Positions 1 to 64,000 of a stretch of 64,000 nucleotides of DNA are shown piece by piece. Under the pieces are notes generated by a model that was given only the letters and a program-made list of their open reading frames with translations, was not told the origin of the DNA and did no database searches. Numbering within the stretch: the stretch's first letter is position 1; every line of letters begins with the position of its first letter. The position numbers and the translations under genes are program-made. Source of the DNA: Tillus elongatus (Eukaryota > Arthropoda > Insecta > Coleoptera > Cleridae); the NCBI GenBank assembly GCA_964006375.1, contig OZ023265.1:149598269-149662268 (forward strand), in the 5' to 3' direction.

Positions 1-1170
1 AACACAGCACGTGCTCTACTGTTTCTTCATTCTCCATACACAGCCGGCACTCGGTCTCCTGACCGACCCCAATACGGTGCATGTGGTGCCGCAAGCGGCA
101 GTGTCCTGTATATAGGCCGACTGGAGTACACAGTTGTTGTCTGTTTATCTCTAGAAGTTTTTTAGCCCTTGACTCAGACATGCCATTTATGAAGGCCTTA
201 GAGTGGGCTAATCCTGGAAGATTTTGCCAATATTGGATTGTCATTCTTTCTGTCCAGGTCTTTAAGGTGCGTTTTGCTGTGCAAGATGTTATCCCCAGCA
301 CCGGTTCTGGTCTGACAAAGTCACTCTGGGCCCCACTCCTGGCAAGCGCGTCGGCCGCAACGTTGCCGTCATGGTCCGAGTGACCCGGTATCAAGAGTTA
401 CACCGGTAGGAACCAAGAGCCTTTATTGCAGCTTGACTATCTGCATATATCTTTATCGATTTGTGTGTATCAAGGTTTTTTAAACTTTCCCTAGCACACA
501 TCTCGATGGCATACACTTCTGCCTGGTGTATGGTTGCGTACTTGCCGAGGCTAGATGATAGTCTAGCATCGGTGCTGCCCCCATATTCCCCAGCTCCTAC
601 TCCCAAATTGGTTTTGGAGCCGTCAGAGTACCAGCAGAGGTCCGCTCTCAACTGGGTCGTTTAATTTCGGTCCCAGTCCTCCCTTTCCGGGAGGACGATC
701 TTGAAAGACAGATCTCTGCTGATCCTTGTAGGCATCAAGTCTGAGACCATTCCCAGAATCCCGTGACCATCAATGTCATCAAGGAGTCCGGACCCTCCCA
801 GACTGACTTCCTTCGGCATGCTGTCTGCCGTTTGCTTTAGTCTGTACGTTGTCCACCTCGCCACCCTCTCCAACCATATGTGAAGAGGGGGAATATTAAG
901 GAGGACCTCCAGAGCGGCTGATGGTGCGGTGCTTATCGCTCCCGTTATCATCAGACATGCTTGTCTTTGTAGATGAGCCAGTTTGGCCCTCGCGATACCA
1001 CGAAGTGCCTTAGGCCACCAAACTATGGCTCCATATGTTATCATTGGTCTGATAACCACTACATAGAGCCAGTATATCTGTTTTGGGTTTGTTCCCCAGT
1101 TGTTACCACAGATTCTCCGGCAGGTCCAGGTATTATATCTAAGACCAAATTTTAATTTTCTAGCTCCACA
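1..1170 (-). mobile_element. Non-LTR retrotransposon fragment: RT thumb, RNase H and Cys/His tail
   Basis: Read leftward, this is the 3' half of an I/LOA/R1-group non-LTR retrotransposon. The RT thumb (about 1165 to 661) carries the familiar VIRPMITYGAIVWWP and LAHLQRQACLMITGA stretches. It is followed by a ribonuclease H domain (about 650 to 300) with YSDGSKT, then HQAEVYAIEMC, then YADSQAAIKAL, which supply three of the four acidic positions. The frame breaks near 391; the next RNase H block (VPGHSDHDGNVAADALA) continues in another frame, so the gene is dead. The last 150 bases translate to a TGHCRLRHHMHRIG / CRLCMENEETVEHVLC tail typical of this group. The window edge truncates it. The 5' parts of the element (gag, endonuclease, RT fingers and palm) are absent here. 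Confidence 0.85.
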
Positions 1171-1930
1171 TAAAACATATATATATTTTTTTAATAATCG
1201 CCAACTGGGACTCTAAAACCAATCTCCAAGGTCCATTTAAAATTTAAATAATTAGGTTTAATAATATATGTTACTAATAGTGTACAATTCTTATGAAAAT
1301 TCACTACTATAACGCACTTGCTGCGTCTCGAACTTTTTACTTCTTATTCTGTTTTCAGTATGATTAGCAGTCTTCATCACATGACGTACATTTATAGTAT
1401 TTTCTTGGTAACATTTTTGTGTGTTTGCGGTTTTTATAATAGCGGGTAATACTCTTACTGTATTTAATGATGAGTCATAAACGCACTAGTAAACTATCTC
1501 GCTATGTAAAATTTCGCGATGTGTTTGGGTACTTCCTTCATTTTTCACCAGGATTTTTTCGCTGTTGTTACACAATAATCAATAATTTACTTGATGAATA
1601 ATTTTTCCGACCGCAATATTTTATTGTCAAATACAAATATGTAGTAACAGAATAGTTTCTATTAACATGCATATTCTACCGAACCATAGTAGTAATTAAT
1701 ATATTGTTCAAATTACTTATCATAGAATGTTAATTAATTTTAAGTTGTAAGCGTTTTTTTTTGTTTCCTCTCAATACATACTGTGTTTGATAAGAATAAC
1801 ATTCAAGTAATTTTAATAACAATTATCGTGTTAAATTATTGTAAACAACTTACGGAATAACTGAACGTAGTTGAGTAATCATCATACGAGTAACGCTATA
1901 GGATTTGGTATTTTACTAGTAAAACTTAAG
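1171..1930. other. AT-rich upstream region of attacin copy 1
   Basis: No gene is visible. From about 1,500 on, the sequence aligns with the upstream regions of the other attacin copies (for example the block ending in AATTATCGTGTTAAAT and the later ACGCTATAGG block), so it belongs to the duplicated unit. A copy of the recurrent ACTACCATAACGCACTTGCTG motif lies at about 1,293-1,330. Confidence 0.5.
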
Positions 1931-1936
1931 CAATTA

Positions 1937-2040
1937 GGGGATATAATAAATCCCTGTCCCTTAAATAATGGGATTAACTTACATTTATCGGTATGGAATA
2001 GTATATAAAACAAAATCTGGTTGTCTGGGAACATAGTCAA
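1937..2040 (+). promoter_or_regulatory. Attacin copy 1 proximal promoter
   Basis: The palindrome-like block GGGGATATAATAAATCCC (1937-1954) contains, on the other strand, the kappaB-like half GGGATTTAT. A second block GGGATTAACTT lies at 1970-1980. A TATA box (TATATAAAA) is at 2003-2010, and an initiator-like ATAGTCAAC lies about 30 bp further on, roughly 35 bp before the start codon. The order and spacing recur in the other six copies. Control by Rel/NF-kappaB (Toll/IMD) factors is inference from the gene family; the kappaB match is imperfect. Confidence 0.55.
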
Positions 2041-2069
2041 CTTTCACTCGAGAAAAGAAGATATCCAAA

Positions 2070-3355
2070 ATGAACAATCTTATAACTGTTGCTGTTTTAG
2101 CGGCTTTTGTTACCTTCGTAAGCGCTGTGCCCGCTTATAACATAATACAAGATACTGAAGGTCAACAGTACTATATGATTCCAGTCACCAGACAAAGAAG
2201 GTAATTAGTATTTTCACAAAATAAATCCCTAACATATATTTTTTAATGAGAATTTATGCTAATTATTGTTCTTTGTGGCACAGACAAGCTAAGACCGAAG
2301 TGGTTGTCGCCGGTCCTGATTTAACTGCAGGTGTGAAACATGGAGGCATAATCGCTGAAAACGAAAATCATCAACTGGGAGGGCAGGTTTCACTAACGAA
2401 ACAATTTATCCCTGATTCTCCTATAACAGCAACTGGAGAACTAGATTATTTGCACAAAGATTCAGGTTAGTCTATCTTTTAATTTCTAATTTTTTAAAAG
2501 GAGGTTTCTCTTATATTGAAAATTTATTTATACAAAAAAAGAAGAATTTCCAGTATTTTATAGTCATTTGGACTACCAGAAGAGCATTACACTTTAAAGA
2601 TATAATAATGTAGCGATGAAATCAAAACAATCCTTGTGTGGGCATTTTCGCTGCTAATCAGCATATTCACCAGCTTTTATAACTGGTGATAGACACTAAG
2701 TGAAGATTGGAACCTGTGATGAGCACTAATAAGTACACTTGGATAACCCAAATCACCACAATATATTTTAAAAGACGTGACGATCGTTTCACTAACCAAG
2801 TTTGCGTCATCAGAGGATGAAACATTCTGAGAAAATGTTTCATCCTCTGATGACGCTAACTTGGTTAGTGAAACGATCGTCAAACATACTGAGAGAATGT
2901 TTCATCCACTGATGACGCTAACTTGGTTAGTGAAACGACCGTCAGGTCTTTTAAAATGTGTTTTGGTGATTTGGGTTCTCCGAGTGTACTTATTGGTGAT
3001 AGACACTTATTTCTAAACGCTAATAGTATTTGAAGCTCAAAAACTTACAGGTTAAAAAAACTATAATACATTTTGTAAAGCAGGTAAAATTTTATTTGAA
3101 ATGGTTTAGATTTAGATTTTATATAAAATTTAGTTAAAAATTTTGTTTGCTTTAACAGGTTCTGGATTGGGTGCTACAGTAAGGCATGCTCAACATGGAA
3201 GCACTGATGTCGGGATAGAAGGCAAATATAATCTGTATCAAAACGGGAATTTGGGTGTTGATTTAACCGGAGGCTGGCAGAGGAGTTATGGAGGACCTAG
3301 AGGAACCAGTGACCCATCATGGAACACTATGCTGCGAGGACATTACGATTTCTAA
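2070..3355 (+). CDS. Attacin-like glycine-rich antimicrobial peptide, copy 1
   Basis: A secreted immune effector, probably acting on the bacterial envelope after release into haemolymph. Exons are 2070-2200, 2284-2465 and 3159-3355, all with GT/AG borders, joining to 169 codons ending in TAA. Residues 1-19 form a signal peptide (MNNLITVAV...VSA), residues 20-44 a propeptide ending in RQRR, a furin-type site. The 125-residue mature chain begins at Gln45. It has no cysteine, is rich in Gly, and consists of two similar-sized glycine-rich parts split exactly by intron 2. It ends GGWQRSYGG...LRGHYDF. Canonical attacins are longer (about 185 mature residues), so this is a short attacin/diptericin-type member. 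Intron 2 (693 bp) is double the usual size because it holds a foldback insertion. The signal peptide differs from most copies (NNLITVAVLAAFVTF). Confidence 0.82.
2685..3007. mobile_element. Foldback element in intron 2 of attacin copy 1
   Basis: Inserted sequence missing from intron 2 of the other copies. Terminal inverted repeats begin AATAAGTACACTTGGATAACC (about 2729) and end in the complement near 2993. The 13-mer GGTGATAGACACT stands at 2685-2697 and again at 2995-3007, with a diverged relative (GTGATGAGCACT) just left of the repeat, consistent with a duplicated target. Inside are three copies of a block CTGATGACG-CTAAC-TTG-GTTAG-TGAAAC, one on the minus strand and two on the plus strand 62 bp apart (2847 and 2909). 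A partial relative lies at 20,915-21,010. It has no coding capacity. Confidence 0.7.
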
Positions 3356-4060
3356 TTATACAATAAGATTCTAATATTGATTGTGTTAATTTCTATTAGG
3401 ATAATAGCCTATTTATTATTTGTTTGAACATTTTAATATATGTTTTTTATGTAAATCATATGGTTTTAATTGGTCTCCATTTTTTTTAAACCCTGTATGA
3501 ATAAACGAAAAGTGCTAAAGAATAATACCGTTTAAAAGAGCATAACCTGACGATCATTTTGCCAACTTTGTTGAATTCACTAAAAAATAAATTAAACTGC
3601 CTGTCTAGCTGTGTTCTAATAAATATTTGAAGAAACACCAGATTATAGAAAATTTCAATTAAAATCACCCAGTTTCTCACCAGGTGGAAAGCAAATATAG
3701 ACTGTATCTACAATATTTGGAACAAAATCATTTTTATACTAGCGTTGTTCTCAGGCTTACAGTTTTCTCAGAAAAGTTACCAATCTAGAACTTATTGCCA
3801 GCTGATCTTCCTGCCAGACTACAATTCTACCATTTCGTCAGAAACAAACCAAATGCAGATTCACTGTTTGTGAATAAAATACTATTTACAGATGAAGCTA
3901 CCTTAAATCGCCGGGGTGTATTCAACTGCAGAAACCAAGATATCTGGGAGATTGAGAAGCCTCATGTAGCAATAGTAGGTTATTTTCAACAAATTTCAAC
4001 ATTAATGTTTTACAATATGGGTCTAGTGATCTCATTGGTGATTTACCCTTAGATTTAAGC
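3355..4060 (+). pseudogene. 3' flank of attacin copy 1 with mariner-like transposase fragment
   Basis: After the stop codon lies a short 3' UTR and then a remnant of a Tc1/mariner-superfamily transposase. Around 3800-3990 the + strand reads RLQFYHFVRNKPNADSLFVN, then KILFTDEATLNRRGVF, then a WEIEKPH-like piece, the region around the second catalytic Asp (FTDEA). The same fragment occurs downstream of copies 2 (about 12,300-12,560, minus strand) and 3 (about 20,090-20,480), so it was part of the ancestral duplicated unit. No terminal repeats or complete DDE set are seen. Confidence 0.65.
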
Positions 4061-4071
4061 GGTATAATATG

Positions 4072-4621
4072 TTTCAATTTCTGAACGTCACACCGTCTGG
4101 GATTACCATAATTAAACGTTGAATGAAACAGCTTCTCGTCCAGACACCAAAATTTATTTCAGATCTTTTTCTTACACCCGACGCGTTTCGACACTCCAAG
4201 AGGTCATCTTCAGGGGATAAATCTACAAACATAAACAAGACAGGTCTGTCAGAAAAACATTAGTTTTTCCGGTAGGCAATTGTGCATGTCTGAGCATAAT
4301 GATGACAAGATGATCCTCACAGAAAAGTCAAAGGTCACAAGTCACACAGGAAAAACAACAGTCGAGTCTAAATCTAAAAAATCTAAAAACTACAGATACA
4401 GTAATAACAGTTAAAATGCTAAGTTGAACATGCAAACTACGTTAACAAAGTTAAAAAGCATCAAGCAATTAAAAAGCACTGAAAGACACAAAAACTGTCA
4501 AAGTATAACAACTAATATTTTTGAACACTAAAATAAGTCTATTGTTAAGGCAAAAACCAAAGCCAATGAGTGAAACTGACAGGTTAAACAACACATCAGG
4601 CAGGCAAAGTCAAGCAAGAAA
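4072..4621 (-). mobile_element. 550-bp insertion with 9-bp target duplication and hammerhead-like motif
   Basis: Flanked by TATAATATG at 4063-4071 and 4622-4630. The matching region downstream of copies 2 and 3 is uninterrupted, which gives empty sites. No ORF is present. The minus strand holds a hammerhead-like block at about 4166-4222. A Penelope-like or retrozyme-like origin is inference from that block; no reverse transcriptase is present in it. Confidence 0.6.
4166..4222 (-). ncRNA. Degenerate hammerhead-ribozyme-like motif
   Basis: On the minus strand: CCC (stem I), CTGAAGA core (4207-4213), one extra T, stem II GACCTC/GAG(T)GTC with one bulge and TTG loop, GAA, palindromic stem III ACGCGT, cleavage triplet GTC, then GGG (stem I). 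The GAAACGCGTC ending is the form I associate with Penelope-like elements. The extra nucleotide after the core, the bulge and the short stem I argue for a decayed or weak ribozyme. Confidence 0.4.
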
Positions 4622-4630
4622 TATAATATG

Positions 4631-5395
4631 TATTTTATGTAATGCGGTGTACTGGCATATTTCTCCGTTCAAGCGCCACATGACTTAAATGAGGGTATCC
4701 CTAAAGATGGATAGCGCATGACAACTCAATCCCTTGGCCAGCTCGTAGCCCAGATTTTACCCAACTAAAATGTTTGCTTTAATCTTAACTCAGTTGTGTA
4801 CAGCGACACAATAAGCAACCGTAGAAAATTATGTCACAAAATTGTAGAGACCGTTAAATATTGAGAAATCAAGGCACACCATTTAAAGTTAAACCCTCTA
4901 CAGGCGTATATCAAATTATATTGGGTTAATTTTGGTCATTATGAGTATTTGTCGTTGGATATTTAAGTAATTCACTATTTATTTTCACAATAGTATTGGT
5001 TGTCAGTAATAACTTTTCTATGATTCATTTAAATGCCAATGTACCGACACCACACATTATCTCCGTTATAATTTTAAAAAGATAAAAACTAAATTTTAAT
5101 AATTAATTATTTATTATTGTAAATGTCTGTCATTTAGATATCTGATGTGTTATCAACCGCCAAGTAACAATTTGTTTTGTGTCCGTACTTAGTATCTCTT
5201 ATTTCTCTGTCCACGCTAAGACGTTGCAAATATTGCATTGTTGCAGCTTCTTTTTAAATCTCGAATATTTAGTAAACGGTGAATTCTAGGTATGCAGTTT
5301 CTAAGAAAGCACACGAAAATACCATTTTCTAATTAGGTTTCTGGCGAAGCGACCAAAAAGGTGTGCGTATTTTTAAAACTTGTTATATATATTTC
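4631..5395. other. Distal 3' part of the attacin copy 1 unit, then unassigned AT-rich DNA
   Basis: From 4631 to about 5020 the sequence resumes the unit seen beyond copies 2 and 3 (TATATTGGGTTAAT at about 4917 matches 20,803 and the complement near 11,890). Homology fades near 5,020. Nothing recognisable follows until the retroelement 3' end at about 5,395. Confidence 0.5.
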
Positions 5396-8300
5396 AGCAA
5401 CACACTACGAGGGCTTACAGCCTAAATACTATCGTACCGTGGGGGTCGACAAGAAGGAAAGAGGCTACTTATTAATTCTGGACTTGAAGGTTTGGAGGTT
5501 CGAAGGGGAAGGAAAAACATGTGCCGGCAAGGAATTCCACAACTTGAAAGTCATAGGTACAAAAGAGCGGGCATAACAAAATGTTCTGTGTCTGGTGACC
5601 TGGACAGTAAAAGCCTGCATTCGCTATGTTCCCCTGGTACATCTGTTGGGGGCAGCAGGTGGAGGAACTATGGAAGAAAGGTCCTCTGAGCAGTGCCCGT
5701 GCAAATATGTATAGAAGAGAGAGAGATAAGTCACCAACGGCACGTCGGCAAGCAAGGGATGACAGCCTTTGGATGAGGGTAGGGTCACCGATTAGAGGTA
5801 TTGCTCTCTTCTGGATTGAGTCAAGGATATCGAGTGTAGAAGCGGCAGCGGCACCCCAGATGTGAGAGCAGTATTCGAGGTTTGGCATTATTTGTAAAGT
5901 ATATAAGGTATAGAGATTAGCTGGTGAAAAGTATTTGTGAGCCCGGAAGATGAAACCAAATTTCTCAGCAGCCGCTTCTGCAATTAATGTGGCATGTTGG
6001 TGCCAATTCAGATTTTGATCCACAAAAATGCCAACAAGTGAAAGGGACTCATTACTTTGAATAACTTGGTTGTTCATTGTGATGGGTCTAGGGCTGGTGT
6101 ATCTCTTATGAGATAGAAAGCAAGACTGGGATTTGGTGGAGTTGAACTGTACAAGATTTCTACTTCCCCAGTCTAATATTTTTGGAGATCCACAGAGACA
6201 GAACACTTCATTAGTCTGCATCCTCATCTAATTGGGCTAAAGAGACAGGCTTAGAATATTGTATATTTGAGTGGAGGATGCTGTCGTCTGCGTAACTGTG
6301 AACTGGGTCGGATGTGCTAGAGAGCAAGTCATTGATGTGGAGAAGAAACAAAGTAGGTGCTAAAGCTGAACCTTGGGGGACTCATGCATTAATTGGATAC
6401 AGTTTAGAGGAATGACATCCACGACAATAGAAATGCTCCGGTTCGGAAATTTGCTGTCCAAGTACATTGTGGTAGTAGGCCATAGGCCGGAAGTTTATTA
6501 AGCAGCGCTGCGTGCAAGACCTGGTCGAATGCTTTGGATATATCTACAGGGACAACCTGGGATTCATCGTGTAGTTCCATAGACTTGTTCCAAGAATGGG
6601 TGACCAAGGAAAGGAGGTCAGCAGTTGATCTGCGCTGACGGAATCCATACTGCCTGTCGTGGCTTAGAGTGTGTTTTCAAGGAATTTTAGTAATTAGGTG
6701 TTTATATACTTTTCCATCACTTTAGAGACGACTGAAAGGAGAGAAATTGGCCTGTAGTTGCTAGGAAGCGCTTTGGATGCTTTTTTGGGGACGGCTATTC
6801 GAGCAGTTTTCCAGTTACTAGGGAATATACCTCTATTGTAAGATGTCTGAAACAGACGAGTCAGGATATGAGCAAGTTCTGGTGCGCATTTTTTGAGAAC
6901 AATTGCTGGGATCTCGTCAAGGCCGGAAGCTTTCGTGGTATTAAGAGAAGAGAGCATCTTTCGTACCTTTTTAGTTTTGAAAATGATATCCGTCATTTTA
7001 TGCGCGACATTGGGGACTGTTGGTGGTTGAACATTTGGAGGTGGGTTGAGAGTAGAATTGCCGGCGAACAACGAGGCAAAAAGTTCAGCCTTGTCCAGGG
7101 CGGTAGAAACAATTTCATCCCCCGAAAGAAGAGGTGGGAACGTGTTCTTGCAGAAATTATTCCCAATATATTTAGCAAGAGCCCGGAAGGGTTTGCTGCC
7201 GTTGAAGCTTAAGAGGGCTTTCTGTTTGATGTGGTTATGAAACGAGTTTTTTTGCCTCAGAAAGAATACGGACATAGCGGTTTCTTGCGTCGTTAAATGC
7301 TTGACCGTTTTCTTGACTAGGATTGTGTAGAAGCGTTTTGTGAGCTTTGACCTTTTCAAGTCTGGCCTTGTCACAGGATTTAGAGAACCAGGGCTTTTGA
7401 GTGGCTGAAGAGGTTTTCTGTGTGCATGGAATAAATAATTCGATTCCAGCTTGGATAATTTTGGTGACAATTTGTGAGAAATCAGAGGGGTCAGGATAAG
7501 AGAAGCAGACAGACGCCCATGGAAATGAGGAAATGTAATCCCGCATTTTGTCCCAGTTCGCGGAGTTGTAGTGCCAAACGATACGTGGGTGTGATAACTA
7601 TGTGACCTCGAGTTGCATTGCGCAGAAAGCAGTGTCCATTCCGTGGTCTGAGCGACCAATAGTGGCGGTGACTGATGTTTTATAGCATTTAAGTTTTGTA
7701 GTAAGAAGGAGATCCAAGAGATTTGAGCTCTGTGATGGGATGCGAGGAAAGTAAATAGGTTACTGAACCATAGTGGTTAAATAATTGCTGACTGCAAAGG
7801 CCTCCGCTGCTCTCCCTTGTGGATTGGTTTTTGAAGATCCTAGCTATTCCTTATTATGGACATTGAAGTCACCAATAATAGTGACCTCGGAGGAAGGATA
7901 TTCAGAAATCAGATGGTCGGTTTTTCAGAAAGGTAGTCCAAGAGCTGGACAAAGTTGTTGTCAGAAGGTGACCGGTAAATGCAACAGATGAATTTAGTTG
8001 CAGCCCTGAGAGAGAGAGAGAGAGAGAGTTTCATCCAAAGTATATCTTTTCTTCCAGCTTCCAAATTGGGGATTCTGGTGCAGGGTAGATTGCTACTGAC
8101 GTATGCGCACACACGTCCATGCAATCTAAAGGAGGTAAGAGCTCATACCCCAGGAAATTAAGGTGATTAGTGGCTGTTTTGGCACTGATTTCGGTTTCGC
8201 TGAAGAAGATGAGTTGGGGCCTATTATCCTGGAGGAAATCGTGGACGGAGTTCAGGTTAGAATTTAGGCCTCATATATTCGAGGAGGATATGTTAAATCT

Positions 8301-8500
8301 TGATGCTGACGCCCCCTGCACACCCTTCTTCCGGAAATCATAATGGAGGGGTATTTTATCTCCGGAATCTTTTGTACAAGGAGGAGCCATCATCATTTTT
8401 GTTTTTTTGTTTATTAGGGAAACGGACTCATACACCAGAATCGGACACGTCCGCTGGGACTTAACCGGCCCTTGATGTAAGGGGTAGTACCTCATCGGGC
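5395..8500 (-). mobile_element. Jockey/CR1-like non-LTR retrotransposon, copy A (degenerate)
   Basis: Read leftward: an endonuclease remnant (about 8400-7900, including FICCIYRSPSDNNFVQLLDYL), a linker (7546-7235), RT fingers (LNTTKASGLDEIPAIVLKKC, SNYRPISLLSVVSKVME; about 6990-6710), RT palm A (VDISKAFDQVLHAALLNKL, about 6560), then VPQGSALAP and an intact catalytic YADDSIL near 6275-6295. The C-terminal part follows (6227-5472, with NLEYCSHIWGAA). Several frameshifts and an in-frame stop just before VPQGS make it inactive. Its 3' end (complement of ...GTGTTGCTGAAAT at about 5,395) matches copies B and C in this window. A (GA)n run sits at about 8009-8030 within the endonuclease region. Confidence 0.85.
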
Positions 8501-8586
8501 GTGAAAAAATCCTTTACTATCACGTAAAGGAAATGTCAACTACCACCTGCCAATGGGTTCTTGAAGGGTTCCGTAAGCAGTCCCCT
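8501..8586. other. Junction between two retroelements
   Basis: A short spacer with the small hairpin CCTTTACTATCACGTAAAGG (about 8510-8530), between the 5' end of the Jockey/CR1-like element and the broken endonuclease of the next element. It may mark a 5' end or an insertion point. Confidence 0.35.
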
Positions 8587-9060
8587 TTATTCTCTAGAAT
8601 CAAATTGGGAATCACTATCACAGTCCAACAGCATTCGTCCTCTTTTGTCTTCTTTTTTTGGGCCCCATATTATTGCTTTGGCATTTAGATCTCCAGCTAT
8701 TATCTTTCTCTTACCATGTGTTTTGATACTTCTACCCAGCCTTTGTAGATAATTATCGAACACCTGTTCCATTATATTCAGTGATAAATAGCATGAGTAG
8801 ATTACTACATCTGTTAGCTTCACCGACACAAATCCAGCCTGGTCCGATCCACTATTTATTACTCCTATTCTTCTGTCCAACACCTTTATTGCAGCATCAC
8901 AGTTCTGGTCTATGTACCATTTGCATTTTGTAACCTGTTTCCTATTAGGTTCTGCTACTATTACGATGTCCACCTTTTCGGTGGCTGCGGTCTTGTATAA
9001 TAGATCGACCGCTTCCCTGCCTCTGTCTATATTAACTTGCAACACTTTCATTCGACTTCC
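8587..9060 (-). pseudogene. Endonuclease domain of an R1/I-group retrotransposon (truncated)
   Basis: 154 codons starting MKVLQVNIDRGREAVDLLYK, with VDIVIVAEPNRKQ, DAAIKVLDRRIG, VVIYSCYLSLN and GDLNAKAIIWGPKKEDKRG. These are the metal-binding Glu and the GDLNAK motif of an apurinic-type endonuclease that nicks target DNA. The frame ends at 8587, before the last catalytic block (SDH), and no RT follows, so the element is 3' truncated at about 8,580. Confidence 0.85.
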
Positions 9061-11350
9061 CTGTGTTAGCCTTTTTCATCCTAGTCTCTCTCATTAGTTT
9101 CTTATATTCCGGGCAGATCATTTCGTTCGACATGTGTCCGTTCTTTCCACATGCACGGCAATAAGCCTCATTCGCACATTCCTTCACTTTATGTTCGTCT
9201 TCTCCGTACTTCAAGCATTTCCGACTTACATCTTTCGATTGGCATAAGCTGGCGTAATGACCGTATTTCTATAGCATTTAATAGTTGCTAATTTTTCCAC
9301 GATTCTGCATCTCGTCCAACCTATTTTTATTCTTTCTTTTTGCAGTATTACATTTGCTCCCTCAATTGGTAACTGTACATTTGCATATTGTAGTCCTCTA
9401 GTGTTTGCTTTTTCAGACATCTTAATTATGATGTCCTCTTAGTGTATCCCAGCCTCTTTCAATTTTTTCTTAATTGCTTCCTTCACTTCCTCTTCCGCAG
9501 TTGTATCGTCAATATCCAGGATTACTACGTTTCGTTTTCTTTTCTTTAGTTGTACTTGTGCTATGTTCTTCATTTTTTCCTGTATCACATGCTTGAGTGC
9601 TTCTCCGACTCCTGTCTTACCATTAGTAATACTCAACTTTACATATCCTTCTCTCGTTTTCTCAACTCTGTTTATTATAACATCAAGTTGGTCTGTGTCT
9701 ACAGTCTTCTTCATTTCCTTTTGCAGGTCTGCGTACGTTTTATTTTCCGTCACTGGTTTTACTAGAATGGTTTCTCTTCTTGCTCTCTGTTTGATCTTCT
9801 TCTGCTCCTGCCAGTCTTGCTGATCACCTGGAGGGTCAGGTGTACACCTTCTCTCCCTTTTAGTATGTATCTTTATTTTGTATTTTTCCCCTCTGAAGAC
9901 CAGCTCTGCCGCTTTAGGTACGTAGGTTTCTATATCTTCTCTGAAGCAGGTAATAGTAAATTATTTCCTCCCTTCGGTGCTAGTTATTTTTTTAATCTTC
10001 TCAATTATTTCCAATATGCATTATATTTCGTCCTTTATATCGTTACTGCCTTCTAGTCCTCCCAGATACATCAGTCTAGTGTTCGTCGTAGCTATTCACT
10101 CTTCATCTATTATTCTACTACATGTTGTCATATATACAACTTTCCCTGGTTGTACTGCTCTGCGTTTGATCGCATCTTCAATATCTTGTTGTATTTCCTT
10201 GAGTCGTTTTATTAGTGGGTGTTTTTCTTCTGTATCTTTATCCATTACTAACACTATGCCTCCATCTTTTGCGCTCTGTGGTATTCCAGCAGTGGTAATC
10301 TCAGTTACAGTATAGGCTGCTTCTGGCCATTTTTCTTGTGTCAGTAAGTTTACGTCGAACGTTTTCGTAGCGGTGAGTTTTTCTCTTCTGTCTCTTATTT
10401 TCTCAACAAGTTTCGCTTCTTTTCTAGATTGGTCAAATCTGCTTTATGTGCTGTTATATTAGTTTGTATACATACATTTTTAATCGTTTTCATATCTGTT
10501 TTCTGAAGGGTTTGAATTTGTGCCTTCCCTGCTTCCCCATTTTCTGCTTCAGTGGCCTCAATCATTTTCTCCATTATATCTTTCATCATTCCCGTTGTCA
10601 TTTGGGTCACTAGATTCCTCATCCTACTAGCTGTTTCTTTTATTCCCTTCTTGGTGTTGGTATTTTTAAAGACGTATCTATTTAATATTCTTACCTCTTT
10701 TTCCATTTCATTCATCAGTTTCCTGAACATAGCCAGGCAGGGTGTTTAATTTTTTGGTTCCATCTTCTCTCCTTTTACTGTTGGTATATCAATTCTCATT
10801 CTCTTTTCTGCCTGTATTACCTCTGGAGAGCTCTCATATTTTCTACAGTACTATCTGTTTGGCTCCTTATACTTTCTAAGCTTAATAGATTCCCCTCCCT
10901 GGTCATTTTCAGTTGCTGATCTTCTCTTGGGCTCTCAATACGGCCCTCTTCCCCTGTCCACGAGAAGGATCTGCCCCGCGGTGGTGTTCTTGCGGTCGCG
11001 TAATTCCTCTTGAAGGGTGGAGGAGGTTCCTTCTTTCCAGTAACATTTTTCTGCATCTCGACTTGGGTTTCCATCGACGATGTTGAACAGTCGCTTGCTG
11101 GCGGTCGGGCGGAGCCCGTCCGCTCACTCGCGGCACCGACAAGAACTGGGAATCCGAGGCCCTGCCGTTGGCGTACTTCAGGAGTGAGCCGTCGTTAGTT
11201 TTCACCACTTTCCCTCGACCTTACCGGCATGGGTGCCCCTGCCAAGAATCACTTGCAGGACTCCAGCCAGCATCGCTCTTAGGATCGTGGTTACTTAAGC
11301 CTCTCCACCTGCGTCAAGGTCCCACGGCTCCTTGGAGAGGACGTAACTAA
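9061..11350 (-). pseudogene. ORF1 (gag-like) of the same R1/I-group retrotransposon, broken
   Basis: Runs 5' to 3' from about 11,350 to 9,032. Segments lie in several frames: a basic, proline-rich N-terminus (11,208-10,817), a helical charged region (10,730-10,395, with EMEKEVRILNRYVF), the region 9,753-9,439 (KLSITNGKTGVGEALKHVI), then RGLQYANVQLPIEGANVILQ (about 9,390), and a Cys/His knuckle ECANEAYCRACGKNGHMSNE just before the endonuclease. Gag proteins of this group bind the RNA. Frame breaks show the gene is dead. It is separate from the fragment at 1-1170, although both are minus strand. Confidence 0.75.
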
Positions 11351-11864
<514 letters not shown>

Positions 11865-12299
11865 AATGCTCATAATGGCCACCATTAACCCAATATAATT
11901 TTATATACGCCCGAAGAGAGATTGTTTAACTCTAAATAGTGTGCCTTCATTTCTCAATGTTGGAGCCTCTACAATGTTGTGCCACAACCCTTCGTGGTCG
12001 CTTATTGTGTCACTGTACACAACTGAGTTAGAATAACCCCTAAGCCAACTTTTTTGTGGGTTAAAATCCGAGCTACGAGCTGGTCAGGAGATTGGGTTGT
12101 CGCTATATATTTATATTTGGCGATACCTTTATTTACGACATTTCGCACTTAAACGGTGAATTATTCCAGTACACCGCATGGCATACAAGATGTTACGGCT
12201 TCAATTTAAGGGTAAATCACCAATGAGATAGATCACTGAACACATTGTGTAAAAAAATTAGGTAGGAATTCCTATTTAGATTTGGTGGCAATTTATATG

Positions 12300-12560
12300 A
12301 ACCGAGGATATGAGTTTCGATTATTCCACACCAAACAATAATGTTGAATTTTTATTGAAAATAATGTCCTATTGCTACTGAGGATTCTCATTCTCCCATA
12401 TATGTTGGTTTCTGCAGGTGAATACACCCCGGCGAGTTAAGGTAGCTTCTTCTATAAATATTATTTTATTCATATACAGTGGATATGCATTCTGTTTGTT
12501 TCTGAAGGAGTGGTAAAATTATAGTCTGGCAAGAAGATCAGCTGTTAATAAGTTCTAGAT
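12300..12560 (-). pseudogene. Mariner-like transposase fragment downstream of attacin copy 2
   Basis: Minus-strand counterpart of the fragment at 3780-3990. The short CATATATG at about 12,401 corresponds to the expanded (TA)n of copy 3 at 20,244-20,305. Confidence 0.6.
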
Positions 12561-13328
12561 TGGTAACTTTTCTGAGAAAACCGTAAGCCTGAGAACGACT
12601 CTAAAAAATGAGTTTGTTCCAAAGTTTGTGGGTACAGTCTATATTTGCTTTCCACCTGGTGACAAACTGGGTGATTTTAATCGAAATGTTCTATAATCTG
12701 GTATTTTTTCAAATATTCTTTAGAACACGGCTAGGCAGGCAGTTTTTTTTTTTAATAATAATTATAATAACCTTTACCTTTATTGCTTAAAATCATACAA
12801 CATGTTTATTCAATAAGTCTAAGACTTGTGGTGAATATTAACATAATTTTATATACATAGTTGCATCCAAAACTGCTTGGCAACACTCCAAATTCAACAA
12901 CCTTCAAATCTTGACATTCCAAAAAATTTATTTTCTCTTCCATTTCGTTCTTCTAATGTTTCACCTGATACCTCCCTTTACCATTAATACTAATCACTCC
13001 ATAATACTTTTTCAACTGCAAATCTTTCTCAACTGCCCATATTTTTGCCCAAATTGTAAATTTTGTACCAGACCAGAAATGACATTTTAATTTATTATTT
13101 AGTGAATTCAACAAAGTTGGCAAAATGATCATCAGGTTATGCTCTTTTAAAAGATATTAATCTTTACCACTTTTGTTTACTCATACAGGATTTTTAAAAA
13201 ATCGACACCAAATAAAACCATATAATTAACATAAAAAACATATATTTAAATATTCAACAAACAAATGATAAATAGGCTTTTATCCTAATAGAAATTACCA
13301 CAATCAATATTAGAATCTTATTGTATAA

Positions 13329-14239
13329 TTAGAAATCGTAATGTCCTCGCAGCATAGTGTTCCATGATGGATCGCTGGTCCCTCTAGGTCCTCCATAACT
13401 CCTCTGCCATCCTCCGGTTAAATCAACACCCAAATTCCCGTTTTGATACAGATTATATTTGCCTTCTATCCCCACATCAGTGCTTCCATGTTGGGCATGC
13501 CTTACTGTAGCACCCAATCCAGAACCTGTTAAAGCAAAAAGTCTGCTTTGCAAAATGTATTATCATTTTTTTAAATTGTAGTTTTTTTAATTTCAAATAA
13601 TATTAGCTTCTCAAAAATAAGTGTCTACCACCAGTTGTTAAATCTGGTTAATATGCTGGCTTACAGCGGAAATCTCCAAAAATGATTGTTCTGATTCCAT
13701 TGGTACATTATTGTGTTTTTAAAGTTATAATGGTAGTTCGAATATATAGAAAATACTGCTAATTCTTTTTGTTTTTTTATCAATGAATTTGTAATATAAG
13801 AGTAACTTCCTTAAAGATATTAAAAACTAAATGATAGACTAACCTGAATCTTTGTGCAAATAATCTAGTTCTCCAGTTGCTGTTATAGGAGAATCAGGAA
13901 TAAATTGTTTCGTTAGTGAAACCTGCCCTCCCAGTTGATGATTTTCGTTTTCAGCTATTATGCCTCCATGTTTCACACCAGCAGTTAAATCAGGACCCGC
14001 GACAACTACTTCGGTCTTAGCTTGCCTGTATCACAAATAATAATTAGCATAAATATTTATTTAAAAGAATACAATGTTACATATTTATTTTGTGAAAATA
14101 TTAATTACCTTCTTTGTCTGGTGACTGGAATCATATAGTACTGTTGACCTTCAGTATCTTGTATTATGTTATAAGTTGGCACAGCGCTTACAAATGCAAC
14201 AAAAGCAGCAAAAACAGCAAAACTTATAAGAGTGTTCAT
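13329..14239 (-). CDS. Attacin-like glycine-rich antimicrobial peptide, copy 2
   Basis: The only minus-strand member. Exons, in order of transcription, are 14239-14109, 14025-13844 and 13525-13329; introns are 83 and 318 bp. The predicted protein is 169 residues with signal peptide MNTLISFAVF...VSA, Thr at residue 22 where most copies have Ala, the RQRR processing site and a mature chain of the copy 1/3 type (AQHGSTDVGIEG, GGPRGTSD). The first base of exon 2 is G rather than A, which still gives Arg44 (AGG). The shortest intron 2 of the cluster marks it as a copy without insertions. TATA-like GTATAAACC lies at about 14,300 and the conserved GGGGGATTTATTATATC at 14,355-14,371, upstream on this strand. 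It is head to head with copy 3. Confidence 0.82.
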
Positions 14240-14299
14240 TTTGGATAACTTCTTTTCTCGAGTATAAGTTGGCTATGTTCCTAAACAACTATCTTTTGG

Positions 14300-14375
14300 T
14301 TTATACACCATTCTCTATGCAGAGAAACTGTAAGTTACTCCCATTGATAAAACAGGGGGATTTATTATATCTCAT
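14300..14375 (-). promoter_or_regulatory. Attacin copy 2 promoter
   Basis: TATA-like GTATAAA at 14,300-14,308 and the conserved GGGGGATTTATTATATC block at 14,355-14,371 on the + strand, read here in reverse. Same order as in copies 1 and 3. Confidence 0.5.
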
Positions 14376-14779
14376 TCAAGCAATTGTTTTGTTAGTGAAG
14401 TACCAATTCCTACAGCGTTAACTACGAGATAATTACGTAGCTATGTCCAGTTATTCTGTACGTTGTTTATAATCATTTAACACTATAATAATTATTAAAA
14501 ATTACTTTTCTTGAATGTTCTTTCTTACCAATTCTTATGTGGGTATTAAGAGGAAACAAAAACTGCTTACAACAATTATCATTTTATGAAAAATAATTTT
14601 AGTAAAATATAAATTATTACTTTGCTTCGGAGAATATACAGGATGTGCCAATTAAAACTTTCCACCTGGATAATATTGGATAATTTTGCATAAATGAAAT
14701 TAGTTATTATTGTTATTGTGTAATAACAGCGAAACTTCAAAACAATTCTAATAAAAAGTTGAAGGAGCTATCCACACCC

Positions 14780-15430
14780 ATCACGAAATTTTACAAATCG
14801 AGATAATTGCCTAGCGAGTTTATACAGAATAATAAATGAACAGTGTCATGTGAAGATGACTCAATCAAAATGGAAACATATTATGAACTAAAATTGAGAA
14901 TTACCTGTACGAAGATCATTCCGGGTGTAAAGGCTAACGAAAAACCAAAGAAGCAATCCTGTCACTTGCGCAATATTGAAAAAGGTGTTTAAGAAGAATG
15001 TGCATACATTTATGGATTTTGTTGACTTAAGACAATTGTTTTATAAGGTGGATAAAAAAATATTGTTTCATATAAAAAAGAAAGCTAGACTCGATTGAAA
15101 GTGCATCACTCTCAATCTATAAAAACATGAAAGTACCACAATAGACATTAGCGGTTATGAAATGAAGGCTAAATTAAGAAACGGTGTACGGCAAGGATAC
15201 TTACTTATTATTGCTATATTTATTCAATGTATTTATAGAAGGTCTATTAAACAGGCTAAAAGGAAAACTAACGGGAGTCAAGATATATTTACATTACTTC
15301 CAATGCATAAGGTACGCTGATAGCTTAGTGCTGAGGGGAGAAATGGAAAAAGAATTACAAAAAATACTGAATGTGCTAGAGGATGTGTTAACAAATTTCA
15401 AACTAAAAATCGATATGAAGAAGTAAGGAT
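14780..15430 (+). pseudogene. Reverse-transcriptase fragment, left arm
   Basis: Reads as the middle of a non-LTR RT resembling the RTE group: FVDLRQLFYKVDKK, then IDISGYEMKAKLRNGVRQG, then FNVFIEGLLNRLKGKLTGVK, QCIRYADSLVLRGEMEKELQ and LTNFKLKIDMKK. The catalytic YADD is changed to YADS and several frameshifts separate the blocks. The same fragment, inverted, lies in the right arm, so it was present before the duplication. It stands upstream of both attacin promoters. Confidence 0.75.
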
Positions 15431-15540
15431 ATGGCTGGTGTTAACAAATTTCAAACTAAAAATCGATATGAAGAAGTAAGGATATGGCTGCGGCCAACAT
15501 ATCAATTCCATCTTTATTCAATTTATTTACAAGAAAAAGT

Positions 15541-16260
15541 CTGGACGCAGCAAGTGCGTTATGAGAGTGAATTTGCATAAAAATATTTTTAACAGCAAAT
15601 ATGTGTGTTTCTTTAAGAAAGCAGGCATCAAATTTGGTTACCCCTATAACCTATATAGTAGAAACAATGTGCCATGTTTCATCAAAATAACTTTATTGTT
15701 TGAAAATGTACAAAAATTTCCGATAGTAAACTTAAAGTGTTCCAGAAAAGACTGGTTTCTTGGTCAACCTTATAGGTTAATAGCAAATTTGGCTATTCAA
15801 ATTTGAAGTATTTAATGACAACTCGCTACCATAACGCACTTGCTGTGTCCCGAATTTTTTCTTGCAAATATGCATTATATTTCGATGGAAAATTCTTGCA
15901 AAAATGCAATAACATAAGGTGTGTTCGATTTAAAAAACTCTGGACTCTGCGTTATGGTAGTGAATTTTCATAAAAATGTTTTTATTGAAAATATGTGTGT
16001 TTTCTTTTTAAGAAAGTAGGCATTAATTTTGGTTACCAGTATAACATATATAGTAAAAACAATGTGCCATGTTTCATAAAAATAACTTTATTGTGTGAAA
16101 ATGTACAAAAATTTCCAAAAGTAAACTTAAAGTGTTCCCGGAAAAACTCGTTTCTTGGTCAACCTTATAGGTTAATAGCAAATTGGGCTATTCAAGTATG
16201 AAGCATTTGATCAAAATTCGCTACCATAACGCACTTTCTGCATCCAGAATTTCTTTTCTT
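15541..16260. repeat. Two tandem copies of a 394-bp unit with inverted ACTACCATAACGCAC ends
   Basis: The unit starting near 15,556 repeats near 15,949, and a third start appears at about 16,225. Each body is about 200 bp (AGGCATCAAATTTGGTTACC...TTATAGGTTAATAGC) and is bounded by the recurrent GCGTTATGGTAGTGAATTTT motif on the left and its complement on the right. The two short reading frames inside are similar to each other simply because the DNA is duplicated. Confidence 0.7.
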
Positions 16261-16299
16261 ACAAACATGCATTATATTTCGATGGAAAATGCAAACATG

Positions 16300-17227
<928 letters not shown>

Positions 17228-17584
17228 ACGTATCACACTGATAACTCAAAAAATAATGGGCCGATTTTGATTAAATTTGGTGAATACCTTTCTGTTGCAA
17301 ATGGCTTGGATAAGTTTGTAAGCCAGGAAAGTCGGCCCAGGTTTTCCCGGAAAATGTTGTGTTTTCTTTCGAAAAAATTTATATCCGGAAATAACAAAGT
17401 AAGGGGAACCAAATTTGGTTCGCAGGTTTATATCATTACAGACAAATTTAGCACTTGCTGCGTCCAGACTTTTTCTTGTAAATAAATTGAATAAAGATGG
17501 AATTGATATGTTGGCCGCAGCAATATCCTGACTTTCGTTCCTTGCTTTTTTCTTATCGATTTTTAGTTTAAAACACAAGCACAT

Positions 17585-18200
17585 TCAGTATTTTTTGTAA
17601 TTCTTTTTCCATTTCTCCCCTCAGCACTATGCTATCAGGGTACCTTATGCATTGGAAGTAATGTAAATATATCTTGACTCCCGTTAGTTTTTCTTTTAGC
17701 CTGTTTAATAGACCTTCTATAAATACATTGAATAAATATAGCAATAATAAGTAAGTATCCTTGCCGTACACCGTTTCTTAATTTAGCCTTCATTTCATAA
17801 CCGCTAATGTCTATTGTGGTACTTTCATGTTTTTATAGATTGAGAGTGATGCACTTTCAATCGAGTCTAGCTTTCTTTTTTATATGAAACAATATTTTTT
17901 TATCCACCTTATAAAACAATTGTCTTAGGTCAACAAAAGCCATAAATGTATGCATATTCTTCTTAAACACCTTTTTCAATATTGCATTAAGTGACAGGAT
18001 TGCTTCTTTGGTTTTTCGTTAGCCTTTACACCCGAAATGAGTTTCATACAGGTAATTCTCAATTTTAGTTGGTAATATGTTTCGATTTTGATTAACAGAG
18101 TCATCTTCACATGACACTGTTCATTTATTATTCTGTATAAACTCGCTAGGCAATTATCTTGATTTGTAAAATTCGTGATGGGTTTGGATAGCTTCTGCAA
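17585..18200 (-). pseudogene. Reverse-transcriptase fragment, right arm
   Basis: Inverted counterpart of 14,780-15,430. The catalytic region reads RYPDSIVLRGE, so it has lost even more of YADD than the left-arm copy. Confidence 0.72.
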
Positions 18201-18583
18201 CTTTTTATTAGAATTTTTTAAGTTTTGCTGTTATTACACAATAATAATAATAACTAATTTCATTTATGCACAATTATCCCATATTATCCAGTTGGGAAGT
18301 TTTAATTGGCACATCTTGTATATTCTCCGAAGCAAAGTAATAATTTATATTTTACTCAAATTATTTTTCATAAAATGATAATTGTTGTAAGCAGTTTTTG
18401 TTTCCTCTTAATACCCACATAAGAATTGGTAAGAAAGAACATTTAAGAAAAGTAATTTTTAATAATTATTATAGTGTTAAGTGATTATAAACAACGTACA
18501 GAATAACTGCACCTAGCTACGTAATTATCACGTAGATAACGCTGTAGGAATCGGTACTTCACTAACAAAACAATTACTTGAAT

Positions 18584-18700
18584 GAGATATAACAAATCCC
18601 CCTGTTTTATAAATGGGAATAACTTACAGCTTCTCTGCATAGAATGGTATATAAACCAAAACCGAGTTGTTTAGGAACATAGCCAACTTATACTCGAGAA
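18584..18700 (+). promoter_or_regulatory. Attacin copy 3 promoter
   Basis: GAGATATAACAAATCCCCC at 18,584-18,602, GGGAATAACTT at about 18,615, TATATAAA at 18,648-18,655 and the initiator-like ATAGCCAAC about 30 bp on. It has a C in place of the T found in the other copies' AATAAATCCC block. Confidence 0.5.
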
Positions 18701-18715
18701 AAGAAGTTATCCAAA

Positions 18716-19671
18716 ATGAACACTCTCATAAGTTTTGCTGTTTTTGCTGCTTTTGTTGCATTTGTAAGTGCTGTGCCAGCTTATAACATAATACAAGATA
18801 CTGAAGGTCAACAGTACTATATGATTCCAGTCACCAGACAAAGAAGGTAATTAATATTTTCACAAAATAAATATGTAACATTGTATTCTAATAAAGAAAG
18901 ATTTATGCTAATTATTATTTGTGGTACAGACAAGCTAAGACTGAAGTGGTTGTCGCCGGTCCTGATTTAACTGCTGGTGTGAAACATGGAGGCATAATCG
19001 CTGAAAACGAAAATCATCAACTGGGAGGGCAGGTTTCACTAACGAAACAATTTATTCCTGATTCTCCTATAACAGCAACTGGAGAACTAGATTATTTGCA
19101 CAAAGATTCAGGTTAGTCTATCATTTAGTTTTTAATTTCTTTAAGGATGTTACTCTTATATTACAAATTCATTTATAAAAAAATGCAGTATTTTCTATAT
19201 ATTCGAACTACCATTAACTTTAAAAGCACAATAATGTACCAATGAAATCAAAACATTCCTTCTGTGGACATTTCCGCAGTAAGCCAGCATATTAATCAGA
19301 TTTTACAACTGGTGGTAGACACTTAGTTTAGAAAAGCTAATATTATTTGAAGTTAAAAAAAATACCAGTTAAAAAAATGAGAATACATTTTGCAAAGAAG
19401 GCAAAAATTTATTATAATTGGTTTAGGTTTAATTTAATATAAAATTCAGTGTCAATATTTTTTTGCTATAACAGGTTCTGGATTGGGTGCTACAGTAAGA
19501 CATGCTCAACATGGAAGCACTGATGTTGGGATAGAAGGCAAATATAACCTGTATCAAAACGGGAATTTGGGTGTTGATATAACCGGAGGATGGCAGAGGA
19601 GTTATGGAGGACCTAGAGGAACAAGTGACCCATCATGGAACACTATGCTGCGAGGACATTACGATTTCTAA
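18716..19671 (+). CDS. Attacin-like glycine-rich antimicrobial peptide, copy 3
   Basis: Exons 18,716-18,846, 18,930-19,111 and 19,475-19,671, with introns of 83 and 363 bp; 169 residues. The signal peptide is the commonest form (MNTLISFAVFAAFVAFVSA), followed by the RQRR site and a mature chain of the copy 1/2 group. The only change noted against copy 1 in exon 3 is Ile for Leu in GVDITGG. Promoter, gene and 3' flank mirror copy 2, so the two arose by one inverted duplication. Its 3' flank carries the mariner fragment with a new (TA)n expansion. Confidence 0.82.
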
Positions 19672-20089
19672 TTATACAATAAGGTTTTAATATTGATTGC
19701 GTTAGTTTCAGCCTATTTATTATTTGTTTGTTGAACATTTTAATATATGTTTTTTATGTCAACCATGTGGTTTTAATTGGTCTCCATTTAAAAAAAATCC
19801 TATATAAGTAAACGAAAAGTGGTAAAAAATAATATCGTTTAAAAGAGCATAACCTGACGATCATTTTGCCAACTTTGTTGAATTAATTAAAGAATAAATT
19901 AAACTGTCTCCCTCACTGTGTTCTAATAAATATTTGAAAAAAGACCAGATTATAGAAAATTTCGATTAAAGTCACCCAGTTTGTCACCATCTTAAAAGCA
20001 AATATAGACTGTATCCACAAAGTTTGGAAAAAATCATTTTTATATTAGCGTTGTTTTCAGGCTTACGGTTTTCTCAGAAAAGTTACCAA

Positions 20090-20240
20090 TCTAGAACTTA
20101 TTGCCAGCTGATCCTCCTGTCATACTGTAATGTTACCATTCCTTCAGAAACAAACAGAATGCATATCCACTGTTTGTGAATAAAATACTATTTATAGAAG
20201 AAGCTACCTTAACTCGCCGGGGTGTATTCAACTGCAGAAA

Positions 20241-20307
<67 letters not shown>

Positions 20308-20480
20308 GAGAATGAGAATCCTCAATAGGCCGTCATTTTCAATAAAAATTTAACATTAATGTTTGGTATGGAATAATCGAAAACCATAACGTAGGTTCAT
20401 GTAAATTACCACCAAATCTGAATGGGAATTCCTATCTAATTTTTTTACAAAATGTGTCCAGTGATCTATCTCATTGGAGA
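20090..20480 (+). pseudogene. Mariner-like transposase fragment downstream of attacin copy 3
   Basis: Same remnant as at 3780-3990, interrupted by a (TA)n run precisely where copy 2 has only CATATATGG. Confidence 0.6.
20244..20305. repeat. (TA)n tract 4, expanded in place
   Basis: About 31 TA units between AACTGCAGAAACCAA and GGGAGAATGAG. The allelic position in copy 2 (about 12,401) has three TA units, and in copy 1 (about 3,938) none. It is not part of a TA element. Confidence 0.95.
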
Positions 20481-20840
20481 TTTGCCCTTAAATTTAAAGC
20501 GTAATATATTTTATGCCATGCGGTGTACTTGAATAATTCTCCGTTTAAGTGAAAAATGACGTAAATAAAGGTATCTCTAAAGATGAATAAGCCATAACAA
20601 TCCAATCACTTGACCAACTCGTTGCTCGGATTTTTACTCAATAAAAAGGTTGCTTTGGGGTTATCTTAACTAAGTTGTCTAGAGTGACACAATAAGCGAC
20701 CACGAAGGGTTGTGGCACAAAATTATAGAGGCTCTCAAACATTGAGAAATGAAGGCACACTATTTAAAGTTAAACAATCTCTCTTCGGGCGTATATAAAA
20801 TTATATTGGGTTAATGGTGGCCATTAAGAATATTTGACGT

Positions 20841-21010
20841 TGAATACTTAAGTAATTAATTATTAAGTTTCAAAACATTGGTTGATAGTCATAACTTATA
20901 ATACTTTTCTATAAGTACCCTTGGAGAACCCAACCACAACACATCTTTTCAAAGACCTTATGATGTTTCACTAGCAAAGTTAGCGTCATCAGAGGATGAA
21001 AAATTCCAAA
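20841..21010. repeat. Partial foldback element
   Basis: From about 20,915, AAGTACCCTTGGAGAACCC and then GATGTTTCACTAGCAAAGTTAGCGTCATCAG (given in two pieces here: GTTTCACTAGC and AAAGTTAGCGTCATCAG) match one half of the foldback element in copy 1 intron 2. Confidence 0.55.
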
Positions 21011-22540
21011 CTACTTACTACTAAACATCACCATTTATACTGAGTCTTAGGCAAAGACCGACACCGAGAGGGAGACGAAATCGCAGGCAAATTTTCTGTG
21101 TATTGTATTTTAATTGCCGAACAAGGTTTTTGAACTTCCGTTATAACTTTACCTGCCAATTTTCGGAATATTTATATGTATCAAAGGCAGAGCGCAAGTA
21201 GCTGTCTCTACCCGTTAGAATAAATTGGGAATAAATTAGTTTGCATCACTATGAAAAGCTTATCTGTACAAATTTTCAAGACTGTACATCAAATATTTTT
21301 TCTAAATATCAAGGAAAATCGAAATTCAACTTGGCTAAATCGTAATATTTTAATACCAAAAATCTACTGCTGCTCTGTGTGTCCTTACCTTTGGACCAGC
21401 CTATATAAGGTATAGTACATGCCCAAATTCACATCTCAAAGACGTAAGGAAAATGTTATGAGAACTTGAAGAGAAAAAAACTTTGTTCTCGCTGGAGGTC
21501 GAAGGAAGGCAGAAGATAAGAATATTGTCTGTGCTAAACAAAATATACTAGATATTACATACCCAGATTAAGCATTTTCGGCTTAAAAATGTCTTGAAAT
21601 AGGTACCAAAAAATTTGTTTGAAAATTTTACAGTTTTACACCTAGAAACGTTAAAAGAGCGATTTGAAACGTAAAAATGGTAATTTTTATTGCAGATCAT
21701 GGATAATAAATATTACAAGAAATGTATCTTACCATATAAAGGTTAACAAGTTCATTTCAAAAGTCAATGTAACTTGGCTCTTCACAAAATTTGTTATTTT
21801 GGCACGAATATGGAACAGAAAAGAAAGTTGCCTGTTCTGAAGTATTGTTATATGGAAAGGAATATCAGCCAGTAAATGCTTTGGGTGAAATTTTAGATGG
21901 AGAAAGAAAGAGGCAGATCTAAATTTGAAAATTAGTATGTCAAAATTTGAAGCATATTATTCGTAGGAGAGCTGTCAAACAATTTTTTGGAATGACGTTT
22001 GGTAAAATTATGTCGAAATACTCCACAAGTCAGCGACTTATCTGTATTGACATGCTGTATAATTATGACCAATAAAGAATATTATTTTTATTATATACAA
22101 TTCAAAAATTTATGAAAATAACGGCTATCCAAAGAGATTGTGGGATGTTGCTAAAGAACTGAATCAGACAAATCCCAGAAAATCTGGAAGGGGTATAGCG
22201 GTTCTACTAATTTGACGTTATACTACATTATTTTCAACTTGTTACGTAATTTGTTTTTCGAATTATGACGCCATGGATATTTTTTTAAATAACAACCTAT
22301 TTATTTTGTTATTGATTTTGAGAGTACTTTTTATTCTCTTTTCAACGGTATAACATTTTTAATATGTTATATTTCAAAAATAAGGAAAAAGTCTGTAAAT
22401 TTCAAATATAAAAAATTTCTTCATTTTGAAGAATGCAGCTATCTACCACATAAATCCTAAAATTGTGGTGATGGCTTTTCAAAGTTAACAATACATAAAT
22501 GCTATTTGCTTATTCTACAGTAGAATTTATCTTTTACTAC
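21011..22540. other. AT-rich DNA without recognised genes
   Basis: Only short broken frames. No repeat of the window, splice-consistent exon or RNA gene was recognised. Confidence 0.4.
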
Positions 22541-23580
22541 TAAAAATGGTCCAATTGAGGGAGAAGCAGAGAAGTGTTAATTATGATTAAATATGCCGAT
22601 AAAGTCAGAACACATCAAAAGCTACGTCAACTTTTTAGAAAAAAGTACCCGATAAGCCAATAAGTCAATCAACTACTGTTAGTAGGATTAAAAACAAATT
22701 TCGTAAATATAGCGTTGTAAAGAATCTTCCAAAATGTGGACATCGGATGATATTAAGTGAAGATTCACAACTTGATGTTCTATGAGAAGTTGAAAACCAT
22801 CCACATCGAACGTAGAAGCATTGCTTTGGATCACGACATAAGCCACACTTCGGTTTGAAAATTTAAAAGTTCAAAAATTTTAGCCATATAAGGTAAAATT
22901 AGTTCATGAGTTACCTGAAGGTAACTTTGATCGTAGACAAGAATTCTGGGAAAAGATGATGGAATTATGTCTTCAAGATCCAATGTTTGCCCAGCGTCTT
23001 CTATTTTCAGATGAAGCAACATTTTGGTTGAACCGGACGGTCAATAGAGAAAACTATAGATATTGCCACAGGGAAAACCCTCATTAAATGAGCGAGGCTC
23101 ACACACAGCATCCTCAAAAGGTTAATGTATGGGCGGGAATCATTGACGACCATACTATAGGCCCATTATTTTTTGAAAAGAATTTAACAGGAGAAATTAT
23201 TTCCCAATGCAGACAGTCCTGACCTACTAAACAATAACGTTTGGTGACAACATGATGGTGCTGCGCCACATTATGCAATAATGTTCGAGGCTATTTGGGC
23301 TAAGTTCCACCAGGAATATGGATAGAAAGAAGAGGTCCAATAGAATAGCCAGCAAGGGCTTCCGATTTAACACCTTTATACTTATTTCTTTGGGGCCACT
23401 TAAAAAGTAAAGTTTATAAAACGCCACCAAACAATTTAGAAGATCTCAAGAAAAAATTTAAACATGAAATTTGGTTAATATCACCACAAACCTTGCATAA
23501 CGTGAGAAATGAATTTTTCAATCGTCTTGGGAATTGTCAATTGGTACAGGGTCATCACTTTGAACATCTGATGTAGTAAA
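22540..23580 (+). pseudogene. Mariner-like (Tc1/mariner superfamily) transposase pseudogene
   Basis: In several frames the + strand reads a helix-turn-helix part (KYADKVRTHQKLRQLF ... SQSTVSRIKN-like), then ELPEGNFDRRQEFWEKMMEL, LLFSDEATFWLNRTVNRENY, HTQHPQKVNVWAGIID, a damaged DGA-HYA block, WIERRGPIE, ASDLTPLYLFLWGHLKSKVY and a tail EFFNRLGNC...HHFEHLM. The SDEA Asp and the later DLTPL Asp are visible. Many stops and frameshifts, and no recognisable terminal repeats, mean it is inactive. Confidence 0.8.
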
Positions 23581-23599
23581 CATTGTTATTTCTCTGCCT

Positions 23600-24060
<461 letters not shown>

Positions 24061-24730
24061 TTCTATGTGGCAAGAAAAACAAGTTATAATAAAATATTTT
24101 GTTCCAGATCATTTCTATTTTCCTTCTGCTTCTGCCGCTGTTAGAGTTTTTACTCTTAACAGGACGCTTTGCTTACTCTTACTGCTAAACTATTTTACTT
24201 ACATATCACCCTACAAAAACATAGTTGTATTCCACCGCATAAGACCTTCCTGTAGCTTCACTTTCGGTTTATTTTCCTCTCTTTCTTCTTGATGATTGAT
24301 TTGCCAAGCTCACTAGTCTGTTCTATCGAGAATGAAAATTGTAGAAGCATCCTCTTACTAGGCATCGTGTGTCCATCTTCTATGATTGTACCTTGAATTT
24401 ACACTGTTAGTAAATGCTCGCTCTTTATGTAACTTTTATTTATGTGACCTAACAAATTAGTTGAAATTTCCATGCAACATTTCTTTTTACGTCCCTTACG
24501 TGGTCTCCTGCTACATACATCACCTTTGTAATGTGAGGCCACTTACCATTACATTTCCTGTTCCCCTAGTTTAATTATCATAACGAGCAGATTTCGTCTT
24601 TGTAAATAGCTATTAGTCAATGATACCTTCTGCAGACAACGTACCATTTCTGCCTAACATACACGGTTTCGACCGTCCTGTCTGTTTTGTCGTTTCCATT
24701 GTTAGTCAATGCTTGTTATTCAATTTCTTT
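24061..24730. other. Unassigned sequence between two TA elements
   Basis: No coherent gene. Some stretches have fewer A/T than the surroundings, but no domain was recognised. Confidence 0.35.
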
Positions 24731-24734
24731 TTAG

Positions 24735-24874
24735 TGAATTTTCGTAGAAAAAATTCCGTATGGGGGAGATCGCAACTTTTGAATTTTGAAAAATTTTTGC
24801 AAATGAGCGCGAACTAGGACACCCAGAACCCATATCCGGGGTCAGTTTCAATTTTTATATGTTTATAGATATAT

Positions 24875-24966
<92 letters not shown>

Positions 24967-25260
24967 GTGTGTGTGTGTATCACACCGATAACTTAAATAT
25001 ATATATAATGGTCGGATTTTGATAAAAATTTGCATGTACCTTCCTTTTGTAAATGGCTTGGAAAAACCCGTTAATCAGGAAAATCGGACTAGGTTTTCCG
25101 GGAAAATGTTGTGTTTTCATTCGAAAAAAATTTTTTTCTCAAAAAATAAAAAATCTATGATAACCAAATTTGGTAGGTAGGTTTACGATATAAAAAGTAA
25201 ACTATATACCAAAATTTAGATTGCTATGTTATAAGAAAAATAAGTTATAATAAAATATTT
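24735..25260 (+). repeat. TA-microsatellite element
   Basis: Close relative of the 23,600 element with the same left and right flanks. The (TA)n run is preceded by TAGATATATAGA and followed by a (TG) run before ATCACACCGATAAC. Confidence 0.7.
24877..24964. repeat. (TA)n tract 6
   Basis: About 88 bp, merging into CTGTGTGTGTGTG. Confidence 0.97.
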
Positions 25261-26149
25261 TGTGCTAGATCATTTCAATGAAAATTCACTACCATAACGC
25301 ACTTGCTGTGTTCCGGCTTTTTTGTAATTTATTATGATGTTATTAAAATAAAGAACTTTTTAAATATTTGAATTTGAGGCCTTTTTCTCATTTTTCTTCA
25401 AATGTAACATATTACAAATTTTACACCGTTGAAAAGAGAATAAAAAGTACTATCAAAATTAATAATAAAAATGTCTGGACTCAGCAAGTGCGTTATGGTA
25501 GTGAATTTTCATAGAAATGAAGAACTTTTTTTTTAATAAATGGTTATAACCTTTTTTTCTCGTAACATAGAGATCTAAATTTTGGTATGTGGTTTACTTT
25601 TGATAACATAAACATAGTTCGCGCTCATTTCAAGAAACTTTTTCAAAATTGAAAAGCCTCGATCTTCCCATTAGTGAACTTTTTCTCTGAAAATTCGTTA
25701 GAAATGGGTTGTCGTTAAAAAAATATATCGATGACAAATAGCGTCACACGATGAAAATTATGTAGTATAACGTCAAATTAATAAAATCGTTATACCCCTT
25801 CGAGATTTTTTCCAGAAAATTATTTTGAAGGGAGTTATTCAATTTATCCGTTACTTCATTTGCACACTGTGTATTCTGGGAAGCAAAGTAATAATTTATA
25901 TTTTATTCAAATCACTTTTCATAAAATCACAATTAATTGTGAGTTGTAAGCCCTTTTGTCTCCTCCTAATACCTACATAAGAATTGGTAAGAAACAACAT
26001 TTAATAAAAGTAACTTCTAATAATTATTATCGTGCCAAATTAATATAAACAACCTCCAGAATTACTGGAGATGGTTACGTAATTATCTTGCAGCTTGCAG
26101 ATAACGCTGTAGGAATTGGTACTTTACTAATAAAACTATTGCTTGTTAT

Positions 26150-26260
26150 GATATAATAAATCCCCATCTGTTAAATAATGGGATTAACTTACATTTTCTC
26201 TATATAAAAGAGTATATAAATCAAAATAGGATTATTTAAGAACATAGTCAACTTTTACTC
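26150..26260 (+). promoter_or_regulatory. Attacin copy 4 promoter
   Basis: GATATAATAAATCCCC at 26,150-26,165, GGGATTAACTT at about 26,180, TATATAAA at 26,213-26,220 and ATAGTCAAC at about 26,245. The 5' UTR is shorter than in the other copies because the AGGAAAAGAAGTTAT stretch before the start codon is missing. Confidence 0.5.
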
Positions 26261-26268
26261 ATTACAAA

Positions 26269-27220
26269 ATGAACACCCTCATAAGTTTTGCTGTTTTTGC
26301 TGCTTTTGTTGCATTCGTAAGCGCTGTGCCAGCTTATAACATAATACAAGATACTGAAGGTCAACAGTACTACATGATTCCAGTCACCAGACAAAGAAGG
26401 TAATTAATATTTTCACAAAATAAATATGTTACATTGTATTTTTCTTAAATAAAGATTTATGCTAATTATTGTTCTTTGTGGTACAGACAAGCTAAGACTG
26501 AAGTGGTTGTCGCGGGTCCTGATTTAACTGCAGGTGTGAAACATGGAGGCATAATCGCTGAAAACGAAAATCATCAACTGGGAGGGCAGGTTTCATTAAC
26601 GAAACAATTTATTCCTGATTCTCCTATAACAGCAACTGGAGAACTAGATTATTTGCACAAAGATTCAGGTAAGTCTATCATTTAGTTTCTAATCTTTTTA
26701 AGGACGTTACTCTTATATTGCAAATTCAGTCATAAAAATTTTCAATATTTTCTATCTATTTATACTTTAAAAACACAATAATGTACCAATGAAATCAAAC
26801 AATCCTCCCGTGGACCTTTTCGCTGTTAACTAGCATATTCACCAGCTTGTACAACTGGTGGTAGACACTTGTTTTTAAAGAGCTAATATTATTTAAAGCT
26901 CAAAAAACTTACAAGTTAAAAAAATATAACATATTTTGTAAATCAGGCAAAGATTTATTGGAAATGGTTTACGTTTAGATTTTATATAAAATGTATTTAA
27001 TTTTTTTTTTTTTGCTTTAACAGGTTCTGGATTAGGTGCTACAGTTAGGCATTATCAACATGGAAGCACTGATGTTGGGGTAGAAGGCAAATACAATCTA
27101 TATCAAAACGGGAATTTGGGTGTTGATTTAACCGGAGGGTGGCAGAGAAGTTATGGAGGACCTAGAGGGACCAGCGACCCATCATGGAACACTATGCTGC
27201 GAGGGCATTACGATTTTTAG
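26269..27220 (+). CDS. Attacin-like glycine-rich antimicrobial peptide, copy 4
   Basis: Exons 26,269-26,399, 26,487-26,668 and 27,024-27,220, with introns of 87 and 355 bp; 169 residues ending in TAG. Intron 2 alone in the cluster has a consensus GTAAGT donor; the others use GTTAG. Signal peptide as in copy 3. The second half carries the group 4-7 signature RHYQHGSTDVGVEG (Tyr and Val where copies 1-3 have Ala and Ile) and GGPRGTSD. The start codon follows a shortened leader (ACTCATTACAAAATG) compared with the other copies. Confidence 0.82.
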
Positions 27221-27499
27221 TTATAAACTAACGTTTTAAACTTGATTTTGTTAGTTTTATTAGGAAAAAGCTTATTTATTATTTGTTTGTTGAATATTTT
27301 AATATAGGTTTCTTATGTTAATTATATGGTTTTTCATTGGCTTCCTTTTCTTAGACACCCCGTATGAATGAAAGAAGAAGTAGAAACTAATACTACTGTT
27401 TAAAAGAGCATAACATGACACTCGTATTGCCAACTTTGTTCAATTCATTAGATAATAAATTTAGCTGCCTAGCTGTGGTCTAATAAATCTTTTTAAAAA

Positions 27500-27653
27500 A
27501 GTTTTATGGTAATGAATTTTCATAAAAACATTTTAGTGAAACAAATATTCAGTGAGAGGAGATCTCGACTTTTGAATTTTGAAAAAATATCTTCAAATAA
27601 GCGCGAACTAGGCTCCCTAAAACCCATAAACATGGTTAGTTTCAATTTTATAT

Positions 27654-27732
<79 letters not shown>

Positions 27733-27740
27733 TATGTAAA
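27500..27740 (+). repeat. TA repeat linked to attacin copy 4
   Basis: Variant left flank (GAGGAGATCTCGACTTTTGA, then CATAAACATGGTTAG) plus (TA)n about 280 bp beyond the stop codon. It has the same distance and variant bases as after copies 5, 6 and 7, so it predates those duplications. Confidence 0.8.
27657..27730. repeat. (TA)n tract 7
   Basis: About 74 bp of pure TA. Confidence 0.97.
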
Positions 27741-28099
27741 TTTAAACACAAAAAAGTTATAGGTATTTAAAGAAAAAATGTGGGGTTTTCCTCAAAACGC
27801 CAAAGTCGCGATTTGAAACGTCAAAATTGGCAACATTTAGGCAAAAAACCTCAAGCCAAATTTTTTTTCGCTTAAACGTCGTAAAAATTACAAAACGTAT
27901 AGAAAACATGGTATGGAAACAATTTTTTTTGTCTGGATGTCTGTTTGTAATCACGAGAACTTTAGAAATAATTGATATAACGTGTTCAAATTTGGTATAC
28001 AGGTAGTACTCAACAAACGAGCGGTTCGGATTGTTTTTGGGTAAAATCGCTTTAGCGCATATGAAATGAATGGAGGTGATTTGGTGAGAATTGACATTT

Positions 28100-29065
28100 T
28101 TTTCGTTAAAACTCGAGTTATATAACGTTTTAGGGTTAAGATTACAGAACGAGCTGTGCCTCAGGGCTCAATTCTTGGGCCAGTCTTGTTCTTACTTTAT
28201 ATCAACGAACTGTCTGAAGTATTGCCCCATAAGACAACCCTGTTTGCTGGCGATACATCATTGGTTTTACGAGCTCCTTCAGATAGTGATCTAATTTATG
28301 AGGCATCACAATCACTGAGAATTCTGGAACAGTGGTACAATGGAATGTACTTACAATTGAATGTGACTAAAACAAATTTTATCTCATTTAACTATTTTAG
28401 GGGTAAACAGTTATCGCTGAAATTCAACTCTGTCGCTGAGCACGCAGGATGATCTTAAGTTTTTGGGCTTGAAGCTTGATTCTCAGTTGAACTGGAGGGC
28501 TCATGTTGGCTATCTGGCAAGTAAACCGTCAGCTTTTAGTTATGTTCTGCGTGTTCTGTTTGATTCTAGTAGTATTAGTGCTGGCCTCGAAGCGTACTAC
28601 GCATATATGAACTCAAGGCTTCGATGTGGACTAATGTTCTGGGGGAATTGCATAAAAGCCGGTAGAATCTTTAGGCTCCAAAAGGCATGTATCTGCAGCA
28701 TATTCAATCTGAAATATAGGGGTTCGTGTAGGAAAACATTCCTCGACAACAGAATACTTACCTTACCAAGTTTGTATATATTAGAGTGCGCGTGTTTTGT
28801 TAGAGAAAATCGGAGTTTGTTATCAGATTGTGAACAACAGCATCAATACAACACTAGAGCACGTTTAAAGGATCAGTTAATTGCGCCACAAACTACAAAA
28901 AGTATTGTTTACAACAGTGCTGTGGTGCAGTCCCTAAAGGTGTACAACAAACTGACGGTGCAGATAAAGAAGCTTCCACCTGCAAAGATGAGAAAAATAC
29001 TGAATAATATTCTGGCGGAAAAGGCCTATTATAATATTTGGGATTTTTTATCTGACAAGTTGTAG
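28100..29065 (+). pseudogene. Non-LTR reverse-transcriptase fragment in unit 4
   Basis: Two overlapping frames: 28,156-28,452 with PQGSILGPVLFLLYINELSE and TTLFAGDTSLVLRAP, and 28,463-29,065 with LKFLGLKLDSQLNWRAHVGY, YMNSRLRCGLMFWGNC, FRLQKACICSIFNLKYRGSC and a YNTRAR tail. It resembles the palm-thumb-C-terminus of jockey-like RTs. The catalytic FADD is FAGD here and there is one frameshift near 28,455. The 200-codon second frame is still open, so decay is moderate. Confidence 0.82.
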
Positions 29066-29185
29066 CTGTTTGTAATCAATATCGTGATTGTATAGTTTTT
29101 TTGAATTGTAATTCCTGTGTTTTTTATGTTTTTTTTTAAATGTTGACGTGCTCTACACATTTTTTTATGTATTGATGGTGCGAAT

Positions 29186-29261
<76 letters not shown>

Positions 29262-30471
29262 CATCAAATATCTGAAAATATGTGCTGAAAATAAATTAGG
29301 GGTTGAATGTGTGGGTGTAGAATATTGTTTAACAAAAGTTTCGATTTTTTTAAACGGCGTAAAAAGTCGCAAAACATATAGAAAACTTGATTCTGGAACG
29401 ATTTTTTTTGTCTGTCGGTCTGTCAGTATGTCGGCCTGTATGTCTGTCTGTTAATAGGCGCAATAACTTACAAACGAATTGAGATATCATCTACAAATTT
29501 GTTATCCAGTTTAGCACCTGACAAAGGAACGCTTCGAGCTGTTTTTTGGGTAAGATTGCTTCAGGGGGCAGGATCCAAACAAGGTGTGATTTGGTGAAAA
29601 CCGACATTTTTTCAACAAAACTCGAGTAACATAACGTTTCAAAAGTTTGTGGATACAGGAATACAATTATTTTCTTTGTGGTCAAGTCATGTGCCCTAAA
29701 CTCATTCCATGTGAATGTCTTTCTCAAGAGAATAAATTATCACAGCTATGTTATGATTCAATTTCCAGCACTGTTTAGTTAATTTCCGTAGAAAAAAAAT
29801 CGTCAATGAGGAGACCGCGACTTCTGATTTTAAAAAGATTTAAAAAAAATGGGGTTAGCCAAAGAACCTGAAACAAATACGGATTATGTAAAGAAAATGT
29901 TACAAGAAGAGTGCTCTGCAAACCCTTACGTTTCAGCTTCAACCGTCACTGTCCTTCATTTTACCAAAATATTTCCAGAAAATTCATTTCAAATAGACCC
30001 CTTCTCTGATGCTTGGCAGTAGTTGTAGCCAAGTTTATGGTTTAACGGTCTATAATTTTTATCCAATTTTCGTAGGAAAGTTCGCTAATAAGGAGACCGC
30101 GACTTTTGCATTTTAAAAAGATTTCTTCAAATGTGTGCAAACCAGGCCCCCTAGAATCCATATCCGGGTTTAGTTTCAATTTTTATCTGTTTACATATAT
30201 ACAGGGTGACGCATTTCTACGGTAATACTAAATATAATTCTTTTTATACAAGATACGAGAAAAAATTCTATACGTTAATTATAGGGTGTCTCAAGCTTAT
30301 TTTGACAATCACAGGTCGTTGGTGATACCTACAATTTAAGTTAGCTTTCGGACGTTTTTGTACATTTTCAAACAATAAAGTTATTTTGATGAAACATGGC
30401 ACATTGTTTCTACTATATAGATTGATGCCTGCTTTCTTAAAAAATCATGTTTGCTATTAAAAATATTTTTA
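29066..30471. repeat. Dispersed repeats of unit 4
   Basis: Contains (TA)n tract 8, a block beginning AACGGCGTAAAAAGT, a TA-element-like piece (about 30,060-30,190) and the block ACAGGGTGACGCATTTCTAC (about 30,201) that recurs at 37,165. The whole stretch is repeated in unit 5 (36,016-37,453). Confidence 0.6.
29188..29260. repeat. (TA)n tract 8
   Basis: About 72 bp, directly after the retroelement fragment's 3' region. Confidence 0.97.
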
Positions 30472-31296
30472 TGAAAATTCACTACCATAACGCTCTTGCT
30501 GGGTCCAAAAGTTTTTAAATATTTGAATTTAAGGCTTTTTTCTCATTTTTCTTCAAATGTAACATATTACAAATTTTACACGGTTGAAAAGAGAATAAAA
30601 AGTACTATCAAAATTAATAATAAAAATGTCTGGGCTCAGCAAGTGCGTTATGGTAGTTAATTTTCATAGAAATGAAGAACTTTTTTTTAAATAAATGCTT
30701 ATAACCTTTTTTTTTGTAACATAGAGATCTAAATTTTGGTATTTGGTTTACTTTTCATAACATAAACATAGTTCGCGCTCCTTTAAAGAAACTTTTTCAA
30801 AATTGAAAAGCCTGGATCTCCCCATTAGTGAACTTTTTCTCCGACAATTCGTTAGAAATAGGTTGTCGTTATGAAAATATATCGATGACAAATAGCGTCA
30901 CAAGATGAAAATTATGTAGTATAACGTCAAATTAATAAAATCGTTATACCCCTTCGAGATTTTTTCCAGAAAATTATTTTGAAGGGAGTTATTCAATTTA
31001 TCCGTTACTTCATTTGCACACTGTGTTTTCTCGGAAGCAAAGTAATAATTTATATTTGATTCAAATCACTTTTCATAAAATCATAATTAATTGTAAGTTG
31101 TAAGCCCTTTTGTCTCCTCCTAATACCTACATAAGAATTGGTAAGAAACAACATTTAATAAAAGTAACTTCTAATAATTATTATCGTGCTAAATTTATAT
31201 AAACAACCTCCAGAATTACTGGAGATAGTTACGTAATTATCTTGCAGATAACGCTGTAGGAATTGGTATTTTACTAATATAATTATTGCTTGTTAT

Positions 31297-31410
31297 GATA
31301 TAATAAATCCCCATCTGTTAAATAATGTGATTCACTTACATTTTCTCTATATGTGTATAAACCAAAATATGGTTATTTAAGAACATAGTCAACTTTTACT
31401 CAGGAAAAGA
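31297..31410 (+). promoter_or_regulatory. Attacin copy 5 promoter
   Basis: GATATAATAAATCCCC at 31,297-31,312, GTGATTCACTT in place of GGGATTAACTT, a TATA box shortened to GTATAAACC (31,354-31,362) by a small deletion, and ATAGTCAAC at about 31,386. The reduced TATA region and the altered second block may weaken it; this is inference. Confidence 0.45.
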
Positions 31411-31421
31411 AGTTATTCAAA

Positions 31422-32368
31422 ATGAACACTCTCATAACTTTTGCTGTTTTTGCTGCTTTTGTTGCATTCGTAAGCGCTGTGCCGGATTACAACATAATGC
31501 AAGATACTGAAGGTCAACAGTACTACATGATTCCAGTCACCAGACAAAGAAGGTAATTAATATTTTCGATAAAATAAATCTGTTACATTGTATTTTTCTT
31601 AAATAAAGACTTGTACTAATTATTGTTCTTTGTGGTACAGACAAGCTAAGACTGAAGTGGTTGTCGCCGGTCCTGATTTAACTGCTGGTGTGAAACATGG
31701 AGGAATAATCGCTGAAAACGAAAATCATCAACTGGGAGGGCAGGTTTCACTAACGAAACAATTTATTCCTGATTCTCCTATAACAGCAACTGGAGAACTA
31801 GGCTATTTACACAAAGATTCAGGTTAGTCTATCATTTAATTTGTAATTTTTTTAAGGACGTTACTCTTATATTGCAAATTCAGTCATAAAAATGTGCAAT
31901 ATTTTCTATCTATTTACACTTTAAAAACACAATAATGTACCAATGAAATCAAACAATCTTCCCGTGGACATTTTCGCTGTTAACCAGCATATTCACCAGC
32001 TTTTGCAACTGGTGGTAGACACTTATTTTCGAAAGGCTAATATTATTTAAAGCTTAAAAAACTTACAAGTTAAAAAAATATAACATATTTTGTAAATCAG
32101 GCAAAGATTTATTGGAAATGGTTTACGTTTAGATTTTATATAAAATGTATTTAATTTTTTTGCTTTAACAGGTTCTGGATTAGGTGCTACAGTTAGGCAT
32201 TATCAACATGGAAGCACTGATGTTGGGGTAGAAGGCAAATACAATCTGTATCAAAACGGGAATTTGGGTGTTGATTTAACCGGAGGGTGGCAGAGGAGTT
32301 ATGGAGGACCCCAAGGGACTAGTGACCCATCATGGAACACTATGCTGCGAGGGCATTACGATTTTTAG
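31422..32368 (+). CDS. Attacin-like glycine-rich antimicrobial peptide, copy 5
   Basis: Exons 31,422-31,552, 31,641-31,822 and 32,172-32,368; introns 88 and 349 bp; 169 residues. Replacements not shared with copy 4: the propeptide reads VPDYNIMQ, exon 2 ends GELGYLHKDSG (Gly for Asp, shared with copy 7) and exon 3 has GGPQGTSD (Gln for Arg). The RQRR processing site and both Trp residues are kept. It belongs to the YQHGSTDVGVEG group. Confidence 0.82.
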
Positions 32369-32639
32369 TTATAAACTAACGTTTTAAACTTGATTGTGTT
32401 AGTTTTATTAGGAAAAAGCTTATTTATTATTTGTTTGTTGAATATTTTAATATAGGTTTCTTATGTTAATTATATGGTTTTTTATTGGCTTCCTTTTCTT
32501 AGACACACCGTATGAATGAAAGAAGAAGTAGAAACTAATACTACTGTTTAAAAGAGCATAACATGACACTCGTATTGCCAACTTTGTTCAATTCATTAGA
32601 TAATAAATTTAGCTGCCTAGCTGTGGTTTAATAAATCTT

Positions 32640-32802
32640 TTTAAAAAAGTTTTATGGTAATGAATTTTCATAAAAACATTTTAGTGAAATAAAGATTCAG
32701 TAAGAGGAGATCTCGACTTTTAAATTTTGAAAAAATATCTTCAAATAAGCGCGAACTAGGCTCCCTAAAACCCATAAACATGGTTAGTTTCAATTTTTAT
32801 AT

Positions 32803-32880
<78 letters not shown>
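32640..32880 (+). repeat. TA repeat linked to attacin copy 5
   Basis: Same variant left flank as after copy 4. The (TA)n is split by the 1.85-kb insertion, leaving tract 9 on the left and tract 10 on the right. Confidence 0.75.
32806..32878. repeat. (TA)n tract 9
   Basis: About 73 bp, left of the insertion. Confidence 0.97.
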
Positions 32881-32882
<2 letters not shown>

Positions 32883-34729
32883 ATAGAATGTTATTTAGGA
32901 AGATTAAAGTCCCACGTAGTAATAATTTAATCTATCTAGGAAAATTATAGTCCCACGTTTTTGGGCGCTAATTGATATAGAAAGTTAATTTAAGCTAGGG
33001 TTGTTTAAGTCCCACTATTGGGTGATAATTGAAATAGGGAAAGGTTTATTTTAAGTTTTATATTATTATTATTAGGTATATTGAAATACTTGATATGGTG
33101 GCTAACTTAAATATGTTTTATTGCTTTTTGTGATGTTAATTTCGAAGTGTATTTTATCTTGTGAGTTTTATCTACCTGTAAAGTTGAGTGAATTATGCTG
33201 TAAAAAAAATGTTTATAAAATATACGTGTATTTGACTTCCACCCTGGTGTACCCAATGTCTTCTATTGCTGCATGTGATATAAACAAATTGATAGCATGG
33301 ATATACTTACTCTTTAAAACAGGGAGCTTCTTAAGCTGGTGGGTTCAAGTCCGAAATATCTTTGTTTATTTTTTTGAATTTTGAAATATATTACCCTATC
33401 TGTTTTTGGTTTTTAAATACTTATATACATATAAAATAAAATGAAGCAAGAATATTAAATTCACACAGAACTTGAATATTTATTAATTAACACAACTGAC
33501 AAAAAACCCAATACTTATTTGCTATTTATCATGTACTTCTTACTTTTGAATTTAGAGCTCTTTGTTTATTTTTTTAACAATGCCAATAAAAAAAAAACTG
33601 ATCAGTATGATTTGTTTTAAATTTTTAAGACCACTTATATTTATGACTCTCACGCACTTCCTAAAGCCAAACGGTAACGGCACCTATTGACGTTTGTATG
33701 ATTTAGTCTACGTGCAGTCAATGGACGAGTCCCTTCACTGGCTGGGTATGGTTACTGGTTTTTCAAGCCCTTGGTGTGTGAAATGCAAACCAAGATGGTT
33801 GTTTTTTTTACGATGAGACCTCTCTACTTTCGTTTGATGTATTATAATTTTGCGAGTTATTTACTATTCTTTTTGAGCTGGGGATATGTCGCACAATAAA
33901 TGTAAATATTTATTTACTTTACTCACAGTTTATCTGGTCTGTTTCTGAGCTTCCGTGTTGTGACTCCTTTTGATTGTTTACTTCTCTTCAAAAATGTACC
34001 TCCTTCTCGTTTTAAATTTTATAAAAATATTTCAATCCCTTTTTAATATCAAAAAATTTCAATCTATCTAATCTTTTAATCAAAATGTCCCCGTCTAATA
34101 ATTTAATAATAATCTCAATCTTTTTTCAACTCAAAAATTTTCAATCTGATACTTTTATCAAAATTTTTCCTTCTGTTTATTATTTTTCATTGTAACCCGC
34201 GTAACTAATCAAAAAACTGCTTTATGCCTGCTTCAAATAAAATATCCTATCAAATTTTAAACACAATAATTATTTCCCATCATCTCCTCGGAAACATACA
34301 TAGTTCTGATTGTTGTTAGTCAATGTCAATGAGAGAATAATTAACCTAACTATAATTTTAGTGTCAGTTTGACGTCTGTCCTAAATAAAAAACAGCTGAC
34401 TTAAACATAGGTTATGACATGACATTTCTTACAATTTAACACTCAAATTTTGACATCTTACTATTCTTAAAGCTAACAATATCCTTAATTCTAACAAACA
34501 ATAACATCTTAAATTACATAACATCTAGCAAACAATAATACCTTAAACTATCTAATTAAACTTGTCATACATTTACACCTGCCTTGCCTCCTTTTAACAC
34601 ATATATATCTGTAAAATTTAGTTTCTCCCTGCCTTACAGTGCAAAAACATTGCATACACCAAAGGTAAGTTGTTGTTTGTGTATATGTATGTGTATATAT
34701 GTATATGTGGCCCCCTTTAGTAACCATAT

Positions 34730-34731
<2 letters not shown>
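32879..34731. mobile_element. 1.85-kb insertion into a (TA)n tract
   Basis: Absent from the matching position in units 4, 6 and 7. It is flanked by TA repeats on both sides. Its ends show a short imperfect inverted match (TTGTTATAG... and the complement of ...CATATCAA). Near the left end the words AGTCCCACG / AGTCCCACT recur three times about 60 bp apart. It has no long ORF, so it is non-autonomous. The class is not determined; a solo LTR beginning TGTTATAG was considered. Confidence 0.6.

Positions 34732-34812
<81 letters not shown>
34732..34812. repeat. (TA)n tract 10
   Basis: About 80 bp, right of the insertion. Confidence 0.97.
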
Positions 34813-34815
<3 letters not shown>

Positions 34816-35189
34816 TTAGGTATGTAAATTTAAACACAAGAAAGTTATAGGTATTTAAAGAAAAAAATGTGGGGTTTTCCTCAAAACGCCAAAGTCGCGA
34901 TTTGAAACGTCAAAATTGGCAACATTTAGGCAAAGAACCTGAAGCCAATTTTTTTTTCGCTTAAACGTCGTAAAAATTACAAAACGTATAGAAAACATGA
35001 TATGGAAACAATTTTTTTTTGTCTGTGTCTGTTTGTAATCACGAGAACTTTAGAAATAATTGATATAACGTGTTCAAATTTGGTATACAGGTAGTACTCA
35101 ACAAACGAGCAGTTCAGATTGTTTTTGGGTAAAATCGCTTTAGCGCATATGAAATGAATGGGGGTGATTTGGTGAGAATTGACATTTTT

Positions 35190-36015
35190 TTCGTTAGAAC
35201 TCGAGTTATATAACGTTTTAGGGTTAAGATTACAGAACGAGCTGTGCCTCAGGGCTCAATTCTTGGGCCAGTCTTGTTATTACTTTATATCAACGAACTG
35301 TCTGAAGTATTGCCCCATAAGACAACCCTGTTTGCTGGCGACACATCTTTGGTTTTACGAGCTCCTTCAGATAGTGATCTAATTTATGAGGCATCAAAAT
35401 CACTGAGAATTCTGGAACAGTGGTACAATGGAAAGAACTTACAATTGAATGTGACTAAAACAAATTTTATCTCATTTAACTATTTTAGGGGTAACCAGTT
35501 ATCGCTGAAATTCAACTCTGTCGCTGAGCACGCAGGATGATCTTAAGTTTTTGGGCTTGAAGCTTGATTCTCAGTTGAACTGGAGGGCTCATGTTGGCTA
35601 TCTGGCAAGTAAACTGTCAGCTTTTAGTTATGCTCTGCGTGTTCTGTTTGATTCTAGTAGTAGCTCGAAGCGTACTACGCATATATGAACTCAAGGCTTC
35701 GATATGGATTAATGTTCTGGGGGAATTCCATAGAAGCCGTATATATTAGAGTGTACGTGTTTTGTTAGAGAAAATCGGAGTTTGTTATCAGATTGTAAAC
35801 AACAGCATCAGTACAACACTAGAGCACGTTTAAAGGATCAGTTAATTGCGCCACAAACTACAACAGTGGTGTGGTGCAGTCCCTAAAGGTGTACAACAAA
35901 CTGACGGTGCCGATAAAGGAGCTTCCACCTGCAAAGATGAAAAAAATACTGAATAATATTCTGGCGGCAAAGGCCTATTATAATATTGGGGATTTTTTAT
36001 CTGACAAGTTGTAGC
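35190..36015 (+). pseudogene. Non-LTR reverse-transcriptase fragment in unit 5
   Basis: Paralogue of 28,100-29,065 with the same FAGD-type catalytic change (FAGDTSL). It has an 11-bp deletion near 35,657 and a larger deletion of about 90 bp near 35,740, plus further small losses, so it is more decayed than the unit 4 copy. Confidence 0.8.
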
Positions 36016-36130
36016 TGTTTGTAATCAATATCGTGATTGTATAGTTTTTTTGAATTGTAATTCCTGTGTTCTTTATGTTTTTTTAAATGTTGACGTGCTC
36101 TACACATTTTTTTATGTATTGATGGTGCGA

Positions 36131-36227
<97 letters not shown>

Positions 36228-37453
36228 CATCAAACATCTGAAAATATGTGCTGAAAATAAATTAGGGGTTGAATGTGTGGGTGTAGAATATTGTTTCACA
36301 AAAATTTCGATTTTTTTAAACGGCGTAAAAAGTTTCAAAACATATAGAAAACTTGATTCTGGAACGAATTTTTTTTGTCTGTCGGTCTGTCAGTATGTCG
36401 GCATGTATGTCTGTCTGTTAATAGGCGCAATAACTTACAAACGAATTGAGATATCATCTACAAATTTGTTATCCAGTTTAGCACCTGACAAAGGAACGCT
36501 TCGAGTTGTTTTTGGGTAAGATTGCTTCAGGGGGCAGGATCCAAACAAGGTGTGATTTGGTGAAAACCGACATTTTTTCAACAAAACTCGAGTAACATAA
36601 GGTTTCAAAAGTTTGTGGATACAGGAATACAATTATTTTCTTTGTGGTCAAGTCATGGGCCCTAAACTCATTCCATGTAAATGTCTTTCTCAAGAGAATA
36701 AATTATCACAGCTATGTTATGATTCAATTTCCAGCACTGTTTAGTTAATTTCCGTAGAAAAAAATTCGTCAATGAGGAGACCGCGACTTCTGATTTTAAA
36801 AAGATTTTTAAAAAATGGGGTTAGCCAAAGAACCTGAAACAAATACGGATTATGTAAAGAAAATGTTACAAGAAGAGTGCTCTGCAAACCCTTACGTTTC
36901 AGCTTCAACCGTCACTGTCCTTCATTTTACCAAAATATTTTCAGAAAATTCATTTCAAATAGACCCTTTCTCTGATGCTTTGACAGTAGTTTTAGCCAAC
37001 TTTATGGTTTAACGGTCTATAATTTTTATCCAATTTTCGTAGGAAAGTTCGCTAATAAGGAGACCGCGACTTTTGAATTTTAAAAAGATTTCTTCAAATG
37101 TGTGCAAACCAGGCCCCCTAGAATCTATATCCGGGTTTAGATTCAATTTTTATCTGTTTACATATATACAGGGTGACGCATTTCTACGGTAAAACTAAAT
37201 GTAATTCTTTTTATACAAGATACGAGAAAAAATTCTATACGTTAATTATAGGGTGTCTTAAGCTGAATCTTATAAAATTATTTTGACAATCACAGGTCGT
37301 TGGTGATACCTACAATTTAAGTTAGCTTTCGGACGTTTTTGTACATTTTCAAACAATAAAGTTATTTTGATGAAACATGGCACATTGTTTCTACTATATA
37401 GATTGATGCCTGCTTTCTTAAAAAATCATGTTTGCTATTAAAAATATTTTTAT
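36016..37453. repeat. Dispersed repeats of unit 5
   Basis: Direct copy of 29,066-30,471 with minor differences, including an extra CTTATAAAATTATTTTG-like stretch near 37,270. Confidence 0.6.
36134..36223. repeat. (TA)n tract 11
   Basis: About 90 bp; the unit 4 counterpart is about 72 bp. Confidence 0.97.
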
Positions 37454-38278
37454 GAAAATTCACTACCATAACGCTCTTGCTGGGTCCAGAAGTTTTTAAA
37501 TATTTGAATTTAAGGCTTTTTTCTCATTTTTCTTCAAATGTAACATATTACAAATTTTACACGGTTGAAAAGAGAATAAAAAGTTCTATCAAAATTAATA
37601 ATAAAAATGTCTGGGCTCAGCAAGTGCGTTATGGTAGTTAATTTTCATAGAAATGAAGAACTTTTTTTTAAGAAATGCTGATAACCTTCTTTCTTGTAAC
37701 ATAGAGATCTAAATTTTGGTATATGGTTTACTTTTCATAACATAAACATAGTTCGAGCTCATTTAAAGAAACTTTTTCAAAATTGAAAAGCCTGGATCTC
37801 CCCATTAGTGAACTTTTTCTGCGAAAATTCGTTAGAAATAGGTTGTCGTTAAAAAAATTATATCGATGACAAATAGCGTCGCAAGATGAAAATTATGTAG
37901 TATAACGTCAAATTAATAAAATCGTTATACCCCTTCGAGATTTTTTTCCAGAAAATTATTTTGAAGGAAGTTATTGAATTTATCCGTTACTTTATTTGCA
38001 CACTGTGTATTCTCGGAAGCAAAGTAATAATTTATATTTTATTCAAATCACTTTTCATAAAATAATAATTAATTGTAAGTTGCAAGCCCTTTTGTCTCCT
38101 CCTAATACCTACATAAGAATTGGTAAGAAACAACATTTAATAAAAGTAACTTCTAATAATTATTATCGTGCAAAATTTATATAAACAACCTCCAGAATTA
38201 CTGGAGATAGTTACGTAATTATCTTGCAGATAACGCTGTAGGAATTGGTATTTTACTAATATAATTATTGCTTGTTAT

Positions 38279-38395
38279 GATATAATAAATCCCCATCTGT
38301 TAAATAATGTGATTCACTTACATTTTCTCTATATGAAAGAGTATATAAATCAAAATAGGATTATTTAAGAACATAGTCAACTTTTACTCAGGAAA
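38279..38395 (+). promoter_or_regulatory. Attacin copy 6 promoter
   Basis: GATATAATAAATCCCC at 38,279-38,294, TATATAAAT at 38,342-38,350 and ATAGTCAAC at about 38,374; full AGGAAAAGAAGTTATTC leader before the start codon. Confidence 0.5.
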
Positions 38396-38409
38396 AGAAG
38401 TTATTCAAA

Positions 38410-39712
38410 ATGAACAATCTCGTAACTTTTGCTGTTTTTGCTGCTTTTGTCGCATTCGTAAGCGCTGTGCCAGCTTATAACATAATACAAGGTACTGAAG
38501 GTCAACAGTACTACATGATTCCAGTCACCAGACAAAGAAGGTAATTAATATTTTCACAAAATAAATATGTTACATTGTATTTTTCTTAAATAAAGATTTA
38601 TGCTAATTATTGTTCTTTGTGGTACAGACAAGCTAAGACTGAAGTGGTTGTCGCGGGTCCTGATTTAACTGCAGGTGTGAAACATGGAGGCATAATCGCT
38701 GAAAACGAAAATCATGAACTGGGAGGGCAGGTTTCATTAACGAAACAATTTATTCCTGATTCTCCTATAACAGCAACTGGAGAACTAGATTATTTACACA
38801 AAGATTCAGGTTAGTCTATCATTTAATTTGTAATCTTTTTAAGGACGTTACTCTTATATTGCCAATTCAGTCATAAAAATTTGCAATATTTTCTATCTAT
38901 TTACACTTTAAAAACAAAATAATGTAGTAATAGTAATAGTTTATTGTGACAATAATAGTACAAAGCGCCTTACAAATAAGTATTTTACTTGTGCTTGCAA
39001 ACAGCGCAATTTAATCAGTTATCATCCAAACGTTGATATTCCAAATTTCTTGACAGTGACACTTTTCTAATTTGGCAGACTTCAAATTTTGATCAATAGA
39101 CAATAATTGATTTTAAAACATTCCTTCTTTCTGTCTTCAACTAAAACCAATCCATTTCCACTACTCTCTATTACACCGTTACTCTTTCTAAAACATAAAT
39201 TTTCTATTTTATCCAAATATTGAGTTAAAATTGTATGTTTTTTCCCAGACAAAATTGACACGTCTAGCTACTATTTATGTACCAATGAAATCAAACAATC
39301 CTCCCGTGGACATTTTTGCTGTTAACCAGCATATTCATCAGCTTTTACAACTGGTGGTAGACACTTGTTTTTGAAAAGCTAATATTATTTAAAGCTCAAA
39401 AAACTTACAAGTTAAAAAAATATAACACATTTTGTAAATCAGGCAAAGATTTATTGGAAATGGTTTAGGTTTAAATTACATTTAAAATGTATTTAAATAT
39501 TTTTTGCTTTAACAGGTTCTGGATTAGGTGCTACAGTTAGGCATTATCAACATGGAAGCACTGATGTTGGGGTAGAAGGCAAATATAATCTATATCAAAA
39601 CGGTAATTTAGGTGTTGATTTAACCGGAGGGTGGCAGAGGAGTTATGGAGGACCTGGAGGGACCAGTGACCCATCATGGAACACTATGCTGCGAGGGCAT
39701 TACGATTTTTAG
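38410..39712 (+). CDS. Attacin-like glycine-rich antimicrobial peptide, copy 6
   Basis: Exons 38,410-38,540, 38,628-38,809 and 39,516-39,712; 169 residues. Intron 2 is 706 bp because of a 350-bp retroelement tail. Distinct residues: signal MNNLVTFAVF, propeptide IIQGTEG (Gly for Asp), exon 2 NENHELGGQ (Glu for Gln) and exon 3 GGPGGTSD. RQRR is kept and no stop or splice defect is seen. Confidence 0.82.
38927..39276 (-). mobile_element. 3' tail of a non-LTR retrotransposon in intron 2 of copy 6
   Basis: 350 bp absent from the other copies, flanked by ATGTA at 38,922-38,926 and 39,277-39,281. Read on the minus strand it ends ...GTCACAATAAACTATTACTA with a short TTACTA repeat, the usual look of a 5'-truncated retroposed tail. 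Confidence 0.65.
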
Positions 39713-39989
39713 TTATAAACTAACGTTTTAAACTTGATTGTGTTAGTTTTATTAGGAAAAAGCTTATTTATTATTTGTTTGTTGAACATTTTAATATATG
39801 TTTTTTATGTTAATTATATGGTTTTTCATTGGCTTCCTTTTCTTAGACACCCCGTATGAATGAAAGAAGAAGTAGAAAATAATACTACTGTTTAAAAGAG
39901 TATAATATGACACTCGTATTGCCAACTTTGTTGAGTTCATTAGATAATAAATTAAACTGCCTAGCTGTGGTCTAATAAATATTTTTTTA

Positions 39990-40146
39990 AAAGTTTTATG
40001 GTAATGAATTTTCATAAAAACATTTTACTGAAAAAAATATTCAGTAAGAGGAGCTCCCGACTTTTGTATTTTATAAAAATATCTTCAAATAAGCGCGAAC
40101 TAGGCCCCCTAAAACCCATACCCAGGGTTAGTTTCAATTTTTATAT

Positions 40147-40237
<91 letters not shown>

Positions 40238-40240
40238 CAA
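39990..40240 (+). repeat. TA repeat linked to attacin copy 6
   Basis: Same position and flank as after copies 4, 5 and 7. Confidence 0.78.
40151..40233. repeat. (TA)n tract 12
   Basis: About 83 bp, ending AGTACCAAA as after copy 7. Confidence 0.97.
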
Positions 40241-40543
40241 ATGTATGTAAGTTTAAAGACAAAAAAGTTATAGGTATTTAAAGAAAAAAATGTGGGGTTT
40301 TCCTCAAAACGCCAAAGTCGCGATTTGAAACGTCAAAATTGGCAACATTTAGGCAAAGAACCTGAAGCCAAAATTTTTTTTTCGCTTAAACGTCGAAAAA
40401 AATACAAAACGTATAGAAAACATGATATGGGAGCAATTTTTTTTGTCACTATGTCTGTTTGTAGTCGCAACACGTTCACCACTCACTTAGTGTTTTAAGA
40501 CTGGCTATACTACAGCCGTGTTATTTTTGGTGCATTTTTGCTA

Positions 40544-40604
40544 CAATTAGTATGCCGTACTGAAGAGCTCTAATGAGAGCGAAACCGGTCTACGGTTCTA
40601 ATTG
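40544..40604 (+). ncRNA. Type I hammerhead ribozyme, unit 1
   Basis: All conserved positions are present. Distal stem I CAATTAG (40,544-40,550) pairs with CTAATTG (40,598-40,604). An internal loop TATG / TT follows. Proximal stem I CCGTA (40,555-40,559) pairs with TACGG (40,591-40,595). The core CTGAAGA is at 40,560-40,566. Stem II GCTCT/AGAGC has the loop AATG (40,567-40,580). Then come GAA (40,581-40,583), stem III ACC/GGT without loop bases (40,584-40,589), and the cleavage triplet GTC ending at 40,590. Predicted cut is after C40590. The loop-less 3-bp stem III suggests action as a dimer or between neighbouring units. Confidence 0.85.
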
Positions 40605-40850
40605 TTGCGAGAATGCATCTAGTCTTACATACTTTGTCCCTATATTGGGGTAGAAATGGGCCAGGGCTAACAATTTTTTAAATTGTTAGTTAGTTGTATA
40701 CTGTCTCTATTTTTAACACTCTGTGTTATTTGGAGCGGGCGTGACAACATAGTACTTGGTTCCGAACTAGGTGGCGACACGTTCACCACTCACTTAGTGT
40801 TTTAAGACTGGCTATACTACAGCCGTGTTATTTTTTGTGCATTTTTGCTA

Positions 40851-40911
40851 CAATTAGTATGCCGTACTGAAGAGCTCTAATGAGAGCGAAACCGGTCTAC
40901 GGTTCTAATTG
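40851..40911 (+). ncRNA. Type I hammerhead ribozyme, unit 2
   Basis: Identical in all paired and core positions to the unit 1 motif: core CTGAAGA at 40,867-40,873, stem II at 40,874-40,887, predicted cut after C40897. The distance between the two cuts (307 nt) would be the monomer length. Confidence 0.85.
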
Positions 40912-41000
40912 TTGCGAGAATGCATCTAGTCTTACATACTTTGTCCCTATATTGGGGTAGAAATGGGCCAGGGCTAACAATTTTTTAAATTGTTAGTTAG

Positions 41001-41771
41001 TTGTATACTAGTGATGGGAAAAACAGTTATTTTCTGTTAACAGTTGAAGCCGTTAACGTTATTTAATAATAACCGCTGAAAATAACGGCTTCAGTTATTT
41101 TAACTGGATAGTCGATCGATAGTATCCTACATTCCCAAAGCTGTGAGCGATAGCGAGCACACTAGTATAAATACATTGTATTTTCACCCCGTTATTTCAC
41201 GTAGTGTATAAATCTCAAATTTTGTCGATATGAAAAGGAAACAAAGGGTTAAGAAATTATAATAAGCGTGTCGTAAATATTTTGCCACTCTGAAGTGAAA
41301 CTTTTATAAATCAGAAATAAGAATTTACTTAGATGTTTTAGGAATTATAAACTAGTCATTTCTCACAAATTTATTTTATCAGGGTCTTTACGTAAATGTC
41401 AATTCCACAGCAAGAATCAATAAATATCATTATTTATCACGCCTTGGGACGTTAGACGTTAGAACTTTTATTGCTACACAGGGAGTGATTCTAAAAACTC
41501 CATAACATAACGCAGCTAATAAAATTTCGGTAAAGAAACAGTATAAAAAATTGAGTTTGAGTTTTAAAAAAAATTGGAAGATATATAGTATTAATTGTTT
41601 ATTTACTTAATTTAATATTCGTTGTTTTAAAATTAGTTTCAAAAATTTCAAAGGGCTGTAACTTGGAGGAGAAGGGGTTTTAAGAAAAACTTAATAAGAA
41701 GACACCCCTTATTTTTCGCCAAAGAATCACCCTGTAAAATTTTTCGCATCAATTTGGAAGCACCCTGTATG

Positions 41772-41845
<74 letters not shown>

Positions 41846-42552
41846 TTTAATTTTTTATATTGAAATGTAGGTATATAGATATTAAAAAATGTTGTATCAT
41901 TATATTTTTTTAATCAATTTGATAACTATTATCAGACAAACGAAAATGACGTGTTAACTGTTTTCTTAGGTAATGTATACAAATTTAAATAAATAAGTAC
42001 TTTAATTTCACGTGAAATAACCCTATTTTGCGTTGTCTATAGTGAAAGTAATAACACGTTTTTACAGAAATTCATCTTTTTACCCAACATTTTTGATTAT
42101 TAAATATATGGCTTTACATACTAGTGGGAAACTCAACTGTTTCAAAAATAACAGCTTCTCAGTTTAACAGAATAACTCTGTGTAGTAGTGTCGGTATGCC
42201 GTATCCCCATCAACAACCGGTTAAAGTTAAAATTAAAATTAAACCGACCGTTTTATTGTACCGAAGATCGTACGTCCCTAAAGCTGTAAGCGAGAGCGAG
42301 CATTCCCAATCTCAAAGCTATTCATCCCGTTAAATGGTTAAATAACAGTTGCCGATGAAAACCGATGTTTATTCATCGAACCTAGTTGCAGTAGAATTGA
42401 AACAGACACGACTCCGAATTCTAGGTTAGTGTAAAAAGCGTTACTTTTTAAGCCGTTATTTTTAGAAATCGATAACCGGTGGTTACCGTTACGGCTCGGT
42501 AACAGCTTAAAAATAGCTGACAGTTAAATAACGACCCATCACTATTGTATAC
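41001..42552. mobile_element. Non-autonomous hAT-like element with 8-bp target duplication
   Basis: The 1,536-bp element occupies 41,009-42,544, between direct copies of TTGTATAC at 41,001-41,008 and 42,545-42,552. Its ends are inverted: TAGTGATGGG at the left and CCCATCACTA at the right, with subterminal CAGTTATTTTC / GTTAAATAACG similarity. An 8-bp duplication and a TA..ATGGG terminus fit the hAT superfamily. No transposase is encoded. The interior holds (TA)n tract 13. Removing it restores a perfect 307-bp repeat. Confidence 0.88.
41776..41842. repeat. (TA)n tract 13
   Basis: About 66 bp inside the hAT-like element. Confidence 0.97.
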
Positions 42553-42647
42553 TGTCTCTATTTTTAACACTCTGTGTTATTTGGAGCGGGCGTGACAACA
42601 TAGTACTTGGTTCCGAACTAGGTGGCGACACGTTCACCACTCACTTA

Positions 42648-42648
<1 letters not shown>

Positions 42649-42735
<87 letters not shown>
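42649..42735. repeat. (TA)n tract 14
   Basis: About 86 bp, directly abutting the partial third hammerhead repeat. Confidence 0.97.
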
Positions 42736-42740
<5 letters not shown>

Positions 42741-43718
42741 ATTTTCTTGGGTTAAACTTCGTCCAGAATTGATTAAAACTCGACGTTTTGATTCCTGTTT
42801 TGGAGCGATAATCAATAGGTTAAGGAAATATGAAAAGAAATGAACTCCAACGCCTCAATCTTCCTACTCCCCAAATCTCGCTGAAGGTCTCAGTTTCTGA
42901 AAAAGATCTCTCCGTTCCAGAGTTGACCACACTGAGATCTTAAATATTATATAAATCATCTGAAATTACCTGCGAGAAATAATTAGACTCAAAGTGAAAC
43001 TTACAACAAAGAGGTATGGTCATTTTGGGATGATCACTTTTTTAGCGGCCACAAAAAAAATAGCATTTTCCGACAGCACATCATGTAATAGTGCTAAAAA
43101 ACATTTTAAAATGCATTGGAGGGGAGATATACATGCCAATTCATTAAGTGACCGACATTCATATCTCGGTCACTTTGGTAACCAGAGCTTCGGAGAAAAC
43201 CGAGAGGTTTTTTCAGGTAGTTTTCTTATTCTTGCCACCAGATAATTTTTGTATATAACTTTTTGAAGGCTGTTATCTCAAAATATTTCTATTACAATGT
43301 TATTATCTTTTTTAGTTTCCTAAAACCCCTTATTTTGTTCTATATTTTCTGACTGACTTACGACTCTCTTACTTTAAAGAGTAAGTACATCAATGAAATT
43401 GTTTCGACAAGTACAACATAATGACATTCAAATTCAATATGACTCCAATTTGAAAAATCAAAGTTGATGATAATTCTAAAAAAAAAATGAAACGTTGGAC
43501 TTCGGTTCTGATAACATTTTCATATACAAAAGTCAACGCCAACTTTGCATAATTTAAAAAATGAAGAGGTTGTTACGAAAATAAGAGATTCTAAAAATGA
43601 GTTTTTTTCACCATATTCCTGGAAGCCTAAGAAGTAGGTCACATTTCTCGTCAATTCATTAGTTTCTTCACTAGATTGTGCAACTTCCTTTCATCTAATC
43701 GATTCCATATCTTTCATA
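42736..43718. repeat. Distal part of unit 6
   Basis: Starts ACATAATTTTCTTGGG and is closely similar to 46,553-47,570. No gene; contains the block ACATTTTAAAATGCATTGGA and CCGAGAGGTTTTTTCAGG. Confidence 0.55.
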
Positions 43719-44379
43719 CAGCAAGTGCGTTATGGTAGTGAATTTTCATAGAAATGAAGAAGTTTTTTTAAATAAATGCTTATAACCTTTTTTCTTGTAA
43801 CATAGAGATCTAAACTTTGGTATGTGGTTTACTTTTCATAACATAAACATAGTTCGCGCTCATTTCAAGACACTTTTTCAAAATTAAAAAGCCTGGATCT
43901 CCCCATTGGTGAACTTTTTCTCCGAAAATTCGTTAGAAATAGGTTGTCGTTAAAAAAATATATATCGATGACAAATAGCGTCACAAGATGAAAATTATGT
44001 AGTATAACGTCAAATTAATAAAATCGTTATACCCCTTCGAGATTTTTTCCAGAAAATTATTTTGAAGGGAGTTATTCAATTTATCCGTTACTTCATTTGC
44101 ACACTGTGTATTCTCGGAAACAAAGTAATAATTTATATTTTATTCAAATCACTTTACATAAAATCATAATTAATTGTAAGTTGTAAGCCCTTTTGTCTCC
44201 TCTCAATACCTTCATAAGAATTGGTAAGAAACAACATTTAATAAAAGTACCTTCTAATAATTATTATCGTGCCAAATTAATATAAACAAGCTCCAGAATT
44301 ACTGGAGATGGTTACGTAATTATCTTGCAGATAACTCTGTAGGAATTGGTATTTTACTAATAAAACTATTGCTTGTTAT

Positions 44380-44500
44380 GATATAATAAATCCCCATCTG
44401 TTAAATAATGTGATTAACTTACATTTTCTCTATATGAAAGAGTATATAAACCAAAATATGGTTATTTAAGAACATAGTCAACTTTTACTCAGGAAAAGAA
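44380..44500 (+). promoter_or_regulatory. Attacin copy 7 promoter
   Basis: GATATAATAAATCCCC at 44,380-44,395, GTGATTAACTT at about 44,410, TATATAAA at 44,453-44,460 and ATAGTCAAC at about 44,485. Confidence 0.5.
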
Positions 44501-44510
44501 GTTATTCAAA

Positions 44511-45458
44511 ATGAACACTCTCGTAACCTTTGCTATTTTTTCTGCTTTTGTTGCATTTGTAAGCGCTGTGCCGGCTCATAACATAATACAAGATACTGAA
44601 GGTCAACAGTACTACATGATTCCAGTCACCAGACAAAGAAGGTAATTAGTATTTACACAAAATAAATATGTTACATTGTATTTTTCTTAAATAAAGATTT
44701 ACACTAATTATTGTTCCTTGTGGTACAGACAAGCTAAGACTGAAGTGGTTGTCGCCGGTCCTGATTTAACTGCAGGTGTGAAACATGGAGGCATAATCGC
44801 TGAAAACGAAAATCATCAACTGGGAGGGCAGGTTTCATTAACGAAACAATTTAGTCCTGATTCTCCTATAACAGCAACTGGAGAACTAGGCTATTTACAC
44901 AAAGATTCAGGTTAGTCTATCATTAAATTTGTAATCTTTTTAAGGACGTTACTCTTATATTGCAAATTCAGTCATAAAAATTTGCAATATTTTCTATCTA
45001 TTTACACTTTAAAAACACAATAATGTACCAATGAAATCAAACAATCCTCCCGTGGACATTTTCGCTGTTAACCAGCATATTCACCAGCTTATACAACTGG
45101 TGGTAGACACTTATTTTTGAAAGGCTAATGTTATTTAAAGCTCAAAAAACTTACAAGTTAAAAAAATATAACACATTTTTTAAATCAGGCAAAGATTTAT
45201 TGGAAATGGTTTACGTTTAGATTTTATATAAAATGTATTTTATTATTTTTTGCTTTAACAGGTTCTGGATTAGGTGCTACAGTAAGGCATTATCAACATG
45301 GAAGCACTGATGTTGGGGTAGAAGGCAAATATAATCTGTACCAAAACGGGAATTTGGGTGTTGATTTAACCGGAGGGTGGCAGAGGAGTTATGGAGGACC
45401 TAGAGGAACAAGTGACCCATCATGGAACACTATGCTGCGAGGGCATTACGATTTTTAG
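44511..45458 (+). CDS. Attacin-like glycine-rich antimicrobial peptide, copy 7
   Basis: Exons 44,511-44,641, 44,729-44,910 and 45,262-45,458; introns 87 and 351 bp; 169 residues. It has the most distinct N-terminal part: signal MNTLVTFAIFSAF and propeptide VPAHNIIQ. Exon 2 has KQFSPDSP (Ser for Ile) and GELGYLHK; exon 3 is of the YQHGSTDVGVEG group with GGPRGTSD, and its ACAGTAAGG and CCTAGAGGAACA spellings match copies 1 and 3 rather than 4-6, which hints at gene conversion. Confidence 0.82.
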
Positions 45459-45734
45459 TTATAAACTAACGTTTTAAACTTGATCGTGTTAGTGTTATTA
45501 GGAAAAAGCTTATTTATTATTTGTTTGTTGAACATTTTAATATATGTTTTTATGCTAATTATATGGTTTTTCATTGGCTTCATTTTCTTAGACACCTCGT
45601 ATGAATGAAAGAAGATGTAGAAAATAATACTACTGGTTAAAAGAGCATAACATGTCACTCGTATTGCCAGCTTTGTTGAATTCATTAGATAATAAATTAA
45701 ACTGCCTAGCTATGGTCTAATAAATATTTTAAAA

Positions 45735-45893
45735 AAGTTTTCTGGTAATGAATTTTTATAGAAACATTTTAGTGAAAAAAAGATCAGTAAGAGGAGATCC
45801 ATACTTCTGAATTTCGAAAAAATATCTTTAAATAAGCGCGAACTAGGCCCGCTAAAACCCATACCCGAGTTAGTTTCAATTTTTATAGGTTTA

Positions 45894-45965
<72 letters not shown>
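45735..45965 (+). repeat. TA repeat linked to attacin copy 7
   Basis: Same flank and position as after copies 4-6, with TATATGTATA before the pure run. Confidence 0.78.
45900..45960. repeat. (TA)n tract 15
   Basis: About 60 bp, the shortest of the four attacin-linked tracts. Confidence 0.97.
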
Positions 45966-46390
45966 CAAAATTTAGGTATGTAAGTTTAACGACAAAAAAG
46001 TTATAGGTATTTAAAGAAAAAAATGTGGGGTTTTCCTCAAAACGCCAAAGTCGCGATTTGAAACGTCAAAATTGGCAACATTTAGGCAAAGAACCTGAAG
46101 CCAAAATATTTTTTTTCGCTTAAACGTCGAAAAAAATACAAAACGTATAGAAAACATGATATGGGAGCAATTTTGTTTGTCTGTCGGTCTGTATGTCTGT
46201 TTGTAGTCACGAGAACTTTAGAGATAATTGATATATCGTGTTCAAATTTGGTATACAGTTAGTACTCGGCAAACGAGCGGTTCGGATTGTTTTTGGGTAA
46301 AATCGCTTTAGCGCATATGAAATGAATGGGGGTCATTTGGTGAAAATTGAAATTTTTTAGTTAAAACTCGAGTAATATAACGTAGGGTTT

Positions 46391-46556
<166 letters not shown>

Positions 46557-46799
46557 ATTTTCTTGGGTTAAACTTCCTCCAGAATTGATTAAAACTCGAC
46601 GTTTTGATTCCTGTTTTGGAGCCATAATCAATAGGTTAAGGAAATATGAAAAGAAATAAACTCCAACACCTCAATCATCCTACTCCCCAAATCTCGATGA
46701 AGGTCTCAGTTTCTGAAAAAGATCTCTCCGTTCCAGATTTGACCACACTGATATGTTAGATATTATATTAATCATCTGAAATTACCTGCGAGAAATAAC

Positions 46800-48130
46800 C
46801 AGACTCAAAGTGAAACTTACAACAAAGAGGTATGGTCATTTTGGGATGATCACTTTTTTTAGCGGCCACAACAAAACTAGCATTTCCCGACAGCACATCA
46901 TGTAATAGTGCTAAAAAACATTTTAAAATGCATTGGAGGGAGATATACACGCCAATTCATTAGGTGGCCGACATTCATACCTCGGTAACTCTGGTAACCA
47001 GAGCTTCGGAGAAAACCGAGAGGTTTTTTCAGGTATAATTCAGGAAATATTTTTTAGTTTTCTTATTCTTGCCACCAGGTCATTTTAGATACAACTTTTT
47101 GAAGGCTCTTATCTCAAAATGTTTCTATTACAATGTTATGATCTTTTTTACTTTCCTAAAACCCCTTATTTTGTTCTATATTTTCTGACTGACTTACGAC
47201 TCTCTTATTTTAAAGGGTAAGTACATTAATGAAATTGTTTCGACAAGTACACCATAATGACATTCAAATTCAATATGACTCCAATTTGAAAAATCAAAGT
47301 TGATGATAATTCTAAAAAAAAATAAAACGTTGGACCTCGGTTCTGATAACATTTTCATATACTAGTGTTTTACAAAAGTCAACACCAACTTTGTATAATT
47401 TAAAAACTGAAGAGGTTGTTACGAAAATAAGAGATTCTAAAAATACGTTTTTTTCAGCATATTCCTGGAAGCCTAAGAAGTAGTTCACATTTCTCGTCAA
47501 TAAATTAGTTTCTTCACTAGATTGTGCAACTTCCTTTCCTCTAATCGATTCCATATCTTGCATATCATAGAAATTCTATTGTTTAGTCTCTTTGAAGTAG
47601 AAGGCATTGAATACAGATGTTCTTGTGTTGTGATGTTTCCCAACCTGGAACCTCTTTGAACTTGTTTTGCCAAACAAATAAACTGATTTTTTAAATGGGA
47701 ATGAATTTCAATGTCATTATGTTGAACTTAACGAAACAATTTCATTGATGTACCAGATGATAGAGCTGAAGTAAAAGATTACCGTCTAACATCAACTTTG
47801 ATTAAATTTAACCCTTTTATCGCCCTTTAATGTAAGAGGATGGTACCTCAGACAAAAAATATTCAACATGATTATGGGTTTTAGCGAAAGTAAAAAGAAA
47901 ATAATATTGTAATCGGAATATTTTGAGATAACAGCCTTCAAACAGTGTCATCGTATAACCCGCCGTCTGGTGGCAAGAATGAGAAAATAAAAAAGACTTC
48001 CTAAACTTTACCTGAAAAAAGCTTTCGAATGGGTTTTCCGAAGCTCTAGTTGCCATAATTACTGAGATATTAATGTCGCTCACCTATTGAATCACCCTAT
48101 ATATCTCGGTTCCGATGCACTTTTAAAATC
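46800..48130. repeat. Inverted repeat of about 220 bp flanking an 800-bp loop
   Basis: The block at about 46,900-47,130 (GCCGACATTCATACCTCGGT, AGAGCTTCGGAGAAAACC, TTTTTTCAGGTA, TTATCTCAAAATGTTTC) recurs diverged and reversed at about 47,920-48,110. No ORF of note lies between. It may be a foldback-type element or two oppositely inserted repeats. Confidence 0.55.
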
Positions 48131-48530
48131 TTTTTACCACTATTACATACATGATATAATGACTTAGAAGAGATATGATATTGCGCATATGCCCCGCCCC
48201 TTCCTATGACGTCACGTGGTGAGTAACGTGATAGAAGTCCAACTACACACTTAAAACAGAGTCAATCGAAATCAAATAGTTTTTATACGTCAGTTTAATG
48301 CGGTTGAAGTTACACCTATATTGTCTTTTTCAGATAATAAAGATCGCACCACTAAATTTAGTCGTTTTTATTTTTATTACTTCCAACTGTATGCACTTAA
48401 ATATTAGTAAAATACGTAATTTGTTAAGAGGTTGTGATGAAACGTCAAACCCCACTGCACGACAGCATATTATTGTTGCATTGGACTCACCACTTGACGC
48501 CATGCGCGTGACAGGTCTAAAAATAGGTAG
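48131..48530. other. Unassigned region with one modest open frame
   Basis: An 85-codon + frame (48,298-48,555) ends DSPLDAMRVTGLKIGSLKTR. No family is recognised. The base composition is less AT-biased than its surroundings, and GTGACGTCACGTGGTGAG lies just upstream at about 48,208. Confidence 0.3.
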
Positions 48531-48969
48531 CCTGAAGACAAGGTTTATGGATTAGATAGGTTGTCTGGTAACTTTCGACCAATCAGAAAATGACGCGGGA
48601 AGACGACACAAGAAGTCCGAATTTAAATCTAGTGGATTAATGGTGCATTGAATATAGAAACCAGCCGGCATTTATATGTCCGTCTTCACAAAGTTATGTT
48701 CTTTTTGAACTTGTAACAATTAAACATTGAATAATAAGTTCAAATGGAGATTTTGTTCACAGAGTAACAAAAAGTATTGAAGTTTTAGGATAATATTCGA
48801 TTTCAAAGTAATGGATTCAGTTGATTGGTTTATCTTAAAAAGGATCAAAAATTAAATAATATTTATGAAATTACAAATTCATAATGCCTCAAATTGGACA
48901 TAATTTTCTTCTTCTAAACTGCAATCTAGGTTTTTGGTTTCTTTTTCTAAATTGTTTTCCTATTTTACT

Positions 48970-49560
48970 TGATAATGTTCATTTAATAACATGCAACTTT
49001 CACAAAAAGTAAATTTTTTAAATTTATAATATTTAGGTGGGTATGTATTTGTACACATACAAAATAGTAGGTTTATAATTTTTGCAATCAATTTACAACC
49101 ACGAAACTCGTACATATTTGGAGTTGTAAAATAGTACACTGAGTTAGCACAATAAGTAAATAATGTTTGTATATAATATTTAAGGAGGTATTTATTTGTA
49201 TACATACAAAGTAATAGGTTTAGAATTTTTACAATCAATTTCAAAGCAAAAAACCATACATCTTGTTACGGATTATAAAATAATAAGACATTGGACTACT
49301 ACATATAATAAGTAAATAATTTTAGCACATAATACTTAGGTAGGTACTTATTTGTACACCTACAAAGTCGTAGGTTTATATTTTTTACAATCAATCTCTA
49401 AACAAAAAACTCATATTAAAATAGTACACAGGGTTAGCACAATAAGTAAATAATTTTAGTATATAATATTTAGGTAGGTATCTATTTGTACACATAGAAA
49501 ATCGTAGCTTTATAATTTTTGCAATCACTTTGTAAACAAAAAAACTTAGACACTTATATT
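48970..49560. repeat. Degenerate minisatellite, four units of about 134-156 bp
   Basis: Anchors (G/A)CAATCAAT or its variant fall at 49,084, 49,231, 49,387 and 49,521. Each unit has TAATATTTAGGTAGGTAT-like, TTATTTGTACACATACAAA-like and GTAGGTTTATAATTTTT-like words. Confidence 0.65.
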
Positions 49561-50109
49561 TGATTAGAAGTTAAAATATCTTTAAAGGCTATTTCACTAT
49601 ATCTTCAATATTAATGCCAGCTTCCTTTAGCCTTTTGTCTAAATCAAAAATATGTTGCTGCAGTAAAATTTTGCTGATTTTCATAGTAATCTATTTTTTT
49701 TTTCTTGAAACACTGGTTTTCAATTTGCAATTCTTGATATTTTCTTTTTAAGATATCATACTCTCTTTCTTTACTAAGGGCTGGTCTATGCTCAAAGTTT
49801 CCCTTTGACGCTTAATTCCATTAGCTGGTTCTTTGATGTTCAATGATGGTTCTTCATTCCTGCTAATTAAACTTTCCACAATAGCTTTCCCATTTTTATG
49901 CATCATTCTCTTGGACCTTTCACTCTCATTATGTTTTTTTTTTGCTTGTTCAACAGATATAATGAGCGAACAGCTGAAAATACAAATTTATTACTTCAAG
50001 TAGATATAATAGGACCCCCATAGGTCTTAGGCAAACTTCAAATAATACGAAGATACTATATACTCTTACACAAAATACATAAATAATCAAAACCAACAAA
50101 CACACACTT

Positions 50110-50380
50110 TGTACCTAATTTTTTCAGATACATCGGTTATGTATTTAGTATCCTAGCCCGCAATTCATCTTCAAAATCCTCAGGTTTGAAATGCTTACTG
50201 CAAATTCTCTTATTTGCAACATGCCAGCCACCTTTGCGATAACATTTTCTTACCGATTCTTTTTGAATCTTATGCCCTTTAGGAAAATAAGAGAAGAAAA
50301 GTATCTCTCCACTTTCCTTTGCCGTTTTAGCATTATTTTTGCACGTTGCTGCGTTACAAATTGTTATCTACCTATCTGAT
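50110..50380 (-). pseudogene. THAP-type zinc-finger fragment
   Basis: On the minus strand, with small frame shifts, the DNA reads a CxxxxC start (CNAATCKNN-like), FFSYFPKGHKIQKESVRKC, then GGWHVANKRICSKHFKPEDF. The conserved Trp and the CxxH of ICSKHF are the landmarks of a THAP DNA-binding domain, used by P-type transposases and by host proteins. It is isolated and broken. Confidence 0.5.
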
Positions 50381-50759
50381 AAATTACCGATTTAATTCTT
50401 GATTAAATAACGTCCAATTCGTCCTAAGGTTGATTCCCTGTACACTTATGTTTACAACATTACAACAAAACACCTTAAGAAATAAAATACAGGCATTAAG
50501 GTAATAGTTTCGATTTAACTGCTATTTCGTACAAAATAGACATTAAAATATGTCTGTAACTGATCGTATTCGAATTTTTTTTTAGCACACACATTAAAAG
50601 TTACCCAAATTTCTAATAAATGTTATTTAAAGCACCAAAGCCAAACTTAAACTTTTGGCATTTAGACTTCACATGACGTATTATCCTCCTCTCGCGTCTC
50701 TCCCCTCTCGGAGTTACCAGACAACCTGTCTAATCTATAAACCTTGGCCTGAAGATCAT

Positions 50760-51810
50760 ATCTCTCGGTATTTGTATCATGATCACATATACCGCATGCG
50801 GTACTATTTAAGCAAGCTGGTTTCATTTGTGGCCGCTGAAAAAAAGAAATTATCTCAGAACCCAATGTAGCATGACCATAACCCTTTAAAAGCAGCCGCC
50901 ATGGCTCAGTTTGCAATCTAGCTAACGTCAAATGGTCAATTTCCATTCTCGAAACGGGTTATAGTCACAGGCAGGCCGAATTATCATCGTTCCCGCTAAT
51001 GACCTAAGTAGTCGAGGCGGTTCATAAAAAAGTTCTGGACGCAGCAAGTGCGTTATGGTAGCCAATTTTCATAAAAATGTTGTTAACAGTAAATGCGAGC
51101 AGGCATCAACCTGATTACCAGTATAGCCTATGTAGTAGAAAGAATGTAGTATATTTTGTCAAAATTACTTACTGCGTACAGAATTTTTTCTTACAAACAT
51201 GCATTATATTTCGATCAGAAACGCAAAAATGCATTAACGAATTCTACGAAAATTAGCAAAAAATTATAGACCGTTAAACCATACACTTCACTAAACCTAC
51301 AGCGAAAGCATCAACTTAACTACACTGAGAGCCAAAGCATCGATGAAAGGGTCTACTTGAAATGAATTTTCTGTAAATATTTTAGTAAAATGAAGGACAA
51401 TGACGGTTGAATCTGAAACTTAAGGGTTCGTAGAACACTCTTCTTGCAACATTTTTTTTTCACAATCTGTATTTGTTTCACGTTTTTTGCCTAAACATTG
51501 CCAATTTTGACGTTTCAAATTGCGAGTTTGACGTTTTGAAGAAAACTTCAAAATATGTTTCTTTAACTCCCATAACTTCTGTGTCTCTAAAGCTAGAGAA
51601 CTAAATTTTGGTGCAGGGTTCACTGTTTATAATACAAGCACGTGTACCAAATTTGGTTGCCGTTACTTTGTTATTCCCGGAGATATAATCTTTTTAGAAA
51701 GAAAACACAACATTTTCCGGGAAAACCTGGTCTGATTTCCCTGGCTAACGAACTTATCCCTGACCAAATTTGATCAAGATCGGATCATTATTTTTTGAGT
51801 TACCGGTCGG
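50760..51810. other. Repeat-rich stretch without genes
   Basis: Holds the recurrent GCAGCAAGTGCGTTATGGTAG motif at about 51,040 and, from about 51,240, an inverted TA-element right flank that runs to tract 17 (GAGTTACCGGTCGGATATA). Confidence 0.45.
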
Positions 51811-51811
51811 A

Positions 51812-52810
<999 letters not shown>

Positions 52811-53029
52811 TAATATGTTTGAAGATGTGGTGCCTACTTCATTCCAAGTCACTATTAACCGACTATTTATGAAATCAAATAAGTAAATTAAATCGATTGT
52901 CATAAAATATGTAGTGTATTAAGACAAGGGAAAAAGAAATAAAACATATATAACTGTGCACATTTTGATTATATTTTAGGGTGCTTGAGAGATGTATTGT
53001 CACAGCATAATATCTTATTAAAGTTCATT

Positions 53030-53053
53030 TGTAAATAGGTTTAATTTTTATAT

Positions 53054-53124
<71 letters not shown>

Positions 53125-53580
53125 AACTCAAAAAATAATTAACCAATTTCGATGAAACTTGGCAAGTGCCTGTCTTTTATTAATGGCTTGGATAAGTTCG
53201 TTATCCAGAAAAATCAGACGGGGTTTTCCGGAAAAATTTTGAGTTTTCTTTCGAAAAAATTTTTTTTCTCCGAAAGTAACAAAGCTGTTTTAATGAAATT
53301 TACTATATATGTTGCCTCAACCTTACTACGTACCAAAATTCAACTTTCTAAGTTTAGAGAAAATTGAGTTATTCAAATTTTAAATTTTCTTTCGAAAAAA
53401 ATTTTTTCTCCGAAAATTACGAAGTTATTTTAATGAAATTTTGTGGATATCTTGCCTTAGGAAACACCTTACTACGTATTGAAATTAAACTCTCTAAGTT
53501 TATAGAAAATTGAGTTATTTGAATTTGAAGCATTTAATAAAAATTCACTACCATAACGCACTTGCTGCGTCCCGAGTTTT
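53030..53580 (+). repeat. TA-element right flank, duplicated, with (TA)n tract 19
   Basis: (TA)n at 53,057-53,121, then GATAACTCAAAAAATAAT and the standard right flank. A second diverged copy of its latter half starts at about 53,380. It ends at an ACTACCATAACGCACTTGCTG motif (about 53,545). Confidence 0.7.
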
Positions 53581-53689
53581 TTTTTAGTTCTACATCTGCG
53601 CGTCATGGAATAATGTTGATAGTGATGGAGATTACCTAAGTATTAAATTAAATATTTGGAAAATGGAATTTATACACTTTGGCTCTGAA

Positions 53690-53755
53690 ATATGCTACGG
53701 AATTTTGACTTATTTTAGCAAATTTTAAAAAAAAATCTCTAATGAGGAGATTTGT

Positions 53756-53842
<87 letters not shown>

Positions 53843-54420
53843 ACAGATAACGCAAAAAATAATCTTGATCAAATTTGGTGAGTACCTTCCTTTTGCGAGT
53901 GGATTGAATAAGTTCGTTAGCTAGGAAAATCGGACCAGGTTTTCCCAGAAAATGTTGTGTTTTATTTCTAAAAAAAATTATATCTCCAAAAATAACAAAG
54001 TAAGGGCAACCAAATTTATTACGCGTGTATTATAAAGAGTGAACTCTGTACCAAAATTTAGGTCTCTAGCTTTAAAGACAAAGAAGTTATGGGCAGTTAA
54101 AGAAACAAATCTTGGAGTTTTCTTCAAAACGTCAAACTCGTAATTTGAAACGTCAAAATTGGCAATATTTAGGCAAAGAACGTGAAACAAATACGGATTG
54201 TGAAAAGAAAATATTGCAAAAAGAGTGTTCTGCGAACCCTTAAGTTTCAGATTCAACCGTCACTGCCCTTCATTTTACTAAAATATATACAGAAAATTCA
54301 TTTCAAATAGACCCTTTCTCTGATGCTTTGGCTGTCGGTTTAGTTAAGTTGATGCTTTCGCTGTAGGTTTAGTGAAGTTTATGGTTTAACAGTCTACAAT
54401 TTTTAGTTAATTTTCGTAGA
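53690..54420 (+). repeat. TA-element with (TA)n tract 20 and long right flank
   Basis: (TA)n at 53,759-53,839, then CCGACAGATAACGC, the standard right flank, and a continuation (CAAAACGTCAAACTCGTAAT, AGACCCTTTCTCTGATGCTT) that is also seen at 29,930-30,010, 36,900-36,990 and reversed at 51,330-51,480. Confidence 0.7.
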
Positions 54421-55326
54421 ACAAATTCGTTAATACATTTTTGCATTTTTTATCGAAATATGATGCGTTTGTAAGAAAAGAATCTGGATAGCGAATTTTC
54501 ATTAAATCCTTGAAATTTCAATAACTCAATTTGCTATTAACACTTTGTTGATTAGGAAATCAACATTTAAGTTTATTTTCGGAAAATTTTTGTATATTTT
54601 TAAACCATAAGTAATTTTGATAAAATATAGTAGATTGTTTCTACTACATAGGCTATACCGGTAATCAGATTGATACCTGCTCGCGTTTGCTATTAAAAAC
54701 ATTTTTATGGAAATTGACTTCCATACACATGCTGCATCCAGAATTTGATATATTTTTATATATTTTCAAACAATAAAGTTATTTCGATGAAACATGGTAC
54801 ATTGTTTCTATTATATAGGCAACCAAGTTTGATTGATGCCTGCTTTCATCAAAGAAAGACATTTTGGGATTTACCGGGCGCAGGGTTGTATACCGGTACC
54901 GGTCACAGTACAGTATTGAGATGTTCGTCAGCTACTGCTATACTGGTGGATCTGGCGATATTACGACTATTAACGTTTACAGTGTGTGCTGGGTGGAAGT
55001 CTTCCACCTTTCCTGAAGGTTATACTAAGCACTCGGTAACGTATAAAATTGAAAGGACTAAGAAGATTCAACATGAAGTTTCCAAATAGATCGAGGTTCA
55101 TTCTAACAATAAAGAATCCCCAAGTTCAGCTACGTTTGCCGACAATCTTCTGTAATCAAGAGTAGAAAACAAGGGCAATAATATTGTTTTTGATATTGTT
55201 AATAATAATCTAAATATTAATAAATATAATGCAGTAAATCTCACGCCTTGAAGAGATTTTTCAAATAATATTATCTATAATTGGGTGGTCATGGTTGGAA
55301 GGTTACTTTTAAAACACTCACACTAA

Positions 55327-55361
<35 letters not shown>

Positions 55362-55380
55362 TCCATATCTCTCTCTCCCT
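54421..55380. other. Repeat-derived and unassigned sequence
   Basis: Contains a piece of the 394-bp repeat body (about 54,590-54,850). Around 54,860-55,000 there is a small GC-richer stretch with no recognised product. A (CT)n/(CA)n run lies at 55,326-55,363. Confidence 0.35.
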
Positions 55381-55384
55381 CTTT

Positions 55385-56690
<1,306 letters not shown>

Positions 56691-57120
56691 AAAAACTTGT
56701 TATGATCACATAACATAACAGAATATGATTGAAAAAAAGTAAAATTATATCATGATAATTGGTCAGTTGGGGATAAAAATTTAAAATGTTGTATACCTAC
56801 TGTGAGATTATAAATTATTTTAAAAAGAAAAATGTTACAATGCTTGGTCCATACCACTCGCGAATTACGCAAAGCACATTGCGAAATCGCAGCGAAACCT
56901 ATCCCTATTGGTTTATTTTAAATAATATCGTAATATTCTTTAAAATGGAGCAATAATAATCAATTTCGCTATTTGCATTTCGCGACTGTATGAACCTAGC
57001 TTAAGGAGACTGGTGCAGTTATAGACAAGGCTACGATAATACGTATGATGGTTCAATTTCAGTTACTGACATGACAACTATTTGATTCACTTCGCTAACA
57101 ATTATGATAACGGATTTTCT
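56691..57120. other. Unassigned AT-rich sequence
   Basis: No repeat or gene recognised. Confidence 0.3.
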
Positions 57121-57126
57121 TTTGTA

Positions 57127-57349
57127 GTGCTTCTTTTGAGAGCTGGTTTTTTACTAATACAGCTTGGAACAATACCAACGCAGGATGTGTATGAAATTAT
57201 TATACAGAATTTGGCAGATGTCTCCGTCAGTATAATATCGTTTTGTACAATTGGTTATACCATAGCTTATGGAGAGGACGTGAATGGTATGGTAGGAAAA
57301 CCACATTTCTCGCATTTCTGGGATATGGACCCTGACAAGGCGGTATTTG
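57127..57349 (+). CDS. Single ammonium-transporter-like exon (partial gene or relic)
   Basis: An exon-like open stretch preceded by a pyrimidine-rich acceptor (TTTTCTTTTGTAG) and closed by a donor (GTAAGATT at 57,350). It translates to LLLRAGFLLIQLGTIPTQDV, then NLADVSVSIISFCTIGYTIA, then YGEDVNGMVG and WDMDPDKAVFG. The pattern, two membrane segments with an AGF...N..DV..S...F...GY..AYG framework, resembles the N-terminal part of Amt/Rh-type ammonium transporters. No partner exon was found within the following 6 kb and the upstream side is unclear. It could be an exon of a gene with very large introns or a captured relic. Confidence 0.5.
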
Positions 57350-57659
57350 GTAAGATTATTTTGAAATAAAAACCCTTCTAAGAGGTTTATTTCTCTGGCA
57401 CTAAGAAACTGTTACTAGTTGTCTGCAAATATTTACCAACGACCCCTTTATTTTAGGGAATAAATTCACAAACGGTGGGGAGGTGACTGCTTTCGACGAA
57501 GTAAAGCCCGTAGAAAAAATATTTGGGGTTTATTTTAGTTTGTATATATTCATGCATATACATGGTGAGGCATTAGTAAGACAAAGTCTTACATATACGT
57601 TATTATGCAAGATAGTTTACAATACTGATTCTTTAAGATTACATAAGAGCATTTTACAT

Positions 57660-57860
57660 CATAAGACATGATGTTCCGGTAGATATACTGCATTATATTG
57701 GTCTTGGTAGAGAGTCTGTTGGACTTCTGTCTAGTTATCTCACTGGAAAATCACAGCATGTAGAGTAGCATGGCCATGTTTCCGCTGCAGTCGGAGTGAG
57801 TAAAGGTGTATCCCAGGATTCAATCCTCGGCCTGCTTTTGTTTACCATTCATATGCACAT
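57660..57860 (+). pseudogene. Small non-LTR reverse-transcriptase fragment
   Basis: Reads HYIGLGRESVGLLSSYLTGK, then GVSKGVSQDSILGLLLFTIH, equivalent to the region before and including the VPQGS(I/A)LGP block of non-LTR RTs. It has an internal stop and is cut off before the catalytic Asp pair by (TA)n tract 21. Confidence 0.7.
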
Positions 57861-57867
57861 TTTTTCA

Positions 57868-57870
<3 letters not shown>

Positions 57871-57941
<71 letters not shown>

Positions 57942-58080
57942 ATATAAAACTGTAAGTGACCCCGGAGATGGATTCTAGGGGTTCGTGCTCATTTGAAAAA
58001 AAAATAATCAAAATTCAAATGTCGAGATATCTTTATTAGTGAGTTTTTTAATAGAAAATTCACTAAAAGAGATATGGGTG
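57871..58080 (-). repeat. (TA)n tract 21 with inverted TA-element left flank
   Basis: TA run at 57,871-57,939, then the reversed left flank (GGAGATGGATTCTAGGGGTT, GTGAGTTTTTTAATAGAAAA). Confidence 0.75.
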
Positions 58081-58470
58081 TCTTTGAAAAATCAGCATTT
58101 GTATTTTTAATTTAATAATTGCTCAAAGTGACCACCGTTGGTCTCCATTCAATAATACAATATGTGATCAAATCCTCTTTTGATATTTTCCAACATCTCC
58201 CGGTTCATTATGTGACATTCAGTTTAAATTTAATTGAAACAATCTATATTGGAATTCAAAGTGAAAAAACATGACAAAAACGATCAAAACCTTACTTACG
58301 AATTACCATCATTTTTACTTCTTTCTGCCAACTCGTAAACTTTATCAACGAAAATACAGGACTAAAAAATGTTTTTCCAATATCCAGTGACCACCAAAGA
58401 TTTTTAAATTTTTCAAAAACTAATCGATAACGCAAACACGAAATAAATATTACTATTCTAAGTTTTTAGC
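58081..58470. other. Unassigned AT-rich sequence
   Basis: No gene or known repeat recognised. Confidence 0.3.
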
Positions 58471-58591
58471 AAATTAAGAAAAATTCGCTAATAGAGAGGT
58501 CACGATGAAAAGCTTTTGAAAAAATTTCTTTCGATCGGCGAGAATTTGGGTCCCTGGAACCCAAAACCAAGGTCCGTTAAAATTTTTATAT

Positions 58592-58667
<76 letters not shown>

Positions 58668-58830
58668 CCAAGCGATAACTCAAAAAAAAAAAACTAAAAT
58701 TATTCAACTTGGTAAAAATCTTCTTTGGGCGAAAACCGAGGTCGAGTTCGGTAATCAGCCTTTATACTCAAGTTTTTCCGGTGGTAAATCGGGGAAAATT
58801 TTTGAAAACGCTATATTTTTTAAATTATTC
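58470..58830 (+). repeat. TA-element with (TA)n tract 22
   Basis: Diverged left flank (CTAATAGAGAGGTCACGATG), TA run at 58,596-58,659, then TATGTATCCAAGCGATAACTC and a diverged right flank. Confidence 0.65.
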
Positions 58831-59080
58831 AAGTGAGTGAATATTTATTTCTAGAATCGATTTATTATTCAAAAAGATATATGGTCAAATCGGCAGCTAA
58901 ACAGTTTAAGCCTGATTTTAAATTGTGATCCAAACAACCTTTAAAATAAGTTATGTTAAATTCTTTTACACAGAAACAGTACGTATGCAATCAGGACTGT
59001 TAAAAATTGTGTAAATAGTGCAAACTTTGCAAATAATTTAATTCTTTAGTTAAAAGCGAAACTTAAAAATGAGTAAAGAC

Positions 59081-59088
59081 TATATAAA
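59081..59088 (+). promoter_or_regulatory. TATA-like box of the 5S-like sequence
   Basis: TATATAAA ending 24 bp before the first 5S-like base, the position used by arthropod 5S rRNA genes. Confidence 0.45.
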
Positions 59089-59111
59089 CCTTGGATAAAT
59101 AACCATTTCCA

Positions 59112-59230
59112 GAGAACAGCTATAGCACATTGGAAATAACGAATCTCGTGCGATCAGCGAAGTTAAGCAACCTCGGGCGTGGTCAGTTCTTGGATGGGTG
59201 ACCACCTGGGAATATCGCGTACTGTTACCT
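59112..59230 (+). rRNA. 5S rRNA-like sequence (solitary, diverged)
   Basis: About 119 bp aligning end to end with animal 5S rRNA. Landmarks are TCTCGTGCGATCAGCGAAG, AGTTAAGCAACCTCGGGCG (box A), GGATGGGTGACCACCTGGGA (box C region) and CGCGTACTGTTACC. The 5' end GAGAACAG can still pair with the 3' CTGTTACCTC with a small bulge. A run of nine T follows (from 59,231), the usual RNA polymerase III stop. Several substitutions in the first 30 bases distinguish it from a standard gene. It may be a dispersed pseudogene, a variant gene, or the head of a 5S-derived SINE; no SINE body is visible upstream or downstream. Confidence 0.7.
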
Positions 59231-59399
59231 CTTTTTTTTTTAGGTAGTGACATTTCTGTTTTGTTTTTATTACCGAATTTTTATTTAAAAAATTAAGCGT
59301 TTTTTATTTTAAAAATTCTCTGATAGAGAGGTTTCGATGGTGAGACTGCAATAATTAAAATATTAATTTTTCCGAAAAAAAATTTGTATCTCAAAAAAA

Positions 59400-59445
59400 A
59401 GCCTGGACGCAGCAAGTGCGTTATGGTAGTGAATTTTCATAGAAA
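59400..59445. repeat. Recurrent GCAAGTGCGTTATGGTAG motif
   Basis: Single inverted-repeat end (CTGGACGCAGCAAGTGCG...) of the family discussed in the findings, directly left of a reversed TA-element right flank. Confidence 0.6.
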
Positions 59446-59499
59446 TGATCTGGCACAAAATATTTTATTATTACTTTTTTTTCTTGTAACATAGAAATC

Positions 59500-60350
<851 letters not shown>

Positions 60351-60767
60351 ATTTTGATGAAATTTGGTTGGTATGTTGCCCTCGTGAATACCTTACTCCA
60401 CCAAAACTCAACTTTCTAGGTTTATAGAGAACTGAGTTATACAAATATGAAGCATTTAATGAAAATTTGCTACCAATTGCAACGTCCAGACGTTTTTTGT
60501 TTTGAAGTTTTGAAAGCAAATATTTTAAAAAGTAATCGGTAGATTCTCAAATTGCAGCTTTGAATAGAGAATGAAGAGAGCTTTCCAAAAGGGTGCCGTT
60601 CGGCCTACCTTCCCTATTCAAATTAAGGAGATGAAAGTCCTCCCGCTAGGGGTTGAATGCTACAAATTCTGTTAGGGTTCAAGAAAGTGTCGCTCTTGCA
60701 AGCCAGATCGAGGTGTTTTAAAGTTTTTCAAAATTCTCAAGAAAAAGCAAGGGTATTGTTTAATACA

Positions 60768-60770
<3 letters not shown>
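60351..60770. other. Unassigned sequence
   Basis: Left part is TA-element-derived (to about 60,440) and ends with a diverged ACCAATTGCAACGTCCAG motif. The rest, up to tract 24, has no recognised gene. Confidence 0.3.

Positions 60771-60840
<70 letters not shown>
60771..60840. repeat. (TA)n tract 24
   Basis: About 70 bp with no standard TA-element flank on either side. Confidence 0.97.
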
Positions 60841-60843
<3 letters not shown>

Positions 60844-62970
60844 GTTAATTATTATTCAAAATCATAATTTTGTTACAAGAACTGTTTCCTCTTTCTTTTC
60901 AAAAATAATGAAATATCAAACATCTTGTCGGCTAATTTCAGTGACGAGGAACAAGGATTTGTGCTACACTACTAAACACTCTTCCTACGGGGGCCGAGGA
61001 AGGCAAGGAAGTATTATACTCGGAGAAGAGGTTCTTTCAAAACAAAGTACAATTGTAATAAACCTAGACTTTTTTGTTTTGCTCCAAATAGAGAGCACAA
61101 GATACTTATATTTGATATCTTTGCTTCTGTGGTTAAAGATCACTAAAACATTAGATTAAATTCCAACTTTAACAACATGTATAGTTTTTTTTAAAGATTG
61201 AACAGTTTTCCTGAAGATGGATGTTTAACCACTGAAGCACATAGGGTAGAGAATACAATTTGTCTGGAAGAATAAATCTTTAAATATTTTTATAAAAGAT
61301 AAGTGAAAAGGGAGCAGAAAAAAGATCCCAAAACATACGATCTGAGATCAGATCAAAGATTTTAAATTTGCAGAAGGTAGATTAGATCATGGATCAACAA
61401 TTTAGATCAAACGATCTAGATCAGTCTCAACACTGCTCATAGCTACAGTGGCTGTATAAAGACTGTGCGGGCATATGTTCGTTAGAGTGTTGATTGGTCA
61501 ACGAGCACGTGAGATCAGGCACGCCATGTTTAATTTTTATTTGTACAGGGCCTTATGGTATAAACAGGGAAATCAAAGCATTTCTGTGTTAATCGATGCA
61601 TCTGTAAGAAAAATGGACAGGGGTCGCAATTAATAATGATGTAGAAATTACTCATCTGATATTTCATTATCGGAGTGTCTTTTTTAATTAGAAAATGTAA
61701 AGTAAAATCTCGTTCTCGATTGGCGCCAAATTTCAAATCCACTCTAATGTCAATTACACCTCTGGAAAGTAAAAGGAATCCTGGCAGAATTCTTGCAAAT
61801 TGCGTGGAGAAATGTATGCATTTGTGAATAACTCACATAATGTTGAGGAGAACGTTGCTTGAAGTTTTGCTGTAATAGCTTTTGAGCTTAGAATCGTTCA
61901 TCAGTGCTCAATATTTAGATTGGTTTATTTAATTGATTACCTGCTCGAAATTAAAAACATATTCAATTCAAAAAACGATTTATAATTACATGAAGTATAA
62001 AGAAGCCAAGTTCATTTGCTTGAACAAGTTAAGTCAGATAGACATTATTATTAAATATTTGTGACTGAATAACTATCACTACCCATCCACGTCTAAGACA
62101 TACATGGATTTTCGGAGCTATGAATTTTCAACTATTCCCTACCGAGTGCTACTTTCATCAATTACACAGTGACTAGAGCAACTTTCCTTGTGTTTGAAAT
62201 ACAGCTAGAAGGTACTATTTGCCTCTCCGGATATTTTCCAAGGTCACCAGGAAGGCATAACAACCGAATTTTCAATTGCCTTGTCCACTGTGCAACCCCA
62301 TACCAACCTGCCTTCATCAAATATATAATAAACAGTTATGGTGGGGGGGTCGTCTGTTAAATAATTTAAAAAAGCCTGCAATAATAAGTTATTCAACACG
62401 TTTTGAATTATTATTGTTTATTTTTATCATATATATTTGGCATTTTTCTAAATAGAACATACAAGTGTTTCATTTTTAGTAACTTCGTATTAATATATTG
62501 TCTAATCTTGAAATTCTGCGATATATTCCGTAAAAGGCGCATAACAGTGATAAGCGCCTCAAGAAGATAAGACGAGTCAAGATGGAGAGATGAACCAGGT
62601 GGGTTACAGCTGTAGTCGCACTAATTTTAGTTATATCGAAATAATCGTATACAGTCCAATCGAAGTGAGCACATAATTAGGAGTGAGTAGTGACATCGTG
62701 CCTCTTGTCAAGAATAATCATTGCAGTAGGTTACTAATTATTTAGATCTGTTATCTGCACTCTGCATGTACAGTTTTAGAAAAACTAACTTTTGACTAAG
62801 GGAAGGTAATGTACGCCGCCGATTTTGTTTTGTTGTAATACATACTGGTAAATTTGCAGATAAGCTCACACAGTGCTTTTAGAAAAACAATTTCAGAAAC
62901 ATCCCTAGAACCCCCCGTGAATGCAAAAGAATTTTTTTTGTAAACAACCACCGACAAAGTAACAGCTTCA
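60841..62970. other. Gene-poor region
   Basis: No domain or repeat was recognised in the short open frames. The block TTTTCGGAGCTATGAATTTT at about 62,111 has a reversed partner at about 63,875, pointing to an undefined dispersed repeat. Confidence 0.35.
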
Positions 62971-62974
62971 CCAG

Positions 62975-63510
62975 CTAATCTTATAAACTTCACAAATAAG
63001 ACCAAACCTCGAATCCTGCTCCCACATCTGGGGTGCTGCTGCCGCTTCTACACTCGCTATCCTGGACTCCATTCAGAAGAGAGCTATACGTCTAATCGGT
63101 GACCCTACCCTTACCCAAAGGCTGCCATCCCTTGCCCACCGACGTGCTGTTGGTGACCTCTCTCTCTCTTTTTTTTATAGATATCTGCACGGGCACTGCT
63201 CAGAGGAGCTTTCTTCCATACTTCCTCCACCTGCTGCCCCCAACAGATCTACCAGGGGAACAGAGCGAATGCATCCTTTTACTGTCCAGGTCACCAGACA
63301 TAGAACATCTTGTTATGCCCGCTCTTTTGTCCCGAGGACTTCCAAGTTGTGGAATTTCTTGCCGGCACATGTTTTTCCTTCTCCCCCGAACCTCCAAACC
63401 TTCAAGTCCAGAATTAACAAGTTGCGTCTTTCCTCGTTGTTGACACTCACGGTACGATAGTATTTAGGCTGTAAGCCCTCGTGGTGTGTTGTTGAAATAA
63501 AAAAAATAAA
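62975..63510 (+). mobile_element. Jockey/CR1-like retrotransposon, copy C (3' end)
   Basis: 5'-truncated insertion carrying the last RT C-terminal part (ILDSIQKRAIRLIGDPTL-like) in broken frames, then FVPRTSKLWNFLPAHVFPSP and TFKSRINKLRLSS, and the 3' end CACGGTACGATAGTATTTAG followed by a short A-rich AAATAAAAAAAATAAAAAAA tail. A (CT)5 run at about 63,160 marks the site that expanded in copy B. Confidence 0.85.
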
Positions 63511-64000
63511 AAAAACAGCGCCAGAGGTGCTCGGCGGGGACGTATAAACTAAAAATATGAAAAAAACGACTTAGCTGAACCTATATAAGCGGCCTTTATT
63601 CCATCTTGTAGCTATACCTCCCTAAAATCCTGTTTACCGCCCGCACAAAACCCCTAATCGCCGCAGGTCCCGTAAGTTTCTTGAGGGTTATTCCCAAGAA
63701 CTTTTTCTTGCGGTTTATGAATTCGGAGTGGTGGTATGCTTGCAGATGGGGTAGGAAACCCTACAGGACGAAGCAACCTTGGAAGATAGCCGAAGAGAAG
63801 ATTTTAAACACAAGGAAAGTTGCTCTACTCCTCACTGTGTGATGGATGGATGTAGCATTCCGTAGTGAATAGTTGAATATTCATAGCTCCGAAAACATAT
63901 TGTTACATTCTACGGGGTTCTGGATTTGTTGACTAACAAAACACAGCTTTTCAAACTACTAATTTATTATAACCAACTAATTTCCAACACCAGTATCAAC
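63511..64000. other. Right edge, unassigned
   Basis: Somewhat GC-richer start (GCGCCAGAGGTGCTCGGCGG at about 63,520). From 63,901 TGTTACATTCTACGGGGTTC looks like a possible LTR start but runs off the window. Confidence 0.3.

Follow-up and report, generated by a model that had tools for sequence, protein, structure and literature searches.

The window, a 64-kb stretch of the genome of the clerid beetle Tillus elongatus, contains a partly tandem cluster of antimicrobial genes. Attacins are insect peptides, and an attacin C-terminal exon region is present at seven places in the window, the query included (Table 1); the Attacin_C domain is recognized by Pfam for the copy in the open reading frame at 45162. 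The initial annotation, which had placed the locus within an immune-gene cluster, is thus borne out on this point. Other parts of the window contain a single 5S rRNA match (59112-59230; 63.9 bits at the Rfam curated cut-offs), a reading frame that matches an ammonium transporter domain (57070-57366), and a very long (CT)n run (55897-56367; 236 copies of the 2-base unit) within a reading frame whose start resembles that of the frame 62987-63460.

In addition to these genes, the window contains a 307-bp repeat with a GC content of 40% that is represented by two head-to-tail units and an excess of 25 nt. When a transposon inserted into the second unit is set aside together with one copy of its target duplication, the array proper (40467-41008 and 42553-42649) amounts to 639 bp, that is, 2 x 307 + 25. 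The direct repeats 40464-40702 and 40771-41009, spaced by 307, share 99% identity over 239 nt aligned uninterrupted; when units 1 and 2 are placed in register over their 307 positions and the interruption is disregarded, they differ at three positions, one in the body of the unit and two among the six leftmost. No other copy of the unit exists in the window outside the array, as judged by the lack of a shared 14-mer.

The inserted transposon is flanked on both sides by the 8-bp target duplication TTGTATAC, and its terminal sequences and the length of this duplication are what we take to be those of hAT transposons. Because the element lacks stop-to-stop frames of at least 90 codons, we regard it as non-autonomous and, because it is nested in unit 2, as younger than the array; a second copy was not detected in the window (blastn, E 0.001). 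The interval 40466..42650, initially described as an array, does contain tandem 307-bp units, but most of it is not array, given that the transposon interrupts unit 2; the initial annotation had noted neither this nested element nor how the integration site is built.

Table 1. Coordinates of the features at the array and of its paralogous sequences in the window
Feature	Position	Strand	Basis and remarks
Attacin C-terminal exon region matches	3100-3400; 13284-13538 (-); 19419-19709; 26963-27264; 32117-32412; 39459-39756; 45205-45502		
Unit 1 of the 307-bp repeat	40467..40770	+	repeat comparison; first 3 register positions absent at the left edge; left junction from paralogues
Hammerhead ribozyme 1 (type I), expected to cleave 3' of C40590	40544..40604	+	motif search; Rfam RF02275, 27.8 bits
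Unit 2, part before the hAT-like insertion	40771..41008	+	41001-41008 is the left duplication copy (8 bp)
Hammerhead ribozyme 2 (type I), expected to cleave 3' of C40897	40851..40911	+	motif search; Rfam RF02275, 31.0 bits
hAT-like DNA transposon inside unit 2, 1536 bp, ends TAGTGATGGG...CCCATCACTA	41009..42544	.	unit comparison; not part of the retrozyme
Unit 2, remainder beyond the hAT-like insertion	42545..42621	+	100% match to 40694-40770; 42545-42552 is the second duplication copy
Third unit, first 28 positions	42622..42649	+	ends at the (TA)n run
Target (TA)n tract adjoining the array on the right	42649..42740	.	repeat scan; paralogue B has its own (AT)n
185-bp stretch of uninserted paralogue B, missing at the array site	46209..46393	.	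paralogue comparison

The insertion site and its paralogues

Because the attacin cluster is repeated in part, both flanks of the array have paralogues in the window. For the left flank, three of these match it up to base 40466 (B, 45976-46208; C, 34820-35040; D, 27732-27952), and all three, the only matches that reach the left junction, continue past it without the array. Four further partial matches, near 54071, 51477, 17061 and 21646, stop well short of the junction and are uninformative in this respect. Hence the array is present at one of the four paralogous places compared. The right junction is placed by paralogue B alone: the flank from 42649 matches 46465-47564 at 92%. Past the left junction, paralogue B continues with a stretch of 185 bp, followed by its own (AT)n (46394-46556) and then by the shared right flank; paralogues C and D also carry the 185-bp stretch and then diverge from B. 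Because this stretch separates the junction from the right flank in paralogue B, the array appears to replace approximately 185 bp. The loss would be slightly larger had a portion of the (AT)n disappeared as well, and at this single locus it may or may not date to the insertion.

The array is bounded by GTAGTC on the left and by (TA)n on the right, and comparison with the paralogues at this one locus yielded no target duplication at its junctions. The 64 kb contain 25 pure (TA)n runs that are 30 bp or longer (two being parts of one tract), and since such runs are common in the window, the junction of the array with (TA)n is suggestive only. Several of the (TA)n runs have flanking sequence in common, as would be expected of a repeat family that terminates in (TA)n. 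Apart from the units themselves and (TA)n, there are no LTR-like direct repeats of at least 20 nt in 39500-43500.

Hammerhead motifs and RNA structure of the repeat unit

Both units contain the hammerhead core CTGAAGA, a stem II of the form GCTCT-AATG-AGAGC, GAA and ACCGGT, together with a stem I in which CAATTAG/CTAATTG and CCGTA/TACGG flank a TATG/TT internal loop. Thus, the two complete hammerheads that had been claimed for the repeats are present with every named part in its place, and the predicted cuts after 40,590 and 40,897 coincide with the positions of C17 in units 1 and 2, respectively. Hammerhead ribozymes follow known rules for their conserved positions, and it is the match at all of these positions that we consider decisive for the predicted hammerhead identity. 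A strict motif search (inner stem I of 5 bp, CTGANGA, stem II of at least 4 bp, GAA, non-G at position 17 and an A-U-closed stem III of at least 2 bp) over both strands of the window retrieved two places on the plus strand, namely these two hammerheads, and none on the minus strand; the same motif had no matches in 200 dinucleotide-shuffled windows (one strand each). Exact degenerate hammerhead patterns likewise had no matches in collections of viral and prokaryote contigs, which are unlikely places for insect elements.

The covariance-model check that the initial annotation had proposed gave a divided answer. In an Rfam scan of the whole window, both ribozymes were identified by E-value as RF02275 (Hammerhead_HH9), ribozyme 1 at 27.8 bits (E 0.0088) and ribozyme 2 at 31.0 bits (E 0.00083), and a scan of 2,301 bases in E-value mode returned the same family at 31.0 and 24.8 bits. 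These scores fall below the curated gathering cut-off of 52 bits for this family, and at curated cut-offs hammerhead matches are absent from the window. Moreover, some simple repeats and palindromes in the window match microRNA families at E-values no higher than these, so that the Rfam value alone is not decisive.

A second group of sequences with hammerhead-like words, an inverted and 62-bp tandem repeat with CTGATGA...GAAACG, occurs at 2724-2998 and 20911-21006; these words recall the minimal hammerheads of the Penelope type. We do not count the 62-bp repeat at 2820-2944 as a ribozyme because the base of its stem II is mispaired by eye and no Rfam hammerhead is found there to E 10 (2700-3050); its relative near 20992 was covered by the whole-window Rfam scan, to E 0.1 only.

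The stem III of the two hammerheads had been described as a loop-less ACC/GGT. Since a hairpin cannot close without a loop, ACCGGU in cis forms a stem III of one A-U pair capped by the palindromic CCGG tetraloop, and the loop-less form is possible only between two copies, whose ACCGGU sequences can pair with each other. The computed energies match such a dimer-type stem III in part. The best fold of the lone motif (z -3.3; 3 of 200 shuffles as good) is not the hammerhead but a structure that pairs the core with the cleavage region, at -20.6 versus -15.3 kcal/mol, the latter value excluding stem III, given that a loop of 0-2 nt cannot be scored. A double hammerhead, hand-built and drawn with stems I and III between copies, reaches -39.5 kcal/mol versus -30.6 kcal/mol for two single ones (twice the single value), but the most stable two-motif duplex goes below both, at -45.2 kcal/mol. 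Because the best folds, single and duplex, surpass the hammerhead forms in energy, efficient cutting is a prediction rather than a result. Contacts between the internal loop of stem I and loop II are predicted and plausible.

The structure of the unit extends beyond the hammerhead. The predicted 307-nt circle, taken from cut to cut on the plus strand, folds at -96.5 kcal/mol (z -5.2; none of 300 shuffles as good; z -5.5 in an earlier run of 100 shuffles), and the 246 nt outside the hammerhead, folded alone, give z -4.3. The complementary minus strand of the circle, at z -2.9, is slightly beyond the controls, seven 307-nt stretches of the window for which both strands, with 100 shuffles each, range from z -2.4 to +1.8. 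The ribozyme and the stronger predicted RNA structure are thus on one strand, the plus strand, as in published retrozymes. Around the circle the longest stop-to-stop frame comprises 44 codons on the plus strand and 40 on the minus strand, in agreement with the original reading of the repeat as encoding no protein.

Relationship to retrozymes and other hammerhead repeats

Taken together, these features make it very probable, in our assessment, that the locus is an animal-type (non-LTR) retrozyme. The criteria we used for this class comprise a type I hammerhead in each unit, tandem units of approximately 150-450 bp with GC below 50%, a non-coding and highly self-paired circle, the lack of an LTR, primer binding site and polypurine tract, an occupied and an empty site with a duplication that, when present, exceeds 4 bp, dispersed genomic copies, and self-cleavage with circular RNA in vivo. 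Here we found a complete hammerhead in each of the tandem units, with the length and GC content given above, and a circle that is non-coding and predicted to be self-paired. Metazoan non-LTR retrozymes are described in the same terms, as tandem non-coding repeats of ~150-450 bp with a type I hammerhead, GC below 50% and RNA predicted to be strongly self-paired (PMC7229834); at the present locus, no LTR-like direct repeat is seen in the 39500-43500 interval. Such retrozymes are described in coral, mussel and axolotl, and analogous repeats are stated to exist in insects among others (Cervera and de la Pena, 2020, PMC7229834). Hence the initial proposal of a retrozyme-like element, a non-coding, hammerhead-bearing tandem repeat, is largely right, but it is not new: the class is published and insects are named in it. 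What appears to be added here is the record of an insertion site and a newt-like stem III in an insect. Among the literature matches listed, which extend to articles rather than supplements, there are no beetle retrozymes.

The present element, which we liken to those of coral, mussel and axolotl by description and not by sequence, differs from them in its insect host, in having only two units and in the lack of a target duplication. The closest parallel in form is with the axolotl and newt hammerheads of the HHR_Amex1 type, in which the unit is ~330 bp and helix III consists of one base pair and a palindromic tetraloop (PMC7229834); the likeness is again one of form, not sequence, and the ~60,000 motifs per family in the axolotl genome (PMC7229834) stand against two copies at the insect locus. 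In the axolotl HHR_Amex1, the monomeric repeat showed 6% cleavage in an hour and dimeric constructs cut much better (PMC7229834); for the 307-bp unit, better cutting as a dimer is a prediction. According to a review, a stable helix III is typical of most type I hammerheads from invertebrates but is not formed by those of amphibians (PMC7761336); by this measure, the hammerhead of the 307-bp unit has the amphibian form, without a stable helix III, rather than the usual invertebrate one. Other reports relevant to this comparison include a hammerhead of Aedes aegypti for which a hypothetical dimer form was drawn and which was inactive in the assay of that paper (PMC3088659), and hammerhead repeats of tick, anemone, schistosome and newt, those of the anemone having target duplications of 15 bp (PMC4918200).

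Insects are also the source of the main alternative, namely that the array is a fragment of a hammerhead satellite brought or duplicated here by recombination rather than by reverse transcription. Insect satellites with active hammerheads are published, the pertinent example being pDo500 of Dolichopoda cave crickets, like the present repeat an insect tandem repeat with a hammerhead; both single and double hammerhead forms were proposed for it, and, as with the lone motif here, its hammerhead often failed to be the lowest-energy fold (113 sequences; PMC2837043). Furthermore, unequal exchange can also yield tandem units, and both the 185-bp gap and the absence of a target duplication are as compatible with repair or recombination as with reverse transcription. 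However, pDo500 has a ~500-bp unit that makes up ~5% of the genome in one species (PMC2837043), in contrast to the isolated short array found here, which consists of only two units and 25 nt at one of four paralogous places and shares no 14-mer with the rest of the 64 kb. We therefore consider a satellite origin unlikely.

It is considerably less probable still that the array is the pseudo-LTR remnant of an autonomous Penelope-like element rather than a stand-alone retrozyme. Penelope-like elements carry tandem minimal type I hammerheads without helix III nucleotides (PMC7761336; PMC6155905), for which cleavage as dimers was proposed (PMC7761336), and the stem III of the 307-bp unit is nearly as short. 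Nevertheless, its stem I is long, with an internal loop, and no Penelope-like protein is joined to the array: with the hAT-like element set aside, only the repeat lies between the junctions placed by the paralogues (the right one by B alone), and this interval lacks a reverse transcriptase/GIY-YIG body and any stop-to-stop frame of at least 90 codons. Finally, a chance hammerhead match within an unrelated tandem duplication, for which the non-hammerhead minimum-energy fold of the lone motif and the Rfam scores under the curated cut-off might speak, is exceedingly improbable in view of the lack of strict matches in 200 shuffled windows and the unusual structure of the remainder of the unit on the same strand.

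A tentative route of insertion

With respect to the origin of the retrozyme insertion, Cervera and de la Pena (2020; PMC7229834) conclude that tRNA ligase is the most likely agent of circle closure and propose a circular RNA as template and Penelope-like elements or LINEs as helpers; the integration route and the mobilizing enzyme of animal retrozymes are themselves inferred in that and related papers. Following this scheme, transcripts of the array would self-cleave 3' of C17, probably by way of double hammerheads whose shared 6-bp stem III is formed by the ACCGGU sequences of two copies, and the resulting 307-nt monomers would be closed into circles by a host RNA ligase. The reverse transcriptase of an autonomous element, such as a Penelope-like element or a LINE, would then have copied a circle for slightly more than two laps, starting at the (TA)n target, and the cDNA would have joined the upstream DNA with a loss of approximately 185 bp; afterwards, the hAT-like element would have jumped into unit 2.

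On the circle, the start and stop points of the array are no more than 25 nt apart, and the two units are nearly identical. The ends of the array lie away from the ribozyme cut site, which speaks against straightforward copying of a linear monomer. A length of two units and 25 nt would fit a reverse transcriptase that made slightly more than two circuits of a circle; 2 x 307 + 25 would likewise result from an uncut multimer, and template jumping from one linear monomer to the next, if the start was truncated, may also account for this length. On Penelope-like elements with TA microsatellites, the literature matches listed contained nothing usable. The specific proposal of target-primed reverse transcription, with slightly more than two rounds of copying on one 307-nt circle, priming at (TA)n and a 5' join that deleted approximately 185 bp, is accordingly tentative, and we regard it as possible rather than probable.

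Should the two-lap reading hold, the locus would represent a natural trace, in an insect, of the postulated circular template, and the newt-like form of stem III would occur in an insect retrozyme. The locus offers an insect example in which the flanks are available before and after insertion: the attacin paralogues provide both states of one insertion, so that the rolling-template model could be tested through junctions across the genome. Furthermore, the dimer-type stem III is now placed in an insect repeat.
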